This document shows positions 1-44,453 of a stretch of DNA of 44,453 nt, piece after piece. This stretch comes from Alphaproteobacteria bacterium. Its GTDB lineage: Bacteria > Pseudomonadota > Alphaproteobacteria > Rhizobiales > JAKIUO01. Each line of letters starts with the position of its first letter. The first letter of the stretch is position 1. The translations under genes were made by a program, and so were the position numbers. The stretch spans positions 1 through 44,453 of the forward strand of contig JAJRRW010000016.1 of assembly GCA_024279115.1 (NCBI GenBank). The letters run 5' to 3'. The notes under the pieces are model-generated. The model had not been told where the DNA came from and searched no databases. It saw only the letters and a list, made by a program, of their open reading frames with translations.

Positions 1-429
1 ATGGCTCTCGAGCCATGTTTTATCCGCACTATTGAGATCTTTCTCGCCGATGATGTGGAAATCTTGCGTTGAAAGTTCAATACGCAGTTTTGCCCAAATT
101 CTGGTCTGATCGGCACTCAATTCAGTAACAAGTGTGCTGATCTGCTGCAATTGCTCACTGGGTATCAGGCCATCCTGGCTTTTGGTTTCGATCCCCGCAT
201 CGACCTGACCGCGCAGTCCGGCAACCCTGACCATATAGAATTCATCAAGATTGGACCCGGAAATGGACAAGAAACGCAATCGCTCCAGCAAAGGATGAGC
301 CTGATTGTCAGCCTCTTCCAATACTCGCTTGTTGAAATGCAGCCAGGAAAGTTCCCTATTGTAAAAGCGGGCGGAACTATTGCGATCAACCGGCGCGCTG
401 CTGGTAGCGTTATCCTCCATATTCGACAT
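1..429 (-). CDS. ppk: Polyphosphate kinase 1, N-terminal part (cut by window edge)
   Basis: The first 143 codons of a polyphosphate kinase, which reversibly moves the gamma phosphate of ATP onto polyphosphate. The reading frame runs off the left edge, so only the N domain is visible. The segment [20 protein letters not shown] near residues 21-40, followed by [20 protein letters not shown], is the classic PPK1 N-terminal signature. The start chosen is the ATG at 427-429, because a stop lies a few codons upstream in frame and GGAG sits about 9 bases before it. A second ATG lies three codons further in. It is the last visible gene of a minus-strand run that includes hdaA, 141 bases upstream. The hda-ppk pairing is common in Alphaproteobacteria. 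Family assignment is secure; catalytic residues lie outside the window. Confidence 0.93.
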
Positions 430-570
430 GTCCAACTACTCCAGCGAGAGGAAAAACCAGGTGGCTTTGTGATAATGGATAAAATACACGATAGAGTTGT
501 ATTTTCCACTGATTTCACCGCTTTGTGGGTCCCTGCCGTCCGCTACCAGCAGTTTATCAGCCACCTCGCC

Positions 571-1248
571 TCATCTGTTCGACTTATCGAGCAGCACTTC
601 TCTGGCCAAGACCCTGGTGATGGCACGCCCGCTCCCCAGCGAGGAACGGTCAAGCTCATCAACGATCTGTGTCACGGCCTGCAAGGAGCGTTCCATGCGT
701 TTGAACAAATACTCAACCAGTTGCGGTTCAATTTCTATCTGTCGGTCGCTAAATTGCTTGATCATGACGGCTTTCAACAAATTCTCATCGGGCGTCTTGA
801 TCGAAATGCTGGGCAAGGCCAGCAACCTGGAGCGCAAATCCTTTAATTGAATTGCCAGGCCAGCAATCTCTACTCTTGAGGTCAGCAATAATTGACCGCC
901 GCTCTCATTGACTTTGTTGAGCAGGTGAAACAACACATCTTCGCTGGCAAGACCGCCATGCAGATTTTCGATACAGATGGATTGATCCAGAGGTATCCGT
1001 TGCAGATCGACCTTGTGAAGGTCGCTAGCCTCTATCACGCGCGCGCGACTGCGCAACAACCACACATTGACGAGATGGGTCTTGCCGCTGGCCTCGGGGC
1101 CGATCAATAGCTGCGCATATTGGGCCCAGTTCGGCCAGTCATCAATGAGCTTGACCGCCAGCTCATTGCTTTGCGACAAAAAGAAATCTTCTGCCCCAAA
1201 GGCTGGGCGATGCGCGAGATCAAGCGCCAATTGCCTTGCTTTTTTCAT
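571..1248 (-). CDS. hdaA: HdaA, regulatory inactivator of DnaA
   Basis: A 225-residue DnaA-like AAA+ protein of the Hda/HdaA family, which with the DNA sliding clamp stimulates ATP hydrolysis by DnaA and so limits replication initiation. Residues 6-11 (QLALDL) fit the beta-clamp-binding motif expected at the N terminus. Walker A is GPEASGKTH at residues 50-58. The Walker B position reads ICIENLHG, weaker than in true DnaA, as is usual in this family. There is no DNA-binding domain IV of DnaA, which fits the short length. The start ATG has GAGG about 6 bases upstream. The gene begins 10 bases after the end of the AI-2E permease gene, indicating one transcript, and is followed by ppk. Family assignment rests on the motifs, length and neighbourhood. 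Confidence 0.92.
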   Translation of the reverse strand: MKKARQLALDLAHRPAFGAEDFFLSQSNELAVKLIDDWPNWAQYAQLLIGPEASGKTHLVNVWLLRSRARVIEASDLHKVDLQRIPLDQSICIENLHGGLASEDVLFHLLNKVNESGGQLLLTSRVEIAGLAIQLKDLRSRLLALPSISIKTPDENLLKAVMIKQFSDRQIEIEPQLVEYLFKRMERSLQAVTQIVDELDRSSLGSGRAITRVLAREVLLDKSNR

Positions 1249-1258
1249 CGGACCTCAA

Positions 1259-2353
1259 CTAGCCTTTTTTATCCGCATTCTTCAACGCTCTTGAGCCGAT
1301 ATAAAGCTCACTATCAAGATAGCGCTCCAGGGCAAAACGAACAAGCACGCCAATGGCGGCGGCCAGCGGAATGGCGATGAGCATACCCACCAGACCAAAC
1401 AGATAACCAGAAGCAATCAAGGCAAAAATCAACCACACGGGATGCAGCTTTACCTTATCGCCAATAATCTTGGGAGTGAGAAAATTGGTATCCACCAGTT
1501 GGCCAAAGGCAAACACTCCCAAAACCCATAAAATTGGTTGCCATTCGGGCCAGTATTGCACCACTGCCATCGTTCCCGAAATCAAAAACCCGGCCAGTGA
1601 CCCAAGGAAAGGTACAATATTGAGAAGACCTGCTGTCAGACCAATCAGTAAGCCATATTTGAGACCCAGCATGGTCAGGGCAATCGAGTAAAAGATACCG
1701 ACAATGATCGAAATTGTCACCTGACCGCGCAAAAAGCCGGCAATGGATCTATTGATGCGCTTGGTCAGCAAGCGGATAATCGGCGCATGGTCCCGGGGCA
1801 ACCAATCATCTATTTTGCCAACGAAGCTCGCCCAGTCTTTGAGCAGGAAAAAGGTCACAACAGGGGTAATCAGGATCAAGGACATAAAGCTCAACAAGGC
1901 TTTGCCACTGCTCCAAACGGATTGTAAAAGGCCTGTTAGATGCACCGTAGAATCGCGTGCCATATTTTGCATGGCCTGTTCGGCGCCAAGCTGCGAACCA
2001 GGAAACAGCTTGCCAAACCAGGCTTCGCTTCCAGTAATGATTATTTCTCGCCACTGCCTGATATAGGTCGGAATATTGGAAATAAGTTCACTGACCTGGG
2101 CAAGCAGATGCGGGCCGATCAATAGTATGAAAATGAACCCGAGCACGCTGAACACTACAGCAATGAGGACGGTCGCCCAAAGCCGCGATAGCCCATATTT
2201 CTCAAGAAAGTTCGCCAGCGGATCAAGAAAATAGGCGAGAATCATGCCAAGCACGGACGGTAAAAGGACGTCCTTTAAAATGGCCACGGTTAACACAAAG
2301 AGGACAAGCGCCGCTCCCCAAAAAATGATCTGGCGACCCGTTATGCTGTTCAT
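1259..2353 (-). CDS. AI-2E family (PerM-like) inner-membrane transporter
   Basis: A 364-residue polytopic membrane protein of the AI-2E transporter/PerM family. Two hydrophobic segments occupy the first 80 residues, a soluble stretch follows (about 85-150), and several strong membrane segments fill residues 150-345. The C-terminal half carries the family-typical run with PFLGSL, FGQLVDTNFLTPKIIGDK and HPVWLIFALIASGYLFG. Substrates of this family are mixed or unknown (export of signals, Na+/H+ exchange or general efflux have been proposed for different members), so none is assigned. AGGGCAGGGC precedes the ATG. The gene sits between a CDP-alcohol phosphatidyltransferase and hdaA on the same strand with short gaps, an arrangement familiar in Alphaproteobacteria. 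Confidence 0.9.
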   Translation of the reverse strand: MNSITGRQIIFWGAALVLFVLTVAILKDVLLPSVLGMILAYFLDPLANFLEKYGLSRLWATVLIAVVFSVLGFIFILLIGPHLLAQVSELISNIPTYIRQWREIIITGSEAWFGKLFPGSQLGAEQAMQNMARDSTVHLTGLLQSVWSSGKALLSFMSLILITPVVTFFLLKDWASFVGKIDDWLPRDHAPIIRLLTKRINRSIAGFLRGQVTISIIVGIFYSIALTMLGLKYGLLIGLTAGLLNIVPFLGSLAGFLISGTMAVVQYWPEWQPILWVLGVFAFGQLVDTNFLTPKIIGDKVKLHPVWLIFALIASGYLFGLVGMLIAIPLAAAIGVLVRFALERYLDSELYIGSRALKNADKKG

Positions 2354-2415
2354 GCCCTGCCCTTATTTAATCTCATATTGAACGCTGCGGATAACTGTCA
2401 TGCCATTTGGGTACT

Positions 2416-2955
2416 CTATTGATACGGCACCATATGTTTGAACCATCCACGCAGATAAGCAAGCGCAGAGAGTATCGTCGAGGCGGCGACAATCAAAATA
2501 AGCAATTTTACAACACTGCCAAGCCCCAGTTGCAAGCCAAGATCAGCCAGCACGAGGGCCGCCAGTAAAATTTGTCCAGCGGTATTAATCTTGCTGATAA
2601 TCAACGGTTTCATGGCAACGGGATGCTCCATCAGCCATGACAGTAAAATACCGCCAACGATTAACAAGTCACGAGATACAACCAAAATGACCAGCCAGGT
2701 GGGAATGGCATTAAACAGGCCAAGAGTAACATAAATACTGACCAGCAGCGCCTTGTCGGCTGCTGGATCCAGCCATGCGCCAAGCTCTGTGCTCCAGTCA
2801 AATTTTTTGGCGAGAAACCCGTCAAGGCCGTCCGTAATGCCAGCAATGACAAACAGCGCAAAGGCGCTGGTCATTTGATCTTCGATGATCAGTAAAACGA
2901 TCAATGGCACCATCAACAGGCGCATTATCGTGAGAACATTTGGTATAATGTACAA
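2416..2955 (-). CDS. CDP-alcohol phosphatidyltransferase family protein
   Basis: A 179-residue membrane enzyme of the CDP-alcohol phosphatidyltransferase family, which joins CDP-diacylglycerol to an alcohol with release of CMP. The N terminus PNVLTIMRLLMVP is typical of PgsA-like members, and the catalytic signature D-x2-DG-x2-A-x-(about 9)-G-x3-D-x3-D is visible around residues 42-68 (TDGLDGFLAKKF, then ELGAWLDPAADK). About five or six hydrophobic segments are present. It could be a glycerophosphate (PgsA) or a cardiolipin-synthase-like paralogue. Many alphaproteobacteria have a separate pgsA near uvrC, so no symbol is given. It lies 62 bases upstream of the AI-2E permease gene on the same strand. 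Confidence 0.88.
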   Translation of the reverse strand: MYIIPNVLTIMRLLMVPLIVLLIIEDQMTSAFALFVIAGITDGLDGFLAKKFDWSTELGAWLDPAADKALLVSIYVTLGLFNAIPTWLVILVVSRDLLIVGGILLSWLMEHPVAMKPLIISKINTAGQILLAALVLADLGLQLGLGSVVKLLILIVAASTILSALAYLRGWFKHMVPYQ

Positions 2956-3081
2956 GAAAGTGCCACTCCCAGGCGGTGCCGTGAGACAAATATATTCGTC
3001 TCTGCAGGTACTTTTTAGACAAGTCTATGGCCTAGTCTGCATGACTTGTCAAAACGTCTCGCGCGGAATTGCCCAGCCGGA

Positions 3082-4254
3082 TCACCTCTTTGAACGCAAA
3101 ACCAGATCCTTGCCACTTCGATCAAGTGCAAAGCGATAGGCCGAAAGCTGCGATTGCAGACGCTCAATCCCCCCTGGATATTTCAATCGAACATCGGCGC
3201 CGCGAGGAGACAGGGAGTTGACCTGCATTTTTTGCACTCCCGGGATCGTTTGCAACCGCTTTTTTATCTGCTGCCAGTCACGCAAGCCCCGAAAAGCCAC
3301 GCGTAAAAATACCGTTTCATGGATGAGACGTTTGCTACTGGCAGCTTCATCGAGCTGGCCAGGAGCTGACAATACCGCCACCACATCGCCGGTGATCCGC
3401 GGTTCACGCCAGCGCCCCTCAATGATCCCAAAGGCGATATTGGCGACGGTTTCATAGTTTTTGGCCGAGGCACCATCTTTGAACGGGATTTCCTGCGAAT
3501 AATCAATCGGGCCCACATGATCCTCGCCATAGATCCGCAACACAAGGCGATTTTTTTGGCTGTTTAGCTGAGCATCCACCAAAATGAATTTGGAGGCCGC
3601 ATAACGATCGCGCAAAATATCATATTGCTGGCCTGCGCCATTGGTGATTTTTTGCCAGAGTTCATGATCGCCCTGCTTGGGCTGATAGAGCCTTGTATCT
3701 GTTAGGGCATGCTTGAAATCAATTGTGCGCCAGGCTCGCCACCAGTTTCGGCTATTCTTTTTATCAACGGATTGATCATCCGTACCGCGAAAAACAGGCA
3801 TAAGCACCTGCTTTTTCGAGCGCTGGTCAAAAAACGGCACGCCTTTTTTAACCAGCAATGACTGTAGCTTTTTGCGTGAAAATTTATAATCCAGCAAAGC
3901 CAGGTAGCGGGTCGACGAATTGCGCTCGCTGCGGACAGCAAAACCATCAATAACCTCATCCGCCTCTGCCGGGGTCAGGCTCGCCAGTCGGTCATAGGCG
4001 CGAAAAGGAGCAAGCCGTTTAAACATCAGCTTAAGGGCCTGCAACGGCCCCTCTTGCAGCGCGCGCTGTTTGGCGATCACCGCGTTATCGGCGCGGGCAT
4101 CAATTTTCACCTTGGCGATCGTGTAAACACTGGCGGCGCGCGCCATCACCGGCTCGCCATAGCCTGGTTGAACCACCAGCACCAGCGCCAATGGCAGGGC
4201 CAATAATCCGTGGCCAAACGGGCTGGCCTTTGAAATGCAATGTTTTAAAGTCAT
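3082..4254 (-). CDS. DUF2066 domain-containing exported protein
   Basis: A 390-residue protein matching the DUF2066 family, of unknown function. The N terminus has a positively charged start and a hydrophobic stretch (LLALPLALVLVV, about residues 17-28), consistent with a signal peptide or signal anchor, so the protein probably acts in the envelope. After that comes the family-typical part beginning YTIAKVKIDARADNAVIAKQ, with a following GFAVRSERNSSTRYLALLDY segment. The gene is divergent from purM and first in the minus-strand run towards pgsA-like, AI-2E permease and hdaA. This order (hdaA, permease, DUF2066, purM) is recurrent in Alphaproteobacteria, which is the main support for the family call. 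No catalytic motif was recognised. Confidence 0.8.
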   Translation of the reverse strand: MTLKHCISKASPFGHGLLALPLALVLVVQPGYGEPVMARAASVYTIAKVKIDARADNAVIAKQRALQEGPLQALKLMFKRLAPFRAYDRLASLTPAEADEVIDGFAVRSERNSSTRYLALLDYKFSRKKLQSLLVKKGVPFFDQRSKKQVLMPVFRGTDDQSVDKKNSRNWWRAWRTIDFKHALTDTRLYQPKQGDHELWQKITNGAGQQYDILRDRYAASKFILVDAQLNSQKNRLVLRIYGEDHVGPIDYSQEIPFKDGASAKNYETVANIAFGIIEGRWREPRITGDVVAVLSAPGQLDEAASSKRLIHETVFLRVAFRGLRDWQQIKKRLQTIPGVQKMQVNSLSPRGADVRLKYPGGIERLQSQLSAYRFALDRSGKDLVLRSKR

Positions 4255-4426
4255 TTTCTATATTCAACCCAAAAGGCCCGAGAGATCAAGCCGACTTATA
4301 AACGGCGAAGCTCTATATTGTAAACATCGCGAAAAATACGGCAAAATTGCGGATAACGGCCTTGACGATGCGCTCAATAAAGGGCTTGCTGTGCGCACAA
4401 ATTCAAATAGCGGGTAAGCCCAATTC

Positions 4427-5530
4427 ATGAACGATAAAACCAAGTCCCCCCAAAAGGGCCTGACCTATGCACAAAGCGGCGTCGATATTGATGCTGGCAA
4501 TGCCTTTGTTGAGGCCATCAAGCCACATATCAAACGCACCAATCGCGCTGGAGTGATGGGATCTATCGGCGGGTTTGGTGGCCTTTTCGATCTCGCGGCC
4601 CTCGACTATAAGGACCCCCTTCTGGTTGCCGCCAATGATGGCGTTGGCACCAAGGTCAAGCTGGCCTTTGAAACCGGGCGACATGATACCGTTGGCATTG
4701 ACCTCGTGGCCATGTGTGTCAATGATCTGGTTGTGCAGGGCGCGGAGCCTTTGTTTTTTCTTGATTATTTTGCCACGGGAAAATTGCAGCCCGGGATCGC
4801 TGAACAAGTGGTTGCTGGAATTGCCACGGGGTGCGAGCTGGCGGGATGTGCGCTGATCGGTGGCGAAACCGCCGAAATGCCAGGTATGTATGAGGCTGGC
4901 GAATATGATCTGGCGGGGTTTTCTGTTGGCGCGGTGGAGCGCTCGAACGTTCTGCCACGCAAGGATATTGTCGCTGGTGATATTGTTGTCGCGCTTCCCT
5001 CATCAGGCCCCCATTCCAACGGCTACTCATTGATCCGCAAACTGGTTGCCGATGCGGGACTTGATTTTAACGCCCCGGCGCCTTTTACGGCAAAACCAAT
5101 GTCGCTGGGCGAGGCTTTGATTACGCCCACCAGGATTTATGTGCGCGCCTTGCTGCAGGTCCTGTCAAACACAGGCGCGGTAAAAGCTCTGGCCCATATT
5201 ACAGGCGGTGGTCTGACCGAAAATCTTCCCCGCGTTCTTCCTGGCGACCTTGCCGCGCAGATTGATCTTGGGGCGCTCGCTTCAGCCGACAATGTGGATG
5301 CAGACGCGCGCGCGATCTTTGGCTGGCTGCAATCGCAGGGCGGCATCGCCGAAACTGAAATGCTCCGGACCTTCAATTGCGGCGTTGGCATGGTCATGAT
5401 CATTGAGCCTGACAAGCTCGATGCCGTCCTATTGGAGCTTGGCGAGGACCAGGCGTTCGTGCTTGGCGAGGTGGCCTGCAAGAAGGCTGACAAGCCGGTC
5501 AATTATGCTGGCGCACTGGACTGGAGCTGA
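4427..5530 (+). CDS. purM: Phosphoribosylformylglycinamidine cyclo-ligase (AIR synthetase)
   Basis: A 367-residue PurM, which converts FGAM to AIR with ATP in de novo purine synthesis. Visible signatures are the N-terminal [28 protein letters not shown], the nucleotide-binding [41 protein letters not shown], and near the C terminus [10 protein letters not shown] and NCGVGMVMI. Length is close to the usual 345-360 residues. The ATG is preceded by GGGTAAGC, a modest ribosome binding site. The gene is divergent from the DUF2066 gene and its TGA lies 4 bases before the purN ATG, so the two are co-transcribed and probably translationally coupled. Confidence 0.97.
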
Positions 5531-5534
5531 GGAC

Positions 5535-6209
5535 ATGAACAAGAAACGGATCGGCGTTTTGATCTCGGGGCGCGGCAGTAACATGTCGTCCTTGATCGAG
5601 GCTTGTAAACACCCAGAATTTCCAGCGCAAATCTCTGTGGTCATCTCCAATCGCCCCAAAGCAGCCGGTTTGCAAATCGCCGCCAGTGAAGGCATCAAAA
5701 CGGTTGCCATCAATCATCGCGATTATGAAAGCCGCCCGGCTCTTGAAACCGATTTGCATGAAGCGCTTGTCGGCGCCGGGGTGGAGCTTATTTGCAATGC
5801 CGGATTTTTACGCCTGCTGACAGCCGAATTCGTTGACAAATGGCATGATCGTCAGCTCAATATCCACCCGTCATTGCTGCCCTCTTTCAAGGGCTTGCAC
5901 ACGCATCAGCGCGTCCTGGATGCCGGGGTGAAAGTGACGGGTTGCACCGTCCATCTCGTGCGAACCGACATGGATGCCGGCCCTATCATTGCGCAAGCCG
6001 CAGTAGCGGTTGAAGCAGATGATGACGCAAATAGTCTGGCGGCGCGCGTGCTGGCCGCCGAACATCAGCTATACCCTCACGCCCTCAAACTGTTTGTACT
6101 CGGCAAGGCATATGTCGAAAATGAAATGATCGAGATGGCACCAGAGCCCGGCCAGGCGCTTGTCTGCAATCCGCGCGCAATATTCTCCCCCGCATTGGAA
6201 AAGACTTGA
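5535..6209 (+). CDS. purN: Phosphoribosylglycinamide formyltransferase 1
   Basis: A 224-residue PurN, which formylates GAR using 10-formyltetrahydrofolate. The N-terminal phosphate-binding motif ISGRGSNMSSLIEA, the catalytic region NIHPSLLPSFKG (Asn about 109, His about 111) and the downstream TDMDAGPIIAQAAV, holding the conserved catalytic Asp, are all present. The open frame extends upstream into purM, but the ATG at 5535 is chosen: it gives the normal family N terminus (KKRIGVLISGRGSN), and the end of purM supplies the ribosome binding site GAGCTGAGGAC. It ends 4 bases before the stop of the opposing frame that carries the tail of the TPR gene, so the two genes converge tightly. Confidence 0.97.
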   Translation: MNKKRIGVLISGRGSNMSSLIEACKHPEFPAQISVVISNRPKAAGLQIAASEGIKTVAINHRDYESRPALETDLHEALVGAGVELICNAGFLRLLTAEFVDKWHDRQLNIHPSLLPSFKGLHTHQRVLDAGVKVTGCTVHLVRTDMDAGPIIAQAAVAVEADDDANSLAARVLAAEHQLYPHALKLFVLGKAYVENEMIEMAPEPGQALVCNPRAIFSPALEKT

Positions 6210-6213
6210 ATTT

Positions 6214-6573
6214 CTATTGAAACAGCCAGTTGAGGATCGATTTTTGTTTGCGGCGCTGGGCGCGTTTTTTGGCCCCTCTGTTTCGCCGGGACTTGGTGGC
6301 GTTGCGCCTTGTTGGTCCCCAGATATCTCCCCAGGGTGACGACACATAACCGCCACTCCCCGGCTTGCGCCTGGCAATCCTCGGTCTGGCTTTTTTGAGC
6401 AGTACTTCGCTGGTCATACCATCAGGGTCGATGACAGCAACTGTACCATTGCCCCATTTCCAGCTGGCTTTTTTGTCTCCCCATTTGTGAGGCTCGATGG
6501 CAGCCAGTCTGGCCTTATTCAAATTGATAATGGCGTTATATTCAAGTGGCGAGGCATTTCCCCCTCCCCCTTG
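6214..6573 (-). pseudogene. Out-of-frame C-terminal tail of the TPR protein
   Basis: About 118 codons that look like the displaced end of the TPR gene upstream. The segment starting ASPLEYNAIINLNKARLAAI has normal protein composition, then a Trp/Lys/Gly stretch (PHKWGDKKASWKWGNGTV), AVIDPDGMTSEVLL, and a strongly basic end (RRNATKSRRNRGAKKR). The upstream part of this frame, antiparallel to nothing useful, is low-quality, so coding seems to switch into this frame at the G-rich run 6563-6573 (on the minus strand, GGGGGAGGGGG). Adding one G there joins it to the TPR frame. Its stop lies 4 bases from the end of purN, which is a natural gene boundary. No known domain was recognised. Confidence 0.65.
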
Positions 6574-7994
6574 CTGCCTGCATAATAGCGCAAAAGACCA
6601 ATGCCTTTCCAGACACCCTTGAGAGGGCTCCATTCCAGCAGCTTGGGCTCGCCCTGCCCATATGTTTCGATGAAGCCGTAAAAATAGGGGTATTTCTTGT
6701 GATAGACATAATATTTGCCATCTGGCAAACGGGACAAAGACCATCCCGAAACCGGTTCGCCAATCAGCGCTCCCTCGTAGCTGGGCAATGTGCCTGTGAG
6801 GCGCTTCAAGCCCTTGCGCGTGCCGCCAAAGAATCGATCCGCTTTGAGAGAGCGTTGATAATAGGCGATTGCTTCGTCGGTATTTTTTCGTATCTCGTGG
6901 ATCTGGGCAATCAGCTTGAGCGCTTCGGGATGTTCTTTGGCGATTTCCAAGACGGTCGCGAAGTCATCAAGCGCATTGTCATAGTCTCCCTTGCGTTTGG
7001 CAATCCGCCCCCTCGACAGATAGGATTGAGCACTGGTGGGATCCAGTTCCACAGCCTTGTCGGCATCGCTAAATGCTTTTTCATAGTTTTTCACAAAGCT
7101 GAAACACAAGGCACGCAATGCATAGGCCTTGGCGTGCCCGGGAGCAAGGTCGATGGTTTTGGTATAATCGGAGATCGCCGGCAGATAGTCACTCAAGCCC
7201 TGATAGGCCTGGGCGCGCTCAAAATAGAGCTGCGGCTCCATGCGTGCCAGAGCAATCGCATGGGTGTAGTCTTTGACAGCCAAGCGGTGTTTCTTCAAAT
7301 TGGCAAAGGTGCGGGCTCTGGACAAAAAAACCATGCCATAAGTCTTGTTGAGCTTGACGGCGCGCGAAAAATCTCGCAAGGCCGCATAGTTTTTGCCTTT
7401 CGACAAGAACGCCCGCCCGCGCCCATTATGGGGGACCGCATTGAGGGTCAAATATCTGACGGCGGCATCGAAATCATCAACAGCTTTGTCGAGATTTCCC
7501 AACTCGAAATGAGCACTGCCTCGATTATTGTAAGCAACTCCATAAGTCGGGGCAATCTCGATGGCCTTCGAAAACACCTCAACAGCATCTTTGGTGCGGT
7601 TGAGATCCATATAGACATTGCCCATATTATTGTAGACTTGTGGATATTGGGCGTTCAGAGCAATGGCAGCGCTAAAATCAGCCAGAGCCTTGTCGGTTTG
7701 TTTCAATCGCCAATAGGCAACACCGCGGTCGCTATGAATAGTCGCCTTGCGAATGTCAGACAGCTTGTCATATTCCAGCGCCTGATCATATGCCTTGATG
7801 GCCTGCTGATTTTTACCACGCAACAAGGCCGCTGCTGCTTGTCGCACCAGCAGCACAGAGCGTTCAGCGACGGTCTCCGCCGTGACGTTCGACGGGGCCA
7901 TGGGGAACATGGCCAGCGCAAGGGCAATCAATACGAATATTTTCGTAAAGCTGGATCCTTGTCTTATGTTCTGACTATTGTCCCGGCTCATCAT
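6519..7994 (-). CDS. Exported tetratricopeptide-repeat protein (frameshifted near its 3' end)
   Basis: As read, 491 residues. A cleavable-looking signal peptide (FVLIALALAMFPMAPSNVTA, about residues 18-37) is followed by some nine or ten TPR units (for example GVAYWRLKQTDKALADFSAA, NNRGSAHFELGNLDKAVDDF, SRGRIAKRKGDYDNALDDFA), indicating a periplasmic or envelope scaffold. After the repeats comes a non-TPR stretch with aromatic residues (KYYVYHKKYPYFYGFIETYG). The last 15 or so residues are probably wrong: the frame breaks at a G-run near 6563-6573 and coding continues in another frame to 6214. The frame is open to 8129, but the ATG pair at 7989-7994 is preferred because GAGGCG lies just upstream and the signal peptide follows directly. 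It is divergent from glnB. Function unknown. Confidence 0.8.
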   Translation of the reverse strand: MMSRDNSQNIRQGSSFTKIFVLIALALAMFPMAPSNVTAETVAERSVLLVRQAAAALLRGKNQQAIKAYDQALEYDKLSDIRKATIHSDRGVAYWRLKQTDKALADFSAAIALNAQYPQVYNNMGNVYMDLNRTKDAVEVFSKAIEIAPTYGVAYNNRGSAHFELGNLDKAVDDFDAAVRYLTLNAVPHNGRGRAFLSKGKNYAALRDFSRAVKLNKTYGMVFLSRARTFANLKKHRLAVKDYTHAIALARMEPQLYFERAQAYQGLSDYLPAISDYTKTIDLAPGHAKAYALRALCFSFVKNYEKAFSDADKAVELDPTSAQSYLSRGRIAKRKGDYDNALDDFATVLEIAKEHPEALKLIAQIHEIRKNTDEAIAYYQRSLKADRFFGGTRKGLKRLTGTLPSYEGALIGEPVSGWSLSRLPDGKYYVYHKKYPYFYGFIETYGQGEPKLLEWSPLKGVWKGIGLLRYYAGSKGEGEMPRHLNITPLSI

Positions 7995-8701
<707 letters not shown>

Positions 8702-8760
8702 ACAAATATTTCTCGTGAGCGCTGTGTCGCTTGTTTCTTCAAGTTTGGATGGAAGATTTG

Positions 8761-9099
8761 ATGGGCGATGATAAAGAGGCCAAAAAGCTTCAAGAACAGA
8801 TAAAGCAGGTCCGTGAGAGCCTGCCAAAAGATAGCAAAAGTCCTCAGGACAGGGCTTTTTATGAAACCACTTTTAACAAGTTGACGGAAATCGCCGACCT
8901 TTTTTCAACCAAAGAGGTTGCCGCTCCAAAGACTGGCCATCCAGCCAAAGTGCTGGCAACACCTGCGGTATCTGGTGCCAGAGGAATAGAGGCAGTTACT
9001 GCTTCTGCACCGGACCTCGCCGCGACGATGGTTTCTGGTTCGCGTGAACCAGAAACAGTCAATAACACAAACCCGAAAGCATCAGAAAAGGGAACAAAT
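8761..9099 (+). other. Open frame continuous with glnA: possible N-terminal extension or small protein
   Basis: A 113-codon stretch in the glnB-glnA spacer, open and in frame with glnA with no stop in between. It begins with an ATG preceded by GGAAGATTTG (a good ribosome binding site). Its first 50 codons encode a charged helix-like sequence ([20 protein letters not shown], later [16 protein letters not shown]), then an Ala/Pro/Thr/Ser-rich linker. Type I glutamine synthetases normally start at the site I assign to glnA (9100), with its own Shine-Dalgarno. The stretch could therefore be a separate small gene that lost its stop, an N-terminal extension giving a 582-residue protein, or a non-coding leader open by chance. 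Its second half carries strong inverted repeats. Confidence 0.4.
8941..9056 (+). promoter_or_regulatory. Cluster of RNA hairpins upstream of glnA
   Basis: Several inverted repeats lie back to back in the glnA leader: CCAGC/GCTGG at 8941-8956 (6-base loop); a nested element at 8974-9011, where GGTGC(C)AGA can pair with TCTGCACC, or AGAGGCA (8988-8994) can pair with TGCTTCT (9000-9006), the two sharing bases and so mutually exclusive; and a perfect 11-bp stem GTTTCTGGTTC/GAACCAGAAAC at 9031-9056 with tetraloop GCGT. The last ends 43 bases before the glnA ATG and has no U-tract, so it is not a simple terminator. It may be a processing, stability or attenuation element setting the GlnB:GlnA ratio. 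The function is inferred. Confidence 0.5.
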
Positions 9100-10509
<1,410 letters not shown>

Positions 10510-10530
10510 TCGACCATTTCGGCTATTTTG

Positions 10531-10572
10531 AAAAGGGGCGGTGCCAGATGGCATCGCCCCTTTTTGTTTTTT
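10531..10572 (+). terminator. Rho-independent terminator of glnA
   Basis: AAAAGGGGCG and GTGCC on the left arm pair with GGCAT and CGCCCCTTTT on the right around the loop AGAT, a 15-bp stem with one G-U pair, followed by TTTTTGTTTTTT. It begins 22 bases after the glnA stop. Confidence 0.93.
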
Positions 10573-10651
10573 GGACCATAGCCGCTTGCCAGATTGGCAA
10601 ACTGCTATAAAATAACTCGCATCTGCAAATATCGCGCAACGGAGACTGTTT

Positions 10652-11884
10652 ATGGGCGACCTCCCCGCCGAAAATGATTTTGATGTGGCGATTATCGGCG
10701 CTGGTGCGGCTGGTCTTGCCACAGCTTGCGCGATGGCACTGGAAGATCTCAACATCATCTGTTTTGACAAAACATTTGGTTTTGATGGCCAAAAAACAGG
10801 CGATACCCGTACCATCGCTCTGCTGCAAAACTCGGTCTATCTGTTGCAAAATCTTGGTGTTTGGGAGGATTGCCTGCCATTTGCCGAACCGTTGAATATC
10901 ATGAAAGTGATTGATGATACGGGACGCTTCCCCCCGGTCCCTGACGCCTCATTTGATGCCAGCGAATTAGGGACCGATCCCTTTGGTTACAATATTGCCA
11001 ATGATCGTTTGGTGTCCATATTGGCGCAACATGCTCGACGCACCCCTAATATCACCCTGTTTGAGACCGACCATGTCGCGCATATCGAAAATCTTGCGAC
11101 CAAAGCCATTGTTACGCCCTTTGAAGGCCAGCCCGTAACGGCATCGCTGGTGGTCGGGGCTGATGGTGCCAATTCGCTGGCGCGCCGCTCAGCCGACATC
11201 ACAACGACCGACTGGAGCTATAATCAAACGGCGATTGCCTGCTGGTTCAGTCATAGCCTGCCCCATAAAAACATCTCTACCGAATTTCACCGCACCTCTG
11301 GTCCGCTGGTGCTGGTTCCCATGCAGGGAAACAAGTGCGGACTTGTCTGGGTGGAGACGCCAGAGCAGGCCAAGCGCCTGCTAGCACTCGATGAAAAAGG
11401 CTTCAAGCAACACCTCAATGACGCCATTCACGGCACGCTGGGAGAGCTCCTTGACGTCAGCAAAAGATCGTCATTTCCCTTGTCGGGGCTGGTTGCCAAT
11501 CGCTTTGGCAAGGGCCGGACAGTGCTTGTTAGTCATGCAGCGCATGTCCTGCCGCCGATTGGCGCGCAAGGGCTTAATCTGGGGCTGCGCGATGCCGCGA
11601 TGATCGCGGATATTGCCTGCAAAGCGCATATCCGCGCGATGGACCCTGGCGGCGCTGAAATCATTGCTCAATATGACGAGTTACGGCGCGCCGATATCAT
11701 GAGCCGCACATTCACCGTCGATTTTCTCAACCGCTCCTTGATAGATGGCTGGTTTCCACCGCTGCAAGCGACCAGAGCCATTGGCGTGCAGCTGTTAAAG
11801 CTCATACCACCGCTGCGCAAGGCCGTTATGCGTGAGGGAATTGCCCCCCAGAATAATCTTCCTCCATTAATGCATTCACGTTGA
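10652..11884 (+). CDS. UbiH/UbiF/COQ6-family FAD-dependent hydroxylase
   Basis: A 410-residue flavoprotein monooxygenase of the family that hydroxylates the ubiquinone ring. The Rossmann dinucleotide fold is GAGAAG at residues 16-21, the family fingerprint GADGANSLAR lies near residue 170, and the second FAD-binding motif is HAAHVLPPIGAQGLNLGLRD (usually GDAAH; here SHAAH). A UbiH-like arginine segment, GDTRTIAL, is present near residue 50. Start ATG has GGAG 8 bases before it. It follows the glnA terminator as an independent unit and precedes an LpxL-like gene by 94 bases. Which ring position it acts on (UbiH, UbiF, UbiI or UbiL type) cannot be told from the sequence alone. Confidence 0.88.
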   Translation: MGDLPAENDFDVAIIGAGAAGLATACAMALEDLNIICFDKTFGFDGQKTGDTRTIALLQNSVYLLQNLGVWEDCLPFAEPLNIMKVIDDTGRFPPVPDASFDASELGTDPFGYNIANDRLVSILAQHARRTPNITLFETDHVAHIENLATKAIVTPFEGQPVTASLVVGADGANSLARRSADITTTDWSYNQTAIACWFSHSLPHKNISTEFHRTSGPLVLVPMQGNKCGLVWVETPEQAKRLLALDEKGFKQHLNDAIHGTLGELLDVSKRSSFPLSGLVANRFGKGRTVLVSHAAHVLPPIGAQGLNLGLRDAAMIADIACKAHIRAMDPGGAEIIAQYDELRRADIMSRTFTVDFLNRSLIDGWFPPLQATRAIGVQLLKLIPPLRKAVMREGIAPQNNLPPLMHSR

Positions 11885-11978
11885 TCTGTCGCCATTTGGG
11901 CTATTTTATTGACATTGGAATCCAGATTGGAAATGCTCAAGCGATCAGTTCTTATTCCTTTAAATAATCGAGGTATTC

Positions 11979-12884
11979 ATGGCCCTTCTCACACAGCTTC
12001 GCTATGGCGTTGAATATGTTGCCTTGCGTCTGGTGATCGGCACGGTCAGGCTGCTTCCGCTTGATACGGCGGTGCCCATTTCTGCAGCGATCTGGCGCAA
12101 GCTTGCGCCTATGGGCAAGCGGCGCCATCAGCGGGCTCTTGATAATCTTGCCAAAGCCTTTCCAGATAAAACCGCGCAAGAGCGAGAGCTGATCGCTCTG
12201 GACGCCTGGTCCAATCTTGGCCGGGTGATGGCCGAGACCATGCAGCTGGACCGTATTTTGAAACAGCCAGACCGCATCGAAGTCATCAATGGCCACGTCC
12301 TTGAACGCTATCGCAATAAAATGGGATCACTGATCTGCTGCTCCCTCCATACCGGCAACTGGGAACTGGCCACCTGGCCACTGGTGGTCGCCGATATCAA
12401 GTCGGCAGCGGTTTACAGGCTGGTCTCAAATCCTTATGTGGACGCCTATTTGCGCAAGCAGCGCGAGCGCCTCTATCCCGCTGGCATGTTTTCACGAGGC
12501 GCCGGGCGTATCAAACACCTGGCGGGGCACAATACGGCAAGACAGATTGGCAGCTTGTTGCGCAATGGCGGGCGCGTTGGAATGCTTGCCGACCTTTATG
12601 ACCGAAGAGGCATCGACGTGCCGTTTTTTGGACACCCTGCCTGTTCGTCCAGATTTGCGGCCATGCTGGCCAGGCGTCTTGGTTGCCGGATTTGGGTGGG
12701 GCGCTGTATTCGCATTGGAACACAATCTCGTTTCCAGGTCGAAATGAAAGAGCTTCAGGTGCCGTTCAGCGACGATAAGGATGCCGATATAAAAGCCATT
12801 ACGGCCGCCATGCAAAGCCAGTTCGAAGAATGGATCACCGAGGTTCCCGAACAATGGATGTGGTCGAACCGAAAATGGTCTTGA
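11979..12884 (+). CDS. LpxL/HtrB-like lysophospholipid/lipid A acyltransferase
   Basis: A 301-residue inner-membrane acyltransferase of the LpxL/LpxM family, which adds secondary acyl chains to lipid A. The catalytic HX4E motif is HTGNWE at residues 124-129. The N terminus has a hydrophobic segment, and other family features are present: RRHQRALDNLAKAFPDK, the region GGRVGMLADLYDRRGIDVPFFG and the C-terminal PEQWMWSNRKW. GAGG lies about 6 bases before the ATG. Acyl-chain length and position cannot be predicted. It is followed by a hairpin terminator shared with the convergent IalB-like gene. Confidence 0.9.
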   Translation: MALLTQLRYGVEYVALRLVIGTVRLLPLDTAVPISAAIWRKLAPMGKRRHQRALDNLAKAFPDKTAQERELIALDAWSNLGRVMAETMQLDRILKQPDRIEVINGHVLERYRNKMGSLICCSLHTGNWELATWPLVVADIKSAAVYRLVSNPYVDAYLRKQRERLYPAGMFSRGAGRIKHLAGHNTARQIGSLLRNGGRVGMLADLYDRRGIDVPFFGHPACSSRFAAMLARRLGCRIWVGRCIRIGTQSRFQVEMKELQVPFSDDKDADIKAITAAMQSQFEEWITEVPEQWMWSNRKWS

Positions 12885-12916
12885 GCGCCCCGACAATCTC
12901 ATAACACCGGACACTG

Positions 12917-12970
12917 AAAAAGCCCCGAATTAACTGGTTTCGAAAAACCAGATCAATTTCGGGGCTTGAT
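12917..12970. terminator. Terminator between convergent genes (strongest on the minus strand)
   Basis: A two-part hairpin: AAGCCCCGAA (12920-12929) with TTCGGGGCTT (12958-12967), enclosing CTGGTTT (12934-12940) with AAACCAG (12945-12951). On the minus strand it is followed by TTTTT, so it best terminates the IalB-like gene. On the plus strand the trailing bases (TTGATTT) are weaker but may still serve the acyltransferase gene. Confidence 0.85.
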
Positions 12971-12990
12971 TTCAAACGGGCTCCAGGAAA

Positions 12991-13743
12991 CTATTTTTTC
13001 TTTTCAGCCGCTTTACGTTTCTTGGCCGCTTCCATTTCGGCTTTTTGATATTTTTGAACAAGCAAAATCTGTTGTTTGCGAACAAAGCCTATGCGCTTTT
13101 GCCACTCTTTGCCGTCAGAGGGTTTGCCGTCGAGGGCCTTGACAAGTCCTTTAAGTGGAAATGCGCGCGGCATCTGCTTTTTGGTATTCATCGCTACAAC
13201 AGTGAGTTTTTTGCCCTTTTTCAACTCAGCCATCAGCTCTTTGGTGAGCTTTGTCTGGGCAACACAGCTTGCTTGATCACAATAGACATAATTGAATTTA
13301 TGAATTTTGTTTTGATCAATTTTAATACACACACCCATTTTGATGGCCCATCTGGCCCCTATGAAACGGATTGATTTTGTTTTTTTCTTGGTTTTTGGGT
13401 CCTCAAACTCAACAGGTATGAGCCAGACATGGGGAAAGGTCACAATTAATGCGTCCCCTGCTCCATCGATTTGCTCGATTGCCACCGGCGCATAGGGAAC
13501 CAAGTTCGGGCCACCAAGCCCGTCGATCCGCGTCACGCATACTTTGGGCAGTTTTTCGGTTTTAACGGAACAAAGTTTTGTCCAGGGGTTAAAAGACTTG
13601 GCGGCTGCCTTTTTCTTCTTGGCGGCGTCTTGTGCAAAGGCAGGAGCGCCAAGGGTGCCCAGCGCCACCATTGCAGCAAGAGCAAGCATGATGCCATTAC
13701 GGCCTGTAAAGCGCCGCTTGTTAGCGGTTTGAGTATTGGTCAT
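12991..13743 (-). CDS. Invasion-associated locus B (IalB) family exported protein
   Basis: A 250-residue protein with an N-terminal signal peptide (hydrophobic MLALAAMVALGTLGAPAFAQ, about residues 19-38) and a mature part resembling the IalB family: WTKLC followed by CVT, a central GARWAIKMGVCIKI, a NYVYCDQASCVAQTKL segment with paired cysteines, then the AFPLKGLVKALDG end. The protein is unusually Lys-rich at both ends (DAAKKKKAAAK after the signal, AAKKRKAAEKKK at the C terminus). IalB-like proteins are periplasmic or surface proteins of uncertain function and are widespread in non-pathogenic Alphaproteobacteria, so no role in invasion is implied. The ATG at 13743 is preferred over one 45 bases upstream because AAAGG precedes it and the signal peptide follows. 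Confidence 0.8.
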   Translation of the reverse strand: MTNTQTANKRRFTGRNGIMLALAAMVALGTLGAPAFAQDAAKKKKAAAKSFNPWTKLCSVKTEKLPKVCVTRIDGLGGPNLVPYAPVAIEQIDGAGDALIVTFPHVWLIPVEFEDPKTKKKTKSIRFIGARWAIKMGVCIKIDQNKIHKFNYVYCDQASCVAQTKLTKELMAELKKGKKLTVVAMNTKKQMPRAFPLKGLVKALDGKPSDGKEWQKRIGFVRKQQILLVQKYQKAEMEAAKKRKAAEKKK

Positions 13744-14104
13744 TAAATTCAACCTTTCATTTCCCCCCGAAATTTTGTCGGGTTTCATTCTTTGTGTCGT
13801 GGCATTTTACGAACCACCTGATCCGTATGAACATGGTCCCTCCTTCTTCAAGGCGAGACTGGCAAGATATAAATGAATTCAGGCGCATCCAAATAAGGCG
13901 AAGGCGTGGCAAACACACCCCATATGGACAAGCTATCAACAATAATTCGCCGTCATGGCAATTTCCTGTTCCAACCGGTGCCGAAATGTTGCCAAAAGAA
14001 TACTCGATACTGTCTCTGGTTGATAGTCTTTGCATTAACACTCATGATTATCGCCATCAATGATAGAAAATTCACATCGATTGAAAAGAACTAGATAGCA
14101 CCCT
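13744..14104. other. Intergenic region between divergent IalB-like and peptide-binding genes
   Basis: This 361-base stretch lies between divergent genes and probably holds both promoters. Open frames in it are short, lack ribosome binding sites and resemble no protein family. I saw no strong hairpin, tRNA or consensus promoter that I would defend. Confidence 0.4.
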
Positions 14105-15703
14105 ATGAAATCCCTTTTGTTCTCGTTGATTGCTGGCCTGCTGGTATATACCCAATTTGGCATTGCGGCCAAAATGGCTGTGGCAAAACCCGCACATGGT
14201 ATTTCCATGCACGGCAATCTCAAACATCAAAAAAACTTTCGCCACTTTGGTTTTGTCAACCCGGATGCTCCAAAGGGCGGGAAACTGGTCTATGGCGCTA
14301 TCGGCGGATTTGATAGTCTTAACCCGTTCATTGTACGAGGCCGACCAGCTCCAAACCTGCGCAATTATGTGTTTGAAAGCTTGATGACGCGCGCTTATGA
14401 CGAACCATTTTCCCTTTACGGGCTGTTGGCTGAAACAATCGAAACCCCTGATGATCGCAGCTGGGTAGCCTTCAAGATCAATAAAAAGGCCCGGTTTTCA
14501 GATGGCAAGCGCGTGACAGTTGATGATGTCATACATTCCCATGCCTTACTGCGTGACATGGGACGCCCCAACCACCGCTTCTACTATTCCAAGGTCACCA
14601 AGGTCGAAAAAATCGGCACCGATACGGTCAAGTTCACCTTTACCCCCGAAGGGGATCGTGAAATGCCGTTGATTATGGGATTGATGCCCGTTTTACCCAA
14701 GCATGTTTACTCGAAAGAACATTTTGAGAAAACCACCCTCAAAGCCCCCACCGGCAGCGGTCCTTATCTGGTTGATAAAATTGATGCCGGCACGAGCATT
14801 TCATTCAAGCGTGATCCCAACTATTGGGGGGCCGATCTGGCTGTCAACAAGGGGCGGTATAATCTGGATCGATTCGATCATATTTTTTATCGCGACGCCA
14901 ATGTGTTGTTCGAAGATTTCAAAAAGGGGGTGCATCATATCCGGCTGGAGCGTGATCCAAACCGCTGGGCCAAAGATTACAACTTCCCCGCCATGAAAAA
15001 AGGGCTGGTTGTGCGCGAGACCCTTAAGCTGGGCATCCCCTCTGGCATGAATGCGCTGGTGTTTAATACCAGACGGGCCATTTTCGCCGATAAAAAAGTG
15101 CGCGAAGCGTTGACCCTGCTATTTGATTTTGAATGGATCAATCGTAACCTGTATCACAATTTATATACCCGAACCCGCAGTTTTTTTGACCGCTCGGAGC
15201 TTTCAAGTGGCGGCAGACCAGCTGATGATTACGAAAAGTCCTTACTGGCGAAATATCCCGGTGCCGTCACCAAGGCGATTGAGGAGCGTGGCTATGAACC
15301 TCCCCTTAGCAATGGCTCTGGACGAAACCGCGCGGCCAGACGCAAGGCCCTGCGCTTGTTGATAAAGGCCGGTTACGTGCTCAAGGGAGCCGTACTTGTC
15401 AACAAACAGACCAACGAGCCCTTTACCTTTGAAATTCTTAGCGCCCGCCAGGATCAGGTGCGTTTGTTGCTGAAATATATTGCATCCTTAAAGCTTGTCG
15501 GGATTAAAGCCAATTTGCGCATCGTTGACAGTGCGCAATTTCAGCAACGAAAAAATACCTTCGATTTTGATATGACCGATAATGAATGGCGGGCGTCCTT
15601 ATCGCCTGGCAATGAGCAATCGTTTCGCTGGAGTGCAAAAGCGGCCGATAGTGAAGGCAGCTATAATTTCGCCGGCGTCAAAATCGCGCTGTCGATGCCA
15701 TGA
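14105..15703 (+). CDS. Extracellular solute-binding protein family 5 (YejA-like), frameshifted
   Basis: As read, 532 residues, the substrate-binding component of a peptide/nickel-type ABC transporter acting in the periplasm. A signal peptide covers about residues 1-24. The family-5 core is clear: HGISMHGNLKHQKNF, FGFVNPDAPKGGKLVYG, GGFDSLNPFIVRG, and the later AFKINKKARFSDGKRVTVDDV. These are hallmarks of the YejA branch. The last residues (about IALSMP) are out of frame: adding one A to the AAAA at 15680-15683 gives VKNRAVDAMINALL and joins the fragment below, restoring a length of about 603 residues. No permease or ATPase genes lie beside it here. The next gene, 43 bases after the restored end, is the degenerate adenylate-forming protein. 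Confidence 0.88.
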   Translation: MKSLLFSLIAGLLVYTQFGIAAKMAVAKPAHGISMHGNLKHQKNFRHFGFVNPDAPKGGKLVYGAIGGFDSLNPFIVRGRPAPNLRNYVFESLMTRAYDEPFSLYGLLAETIETPDDRSWVAFKINKKARFSDGKRVTVDDVIHSHALLRDMGRPNHRFYYSKVTKVEKIGTDTVKFTFTPEGDREMPLIMGLMPVLPKHVYSKEHFEKTTLKAPTGSGPYLVDKIDAGTSISFKRDPNYWGADLAVNKGRYNLDRFDHIFYRDANVLFEDFKKGVHHIRLERDPNRWAKDYNFPAMKKGLVVRETLKLGIPSGMNALVFNTRRAIFADKKVREALTLLFDFEWINRNLYHNLYTRTRSFFDRSELSSGGRPADDYEKSLLAKYPGAVTKAIEERGYEPPLSNGSGRNRAARRKALRLLIKAGYVLKGAVLVNKQTNEPFTFEILSARQDQVRLLLKYIASLKLVGIKANLRIVDSAQFQQRKNTFDFDMTDNEWRASLSPGNEQSFRWSAKAADSEGSYNFAGVKIALSMP

Positions 15704-15915
15704 TCAATGCCCTGCTCAAGGCCAAAAACCGAGCCAATTTTGTCTCAAGTGCCAGAGCCCTCGATCGCGTTTTGCTATCGGGCAATTATGTCATTCCGCT
15801 CTATCATACGTCCGGACAATGGCTGGCCATCTGGTCGCATTTGAAACACCCCACAAATACCTCTCTTTATGGATTGCGTCTTGACACTATCTGGCAACAG
15901 CCTGATACCAATTAG
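15682..15915 (+). pseudogene. Out-of-frame C-terminal end of the YejA-like binding protein
   Basis: This frame encodes NRAVDAMINALLKAKNR, then ARALDRVLLSGNYVIPLYH, and ends QQPDTN. The DRVLLSGNYVIPLYH segment is a conserved C-terminal piece of YejA-like family-5 binding proteins, so this belongs to the gene upstream and is displaced by a one-base loss in the A-run 15680-15683. It has no credible ribosome binding site of its own at the internal ATG (15700). Confidence 0.85.
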
Positions 15916-15958
15916 ACAAGATATTGAGGCGATTCGCTTATGGGTGGAATAGCGGCAG

Positions 15959-17296
15959 ATGAGCACTAAACAAGCCAACACCGGTTCGGGAGATGGATCA
16001 TTGCTCCGACCAGATACGCTGGAGCGGTTGCTTACTCATTTTGCGGCGGTCTCGCCTGATAAAACAGCTTTGATAGACCCCTCAAACCGCAACAGGCTCG
16101 AGGGGCGCTCCGATAACCCTCCCTTGCGAGCCTATACGTTTCAGGCGTTGGAGGCCACCGTGAGCAGGCTGGCAATCAGGATCAGTGCCCTTGGCTTGGC
16201 GCGAGGCGATTATGTGGCACTGCAAATGCCGAACTTTTCAGACACACCTGTGCTTGTGCTTGCCTTGATGCGGGCGGGGCTGGTCCCTTGCCTGATCCCT
16301 TTGTCCTGGTCGCTTGATGAAATCTCTCGCTCTTTTGAGCGCCTCAAGCCCAAAGCCTTGATCAGTTGTGGTCAGCTCAATGATGTCAATTACTCGGAAA
16401 ACATGCGCGAGCTGGCATTTGCCCATATGCATGTGCGGTTCGTCATGGGGGTGGGCTACGATATTGCCGAAGGGGTCAGCGATTTAACACCGCTTTTCGA
16501 TCCGCAACCAGAAGCGCGCGACGAGCCTTTTGGCACGCTTGGCGCCAATAGCGCCTTGAGCGACCTTGGATTGGTGACCTATATAGATCCCATTACCCCC
16601 GTCCCCCATAATAGCGGACAGATCCTTTCAAACGGTTTGCTGCATGTGCTGGAGCTACAGCTTTGCGCCAGCGATCATATATTGAGCGCCTATCCACTGT
16701 CGTCTGTGCCGGGGCTGGCCGCACATTTTTATCCATGGCTGATGTCGGGTTGTTGCCTGTCCCTGCACCATCCATTTGATTTTGCCGTATTGCGCGATCA
16801 GATGCGGGCCAAAAGTTTCAGCTATTTTGCAGCCCCCGAGCAGGTGATTGGCTATCTGTTGAAAAATGATCTCCCCGTCCCTCAAAAACTTGCCATCGTT
16901 CGCCGTGACAGCCATTTGCCGGGTTGTGATCTCGAAGTGCTGCCGTCACTGGATTTATATGATTTATGGAATCTGGGAGGGCTTGGCTCGGTCCCTGTAA
17001 AATACCACAATAATGAGCCAGCGCGATTGTTCGAACAGGGCCGCATCTGTCTGGCCTCGACGACGCATGAACAGCTCTGCCTGGCTGGTGCCGAGATCAA
17101 AAATGACCGCTTGCACGTAAAGGGGCGCATATTTCCAGATGCCCTGTCTCTCAAAACCTCGCTGGAATGGGTGTCCCTCAAAAACCGTTTTGATGAGGAC
17201 TGGCTTGATACCGGATTGACCGCGTTTCAGGGGCCGGGCAATTCGATCCTGCTCGGGGGCGGTCCTGTCACCGAATACCGAAAAGTCGCATCCTGA
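15959..17296 (+). CDS. Degenerate adenylate-forming (AMP-binding) family protein
   Basis: A 445-residue protein with the fold-level sequence of acyl-CoA synthetase/ANL enzymes but without their catalytic motifs. The start is typical (FAAVSPDKTALID, then YTFQALEATVSRLAIRISAL and GDYVALQMPNFSDTPVLVLA), and LLHVLELQLCASDHILSAYP and GLAAHFYPWLMSGCCLSLHH match conserved core segments. The P-loop A3, normally TSGTTGxPKG, reads TYIDPITPVPHNSGQIL, with no Ser/Thr/Gly loop. The YGxTE motif reads NLGGLGSVP. The TGD motif is only LDTGL, and the C-terminal domain with the catalytic lysine is missing. It is probably inactive as a ligase and may be a regulatory or scaffold relative. It converges with mfd, with 4 bases between stops. 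Confidence 0.75.
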   Translation: MSTKQANTGSGDGSLLRPDTLERLLTHFAAVSPDKTALIDPSNRNRLEGRSDNPPLRAYTFQALEATVSRLAIRISALGLARGDYVALQMPNFSDTPVLVLALMRAGLVPCLIPLSWSLDEISRSFERLKPKALISCGQLNDVNYSENMRELAFAHMHVRFVMGVGYDIAEGVSDLTPLFDPQPEARDEPFGTLGANSALSDLGLVTYIDPITPVPHNSGQILSNGLLHVLELQLCASDHILSAYPLSSVPGLAAHFYPWLMSGCCLSLHHPFDFAVLRDQMRAKSFSYFAAPEQVIGYLLKNDLPVPQKLAIVRRDSHLPGCDLEVLPSLDLYDLWNLGGLGSVPVKYHNNEPARLFEQGRICLASTTHEQLCLAGAEIKNDRLHVKGRIFPDALSLKTSLEWVSLKNRFDEDWLDTGLTAFQGPGNSILLGGGPVTEYRKVAS

Positions 17297-17300
17297 CCGC

Positions 17301-20300
17301 TCATTGCGCCGGTGCGTTGATGTTTTGGGCGATTTCAGCCAGCTCCAGCACCAGCCGGGCTGCTCCTTTCAGACGTTTTTCTTCATTACTCCAATCGGCC
17401 TTGTAGATCATTTTCTGATCCGGCTGAATTTTCACAACAGATGGTTTTTGGCGCATGAAATATAAGATGCCGTCGGGATTTGGTGGTGTATCCTTGTGGA
17501 ACGCAACGACCGCGCCTCTTGGCCCGGCATTGACCGATGCCACCCCGGCGACACGGCCCGAGACTTTTATTTTGACGATTTCCAGCAAGTGATCAACTTC
17601 GCAGGGCAAAGAGCCAAAGCGATCTGTCAGCTCGGCGGCAAAGCCGTCTACTTCAGTGGCATCAACCAGTGTGGAAAGACGGCGATAGAGCCCCATGCGA
17701 ACCTGCAGGTCGCTGACATAATTTTCAGGAATGAGAACAGAGGTCCCAATGGAAATTTGCGGGGACCACTGGTCTTCGAGTTCGTTCTCGCCGCCGCCGC
17801 CGCGCAACATGGCAACCGCTTCTTCGAGCATGGATTGATAAAGAGCAAAGCCGACTTCCCTGATATGGCCTGACTGTTCTTCTCCAAGCAGATTACCCGC
17901 TCCTCTGATATCCAGATCATGACTGGCCAGCGCAAAGCCTGCGCCAAGGGTATCAAGCGATTGCAATACTTTCAGGCGTTTTTGCGCGCCCGGCGTAATG
18001 GTCTTGCCGGGTTCTGTTGTGAAATAGGCGTAAGCCCTGGTTTTGGAGCGACCGACCCGCCCGCGAAGCTGATAGAGCTGCGCCAGACCGAACTGGTCAG
18101 CGCGGTGAATGATCAGCGTATTGGCTGTTGGCACATCAAGACCTGATTCAACGATGGTGGTTGAGAGCAAAACGTCATATTGGCGATCATAAAATGCCGT
18201 CATTATATCTTCAAGTCGCCCCGCTGGCATCTGCCCATGGGCCACAGCCACCTTCAATTCGGGCACCTGCTCTTGCAAAAATTCTTCTATATCAGGCAGA
18301 TCCTTGATGCGCGGCACAACATAAAAGCACTGACCACCACGAAAACGCTCGCGCAAAAGCGCTTCGCGCAGGATCATCGGGTCAAATGGCGTCACAAAAC
18401 TGCGTACAGCCATACGATCAACAGGCGGTGTGGTGATCAAGGACAGGCCGCGCACTCCTGACAATGACATTTGCAAGGTACGCGGAATGGGGGTCGCAGT
18501 CAGCGTCAGCACATGCACGTCCTGGCGCATATTCTTGATGCGCTCTTTGTGCTGCACGCCAAAATGTTGCTCTTCGTCGATGATCAGCAGGCCCAGATTA
18601 GCAATTTTGAGGTTTTTTGCCAACAGGGCATGGGTGCCAATAACAATATCAACGGTGCCTTTTGCCAGCCCTTCCTTGACCAGTTTAAGCTCCTTGCCAC
18701 CCACCAGACGCGAGGCTTGTTCAACGTGCACAGGATACCCCTCAAAGCGCTCTTTGAAGGTTTTGAAATGCTGGCGGGCCAGCAGCGTCGTTGGCACCAC
18801 CAGCGCGACTTGATGACCGTTCATGGCCGCAACAAAAGCGGCGCGCAAGGCAACTTCGGTTTTGCCAAAGCCCACATCACCGCAGACCAACCGGTCCATG
18901 GGGCGGCCTTTTTCCAGATCCTCAAAGACCTGATTGATGCTCTCTTGCTGATCTTCGGTTGGTTCGAATTTGAAGCGCGCCGTGAATTCCTGGTAATCGC
19001 CTTGCGGTACGCTCATGACGGGCGCTGTCTTTAATTCACGCAATGCGGCCAGCTTGATCAGTTTTTCGGCAATGTCACGGATGCGTTGTTTGAGCCTGGC
19101 TTTGCGGGCCTGCCATGCCGCCCCCCCCAGCTTGTCGAGCACAACACTTTCGTGCCCGCCATAACGGCTTAACAGCTCGATATTTTCTACAGGCAGATAT
19201 AGACGGTCCCCGCCATGATAATGCAGTTCCATACAATCATGAGGAGCGCCATCAGCATCAATGGTACGCAGCCCCTGAAAGCGGCCAATGCCATGATCTG
19301 CATGCACAACGGCATCGCCAAGGGTAATATCGTTGACACCGGTCAGCACATCGGCGGCCTTAGAGCGGCTTTTCACCTTGCGGATCAGACGATCACCAAG
19401 AATATCCTGCTCGGCGATGATAACAAAATCCGGCGTTGAAAAGCCTTGTTCGAGACCAAGAACAGCAAAGCCGGTGACCCCGACCCCCATATTGCGCGCC
19501 TCATTCCAACCTTTGACCAGTTGCGTGCGTGTTAAACCATGATTGGTCAAAAGATGGTTCAAGCGCTCGCGCGCCCCAGCGCTCCAGCTGGCGATAACAA
19601 CCTGCTTTTTGGCTTTGTGAAGTGCCTTGATATGGGTCACGACGCTTTCATAAACATTGCCACCTTCGCTCGCACGTTCTGCGGCAAAACTGCGCCCCAG
19701 CTTGCCTTGTAGCGACACCACGGGAACGCCCTCTTTGCCCTGGGGCAACTCGAACGGGGTCAGCAGCCGGGCGCAATGAGCGTTGATCTTGTCGTCCCAT
19801 TGTTGCTGGCTCAAATAGAGCTGTTCTGGCGGCAGCGGCTTGTAGGGGGCGCCGCCGAAGGTTTTTTGCTCAAGCGATTGTACGCGGCTGTCATAATGAT
19901 CGTTGATCTGTTCGAGGCGGTTGCTGCGCACCTCCTCATATAAATGGTCAAAGCTGATATGAGCGTCAGGCAGATAATCAAACACGCTCTCCAGCGGGTC
20001 TTCATGAAACAAAGGCAACCAGTGCTCCATGCCTTCAAACCGCACACCGTTGCTGATCGCCTCATATAGCGGGTCGGTGCTTGTTACGGCCCCAAACAAG
20101 GCCGTGTATCGCTGGCGAAAACTTGAACGCGCCTCATCGCCAAACGCACACTCATTGACGGGCATCAATAAAAGCTTGGAGAGCTGATCGCCAGAACGCT
20201 GGGTTTCGGTCTCAAAGCTGCGGATGGTTTCCAGCTCATCGCCAAAATAATCGAGCCGCACTGGTTTGGAGCGCCCGGGCGGGAACAGATCAATAATATC

Positions 20301-20849
20301 CCCCCGCATGGCATAATCGCCATGATCCATAACCGTGCCAACGCGCAAATAACCACTTTTATCAAGATGCGCGGCAATCTTGTTCATGGGGATCACCCGC
20401 CCCGGCAGCAATTTGAGGATCGACGAGCGAACGAATTTTTTGGACGGAATTTTTTGCAGTGCAGCATTCATGGTCGTCAAGATAACAACAGGTGCTTTCC
20501 ATTTTGGCACGCCGATCATCCGCGCCAGGGCCATGATCCGGCGCCCGGCAATCTCGGTATTGGGCGATACCCGATCATAAGGCACGCAATCCCACGCCGG
20601 CAGCACAATACACTTCACATCAGGCGCAAAGAACCGCAAGCTCATAGCAAGTGCTTCAAGCCGCTTGTCATCCCTTGCTATGTGTAAAACGGGCTGCGCC
20701 AGCCCCGGACCTTGCGCAAAGCGCGTCCTGGCCACATCGCCAAGCAATAAGGCATCAAGCCCCTCTGTGACGCCCGACACCACCAGGCGCGGGGCCGTTG
20801 AGGCCACCAGCTCAAGATTTTTTTGATATTCACCCACGTTATGATCCAT
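17301..20849 (-). CDS. mfd: Transcription-repair coupling factor
   Basis: A 1182-residue Mfd, which displaces RNA polymerase stalled at DNA lesions and recruits UvrA. The N-terminal UvrB-homology part is visible (HIARDDKRLEALAMSLRFF, PAWDCVPYDRVSPN). The RNA-polymerase-interaction region around residues 510-570 includes VVHADHGIGRFQGL. The translocase follows, with Walker A GDVGFGKTEV near residue 656, IIDEEQHFGVQ near 757, [17 protein letters not shown] and the QLRGRVGRS motif. The C-terminal TRCF domain is present. The ATG overlaps the sdhE stop (TAATG), so the two are translationally coupled. Length and all motifs are normal. Confidence 0.97.
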   Translation of the reverse strand: MDHNVGEYQKNLELVASTAPRLVVSGVTEGLDALLLGDVARTRFAQGPGLAQPVLHIARDDKRLEALAMSLRFFAPDVKCIVLPAWDCVPYDRVSPNTEIAGRRIMALARMIGVPKWKAPVVILTTMNAALQKIPSKKFVRSSILKLLPGRVIPMNKIAAHLDKSGYLRVGTVMDHGDYAMRGDIIDLFPPGRSKPVRLDYFGDELETIRSFETETQRSGDQLSKLLLMPVNECAFGDEARSSFRQRYTALFGAVTSTDPLYEAISNGVRFEGMEHWLPLFHEDPLESVFDYLPDAHISFDHLYEEVRSNRLEQINDHYDSRVQSLEQKTFGGAPYKPLPPEQLYLSQQQWDDKINAHCARLLTPFELPQGKEGVPVVSLQGKLGRSFAAERASEGGNVYESVVTHIKALHKAKKQVVIASWSAGARERLNHLLTNHGLTRTQLVKGWNEARNMGVGVTGFAVLGLEQGFSTPDFVIIAEQDILGDRLIRKVKSRSKAADVLTGVNDITLGDAVVHADHGIGRFQGLRTIDADGAPHDCMELHYHGGDRLYLPVENIELLSRYGGHESVVLDKLGGAAWQARKARLKQRIRDIAEKLIKLAALRELKTAPVMSVPQGDYQEFTARFKFEPTEDQQESINQVFEDLEKGRPMDRLVCGDVGFGKTEVALRAAFVAAMNGHQVALVVPTTLLARQHFKTFKERFEGYPVHVEQASRLVGGKELKLVKEGLAKGTVDIVIGTHALLAKNLKIANLGLLIIDEEQHFGVQHKERIKNMRQDVHVLTLTATPIPRTLQMSLSGVRGLSLITTPPVDRMAVRSFVTPFDPMILREALLRERFRGGQCFYVVPRIKDLPDIEEFLQEQVPELKVAVAHGQMPAGRLEDIMTAFYDRQYDVLLSTTIVESGLDVPTANTLIIHRADQFGLAQLYQLRGRVGRSKTRAYAYFTTEPGKTITPGAQKRLKVLQSLDTLGAGFALASHDLDIRGAGNLLGEEQSGHIREVGFALYQSMLEEAVAMLRGGGGENELEDQWSPQISIGTSVLIPENYVSDLQVRMGLYRRLSTLVDATEVDGFAAELTDRFGSLPCEVDHLLEIVKIKVSGRVAGVASVNAGPRGAVVAFHKDTPPNPDGILYFMRQKPSVVKIQPDQKMIYKADWSNEEKRLKGAARLVLELAEIAQNINAPAQ

Positions 20850-21142
20850 TACCTGATTATTTTGTGAAACTTTCTGATGCGATCGATCAGTGCCTTGGTC
20901 TGTTCATCGAACTCACCCACCCCGTCCACCAGCGCCCCGGCCAAGACCGGATCGGGAAGTTCCATCAGCTCTTCAAATGCGGCCAGTCCAGCTTCGTCCA
21001 GTTCGGGCACGATTGCCTTGGCATAATGCCCCAGCAAAAAGTCCATTTCTCTCGTGCCACGGTGAGCGGCACGATAAAGAGCCCGCTGGCGCTTTATCCC
21101 CAGCTCCTTATTCGTCACATCAGTGTCATCATTTGAGCGCAT
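20849..21142 (-). CDS. sdhE: Succinate dehydrogenase assembly factor SdhE
   Basis: A 97-residue protein of the SdhE/Sdh5 (DUF339) family, needed for covalent attachment of FAD to SdhA. The invariant RGxxE motif is in HRGTREMDFLLGHY (near residues 27-40). The rest is helical and acidic, as expected. Its TAA overlaps the mfd ATG by one base, and the same pairing (sdhE next to mfd, divergent from recG) is common in Alphaproteobacteria. Confidence 0.94.
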   Translation of the reverse strand: MRSNDDTDVTNKELGIKRQRALYRAAHRGTREMDFLLGHYAKAIVPELDEAGLAAFEELMELPDPVLAGALVDGVGEFDEQTKALIDRIRKFHKIIR

Positions 21143-21357
21143 GACTTAATCCGTAGTTCTTTGTTTGTTCACAGTCGAGTAATTTCATGCCGAGCTTAGT
21201 ACATGCACGTCAATTATCGCTTTTTGAGCGGCCCAATACACCATCTTGTGCACCCAAAGGCTTGCCTTTTTCGTCAAGAGAACCCAATTTCGCTCACAAA
21301 CTTATTAAAAGCGAATCGCTCAAGCGCCAAAAGCCTCGCCCCAATGTGGTACTGATC

Positions 21358-23472
21358 ATGCGGCCCATTCAACTCCATGCTCTTTTTGCCAAAGCGCAAA
21401 GCCTTGACGGGATCGGCCCGAAACTTTCCGAGAAACTGACCAAGCTCGTTAATACCACTGTTGAACGCACTGATCCACGGGTGATTGATCTTTTATGGCA
21501 TTTTCCAACGGGGATAAATGATCGCCGCCATCGCCCGACGATAAGCGCGGCCGAACCAGGAGGGCTGGCCACCATCGAGGTAACGGTGACAGGACATGTA
21601 CCGCCGCCTCCTGGCAACAAAAAAGTCCCCTACAGGGTCTTTTGTGCGGATGATACCGGAGAGCTGGAGCTGATCTTTTTTCGTGGCCAGAAAAACTATC
21701 TTGAACGCATGCTGCCACTTGGCGAAAAACGCATCTTGTCTGGCCGTGTGGAACGCTATGGCGCCAAACTGCAAATGACCCATCCAGATTATATGGTCAC
21801 CGAGGAAGAGTTCAAGACACTGCAATTGATTGAACCGGTTTATCCCTTGACCGCCGGGGTCAGCGGCAAGATCATGCGCCGCGCCGTCAATAGTGCGATC
21901 GAGCTCATTCCCGAACTTGACGAATGGCAAGATGGGGAATGGCTCAAACAACAAAAATGGCCCGGTTTTTCAAAGGCCTTGCACATGGTTCATCAGCCAC
22001 AAGAACTGCTCGATCTGTTGCCAATCGCCAACGCTCGAAAGCGCCTTGCCTATGACGAGCTATTGGCCAGTCAGCTGGCCCTTGCCCTGATGCGCAATAG
22101 CGAAATCAAAGGCACGGGACGAGCGCTCAAAATGGGCCATGGTTTGCGCGATAAAATATTATCACTATTGCCATTCGAGCTGACGGGATCACAAAAATCC
22201 TCTCTTGAAGATATCTATCAGGACATGGCCAGCCCGGACCGCATGTTGCGGCTTTTACAAGGCGATGTGGGGTCGGGAAAAACCGTTATTGCCATGCTTG
22301 CCATGGCAGCCGCCGTGGAAGCTGGGACACAGGCCGCATTGATGGCCCCCACCGAGGTGTTGGCCCGCCAGCATTTTCATGAATTTAGCCACATGGCTGA
22401 AAAGGCCGGATTTAGCGTTGCTTTACTGACTGGCCGCGAGAAGGGAAAGTCGCGCAAGGCCTTGCTCGAAAGGCTCCAAAATGGCGAACTAGATATGCTG
22501 GTCGGCACGCACGCCCTGTTTCAAGATGATGTGGAGTTTGCCGATCTTGGCATTGCCATCATCGACGAGCAGCATCGCTTTGGCGTGCAACAACGCATGC
22601 AATTGCAAAGCAAGGGCAAGGAGGCCGACACGGATGTGCTGGTCATGACCGCAACCCCCATCCCGCGCACCCTGCTCTTGACCAATTATGGAGATATGGA
22701 AACCTCCCAGCTCACCGACAAGCCAGCGGGGCGTAAACCCATCACCACCAGAGTGCTGCCCGTTGATCGCATCGACGAGCTGTTGCACGGCTTGCAGCGC
22801 GCCTTGGCGACGGGGACGCAGATTTACTGGGTCTGCCCACTGGTGGAAGAATCAGAAAAACTTGACCTGGCCGCTGCCGACCAGCGCCACGCCTGGCTGC
22901 AAGGACATTTCGGCGATAGGGTCGGGCTCGTGCACGGGCGCATGAAGGGGGACGAAAAAGATGCCGTCATGAAAAGCTTTTCTGAGGGAGAGCTTGGTAT
23001 TCTGGTGGCCACCACCGTCATCGAGGTTGGTGTCAATGTCCCCAACGCAACGATTATGGTGATCGAACATGCAGAGCGTTTTGGTCTGTCGCAACTGCAT
23101 CAGTTGCGCGGACGGGTGGGACGCGGTGACCAGCAATCATCGTGTATTTTACTTTACCAAGGTCCCCTTTCCAAAACCGGACAGTCGCGCCTCACGGTCA
23201 TTCGCGATTCCGAAGATGGCTTTCGCATCGCAGAAGAAGATTTGCGCCTGCGTGGCGGCGGCGAACTGTTGGGAACAAAGCAAAGCGGGGTGCCTGAATT
23301 TTCGCTTGCCAGATTGCCCGAACATAGCGAGATACTGGCAGCAGCAAGAGATGATGCCCAGCTCATCTTGTCGCGTGACCCAAGCCTCACCTCCAAACGC
23401 GGCATAGCGCTTAAAACCTTGCTCTATCTGTTCGAACGCGATGCGGCCGCCAAGCTGCTGCGGTCTGGATAG
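21358..23472 (+). CDS. recG: ATP-dependent DNA helicase RecG
   Basis: A 704-residue RecG, a branch-migrating helicase for stalled forks and Holliday junctions. The wedge/OB region occupies the first 200 residues ([23 protein letters not shown]-like [31 protein letters not shown]). The helicase follows, with Walker [11 protein letters not shown] at about 302-311, [13 protein letters not shown] near 402, ATPIPRTL, then [14 protein letters not shown] and the QLRGRVGRG motif near 583. The frame is open to 21187, but the ATG at 21358 gives the usual family length. I saw no strong ribosome binding site at either, so the start is uncertain. It is divergent from sdhE-mfd. Confidence 0.95.
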
Positions 23473-23614
23473 TAATTTTTTCTCTAAAAGTATCGGGCTG
23501 CGATGGAGCCACATTGCAACATTTCGGCTCGCCGGGCTTGCCCGGGGGTCCAGTGAAAATGCTGCACAACCCACCTTTTTTATGCTCCTTTGCCCCGGAT
23601 CAGCACTTCACCGC

Positions 23615-23650
23615 TAACGCGGCTCAGCTTGTCCAGGGAGCGTTTTTTTT
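23615..23650 (+). terminator. Possible recG terminator
   Basis: AACG and CTC on the left (23615-23625) can pair with GAG and CGTT on the right (23638-23644), followed by a run of eight T. The stem is short and bulged, so the call rests mostly on the T-run and on the position 140 bases after recG. Confidence 0.4.
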
Positions 23651-23700
23651 AATGCGAATGCAATCACCCGGCATTCAAAGTGAGGTAGACCAGTAGATTG

Positions 23701-24333
23701 CTATTTATCGGAATTTTGGGATGCAGGTTCTGGGATTGGCGAAGCGAGTGTCTCTCCCTTTCCCTCAGCCTTTCCTTCTCCCTCTCCCTCCACCGCTGCG
23801 GCCTGATCCGCCCCCTCAACCAGCTCTTTCAAGCCATCTTGATAATCGGGTACCACAAGCCCTGCCGATATCACCATTTTGGCGGCATCTTCGACTTTCA
23901 TGTCAAGGATCGTCACATCTTCTCGCGGCACAAACAGCAAATATCCAGATGTGGGATTAGGGGTGGTTGGCAAAAAGATGCTCAGCATACCTTCGTCAGA
24001 CCGGTTGCATTTGTGGTGGATTTCACCGGATGTTTTTGTCGACACAAATACGATCGAATAAAGTCCGCGTCGCGGATATTCAATAATGCCAACTTTTTGA
24101 AAACTGGTCTGGCTTTGTGACAAAACCGTTTCAAAAATCTGTTTTAGCGCCCCATACACGCCGCGCACAACCGGCATGCGTCCAACAATCTGTTCACCAA
24201 AACTAATAATGGTGCGCCCAAACAGGTTGGCAACGAACGCGCCCACAATGATCAATATGATGATGGAAAATGCCACCCCGACACCTGGAATGGTCATGTC
24301 ATGTGTTTCGGGTTGCCAGATTTTTGGTAACAA
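23701..24333 (-). CDS. DUF502 family membrane protein, main part (gene interrupted by in-frame TAG)
   Basis: About 210 residues of a DUF502 membrane protein. Visible parts: the second membrane segment (IPGVGVAFSIIILIIVGAFV), then the conserved FGEQIVGRMPVVRGVYGALK-type region, LYSIVFVSTKTSGEI, the ISIFLPTTPNPTSGYLLFVP-type motif and MVISAGLVVP. The C terminus is a low-complexity Glu/Gly/Lys stretch (EGEGEGKAEGKGE) unlike the rest. The proper start is at 24537 (see next entry): the frame continues upstream but is broken by TAG at 24367-24369. The nominal start here is a TTG inside the conserved NSVKPLLPKIWQPET segment. It is convergent with recG. Function unknown; sometimes adjacent to recG in alphaproteobacteria. 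Confidence 0.85.
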   Translation of the reverse strand: MLPKIWQPETHDMTIPGVGVAFSIIILIIVGAFVANLFGRTIISFGEQIVGRMPVVRGVYGALKQIFETVLSQSQTSFQKVGIIEYPRRGLYSIVFVSTKTSGEIHHKCNRSDEGMLSIFLPTTPNPTSGYLLFVPREDVTILDMKVEDAAKMVISAGLVVPDYQDGLKELVEGADQAAAVEGEGEGKAEGKGETLASPIPEPASQNSDK

Positions 24334-24366
24334 AGGTTTGACGGAATTATCGACAAAACTGATGAT

Positions 24367-24537
24367 CTACCAAATGATATAAATGGTAATACTGACCGGC
24401 CCGACAACGATAAGCCCGGTGAAAAAATAATTGCGTAACCGCGCGATTATGCCGACTCTCTTGACCGGCAAGTCAGTCGGTGCCAGCTTGTGCAAGCCTT
24501 GCGGTTCGTCCTTATTCGATGAGTTTTTATCGTTCAT
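24367..24537 (-). pseudogene. DUF502 protein, N-terminal part ending at premature TAG
   Basis: The ATG at 24535-24537 begins 56 codons in the same frame as the main DUF502 body: MNDKNSSNKDEPQGL, LPVKRVGIIARLRNYFFTG and the first membrane segment LIVVGPVSITIYIIW. The next codon is TAG at 24367-24369, followed directly by IISFVDNSVKPLLP. Family members have Trp-Trp here, so TGG to TAG is the simplest reading. Continuous homology on both sides of the stop, with no frame change, supports a point change rather than a true gene end. Confidence 0.8.
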
Positions 24538-24719
24538 TGCCGTTCCATTTATTCATGTTCGTTTTCAACATCAAGCCCTCAATCATCAAATCTTTGAGTG
24601 GCACCATATACAGGAAATGTTCGGGTATGTTGAGTGCGTAATCTTTGAGAAGCACAATTTTCAGCAAAGCTTGTTGAAGCACAAAGAAGCTCGGCCTTCA
24701 TGCAGATTGTCACGGGCGA

Positions 24720-25304
24720 TTATTCAGCGGCGATTGTCGTTCGAAATGCCGGGATCACTGCTTTCTTTTTAGCCACAGGCTTGGCGGCAACTTTTGTCTG
24801 CGCCGCTGTCTTGCTGTTTTTTTCAGAACGTACGACTGTGCTAAAAGCGGGAATTGGCGGGGCCGCTGGCGCGGTTGCTGGTTTTCTCGACGGGCTTTGC
24901 ACGGTCGCCACGGCCGGACGTGCAGATTTTGCAAAATCTTTACGTGCCAGCTTATTGTGGCCGGTGCTCTGATATGCGATGCCCCGCTGCTGGAAAGCCC
25001 CTTTTTGAGACGCTCCATCAAGCTTGCCAAGCCATATAGCGCCGGTCAGGTCGGCGATCGCCGCGCTATGTCTTTTGGTACCATTATAGGCGAGACCGCG
25101 CTTGTAAAGCGCTTGGGCCATCTGCTTATCGGAAAGAGTGCCGTCATTCATGGCTTTGGTGATCGTACGAACCGCTACTTTGAATTTCTTGACAGAGATC
25201 TGCTGATCAGCCTTTTTCAACAGGGCCGCATCAGCCCTGACCAAGGTCGGCGCCACCAAAAGCAATCCCGCCATCAAAACAGCGGATAATTGTAAATATC
25301 CCAT
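24720..25304 (-). CDS. Exported small TPR-like protein
   Basis: About 194 residues. The signal peptide is clear (LQLSAVLMAGLLLVAPTLVRA, cleaved before DAALLKK). Two TPR-like units follow (MAQALYKRGLAYNGTKRHSA, then GAFQQRGIAYQSTGHNKLA), and the C-terminal third is a Lys/Ala/Pro-rich low-complexity tail in which PAFSTVV and PAFRTTIA repeat as a short PAFxT motif. The frame extends upstream to 25394, but the ATG at 25304 is preferred: GGGAACTGG lies just before it and the signal peptide begins at once. It is upstream of nothing co-linear except the DUF502 gene, and downstream of glmS on the same strand. Function unknown. Confidence 0.7.
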   Translation of the reverse strand: MGYLQLSAVLMAGLLLVAPTLVRADAALLKKADQQISVKKFKVAVRTITKAMNDGTLSDKQMAQALYKRGLAYNGTKRHSAAIADLTGAIWLGKLDGASQKGAFQQRGIAYQSTGHNKLARKDFAKSARPAVATVQSPSRKPATAPAAPPIPAFSTVVRSEKNSKTAAQTKVAAKPVAKKKAVIPAFRTTIAAE

Positions 25305-25485
25305 TCCAGTTCCCAAATGCATCGCTTTGCCAATCCAGTTGTATATATCAGCGGGTCTGTCCAACAAGTGAATGATACGCGAAGACCCTTTCACTGGTCA
25401 AACAAAGGATTGGGGCAAAACAGCGACAATGTGAACACGATATTGCATTTTGGGTGTAAAACCGCAAAATAGTCACCGCCTGCAG

Positions 25486-27306
25486 CTATTCAACGGTCAC
25501 CGATTTCGCCAGATTACGCGGCTGGTCGACATCTGTCCCCATGACAACGGCCGTATGATAGGCAAGCAGTTGTACAGGAACGGCAAACAGCAAAGGGTTG
25601 GTGAAACTGTGCGCTTTGGGGACAACAAAACTTGATGCGGGATTGAACGCTGCGGCCGCTTCGCGGTCATCGGTCAGGAGAATAATCTGCCCGCCTCGCG
25701 CGGCGACCTCTTGCATGTTGGAAACGGTTTTCTCAAACAGCTCATCTTTTGGCGCCACCACCACCACAGGAACGTCCTCATCAATCAGAGCAATAGGCCC
25801 ATGTTTCAATTCTCCCGCGGCGTAGCCCTCGGCATGAATGTAGGAAATCTCTTTCAGCTTCAGCGCCCCTTCAAGAGCAATGGGAAAGCTACTGCCGCGC
25901 CCCAGATAAAGCACATCGCGTTTATGAGCGAGATCATGGGCGATTTTCTCGAACAGATGCTCATCTTTCAAAACACTGGAAATATGGCGTGGCAGCTCGA
26001 CAAGCTGTGTCACCAGATTGATTTCTTCGGCCTTATTGATGTGGCCGCGCTCGCGTCCTGCCTTGATGGCAAGGCAGGCCAGAACAGTCAACTGACACGT
26101 GAAGGCCTTGGTGGACGCAACGCCGATTTCCGGCCCGGCCAAGGTTGGCAATACGGCATCTGATTCGCGCGCAATGGTCGATTCCTTGACATTAACAACA
26201 GCAGCAACATGTTGTTTTTGCTCGCGGCAATAGCGCAAGGTCGCCAGAGTATCAGCCGTTTCGCCTGATTGCGAGATGAACAAAGCCAGACCGCCTGGCT
26301 CCATGGGAGCTTCGCGATAGCGCATTTCGGATGCGACATCAATTTCAACCGGCAAACGCGCATAACGCTCAAACCAGTATTTTGCCACCAGGCCTGCATA
26401 ATAGGCGGTGCCGCAAGCTGATATGGTGATGCGTGGCAATGTCTTGAAATCAATATCGAAGTCTGGAATTTTTACGATATTCTTCGAGAGGTCTATATAG
26501 TGGCCAAGTGTGTGGGCAATGACTTCTGGCTGCTGATGAATTTCCTTGGCCATAAAATGCCGGTGATTGCCTTTGTCGACCAGCATCGCCGAGGCATATG
26601 ATTTGGTTATCTTGCGCTCTACTTCTTGTCCGCTTTCATCCAGAATAGTCGCCGATGATCGCGTTAAAATCACCCAATCACCATCCTCAAGATAAGAAAC
26701 ACGGTCTGTAAAGGGGGCCAGGGCGATGGCATCCGAGCCCAGATACATCTGGTCTTGGCCATAGCCAATGGCCAAGGGGCTGCCACGACGCGCCCCGATC
26801 ATCAAATCATCATGCCCGCCAAAAATGATGGCGATGGCAAAAGCTCCCTCTAATTGCAAAAGAACCTTATGCACCGCCTGCTCGGGGGTGCGCCCGCTGG
26901 CCAGCTCTTCCCCTATCAGATGAACAATAACTTCGGTATCGGTGTCGGATTCAAAACTCACCCCTTCGCTTTCAAGTTTGTCGCGCAGGGCTTTGAAATT
27001 TTCGATGATGCCATTGTGAACCACCGCCGCCCTGTCGGTCATGTGCGGATGCGCGTTGCTTTCATTGGGGGCCCCATGAGTGGCCCAACGGGTATGACCG
27101 ATGCCGGCATGGCCATTGAGAGGGGCCTCATTCAGACGTTTTTGTAGATTTTTCAGTTTGCCCTTGGCGCGAAGCCGCCCGAGCACGCCGTTTTCAACGG
27201 TGGAAATACCTGCCGAATCATAGCCCCTGTATTCGAGCCGTTTGAGAGCATCAACCAGGTCATCGGCGACGGGCTGTGTTCCTATTATCCCCACAATACC
27301 GCACAT
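25486..27306 (-). CDS. glmS: Glutamine-fructose-6-phosphate aminotransferase (isomerizing)
   Basis: A 606-residue GlmS, which makes glucosamine 6-phosphate from fructose 6-phosphate and glutamine. The N terminus MCGIVGIIG carries the catalytic Cys2, GHTRWATHGAPNESNAHPH and the NGIIENF segment are the glutaminase domain, and two SIS domains follow (ACGTAYYAGLVAKYWFE, ISQSGETADTLATLR, GRGSSFPIALEGALKLKEIS, AGELKHGPIALID). The C terminus DQPRNLAKSVTVE is the conserved synthase tail. Full length with no lesion. It lies 203 bases downstream of glmU on the same strand, placing the steps of UDP-GlcNAc synthesis together. No glmS ribozyme was seen upstream, as expected for this phylum. Confidence 0.98.
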   Translation of the reverse strand: MCGIVGIIGTQPVADDLVDALKRLEYRGYDSAGISTVENGVLGRLRAKGKLKNLQKRLNEAPLNGHAGIGHTRWATHGAPNESNAHPHMTDRAAVVHNGIIENFKALRDKLESEGVSFESDTDTEVIVHLIGEELASGRTPEQAVHKVLLQLEGAFAIAIIFGGHDDLMIGARRGSPLAIGYGQDQMYLGSDAIALAPFTDRVSYLEDGDWVILTRSSATILDESGQEVERKITKSYASAMLVDKGNHRHFMAKEIHQQPEVIAHTLGHYIDLSKNIVKIPDFDIDFKTLPRITISACGTAYYAGLVAKYWFERYARLPVEIDVASEMRYREAPMEPGGLALFISQSGETADTLATLRYCREQKQHVAAVVNVKESTIARESDAVLPTLAGPEIGVASTKAFTCQLTVLACLAIKAGRERGHINKAEEINLVTQLVELPRHISSVLKDEHLFEKIAHDLAHKRDVLYLGRGSSFPIALEGALKLKEISYIHAEGYAAGELKHGPIALIDEDVPVVVVAPKDELFEKTVSNMQEVAARGGQIILLTDDREAAAAFNPASSFVVPKAHSFTNPLLFAVPVQLLAYHTAVVMGTDVDQPRNLAKSVTVE

Positions 27307-27509
27307 AGGGAAGTCTCCTGTTCATCGTCGTTTAGAGGTTTGACAAATTCAAATAGCCGCTTGGCAGATTGCAATGCAAAAGCCGTGCAAAACGTCCTTG
27401 TCCATAGATATTTCCTTATCGAGCGGATTTGACAAGTCACTTAAAGTTTCAAGCTGTTGCGTTAACTTTGCTGTGGGTAAATAATTTATGCGCCCCGGGA
27501 TGAGCCAGC

Positions 27510-28874
27510 TTATGAGCTTTCTTGCTTCTTGACCTTGGTACTCTTGTTCATTCTCCGGAATTTGATGCCCCAATCGTCGATTTGGCGCTGTTTGGCACGT
27601 GACACCGCCAGCGAATTTTTGTCCACATTGCGCGTCACAACGCTCCCCGAGCCAACAAAGGCCCCGTCACCGATTTTAACGGGAGCCACTAGCGCACTGT
27701 TGGAGCCGATAAAGGCCCCTTCGCCAATATCGGTGAAATGCTTGTTAAAGCCATCATAATTGCAGGTGATGGTTCCGGCTCCGATATTGGCGTTTTTGCC
27801 AATGCGGGCATCGCCGATATAGGTGAGATGAGACACTTTTGCCCCCTCTTCGATCGTCGATTTCTTGATTTCAACGAAATTCCCCACCTTGGCATTTTCT
27901 CCTATCACGGCCGCCGGGCGCAATCGTGCATAGGGGCCGATCGCCGCGCCCTTGCCAATCTGTGTTTGTTCCAGATGACAAAACGCTTTGATATGGACAT
28001 TATCGGCAACGGTAACTCCGGGGCCAAAAAACACATTTGGCTCGATCAGCACATCTTTACCTATTTTCGTATCATAACTAAAATAGACACTGTCCGGGTC
28101 CAGAAGAGTGGCCCCGCCCTCCATGACCTCGCTTCGCTTCCGGCATTGATAGATCTTTTCAGCCGATGCTAGTTGCTGGCGCGAATTAACGCCCAGCACC
28201 TCGAGTTCACGACAAGTGACAATCGCCACTTCCAGACCATCCGCCTTGGCGAGCTCGACGGTATCAGTGAGATAATATTCACCATTCGCATTGTCATTTT
28301 TAATACGCGACAACAAGTCAGGTAGCTTGTCCGCCTTAAAGCCAAACACGCCAGAATTGCACAAGTTGACCGCTCGCTCGCGCTCATCGGCATCTTTATG
28401 CTCTCGAATGGCCAGCAAAGATCCATCAGTATCTTGCAAAAGACGGCCATAGCCGGTGGGATCAGCCGCATCAAAACCCAGAACGACGATATCGGCTCCA
28501 TCATCAAGGCTCGCAGTTAGCTTGCGTAGTGTCTCAATTGTCAGCAGAGGCGTGTCCCCATACAAGATCAGGACATTCCCATCATGACTGCTTATGTGAT
28601 CAATTGCGCTCAAAACCGCATGGGCCGTACCAAGGCGCTGTGTCTGGATGACGGTTTGTGCACAGATTTGCGCCGGGACGACCGTTTCTTGCGTTTCTTC
28701 AAGCTCGGGGCCAAGCACCACTATGTTTTTGGTGCCGCCAAGCTCAACCGCCAATGACAGAACATGAGCCAGCATCGAGCGCCCCCCGATGGGATGCAAA
28801 ACCTTTGGGATAAAAGAGCGCATGCGCGTTCCCATACCAGCGGCCAGTGTAATGGTTAATAAGTCGGCGCCCAT
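27510..28874 (-). CDS. glmU: Bifunctional UDP-GlcNAc pyrophosphorylase / GlcN-1-P acetyltransferase
   Basis: A 454-residue GlmU. The N-terminal uridylyltransferase has LAAGMGTRMRS, the nearby KVLHPIGGRSML, QRLGTAHAVL and YGDTPLL. The C-terminal left-handed beta-helix acetyltransferase has hexapeptide repeats and the motifs GPYARLRP, VEIKKSTI, SHLTYIGDARIG and GAGTITCNYDG. The start at 28874 is preferred because AGAAAGG lies at proper spacing before it; the ATG two codons upstream would overlap that site. The gene is followed by glmS 203 bases on, consistent with one operon. All motifs are intact. Confidence 0.97.
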   Translation of the reverse strand: MGADLLTITLAAGMGTRMRSFIPKVLHPIGGRSMLAHVLSLAVELGGTKNIVVLGPELEETQETVVPAQICAQTVIQTQRLGTAHAVLSAIDHISSHDGNVLILYGDTPLLTIETLRKLTASLDDGADIVVLGFDAADPTGYGRLLQDTDGSLLAIREHKDADERERAVNLCNSGVFGFKADKLPDLLSRIKNDNANGEYYLTDTVELAKADGLEVAIVTCRELEVLGVNSRQQLASAEKIYQCRKRSEVMEGGATLLDPDSVYFSYDTKIGKDVLIEPNVFFGPGVTVADNVHIKAFCHLEQTQIGKGAAIGPYARLRPAAVIGENAKVGNFVEIKKSTIEEGAKVSHLTYIGDARIGKNANIGAGTITCNYDGFNKHFTDIGEGAFIGSNSALVAPVKIGDGAFVGSGSVVTRNVDKNSLAVSRAKQRQIDDWGIKFRRMNKSTKVKKQESS

Positions 28875-29168
28875 GACCATCCTTTCTGTCTTGAGTAAAT
28901 CGTACAAACCTTGCTTGCAGCGTTGAATTTGGGTTTTGTGTTAGGAGTTGATCGTGCCATAGTGTCTCATGAGATACGTGCTCTTTTCAAACCCGCTGAA
29001 TGCGTTTCTTTTGACATATTAAAACAAAAAAAACCATATAGCGTTAGCATGGTAACCATTGCGTTGAGATTTATGCTTGTTGTAGGTCTTGATATAGGTA
29101 TATAAGGCGTTCTTTCTGGTACGTAATGCGGCCATTTAGACTAACAAAGACGGTTTAACAGACTTATC

Positions 29169-29894
29169 ATGCCCCAAGTGAAAAAAAAGAGCTTCATTCA
29201 AAAGAATGGACTGGTTGCAGTTTGGTCAATGGCTGGCTTCGTTGCCATGGGCTATATTGGTTTTCTGGCGACAGGAACTGGCAATCAGCGCTCGAACAGT
29301 CCAATGGTTGCGCAGAGTAATATTCTCAATTCTCCTGTCTCAACACCAGTGCGACAAGAAGTTGCCGCCCTTCGTGCCCATGTCCAGGAATTAACCAATC
29401 GCGAGCAAAAACTGTCGCAAAAACTGTTAAATCTGGAAGAAGCACTTGGTCCAAACACGGCCTCTCTTCCTGATCAAGCAAGCGAAAACAATGCCGAAAA
29501 CAAGGTTGTCAATCCACCAGCGCCCAAGCCTACTCAAAATGTTTCGATTAACGTCCTGCCCTTGACGGCAGAGGACAATGTCATGCAGCTTACCGTTGAT
29601 CCTCAAACCAATAATTATGGAATTGACCTGGCCTCGGCGCGATCAATTGATTCGCTGGAGCGCCACTGGAACAGTCTGAAAAAGTCGAACCCGGCTTTGC
29701 TGAAGGGCCTCAAAGCCCACTTCATATATAAAGGGACCACCGAGCTCCCTTTATATTCGTTGATAGCAGGACCCTTTGAGCGAAAGAGCGCCGCTGTCAG
29801 CCATTGTCAAAAAATGTCAAATGCCAATATTGAATGTCAGGAAACAAATTATCAAAGTGGTGGCCTGGGTAAGATAACAACCGCTGGAAGATAA
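29169..29894 (+). CDS. SPOR-domain-like single-pass membrane protein
   Basis: A 241-residue protein with a short basic cytoplasmic start, one membrane segment (VWSMAGFVAMGYIGFLATG, about residues 18-36), a predicted coiled coil (VAALRAHVQELTNREQKLSQ, about 64-95), a Pro/Asn-rich linker and a C-terminal region resembling a divergent SPOR domain (about 195-235: LYSLIAGPFERKSAAVSHCQ, then NIECQETN). SPOR domains bind denuded peptidoglycan strands, so a role at the cell wall or septum is possible, but the similarity is inferred by eye. The gene is divergent from glmU and ends at a strong terminator. Confidence 0.65.
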   Translation: MPQVKKKSFIQKNGLVAVWSMAGFVAMGYIGFLATGTGNQRSNSPMVAQSNILNSPVSTPVRQEVAALRAHVQELTNREQKLSQKLLNLEEALGPNTASLPDQASENNAENKVVNPPAPKPTQNVSINVLPLTAEDNVMQLTVDPQTNNYGIDLASARSIDSLERHWNSLKKSNPALLKGLKAHFIYKGTTELPLYSLIAGPFERKSAAVSHCQKMSNANIECQETNYQSGGLGKITTAGR

Positions 29895-29916
29895 GCGTCC
29901 AGCCTATATCAAGATA

Positions 29917-29958
29917 TAAAAAAGAGCGTTCCTCTGCAAAAGACGAGCGCTCTTTTTA
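29917..29958. terminator. Bidirectional terminator between SPOR-like and DUF2892 genes
   Basis: AAAAAGAGCG pairs perfectly with CGCTCTTTTT around a 19-base loop. Because the arms carry A-run and T-run flanks, it can end transcription from both the plus-strand SPOR-like gene and the minus-strand DUF2892 gene. Confidence 0.9.
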
Positions 29959-29978
29959 TGGATTGACGATACGTTCCT

Positions 29979-30209
29979 TTAGGAAGCCTTGCAGGTCTTG
30001 ATGCCAATGATCGAGTAAAGAGGGCACCAGCCAACAAGCGCTGTAAATAGGGGTATGACGCCGATCCAGGCGATGTTGCCAAGCGGCGAGCCAAGGGACA
30101 TCCCCAGCATATTCGCCATCATTCCGCTTATAAGCGGTGTCATGGACAGCAGGACAAGACCAACAATGATACGCAATGTGCGATCAAATGAACCAACATT
30201 GACTTTCAT
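29979..30209 (-). CDS. DUF2892 (YgaP-type) inner-membrane protein
   Basis: A 76-residue membrane protein. The sequence NVGSFDRTLRIIVGLVLLS, a second hydrophobic segment and the ending VGWCPLYSIIGIKTC are the DUF2892 signature, with the conserved Trp-Cys-Pro and terminal Cys. Such proteins form a small dimeric membrane module, alone or fused to rhodanese. The frame is open upstream, but the ATG at 30209 has GGGAGAAT at good spacing and matches the family N terminus. It stands alone downstream of the metallopeptidase gene; no rhodanese gene is nearby. Confidence 0.85.
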   Translation of the reverse strand: MKVNVGSFDRTLRIIVGLVLLSMTPLISGMMANMLGMSLGSPLGNIAWIGVIPLFTALVGWCPLYSIIGIKTCKAS

Positions 30210-30485
30210 GATATATTCTCCCAAATTTTGATGTGCAGTTTGAACGACGCCTCCACATTCAACACCAAATGACCGCCACATTGCAAATCAACAAGATCCT
30301 ATCGGTGAGTTTGTCGCATTGGATCGAGGATATTCAAACTCCGATTGACATGCAAAATCGGTGTTAATCAAACACCTTAAATGATGTTTGGCAGGCGGTC
30401 CCTGGATACCATTTTCTTCGCGGACAACAAAAAAGCTTCTGGAGCGTGCGTGCGGAGCACCTGACTGTCGATCATCCGGCGGGCG

Positions 30486-31484
30486 CTACGACGAGAACGT
30501 ATCGCAAGTCGCCACATCGCCTCGTTCAAAGCCCCTTTTGAACCACTCCACTCTTTGTTTGGAAGAGCCGTGTGTAAAGCTGTCGGGCACGACATAGCCG
30601 GTCGTGCGTTTTTGGATCTTGTCGTCGCCAATGGCGTTGGCCGCGTTCAAAGCCTCTTCCAGATCCCCTCGTTCGAGTATATTCTTGGCGCGATCGGCCC
30701 TTTTCGCCCAGACACCGGCCATACAATCTGCCTGTAGTTCCATGCGTACTTGAATCTTATTCGATTTGAGACTTTTTTGACCATGGCGCATTTTATATTT
30801 CTGCACCTTGCCGGTAATCCCCAGCAATGTCTGCACATGATGCCCGACTTCATGGGCAATGACATAGGCCTGTGCAAAATCTCCAGAGGCCCCAAATTTT
30901 TGTGAGAGCTCTTGATAGAACGCCGTATCAATATAGATTTTCTTATCGCTGGGACAATAAAACGGCCCCATCTGGCGCATGCCAACGCCGCAGGCCGTTC
31001 TGGTCGACCCCGAAAACATCACCATTTTAGGCTCTTGATAGGTCCGTCCCATACGATTAAATATATTGGTCCAGACATCCTCGGTATCAGCAAGCACCAC
31101 AGACGAAAATCCGCGCATCTCGTCGCTTACTTTATTTCTGTCGGTTCTGGAGGCATATCGGTCCTCCATACCGCCACGGGGCGCTCCGGCGCTGCGCCTT
31201 TGACGTGTCTGATCGGGAGCAATCTGTCGATTGGCAGAACTGTCGGGCATGCCCGGCAGCTCTAGACCTGGAAAGCCAGTGCCACCACCGCCTCCAAGAA
31301 TCATTTTACCGAACTGAGGAAAAAAGATCATAATGCCAACGACAATTATAATGCCCATGATCCCCATGCCGCCACCGCGACGCGCCCCTCTTGAGCGCGG
31401 AAGCTGCAAGGGAAACCCTCCGCTACGACCTTGACCGCGCCGATCTTCGACATTGTCACTCCGGCGACGACCTTTCCAACGCAT
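30486..31484 (-). CDS. YpfJ/KPN_02809-family neutral zinc metallopeptidase
   Basis: A 332-residue protein of the YpfJ family (DUF/peptidase clan with HExxH). The N terminus is basic and disordered (RWKGRRRSDNVEDRRGQG), followed by one membrane segment (IMGIIIVVGIMIFF) and a Gly-rich linker. The catalytic domain holds AHEVGHHVQTLLGI (HEVGH at 211-215), preceded by YCPSDKKIYIDTAFYQEL and followed by ELQADCMAGVWA, with the Glu third ligand expected in that segment. The conserved ending SFTHGSSKQRVEWF is present. The frame is open a little upstream, but the ATG at 31484, with GAGAGA before it, gives the usual start. Substrate unknown. Confidence 0.9.
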   Translation of the reverse strand: MRWKGRRRSDNVEDRRGQGRSGGFPLQLPRSRGARRGGGMGIMGIIIVVGIMIFFPQFGKMILGGGGGTGFPGLELPGMPDSSANRQIAPDQTRQRRSAGAPRGGMEDRYASRTDRNKVSDEMRGFSSVVLADTEDVWTNIFNRMGRTYQEPKMVMFSGSTRTACGVGMRQMGPFYCPSDKKIYIDTAFYQELSQKFGASGDFAQAYVIAHEVGHHVQTLLGITGKVQKYKMRHGQKSLKSNKIQVRMELQADCMAGVWAKRADRAKNILERGDLEEALNAANAIGDDKIQKRTTGYVVPDSFTHGSSKQRVEWFKRGFERGDVATCDTFSS

Positions 31485-31785
31485 GGGTTTTCTCTCTCGA
31501 TCTGGGTTTATACAATTACACAGGAGCAAAGAACGCTCCCTGCTGGACGATAGGCTTTATACACCCTGCTTGCCAAAATGGTCAATTTCCCACCGCTGTC
31601 AATGAGCAGATTTATTAATTTTCACCCATAAAGCAAATATTTTTCATTTACGATGATAATCATCTGGATAATTATTGCCTTTTCTGGCAAGGAAGGCCAT
31701 TAAATTCAATCAGACATGGCAATTTCCTGAATTTATAGGCGCAGATTGTTTTTTACATGGAAACGCCCAGAAATTATTGTCAATT
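31485..31785. other. Intergenic region upstream of tRNA-Arg
   Basis: About 300 bases, AT-rich near 31620-31785, between the metallopeptidase start and the tRNA. It should contain promoters for both. I could not identify a promoter consensus or an RNA structure with confidence, and no protein-like frame is present. Confidence 0.4.
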
Positions 31786-31862
31786 GGTCCCGTAGCTCAG
31801 TTGGATAGAGCAGGAGCCTTCTAAGCTCAAGGTCGGAGGTTCGAATCCTCCCGGGATCACCA
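31786..31862 (+). tRNA. tRNA-Arg (anticodon TCT)
   Basis: A complete 77-nucleotide tRNA with encoded CCA. The acceptor arms are GGTCCCG and CGGGATC with discriminator A; the D arm is GCTC/GAGC, and the T arm GGAGG-TTCGAAT-CCTCC. The anticodon loop is CTTCTAA, giving anticodon TCT, which reads AGA (and AGG). The top of the anticodon stem has a G-A opposition at positions 27:43 instead of a pair, while the other four pairs are normal. Confidence 0.95.
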
Positions 31863-31878
31863 TTTACTCCCCTGGTCG

Positions 31879-31920
31879 AAAAGCCTCATCGCATCGAGGC
31901 CCTCCAGTTTTTGCTGGAGA
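31879..31920 (-). terminator. Probable leuA terminator
   Basis: Downstream of leuA on the minus strand are two hairpins: CTCCAG/CTGGAG with a 6-base loop (31902-31919), then GCCTC/GAGGC with an 8-base loop (31883-31900), the latter followed by TTTT. The T-run is short. The same hairpins could help end the opposing tRNA transcript. Confidence 0.5.
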
Positions 31921-31948
31921 GCCCGAGAAGCTTCAATCAATGCACCAG

Positions 31949-33544
31949 CTATTCAACAATATGCAGCTTGGCATCAACATCTTCTTTTTGGCGCTTGGCC
32001 AGCAGTTTGTTGAGGGCGCTGATATAGGCCTTTGCGGAGGCCACCATGGTATCTTGATCGGCACTGCGTCCCGTCACGACCCTGCCGTCTTCTGACAAAC
32101 GCACCATGACCTCGGCCTGTGCATCAGTGCCTGCCGTCACGGCGCTCACTTGATACAGTGCCAATCGGCCATTGTGATTGACGATTTCCTTGATGGCATT
32201 GAAAATACTGTCGACGGGCCCCTCACCCGTTGCCTCGCGGGTTTCGTGATGGCCCTCGACCTCCAGGGTGATGGTGGCTTTTTGCGGCCCCCCCGTTCCG
32301 GCAATAACCGTCAATGCGACAACTTTGATGTTCTCATTGGCCTTGGAGACCTGATCATCGACCAGTGCTTCAATGTCTTCGTCAAACACATGTTTTTTAT
32401 GGTCAGCCAGATCCTTGAAGCGCTTGAAGGCATCTTGAAATTCACTGTCAGCCAGCGCATAGCCCAGGTCTTTGAGCTTTTCCTTGAAGGCATGACGTCC
32501 AGAGTGTTTGCCCATCACCAGCGAACTTTCTTTCAGACCGACACTTTCCGGGGTCATGATTTCATAGGTCTGGGTATTTTTGGGCATTCCGTCTTGATGA
32601 ATACCGCTCTCATGGGCGAAAGCATTTTTGCCAACGATTGCCTTATTGGGCTGCACCGCAAAAGCTGTCACTGCCGAGACCAGTTTGGAGGCGCGGGTTA
32701 TGAAGGTCGGGTCGACATTGGTCCAGAACGGCAACACATCATTGCGCGTGTTAATCGCCATCACGACCTCTTCAAGCGCCGCATTGCCTGCTCGCTCGCC
32801 CAGGCCATTGATGGTACATTCCACCTGCCTTGCCCCGGCTCTGACGCCGGCCAGCGAATTGGCGACCGCCATCCCCAAGTCGTCGTGACAATGGGTGGAG
32901 AATATAATCTCATCAGCGCCATCGACACGTTCGCGCAGCATAGTGATCAAGGCGTACATTTCTTCGGGCACCGTATAGCCCACTGTGTCGGGGATATTGA
33001 TGGGGCCAGCACCCGCCTTGATGGCCGCTTCCACACACCGGCACAAAAAATCGTGCTCCGTACGGGTGGCATCTTCGGCAGACCATTCCACATTGTCGGT
33101 ATAGCTTCGCGCATGGGTCACACTGCTGGTCACCATGCCCAGTACCTCATCGGCCTGCATTTGCAGTTTATATTTCATATGCACGGGGGAGGTCGATATA
33201 AAGGTATGGATGCGGGGGTTGACGGCATCGCGCAGAGCCTGTCCGGCCCGATCTATATCTTTGTTCGAGGCCCGGGCCAATCCGCAAACGGACGCAGATT
33301 TGACGGTTTTTGCCACTTGCCTTACCGATTCAAAATCGCCCGGAGAGGCGATTGGAAATCCAGCTTCGATAATATCGACGCCCATTTGATCCAGAATTTC
33401 TGCGACCTGTATTTTTTCTTCCAAGGACATTGATGCGCCCGGAGACTGTTCGCCATCTCGCAACGTGGTATCGAAAATGATCACCCGGTCGGCGTCAGAT
33501 TTAACGGTGGTAACAGATTTAATTTCAGTTATATTTTGTCCCAT
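31949..33544 (-). CDS. leuA: 2-isopropylmalate synthase
   Basis: A 531-residue LeuA, the first committed enzyme of leucine synthesis, condensing 2-ketoisovalerate with acetyl-CoA. The catalytic barrel has DTTLRDGEQSPGASM, EAGFPIASPGDFE, THCHDDLGMAVANS with the metal-binding histidines, and NGLGERAGNAALEEVVMA. The C-terminal leucine-sensing domain is present (VEGHHETREATGEGPVDSIF), so feedback inhibition is expected. The ATG at 33544 has AAGGA before it. An unusual point is that it ends only 87 bases from the opposing tRNA-Arg. It is preceded by a possible small membrane-protein gene; I saw no leader peptide rich in leucine, so attenuation is not supported. Confidence 0.97.
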   Translation of the reverse strand: MGQNITEIKSVTTVKSDADRVIIFDTTLRDGEQSPGASMSLEEKIQVAEILDQMGVDIIEAGFPIASPGDFESVRQVAKTVKSASVCGLARASNKDIDRAGQALRDAVNPRIHTFISTSPVHMKYKLQMQADEVLGMVTSSVTHARSYTDNVEWSAEDATRTEHDFLCRCVEAAIKAGAGPINIPDTVGYTVPEEMYALITMLRERVDGADEIIFSTHCHDDLGMAVANSLAGVRAGARQVECTINGLGERAGNAALEEVVMAINTRNDVLPFWTNVDPTFITRASKLVSAVTAFAVQPNKAIVGKNAFAHESGIHQDGMPKNTQTYEIMTPESVGLKESSLVMGKHSGRHAFKEKLKDLGYALADSEFQDAFKRFKDLADHKKHVFDEDIEALVDDQVSKANENIKVVALTVIAGTGGPQKATITLEVEGHHETREATGEGPVDSIFNAIKEIVNHNGRLALYQVSAVTAGTDAQAEVMVRLSEDGRVVTGRSADQDTMVASAKAYISALNKLLAKRQKEDVDAKLHIVE

Positions 33545-33657
33545 GAGAAATGGTCCTTGTTGGCGGCCTCGCACAAGTATACGACGGCGCACTAATTTCG
33601 CAATGTTTATGAAGTTTTACCCCTAAAGCACGCGTCCGCAAACGGGACCGCCCCTGC

Positions 33658-33831
33658 TTAGGGGATCATAAGGCGCAGGACCTGGAAAAGGGTGTTTCCA
33701 AGGGATTCTGGGGCCAGTAACAGGCCAGCGAGCAACAGCAGGAATAGTGCGGAGGCACCTTCTTCCAGCAATGTGCTGAATCGAGCGGTCTCAATAGACC
33801 CTGTATGTCGATTGCTCACTTGGTTCGTCAT
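33658..33831 (-). CDS. Possible small single-pass membrane protein
   Basis: A 57-codon frame starting at ATG 33829-33831, preceded by GAGAAAAAGAAC, with a polar first half (NQVSNRHTGSIETARFSTLL) and one strong membrane segment (ASALFLLLLAGLLLAPESLG) ending VLRLMIP. The amphipathic character and ribosome binding site argue for a real gene; the short length and lack of a recognised family argue against it. It lies upstream of leuA on the same strand, 113 bases away. Confidence 0.4.
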   Translation of the reverse strand: MTNQVSNRHTGSIETARFSTLLEEGASALFLLLLAGLLLAPESLGNTLFQVLRLMIP

Positions 33832-34198
33832 GTTCTTTTTCTCAGATATTCCTATTACCTGCGACCATTTGATCACAGAAATAATAAGGTCTCGTAAATC
33901 TTACCGATTGAATAGACTTTATGTCTAACAAATCCTTTAGACAACAGGTTTTGCAGCTTTGCAAGGCCCCTTGATCCGTTGTTATATAATCAACCAGCGA
34001 CAAGAGCGCAAGCTTTCTGCTTACGGTGTAGTGATGCAGTCGAATAAAACGGCGCTCCAGACAAGCGCCAGCGCGGATCCACCGCCCTGATCAGCCATCT
34101 ACTTTGCAGTCAAAATAGACACTCTCCCCCAAGATTTCGGGGCGAGCCTTGGAAACCATAAATTCAATCTGCAACACCCAACAACCAGGACCTGACAC
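33832..34198. other. Intergenic region between the SLC13 transporter and the small membrane protein gene
   Basis: A 367-base gap. The part next to the transporter stop contains the probable minus-strand terminator (listed separately) and a CCCC/GGGG hairpin near 34128-34143. The part near 33850-33960 is AT-rich and may hold the promoter of the small gene and leuA. No further coding sequence is supported. Confidence 0.4.
34044..34069 (-). terminator. Probable terminator of the SLC13 transporter gene
   Basis: On the minus strand, GGCGCT and AGCGCC form a perfect 6-bp stem with a 7-base loop, followed by GTTTTATT. It lies about 130 bases after the transporter stop. Confidence 0.6.
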
Positions 34199-35800
34199 CT
34201 AGGCAAGCAGTGGCCAATATAGTGACGCAAATAGCATGAGAATGATCGTCGACATGACCACCATACGAATTCCCACGAGTAAAAAGTCTGTGGTTTTGAG
34301 GTATCCCGAGGAATAGACAATGGTACAAGCTGGCGTACCAATGACGGTGAGATAGGCAAAGGCTGAAGAAACAGCCGTGATGAAGCCGATGATGATCGGG
34401 CTTTCACCGGCAGATTGCGCCAGTTGCAGAACGATCGGACCCAGCACGGCAACAGCCGCTCCATTTGACATGGTGTTGGTCACGGCCGTTGTCAGGGCCG
34501 ACAATGCTATCCAAAGAGGTATTCCCTGGTCGACACCAATCGGGGTCAACATGTCCTTGAAGCTGGTGGCGATCCATGAGGCCGCACCGGTATCTTTCAT
34601 TTGCACACCAAGGGAAATAGCGGCTGCATAGAGCAACACGACCCCCCAGTTGACGCCATTATTGACATCGTTCCAGTGCACAAGCCCGATGATCAAGAAG
34701 GCAGCGGCGCCAGCAATGGCAACGGTTCCAAGGCCGATCGTGTCGGAGAATAAAATCCACCCAAGGAAGGTCAGGAAGAACACGGCAATGGCGACCCAGT
34801 CGCCTTGTTTCATGGGGCCTTCTTCAACGATCTGCTGGCGAAGTTTTACAACGGCGCGCGACAGATTGGAATATTCGGGTTTGAATGTATATAGCAGGAT
34901 CATCGTTACAAACGGCAATTGCGCGAGGAATACCGGATAACAATAGATAATCCAGGTCATGTAATCGATGATATATTTCTGGGTCTCTGGATTGGTTGGA
35001 TCAAAGAAGAACTCTTTCCAATAGCCGATCATGATGGCGTTACGCGCCCCGCCAGACGGTGTGCCAATGCCCGCCACTGAACAACCATAAGAGATTGAAA
35101 ACAACAGCACAGCAGCGAGATTTCGCACGGCTTTTGGATCATCAGAGGTCAGGGTAATCAGGGTAATCGCCACCGGCAACATCATCGCAGCGACCGTATG
35201 TTCGCCAATCACCGAGGCCAGCACGCCAGAGACAACAGAGATACCAACGGCGATATTGGCGGTTTTGGTGCCCGTCACCTTGACGATCAAAAAGGCAATC
35301 CGCTTGTCGAGCTTTTGTTTGACAACGGCCACCGCAAGCATCAACGCCCCCATGATAAACAACACGCTGTCGCTCATCAAGGATTTGGCCACTTTGGTTG
35401 AATCAGTGCCAAGCAGCAAGACCTGCCCGACAATAATCAACAGGGCAACAGTTGGCAGTGGAATAGGCTCGGTGACAAACAAGATCACAGCCATCACCGA
35501 CATCGCCATGACGATTTGACCATCGGCAGAAAGACCAGATACCTGCGGCATACTGATGATGATTGCGCCAACAATCATCGAGATAAAAAACCAGCGTTTT
35601 TCACGAAAAAAGAAGCCAAGACTACGCAAGGCTGGAAGTCGTCCGACAAAACTTCGTGTTCCCCTGCTCATATCGCCGACATTGTGGGCGGCGTGCATGG
35701 CAGCTTCCGCTGCCTCATGGGCTAAATGCTTGGCCTCGGTATTTGCTCTCTTGGCAATATCCTTGACGCTTTTTTTTATTTTGTCGGAACCTTTTGACAT
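34199..35800 (-). CDS. SLC13/DASS family sodium:anion symporter
   Basis: A 533-residue integral membrane protein of the divalent-anion:Na+ symporter (SLC13) family, which imports dicarboxylates, sulfate or phosphate with sodium. About eleven membrane segments begin near residue 75. Family motifs include FVTEPIPLPTVALLI, a GEHTVAAMMLPVAITL region and GCSVAGIGTPSGGARNA, and in the second repeat an ALTTAVTNTMSNGAAVAVLG segment with the Ser-Asn-Thr pattern and VIGTPACTIVYSSGY. The first 70 residues are an unusual cytoplasmic extension of Ala/Lys/His-rich helix (AKHLAHEAAEAAMHAAH). The frame is open upstream, but the ATG at 35800 is likely; its ribosome binding site is weak. Substrate is not determined. 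Confidence 0.88.
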   Translation of the reverse strand: MSKGSDKIKKSVKDIAKRANTEAKHLAHEAAEAAMHAAHNVGDMSRGTRSFVGRLPALRSLGFFFREKRWFFISMIVGAIIISMPQVSGLSADGQIVMAMSVMAVILFVTEPIPLPTVALLIIVGQVLLLGTDSTKVAKSLMSDSVLFIMGALMLAVAVVKQKLDKRIAFLIVKVTGTKTANIAVGISVVSGVLASVIGEHTVAAMMLPVAITLITLTSDDPKAVRNLAAVLLFSISYGCSVAGIGTPSGGARNAIMIGYWKEFFFDPTNPETQKYIIDYMTWIIYCYPVFLAQLPFVTMILLYTFKPEYSNLSRAVVKLRQQIVEEGPMKQGDWVAIAVFFLTFLGWILFSDTIGLGTVAIAGAAAFLIIGLVHWNDVNNGVNWGVVLLYAAAISLGVQMKDTGAASWIATSFKDMLTPIGVDQGIPLWIALSALTTAVTNTMSNGAAVAVLGPIVLQLAQSAGESPIIIGFITAVSSAFAYLTVIGTPACTIVYSSGYLKTTDFLLVGIRMVVMSTIILMLFASLYWPLLA

Positions 35801-36027
35801 GTGTTGCTGTACTTCCGTAATAGCAAGATGACAAAACAACTCGCATTGAGCTGTTTGCCAGAGATCACTCTCGATTTTGATTGTTTTTTGCACCTGTTTA
35901 GCACACTAAGGCCCGAAGGACAGAGGCCATAACCGCACACGCGCATTGGAATACAATCTTAAAACAATAAATTCGAGCCAAAGGCAAACACTTTCGCCTT
36001 CTTGTAGATATGAACATTGAGGAATTC

Positions 36028-37425
36028 ATGGATCAAAATAAAATAATACATATTGTCGGTGCTGGTCTTGCTGGATCCGAAGCCGCCTGGCAACTCGCCC
36101 AAAAAGGTATCAGCGTTATGCTGCACGAGATGCGCCCTGTGAAAACAACACAGGCCCATCAAAGCGATGGCTGCGCCGAGCTGGTATGTTCAAATTCCTT
36201 TCGCTCCGATGATCACAATCAAAATGCCGTTGGTGTTTTACATCAGGAAATGCGGCTTGCCGGCTCTTGGATCATGGAAGCCGCAGATGCCACAAAACTG
36301 CCGGCAGGTGGGGCCTTGGCCGTTGATCGCGAACAGTTTTCACATTATGTGAGCGACAGGTTGGAGGCTCATGAAAAAATCAAGTTGCAGCGCGGAGAAA
36401 TATCGCAAATCCCCTTGCAAGATGCCAACTTCACGATCATTGCAAGCGGCCCTTTGACATCGGACAGTCTTGGCGCAGCGATTGGGGAGCTGACCGGACA
36501 TGACGAGCTGGCCTTTTTTGATGCCATTGCCCCGATCATCCATAAAGACAGTATTGATTTTGATAAAGTCTGGTTTCAATCGCGATATGACAAAGCCGGC
36601 CCTGGTGGTACTGGTGCTGATTATATAAATTGCGCCCTTGATAAACAACAATATGAAACCTTTATCGAGGACCTGGTCAGTGGCGAAAAAACCGATTTTA
36701 AAGAGTGGGAGAAAAGCACCCCCTATTTTGAAGGCTGCCTGCCAATTGAAGTGATGGCCGAGCGTGGCCCTGAAACATTGCGCTATGGCCCCATGAAGCC
36801 GGTTGGCCTGACCAACCCCCATAATCCCGACGTCAAACCCCATGCCATCATTCAGCTTCGGCAGGACAATGCGCTTGGCAGTCTTTGGAATATGGTGGGT
36901 TTCCAGACCAAGCTGATTTACGCCGAGCAGACCCGCATATTTCGAAAAATTCCGGGTCTGGAAAATGCCGTGTTCGCACGCCTTGGCGGACTGCACCGCA
37001 ATACTTTCCTGAACAGTCCAAAACTGCTGGATCAATCGCTTCGATTGATTGCCCAGCCCGACATTCGGTTTGCGGGACAAATCACCGGGGTTGAGGGCTA
37101 TGTTGAGTCAGCGGCCATGGGACTTCTGGCCGGACGCTTTGCCGCCCATGCCATGATGCACAGTGACGATGAGGGCCAAGACCTGCCCCCGCCTCCCAAA
37201 ACCTGCGCCCACGGCGCTCTGATCGAACATATTACCGGCGGTCATCTGTTGGCCAAGAAAAGCTTTCAGCCGATGAATGTCAATTTTGGATTATTTCCAC
37301 CAATCGATACCCCCACACATGATGAGGATGGCAAAAAGCTGAAGGGCAAGCAAAAGGGCGTGGCCCGCAAGCAGGCCCATAGCCAGCGGGCACTCAAGGA
37401 TTTTTCGCAATGGCTGACCCTTTGA
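36028..37425 (+). CDS. trmFO: Methylenetetrahydrofolate-tRNA-(uracil-5-)-methyltransferase
   Basis: A 465-residue TrmFO, which methylates U54 of tRNA using methylene-THF and FAD. The N terminus has the FAD-binding [19 protein letters not shown], then [15 protein letters not shown] and [12 protein letters not shown] with the catalytic Cys. Later come [22 protein letters not shown] and [19 protein letters not shown]. An ATG six codons upstream exists, but the start at 36028 has GAGG at good spacing and matches the family. Divergent from the transporter gene and convergent with the SGNH gene (9-base gap). Confidence 0.97.
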
Positions 37426-37434
37426 CGCGCCGCC

Positions 37435-39324
37435 CTATTTATCGTATTTGCGCAAGATCCGGCGCGCCTTTTTAACAACCGCATCGGCGATTACCGCATG
37501 ACCTTCTGCGGTTGGGTGAAACGACCCCGAATAGGTGCCTGCCATCACCACCTGAAACCACTTTGTCCGCTTGTGCCGCATCAATCGGTTTGAAACGGCA
37601 CCGCTGGTATGGAAGTGACCCGTCATAAAGGCATCATTTGGGGTGCGAAACCAGCGTTGGCGACTGGCATAGGGCAAAAATTCGCTGGGCTGATAGCTAG
37701 ACCATTGTTTGTCAGCATATCGGGGCAGATCCAGTTGTTCGGCGATTAAGTCAGGCTGATCCGGGCTCACAGCACAAAAGCCGTGGGCGGCGAACTGTTC
37801 GCGGTGCTCGTCAACAAATGTCCAGCCATGAGCCTTTGATGATGACTTCATCAAATCGAACAGCTCATCGGCAAATCTGGACGCTTCCTCAAGCTTCTTG
37901 TTGACCACGGAAAAATCTGGATATAGAGACATGCCAGCGTTCCCCGATGGACAAAGGCTGACCCCGTCTTCGCGCCGCTCCATACGTGGATAGGCGGACA
38001 ATATGATCCGATCAGACTGTTTCCACGGGATCTTCAACATATAGTGGAACGCCTTGTTCAGCGCCGTATAACGCGTTTTGAGGACACCCAGCGCCTGCCG
38101 GGCCTCTGTCGCCCCATAGACACTGCCGAGCCAGCCACCCAAATCCTTCAACAAGCTTTTATCTTGCATGATCGCATTGGCCACCAGGCTTGAGAACCCG
38201 ACATCATTGCCGCCAATTGACACTAAGAGCAGGTCGATCTTGCGGCGTGGCTTATAGCATTTATTGAGCACCATATTTTGCAATTCGGGCAGCTTGCCCA
38301 ACTGGGTGTAGCCCGATGTGTAGTCCTTGGGAGTGCTGTCGCCTTTTCCACATAGTTCTTCGGAGACATAGCTCAATTGAGGAAGTTGGGGAGGGTTTTT
38401 ATCCCATTCATTTCCCTTGTGGCGCAAAAACATACCAACGGTGATTTCCGATCCAGAGCAGGCAAATCCGGCAAAGGTCACCGCCCGATGTGGGTCTTCT
38501 ATGGCAAGTTGCAGCGCTGTGCGTAGCTGATAGGAATACAAAGAGCGATGGCAGGCGCGGCTTTGCCATCTGGCCGCCTCTTTCAAAAAGGCTCCATCGC
38601 CAATACGCTTCCAGTCACCGCGCCTGGTTGGATATCCAGCCATGGGGCGATTGTCGGGATCAAGGCCATAGTCAGCAGAGCGCACATCCGAGAACTTGAC
38701 GGGATCATCTGGATTGCCCTCCCCCGACGCGAAGCTGTCGCCAACTCCAACGATAAAAATATCCTTGACCCGCAGGGAGGTGTTGGCTTTTTTGCTCCCC
38801 TTGATCGCCACACTGATGCGCCCGCCCTTTGGAAAGGGAATATCGAACCCGACTTCATCGCTACACAAAGAGACCTGTCGGTGTGCGGGGCCACGCCGGG
38901 ACCCCTTGCTGTTTGGCACAAACGCCCATTCACATCTGTCGGTTGGCTCAAAAGAACCGGTATAGCGGATCAGCACCTTGTGCTTTTTCGGGGCGATATA
39001 ATCAATTTCTTTGCCGCGGCAAAAACGATATCTGTTACGCGTATTATCCCAGCAGGTATTGGTGAAAACATCTTCAGCCCAACCACGCTGATTATTAGCA
39101 GCCAGCTTGCGCTCCATAGATAAGACAGGTTTTTTTTTCTCTTGCGCACTTAAGGTGCGATAGATTTCCACTTGCGCATTGGCATGTTTTGGATCGAGAA
39201 ACAGGCGAAAAGGATTTTCAACCCGCCATTCGATCGCTCCATCAGCGCGGACGGGTGCCACGCCAAAACAGCTCATAAATAGTATCGAGAAAGCAATGAT
39301 ATGCTTGATTGTCGGCAATTTCAT
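37435..39324 (-). CDS. Large secreted SGNH/GDSL-type hydrolase
   Basis: A 629-residue protein with a signal peptide (IKHIIAFSILFMSCFGVAPV, cleaved near residue 28). The first 190 residues of the mature protein form a Cys-containing region with no recognised family (WAEDVFTNTCWDNTRNRYRF, EPTDRCEWAFVPNSKG). The SGNH core follows: GVGDSFASGEGNPD near 195 with the nucleophile Ser, VSIGGNDVGF near 370, and SGSFHPTAEGHAVIAD near 600 with the catalytic His. These are blocks I, III and V of lipase/esterase-like enzymes. The substrate could be a lipid, glycan ester or peptidoglycan acetyl group; none can be chosen from the sequence. It converges with trmFO and overlaps nothing upstream. Confidence 0.82.
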   Translation of the reverse strand: MKLPTIKHIIAFSILFMSCFGVAPVRADGAIEWRVENPFRLFLDPKHANAQVEIYRTLSAQEKKKPVLSMERKLAANNQRGWAEDVFTNTCWDNTRNRYRFCRGKEIDYIAPKKHKVLIRYTGSFEPTDRCEWAFVPNSKGSRRGPAHRQVSLCSDEVGFDIPFPKGGRISVAIKGSKKANTSLRVKDIFIVGVGDSFASGEGNPDDPVKFSDVRSADYGLDPDNRPMAGYPTRRGDWKRIGDGAFLKEAARWQSRACHRSLYSYQLRTALQLAIEDPHRAVTFAGFACSGSEITVGMFLRHKGNEWDKNPPQLPQLSYVSEELCGKGDSTPKDYTSGYTQLGKLPELQNMVLNKCYKPRRKIDLLLVSIGGNDVGFSSLVANAIMQDKSLLKDLGGWLGSVYGATEARQALGVLKTRYTALNKAFHYMLKIPWKQSDRIILSAYPRMERREDGVSLCPSGNAGMSLYPDFSVVNKKLEEASRFADELFDLMKSSSKAHGWTFVDEHREQFAAHGFCAVSPDQPDLIAEQLDLPRYADKQWSSYQPSEFLPYASRQRWFRTPNDAFMTGHFHTSGAVSNRLMRHKRTKWFQVVMAGTYSGSFHPTAEGHAVIADAVVKKARRILRKYDK

Positions 39325-39373
39325 ATTTAACGATCCGGTTCGGATGGACAGCAGATTACGCGCTGCACGATTA

Positions 39374-40147
39374 TTATCGAAAACCCCTTCGAGCCGCCCG
39401 CCATAATATCCAGGCCTTGCGTGCCGGGTGCAGATCAATTGGCTGCTTGGCTGTCTTGTCTGACGCCTGAAATAGGTCCAAATATGGCGGCACCAGCGCT
39501 AGGGGTAAAATGGCTGCTCTGGCAACGGGGCTCACCGCTTGCAGCTGGCTTTTTAATTCGCTAAATGCGGCGGCTGCTATTTGTTGAAATTGTTCCATGC
39601 CGCCGCCTGCATCGCCAAACTCATCTAAACCACCAGTTTCAGCCGCAGGGTCAGATTGATGCCATTTTTCACACAACAACAGAGCACCGCCATACGCCAA
39701 TCCACATTGATGAAAGAATTGTTTTTCAGTCTCGATCGGGCGATCTGTCAGATAGGAGCGCGCCAGTTGAAACAAAACAGACTGGCGTTGACAAAACCCA
39801 TCCCACCTTGCGGCCGATGAAGCCTCTTGGTCCTGCGAACATTCATGAGCTTCAATCAGCCCCTCAAGGTCTCTAAACAGGCTTTGCCGGGTCGAAAATG
39901 TGGTGATCAATTCAGCCGCAAGCCAATGCCCTGCTCCAGCTTTTTCATATAAGGCCTCTCGAAAAAACTGCGTCCTGATCCGTTGGAGCAGCGGGTCTGA
40001 TGTTTGCCTAGCTATCTTGGCAAGCTCACCATCAAACGAGCACAGCAATAGCAATCCGTGTCGCTTGTTGGCTGCGGCAAAACGGGTGCTGAGCGCTCGA
40101 TTGAAATCGCTTTCAAAAACAGCTTGTGTGATTAGAGAGGAGGTCAT
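39374..40147 (-). CDS. Squalene/phytoene synthase-family protein (NDUFAF6-like)
   Basis: A 257-residue protein with the overall sequence of the squalene/phytoene synthase family: FNRALSTRFAAANKRHGLLL, FDGELAKIARQTSDPLLQRI, RTQFFREALYEKAGAGHWLA and the C-terminal AILPLALVPPYLDLFQ. The aspartate-rich motifs needed to bind diphosphate are not evident, which fits the NDUFAF6-like branch thought to act in respiratory complex I assembly rather than in terpene synthesis. It is 7 bases downstream of an Mth938-domain gene and in a run with secF-secD-yajC. AGGGCAGTC precedes the ATG. Confidence 0.78.
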   Translation of the reverse strand: MTSSLITQAVFESDFNRALSTRFAAANKRHGLLLLCSFDGELAKIARQTSDPLLQRIRTQFFREALYEKAGAGHWLAAELITTFSTRQSLFRDLEGLIEAHECSQDQEASSAARWDGFCQRQSVLFQLARSYLTDRPIETEKQFFHQCGLAYGGALLLCEKWHQSDPAAETGGLDEFGDAGGGMEQFQQIAAAAFSELKSQLQAVSPVARAAILPLALVPPYLDLFQASDKTAKQPIDLHPARKAWILWRAARRGFR

Positions 40148-40154
40148 GACTGCC

Positions 40155-40529
40155 CTAAATGGCAATCAGCGCTGCCGCAACACGCCGATCTTCGGATACC
40201 AGTACATTGAACGTCCGGCAAGCTGCCCCCGTATCCATAGGCTCCAGAGAGATATTGCGTTCAAGGAACAGCCTGCGGATTTCACCGCTGGGAAAATGCT
40301 GCTTGGCACCCGTGCCAAGCAGGACTATTTCAATATCATCTTGCTGTTCGAATATCGGTGCAAACAAATCAGCCGTGATATCGGATGCGCTGGCTGCCAG
40401 CAATGGCACAGCCCCCGTTGGCAAGATGATGATGGACCCTTCAAAGCGTCCATCGCTGAGCGAGAAGCCCTTGTCACCATAGGACGAGATAAGACGTTGC
40501 CCGGCAAATCTGATGTCTTGTAATTGCAT
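40155..40529 (-). CDS. Mth938-like (DUF498/NDUFAF3-like) domain protein
   Basis: A 124-residue protein with the Mth938/DUF498 fold features: FAGQRLISSYGDKGFSLSDG, GSIIILPTGAVPLLA, DIEIVLLGTGAKQHFP and the ending RTFNVLVSEDRRVAAALIAI. NDUFAF3, the eukaryotic relative, is a complex I assembly factor, so this and the neighbouring NDUFAF6-like gene are plausibly partners. It lies 39 bases after secF on the same strand, a common alphaproteobacterial order. Confidence 0.88.
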   Translation of the reverse strand: MQLQDIRFAGQRLISSYGDKGFSLSDGRFEGSIIILPTGAVPLLAASASDITADLFAPIFEQQDDIEIVLLGTGAKQHFPSGEIRRLFLERNISLEPMDTGAACRTFNVLVSEDRRVAAALIAI

Positions 40530-40568
40530 TATGGCGTCCAGACCTCACTACCTGTCTGACTACAGGAT

Positions 40569-41534
40569 CTACTTGGCACCAGCTCCACTTTTGTTTGTCG
40601 CATTGCCGCTCCAGTCGCGGGAAATATCGAGTGCCTGCAGGATGGGTGCGGCGATAAAGATCGACGAATATGTGCCGACCACAACCCCCCAGATCATGGC
40701 AAAGGTAAAGCCGCGAATGACCTCTCCCCCGAACACATACAGGGCAAGCAGGGCCAGCAAGGTCGTCACCGAAGTCAAAATTGTGCGAGATAGGGTCTGG
40801 TTCAGCGAGATGTCAAGAAGCTCAAGCAATGGCATCTTTTTAAACTTGCGAAGGTTTTCGCGGATCCGGTCGAACACCACCACCGTATCGTTCAAGGAAT
40901 AGCCAACAATGGTCAAGATAGCCGCGACAATCGGCAGGCCAAATTCGATCTGCAAGAGGGAAAATATACCGATGGTCATCAACACATCGTGGACCAGCGC
41001 GGCCACCGCACCCAAGGCAAACTGCCATTCAAATCGAAACCAGATATAGACCAAAACTGCCAATATAGCCGCAAAAACGGCGATTATACCCGATTCGATC
41101 AACTCACCCTGAACGGTCGGCCCGACCACTTCCGTACTTCGATAAATCACTTTGTCGCCAAGCTGGTTCTTGAGCTTGTTCAAGGCCAGTTGCTGCGCCT
41201 TGTCACCACCAGGTTGCAGCTCGACACGGATCATCGCGCAACTATCATCTGCGCAAGCGGACTGACCTGACAGATCCTTGACCGCCTGGATTTGTACATC
41301 GCCAAGATCAAGCGTGCGGGACTGATTCCGCAACCAGCCAATATCAATGGCGCCGGTTTTCGATTTGACTTCAAGGATGGAGCCTCCGCGAAAATCGATC
41401 CCCAGATTAAGCCCTTGCGTAAAAAACAGCATCAAGGACGCCGCCACGCCAATGGTTGACAGGGCAATCGCGATAAAGCGCCACGAAAGAAATGGTATCT
41501 TCGTGTTATAGGGAATAAAATGAAAACCCTTCAT
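40569..41534 (-). CDS. secF: Protein translocase subunit SecF
   Basis: A 321-residue SecF, which with SecD and YajC uses the proton gradient to aid late steps of Sec export. The N-terminal membrane segment is followed by NLGIDFRGGSILEVKSK, a short periplasmic domain, and five further segments in the RND-like half, with IVGYSLNDTVVVFDRIREN (the family-typical D/R motif). The C terminus SGAGAK is normal. It follows secD after 102 bases. Confidence 0.96.
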   Translation of the reverse strand: MKGFHFIPYNTKIPFLSWRFIAIALSTIGVAASLMLFFTQGLNLGIDFRGGSILEVKSKTGAIDIGWLRNQSRTLDLGDVQIQAVKDLSGQSACADDSCAMIRVELQPGGDKAQQLALNKLKNQLGDKVIYRSTEVVGPTVQGELIESGIIAVFAAILAVLVYIWFRFEWQFALGAVAALVHDVLMTIGIFSLLQIEFGLPIVAAILTIVGYSLNDTVVVFDRIRENLRKFKKMPLLELLDISLNQTLSRTILTSVTTLLALLALYVFGGEVIRGFTFAMIWGVVVGTYSSIFIAAPILQALDISRDWSGNATNKSGAGAK

Positions 41535-41636
41535 TGTGTCAACTTGCTCCCATTTTTCACCAGACGGGCTTTTCTGGCCCTGCTGGTTCGGGCCATTGGC
41601 CCCGACAATTTCAAATAAGTGCGGACTGATTGGCCC

Positions 41637-42710
41637 TTAAATCGGCAATATCAGACCCTTCGATTTCTTTTTGTGCAACCAGAAGGTGATGATCAACCGG
41701 GTCAGGACGAAGGCTGTGAACACCGAGGTCAAAATTCCGATAGACAAGGTGACGGCAAAGCCACGCACCGGCCCCGACCCCAGCATAAATAGAATGAATG
41801 CTGCGATAAATGTGGTGATATTGGCGTCCAAAATGGTGCCTAAAGCGCGTGAATAGCCCGTATCAATCGCGTTGATTGCGGTTTTACCCGCTCGCAACTC
41901 TTCTCTGATGCGCTCATAGATAAGAACATTTGCATCCACCGCCATGCCAACGGTCAAAACGATCCCCGCGATGCCGGGCAAGGTCAACGTGGCTTGCAGG
42001 ATCGACAAAACAGCTACCAGCATAAACAGATTGACCAGCAGAGCTACCACGGCAAAAGCACCAAACAATCCATAGACGATCACGGTGAATACAATCACGC
42101 CCGCCAGACCGATCATCGATGCGAGCTTGCCAGCGGCAACACTATCGGCACCAAGCGAAGCGCCAACCGAGCGCTCTTCAATGATCGACAACGTCGCTGG
42201 CAAGGCACCAGAGCGCAACAAGATTGACAGCTCATTGACACCATCAATGGTGAAATTCCCCGAAATCTGGCCACTGCCACCCAGAATAGGTTCCCTGATA
42301 ACCGGCGCCGATATGACATGCACATCACGCTTTTTGGTCAGTTCATCAATGCCATTATCAATGACAATGGCAAAGGGTTCGCCAACATTGTTTTTGGTGA
42401 ATTTGCCAAAGCGCCTGGCCCCGGCTGAATTAAAACGAAAGCTGACGATCGGTTCATTGGTCTGTTGATCAAATCCGGGCTGTGCATCGACCAGATCTTC
42501 ACCGGCCACGATCGGGCGTTTTACCAGCAAATAGGCTGTGGCAAAGCGATCATTTGGATCCGCAGCAACAATCACCGTACCAGGTGGTCGTCCCGTTCTC
42601 GCCGCTTCTTCGGCTGTTTTGTCGGTGCGCACCTGATGAAACGACAGCTTGCCGGTTTTACCAATAAGGTCTTTGAGTTTTTTGGGATCATCAAAACCTG
42701 GCACCTGCAC
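41637..42710 (-). CDS. secD: Protein translocase subunit SecD, C-terminal part (gene interrupted by in-frame TAA)
   Basis: The larger part of SecD: VPGFDDPKKLKDLIGKTG, the periplasmic P1 region (DRFATAYLLVKRPIV, FTIDGVNELSILLRSGALPA) and the membrane half with GMAVDANVLIYERIREELR, GPVRGFAVTLSIGILTSVF and VLTRLIITFW. The frame is continuous with the N-terminal part below; only a TAA separates them, so the nominal start here (a GTG at about 42710) is unlikely to be native. Joined, the protein would be about 552 residues, as expected for an alphaproteobacterial SecD. It precedes secF. Confidence 0.9.
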   Translation of the reverse strand: MQVPGFDDPKKLKDLIGKTGKLSFHQVRTDKTAEEAARTGRPPGTVIVAADPNDRFATAYLLVKRPIVAGEDLVDAQPGFDQQTNEPIVSFRFNSAGARRFGKFTKNNVGEPFAIVIDNGIDELTKKRDVHVISAPVIREPILGGSGQISGNFTIDGVNELSILLRSGALPATLSIIEERSVGASLGADSVAAGKLASMIGLAGVIVFTVIVYGLFGAFAVVALLVNLFMLVAVLSILQATLTLPGIAGIVLTVGMAVDANVLIYERIREELRAGKTAINAIDTGYSRALGTILDANITTFIAAFILFMLGSGPVRGFAVTLSIGILTSVFTAFVLTRLIITFWLHKKKSKGLILPI

Positions 42711-42734
42711 CAGAATACGCGTACGGCCCTGTCG

Positions 42735-43295
42735 TTAAATATTGGGCTCCGTAGTGCCCAATTGGTCAATCCGGCGTCTGATGGTCTCGATGGAGGTGCC
42801 AATCGCGCTATCAATGCGCTGATTAAGAGCCTCGACCGTTGGTTTCAGGGTGATGATGTTATTATCAGCCCGCTCGACGATCAGATCGGTAGCGCCAATG
42901 CCCGTAAACACATTGCCCTGCAAATTTTGAATGAGGGTGCGCAGCAAGGTGACCGCGCCATCATATTGCTCGGGCTTTCTGATGCGCACCTGAACGAGAT
43001 TTTGCGCCTTTTTGATCACCATGTTCGAATAGGCAATGCGCGGTCGCGCCGAGCGCAGTTTTGCCAGAGCATCGCCGCGTATGGTTTCGAGCCAGGCTTC
43101 CTTGATCTCACCGGAATTCATCTCCAGCAGAAGATGTGAACCCCCCTGGAGATCGAGCCCGAGATGCAGGTTCTTGTTGGGTAGCGGATCGCTCCAGCCT
43201 CTCATGGTGGAGACAAGATTTGGCATGGCGTACGCTATGCCCAGCACTGACACCAACAAGATCATTATGGTTTGCCATTTGGAGAAATGAAGCAT
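42735..43295 (-). CDS. secD: Protein translocase subunit SecD, N-terminal part ending at premature TAA
   Basis: The first 186 codons of SecD: the membrane segment (LHFSKWQTIMILLVSVLGIA), LHLGLDLQGGSHLLLEM and the P1 region up to GTTEPNI, after which TAA (42735-42737) replaces a residue normally Gln (the family reads EPNIQRQG, and the next codons here encode RQGRTRILVQVPGF). One C-to-T change in CAA would give this. Both parts are in the same frame, so this is a point change, not an indel. The start at 43295 matches the family; ORF codons upstream are not conserved. Confidence 0.92.
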   Translation of the reverse strand: MLHFSKWQTIMILLVSVLGIAYAMPNLVSTMRGWSDPLPNKNLHLGLDLQGGSHLLLEMNSGEIKEAWLETIRGDALAKLRSARPRIAYSNMVIKKAQNLVQVRIRKPEQYDGAVTLLRTLIQNLQGNVFTGIGATDLIVERADNNIITLKPTVEALNQRIDSAIGTSIETIRRRIDQLGTTEPNI

Positions 43296-43376
43296 AGTGC
43301 GTTTGTCCCAATATATTTCGTCAAGGCTATCTTTGGCCGCCCCACTCAAGAACGGCAAACCGGCAGCGCAAGCTAT

Positions 43377-43709
43377 CTAACTTTTATCGTCGACCGGTTT
43401 TCCCTTGGTGCGCACTTCAGAAATGGTGCCACGCACGACTTTCACTCTGACATCGGCTGCCAGTTCGACGAGCAGGTCATTGTCATTGGTGATTTTCACA
43501 ACTTTACCAATCAGTCCGCCGGCTGTTACGATCGTATCGCCTCTGGACAGCGCTTCAACCATTTCCCGATGTTGCTTGATCCGCTTTTGCTGGGGGCGGA
43601 TAATCAAGAAATACATGATTGCAAATATGGCAATAAACGGCAGGATCTGCAAGATCGCATTTCCTCCTCCACCACCAGCGGCTTGCGCATAAGCGGGCGT
43701 AATGAACAT
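43377..43709 (-). CDS. yajC: Preprotein translocase auxiliary subunit YajC
   Basis: A 110-residue YajC with one membrane segment (LPFIAIFAIMYFLIIRPQQK, about residues 26-45) and the family-typical RPQQKRIKQHREMVEALSRGD, VTAGGLIGKVVKI, then the soluble C-terminal tail. It is first in the yajC-secD-secF cluster, 81 bases before secD, and divergent from a DUF815 ATPase gene. Confidence 0.96.
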   Translation of the reverse strand: MFITPAYAQAAGGGGGNAILQILPFIAIFAIMYFLIIRPQQKRIKQHREMVEALSRGDTIVTAGGLIGKVVKITNDNDLLVELAADVRVKVVRGTISEVRTKGKPVDDKS

Positions 43710-43858
43710 TTTGGTTCCCCATTTCGTCTTGATCTAATTTCAATTTGGTCAGCAACGGCCTTCATGACACGGCTTTTGCCAGATGTCACGCTTGTATTTT
43801 ATCAAATATGACTATACTGCATGCAACTACAGTTCAACCCCTACGGATAACCGCGCCG

Positions 43859-44453
43859 ATGAGTGATGCCCCCGACATATTGCCGCTTCTGGAGAGAATA
43901 GCAACGGCGCTGGAGCGCTCTCATCCACCGATCAATGATGACCCCACATTTGGCGCCGCTGACGGCTATGTCTGGGACCCGAATTACGCATGTTGTACAG
44001 CCATTGATCACGTAAATGTAGTCGATCTGAAGCTACTTCAAGGGATCGAACAGCAAAAAAACACCCTTCTTGCCAACAGCTTGCAATTTGCCAACGGATT
44101 TGCCGCCAATAATGCCCTTTTATGGGGGGCCAGGGGCATGGGAAAAAGCTCCTTGATAAAGGCCGTTCACAAAGCTGTGGTTGATCAGGGCCTTCCTCTC
44201 AAGCTTGTTGAGATCCATCGTGAAGACATTGATAGTCTGCCGCAATGCCTGCAATTGATCAAAAACGCCGACCTTAGAACGATCTTGTTTTGCGATGATT
44301 TGTCCTTTGAACCAAATGATAGCAGTTACAAAAGTCTCAAAGCCGCGCTGGAAGGGGGGCTGCAAGGGCGTCCCGAAAACATCTTGTTTTATGCAACCTC
44401 TAACAGACGCCATCTGATGCCACGCGACATGATCGAAAATGAAAGTTCCACAG
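43859..44453 (+). CDS. DUF815 family ATPase, N-terminal part (cut by window edge)
   Basis: The first 198 codons of an AAA-type ATPase of the DUF815 family, running off the right edge. Visible parts: YVWDPNYACCTAIDHVNVVD, NNALLWGARGMGKSSLIKA with the Walker A loop, ILFCDDLSFEPND with the Walker B aspartates and YATSNRRHLMPRD. The frame is open with no stop. It is divergent from yajC, a common neighbour in Alphaproteobacteria. Function unknown. Confidence 0.92.
   Translation, partial: MSDAPDILPLLERIATALERSHPPINDDPTFGAADGYVWDPNYACCTAIDHVNVVDLKLLQGIEQQKNTLLANSLQFANGFAANNALLWGARGMGKSSLIKAVHKAVVDQGLPLKLVEIHREDIDSLPQCLQLIKNADLRTILFCDDLSFEPNDSSYKSLKAALEGGLQGRPENILFYATSNRRHLMPRDMIENESST

Follow-up and report, generated by a model that had tools for sequence, protein, structure and literature searches.

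An in-frame N-terminal extension of glnA with RNA hairpins in its linker code and two candidate starts, conserved within an alphaproteobacterial genus

Few enzymes are as well studied and as highly conserved as glutamine synthetase. In Rhodospirillum rubrum, the glnBA mRNA is reportedly processed by cleavage between the two cistrons, leading to a separate glnA mRNA. The locus described here shows the same alphaproteobacterial arrangement, with predicted RNA hairpins separating glnB from the usual glnA start; a difference is that these hairpins are inside a reading frame that belongs to glnA. A second related situation is found in phage endolysins, where single genes with an in-frame internal start yield two polypeptides (PMC9430671). 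The two nested in-frame reading frames sharing a stop are alike in both cases, whereas the gene is here that of a central metabolic enzyme, conserved RNA pairing separates the two starts and the dual use is a proposal. In E. coli GlnA, the N-terminus lies at the face on which dodecamers stack head to head, a contact mediated by its exposed N-terminal helix (PMC13142944), so a domain added at this end could reach neighbouring dodecamers or partners. However, stacking in E. coli relies on helix 1 of the enzyme itself and not on an added domain as proposed here. Among the titles and abstract openings listed from the open-licence literature on GlnA extensions, internal starts, small-protein partners and glnB-glnA leaders, a description of this arrangement was not found.

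The window, i.e., the whole stretch of DNA analysed, comprises 44,453 nt of Alphaproteobacteria bacterium GCA_024279115.1 (contig JAJRRW010000016.1, positions 1-44,453, forward strand), and its relevant features are collected in the table. Similar to other type I GlnA encoded downstream of glnB, the enzyme has an ordinary core, glnB lies directly upstream and GlnE is present. It differs from type I GlnA of the other families searched by a 114-residue N-terminal extension, with RNA hairpins in the code of the linker. The 2.83 Mb genome contains a single Gln-synt_C match, at glnA, and one glutamine synthetase match was found in each of four relatives of the same genus (G001 to G004). GlnA scores 659.3 bits against TIGR00653 (cut-off 429.15), which classifies it as a type I glutamine synthetase, and matches both PF03951 and PF00120 above their cut-offs. 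Its sequence contains DLYDLPP, which may be the site of the modified tyrosine of the adenylylated subtype, and the GlnE family was detected above cut-off in all five genomes of the genus. Where a closest match in another family was found, it shares 65-79% identity with the 469-residue core. The upstream glnB could be aligned in four of the five genomes, with a dN of 0.004-0.037.

Features of the glnB-glnA locus (positions in the window)
Feature	Position	Strand	Basis
sigma54-type promoter-like site	8286..8301	+	1 mismatch to pattern
glnB (PII protein, 112 aa)	8363..8701	+	open frame
G-rich ribosome-binding region of upstream start	8747..8755	+	anti-SD duplex -4.3 to -5.8 kcal/mol, 5 genomes
TTG, upstream start codon	8758..8760	+	at -342 in 5/5 genomes
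long glnA reading frame (583 aa + stop)	8758..10509	+	open in 5/5 genus genomes
two-helix part, codons 2-50	8761..8907	+	dN/dS, AF2
linker, codons 51-114, rich in Ala, Pro, Thr, Ser	8908..9099	+	dN/dS, pLDDT
hairpin A (outer stem 8965-8978/9007-9020, inner stem 8988-8996/8998-9006)	8965..9020	+	consensus folding
hairpin B (11-bp perfect stem, 4-nt loop)	9031..9056	+	inverted repeat, folding
Shine-Dalgarno AAGGGA of usual glnA start	9088..9093	+	kept in 5/5
canonical glnA, type I glutamine synthetase (469 aa + stop)	9100..10509	+	TIGR00653
terminator-like hairpin after glnA	10529..10566	+	17-pair stem and T run

The original prediction, made from this DNA alone, was that the spacer between glnB and glnA is free of stops in the glnA frame. 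This was confirmed: glnB ends at 8701, the usual ATG stands at 9100 and the 398 nt between them contain no stop in that frame, which stays open over the 127 codons preceding ATG 9100. The comparison with relatives that had been proposed as a check revealed neither stops nor frameshifts in the five genomes of the genus, four of which are close to one another, and all of them carry an in-frame extension of 114 codons, equal in length and frame. Each relative comes from its own MAG record, with two of the four originating in a single study, and their extensions are 78, 73, 72 and about 46% identical to that of the window (approximately 45-78%). In G004, the protein alignment requires codon gains and losses, yet the total length is unchanged. 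The same open frame in five out of five genomes shows that it is no assembly accident, and the suggestion that a stop had been lost through a missing base or an assembly error was consequently abandoned. The idea of a leader peptide ending before glnA also fell, because none of the five genomes has a stop codon at which it could end. The probability of finding 114 open codons in a random sequence is about 0.0014 if the pooled base composition of the extensions in the five genomes is assumed. A simple neutral simulation, run 20,000 times on an approximate tree, left all three close relatives open in 2.3% of cases and never attained the share of synonymous changes that is observed.

To determine how widely the extension occurs, its sequence from 8761 on served as query against 61 genomes (that of the window and 60 relatives). 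It was recovered with an E value of 9.3e-19 or better in the five genomes of the genus, and nothing below E 0.0035 was obtained in the 56 other genomes of the order. The best matches outside the genus, in G060, G031 and G049 (E 0.0035-0.007), are all located off the contig of the respective genome's best glutamine synthetase match and were taken as chance. All 61 genomes have a glutamine synthetase match, which in G010, G013 and G029 is to distant homologues only (34-37% identity). A profile built from the five extensions found five out of five when the family was searched. Among 385 genomes of the class, with at most 12 candidates scored per genome, its sole match was the genome of the window, and no homologue, stand-alone proteins included, was obtained at E<=0.001 in the 384 others. 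In a plasmid collection, no homologue was detected at E<=0.01. On present sampling, the extension thus appears to be confined to the genus. A search for a second copy within the genus returned one weak match, in G001 (E 0.012).

For the translation of this extension, the original prediction proposed ATG 8761 preceded by GGAAG (8751-8755). Both elements are present in the sequence, but the start that is conserved is TTG 8758, one codon upstream. It is the sole in-frame ATG, GTG or TTG upstream of ATG 9100 that is found at a constant distance in all five genomes, and in G001 a stop lies two codons upstream of it. The codon following it is ATG in three genomes, ATA in G001 and ATT in G004, which led to the rejection of ATG 8761 as a conserved start. 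The upstream ribosome-binding region is of moderate quality, 6-18% of background positions forming an anti-SD duplex as good or better. In the genome of the window, the spacing of GGAAG fits ATG 8761 better than TTG 8758, hence either of the neighbouring codons may be used there, with products differing by a single residue.

The proposed dN/dS comparison was restricted to the four close genomes, G004 being excluded because of saturated dS, and it pointed to amino-acid constraint. Codons 2-50 have a mean dS of 0.885 and a dN of 0.110 (dN/dS 0.12), indicating purifying selection on the encoded residues. For codons 51-105, dS drops to 0.366 with a dN of 0.156 (dN/dS 0.43), and dS is lower still in codons 106-114 (0.113) and in the first 36 codons of the core (0.159). 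The rest of the core has a dS of 0.842 and a dN of 0.015, corresponding to a ratio of 0.02.

The part with the low ratio coincides with a confidently predicted fold. AF2 applied to the five extensions gave helices at residues 3-21 and 29-49, with block means of pLDDT of 73 for residues 1-10 and of 94, 94, 96 and 88 for residues 11-50. After residue 50, the block means are of low confidence (42-58) and the linker is predicted to be disordered. In a prediction of the full-length protein, the same two helices were recovered (5-21 and 29-49), with a poorly modelled glutamine synthetase core (mean pLDDT 46). The extension matched Pfam below the cut-off only, the best family being DUF6694 (E 0.018, 15.9 bits against 24.3), had no match in NCBIfam and none among solved structures searched by Foldseek at E<=0.001. 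The best PDB sequence match, haemoglobin (E 0.0036), was taken as chance.

RNA hairpins in the linker DNA are an addition to what had been read from the sequence. On alignment A5, hairpin A has 90.8% of the cells of its outer stem and 88.9% of those of its inner stem paired, with five and one pairs, respectively, changed on both sides. The outer stem belongs to the single-sequence minimum-energy fold of three of the five genomes (that of the window, G002 and G001) and is absent from those of G003 and G004. The inner stem as drawn occurs in the folds of the window genome, G003 and G002, and is rearranged in G001. Hairpin B is part of the minimum-energy fold of all five, with 96.4% of 55 cells paired and two pairs changed on both sides. 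Taken alone, it is weaker, since 28 of 500 shuffles reach its percentage of pairing and 77 of 500 its double-changed pairs. Both hairpins together make up 33 pairs, of which 152 out of 165 cells are paired (92.1%), while slid partners pair in just 34-51% of cells. Eight pairs are changed on both sides (10 cells), although with five genomes, four of them close, this covariation rests on few events. None of 500 shuffles was as high in cells paired, in double changes or in covariation score. Further pair types were not above shuffles (204 out of 500 reach the observed value).

The comparison with synonymous alternatives points in the same direction. The RNA of codons 61-105 is more stable than expected from synonymous resampling in all five genomes (p of 0.020, 0.013, 0/300, 0/300 and 0.027), and codons 66-102 gave p values of 0.033, 0.033, 0.007, 0.013 and, in G004, 0.060. 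Codons 1-60 gave p 0.013 in the genome of the window and were not better than the null in the four others (0.24-0.61); under codon permutation, G001 reached p 0.040. The pairing in the linker code is conserved within the genus. A constraint on the RNA would account for the low dS of the linker, and the tolerance of a linker for its loose amino-acid constraint. The RNA model R1 matched, with at most 66 candidates scored per genome and stricter filters, at the glnA locus of the five genomes of the genus only among the 61. A small inverted repeat, CCAGC/GCTGG, is located upstream of hairpin A (8941-8956) in four of the five genomes, the exception being G004.

Downstream of the hairpins, the usual start retains the signals of an initiation site. 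The second Shine-Dalgarno that had been noted there is AAGGGA (9088-9093), and the motif reads AAGGGA in four genomes and AAGGGG in one. Its anti-SD duplex has an energy of -5.3 kcal/mol in four genomes and -7.8 in G004, and 1-12% of background positions do as well as the start signals of ATG 9100. Local folding around this codon is among the weakest 6-14% of positions. In codons 106-150 (9073-9207), 6 of 37 usable codons carry a synonymous change, which places this stretch at the low end of the 45-codon windows of the gene; windows from codon 151 on have a minimum of 0.37 and a mean of 0.59. This low value may also reflect another RNA structure; a stem predicted at 9119-9143, in the first core codons of glnA, is nearly invariant across the five genomes. 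In other families, the position aligned to ATG 9100 is a Met in 22 of 25 loci; in L007, L022 and L027, the alignment starts slightly further in, by a few residues. The sequences of all five genomes support the original suggestion of an N-terminal extension and two possible start sites.

A promoter-like site before glnB is shared within the genus as well. A sigma54-type site with one or two mismatches is located 76-77 nt before the glnB start in the four genomes with enough upstream DNA; the contig of G003 is too short for this comparison and also lacks the glnB start. Because sigma54-type matches are common by chance (54 in the window at <=2 mismatches, against 38 expected), it is the shared position before glnB that counts. 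A further site of this type occurs about 370 nt before glnB in G001 and G002. Inside the extension, no second sigma54-type site was found in the five genomes (<=2 mismatches, GG and GC kept), and sigma70-like sites between 8000 and 10700 are about as frequent as chance predicts (4 against 3.6).

The leaders of other families were compared in 25 of the 56 other genomes. A PII gene precedes glnA in 24 of the 25 loci, with spacers of 63-376 nt that do not exceed 238 nt in 22 of the 24; the remaining locus, L013, begins 26 nt before the match and contains no PII gene. Open frames before glnA can be long in these families (up to 557 aa). Those of L023, L029 and L031 were rejected as extensions, having spacers of 68-98 nt and no in-frame start before the ordinary one. 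The folding z-score of the leaders ranges from -2.7 to +1.2 in 23 of 24 and is -5.2 in L030, so that no common older hairpin is evident.

We consider it fairly probable that glnA yields both a long form of 583 residues and the ordinary form of 469 residues, the latter initiated internally, downstream of a structured RNA leader whose sequence also encodes the linker. The spacer would be the 5′ part of glnA itself, and glnB and glnA would probably form one operon expressed from the sigma54-type promoter. Initiation at UUG 8758, or at AUG 8761 where present, would produce GlnA-long, in which the whole type I glutamine synthetase is preceded by a two-helix domain (about 50 residues) and a disordered linker (about 64 residues). 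Initiation at AUG 9100, which has a conserved Shine-Dalgarno of its own, would produce ordinary GlnA. We infer the use of both starts from sequence comparison. The linker stretch would carry two messages, a permissive amino-acid linker and, directly before the internal start, an RNA leader with hairpins. This RNA would probably separate or tune the two products, through processing of the mRNA with a protected 5′ end or through control or insulation of entry at AUG 9100; the idea of processing leans on the report on R. rubrum.

Several alternatives were weighed against this two-product reading. The long form could be the only one, with TTG 8758 as the true start, ATG 9100 encoding Met-115 and the helices forming an obligatory N-terminal domain. 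This fits the unbroken frame and the constraint on codons 2-50 throughout the genus, as well as the single glutamine synthetase match per genome, which leaves no second gene for a short form. However, AAGGGR is rightly spaced from ATG 9100 in all five genomes, local folding there is among the weakest 6-14% of positions, synonymous change is at its lowest and the aligned residue is a Met in 22 of 25 loci of other families, making an exclusively long enzyme rather unlikely. Conversely, 8702-9099 could be a structured untranslated leader that is open by chance, only the short form being made. We regard this as improbable: codons 2-50 have a dS as high as the core, yet a dN/dS of 0.12, codons 1-60 fold no better than the null of synonymous resampling in four of five genomes, the frame is open in all five and the predicted helices are confident. 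What such a leader would explain is the conserved pairing just upstream of the Shine-Dalgarno and the low dS and weak amino-acid constraint of the linker.

A separate small gene fused to glnA by a recent loss of its stop, or a sequencing error, seems very improbable. The occurrence of the extension in one genus only and its composition of a folded part and a linker would suit a fusion, but the equal length and frame in five out of five genomes and the lack of a stand-alone homologue at E<=0.001 in 384 genomes of the class (at most 12 candidates scored in each) and 56 of the order speak against both.

In the reading with two products, the exposed N-terminus would place the two-helix domain at the outer ring face of the dodecamer, where this domain could serve as a docking or self-association module. 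The exposure of the N-terminus in E. coli GlnA (PMC13142944) makes a role in docking or stacking plausible, and the domain may bind a neighbouring dodecamer or a partner. More speculatively, and in our view less likely than not, the hairpins could form an RNA element that responds to nitrogen and determines the proportion of long and short subunits in the dodecamer; two-helix arms, variable in number, would then connect dodecamers with one another or with a partner (PII or GlnE, for example). In that case, the same DNA segment would at once encode a protein linker, act as regulatory RNA and form the start region of a central enzyme. A lineage combining a selected two-helix arm, a retained second start and conserved RNA pairing between the two would be a natural experiment on setting the subunit make-up of glutamine synthetase. 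The locus also illustrates that conserved coding sequence, in this case 342 bases, can be overlooked when a start is placed by homology only, here at 9100.

A search of 7900-10700 against Rfam 15 at E<=1, glutamine riboswitches included, gave no match over threshold in the leader. Two sub-threshold matches to ar35, an alphaproteobacterial sRNA family, were returned, both at the end of glnA. That at 10440-10568 (25.8 bits, cut-off 45) spans the glnA end and the terminator, and is perhaps just the terminator hairpin. An inverted repeat matching this terminator-like hairpin is also found 3′ of glnA in G001, G002 and G003.
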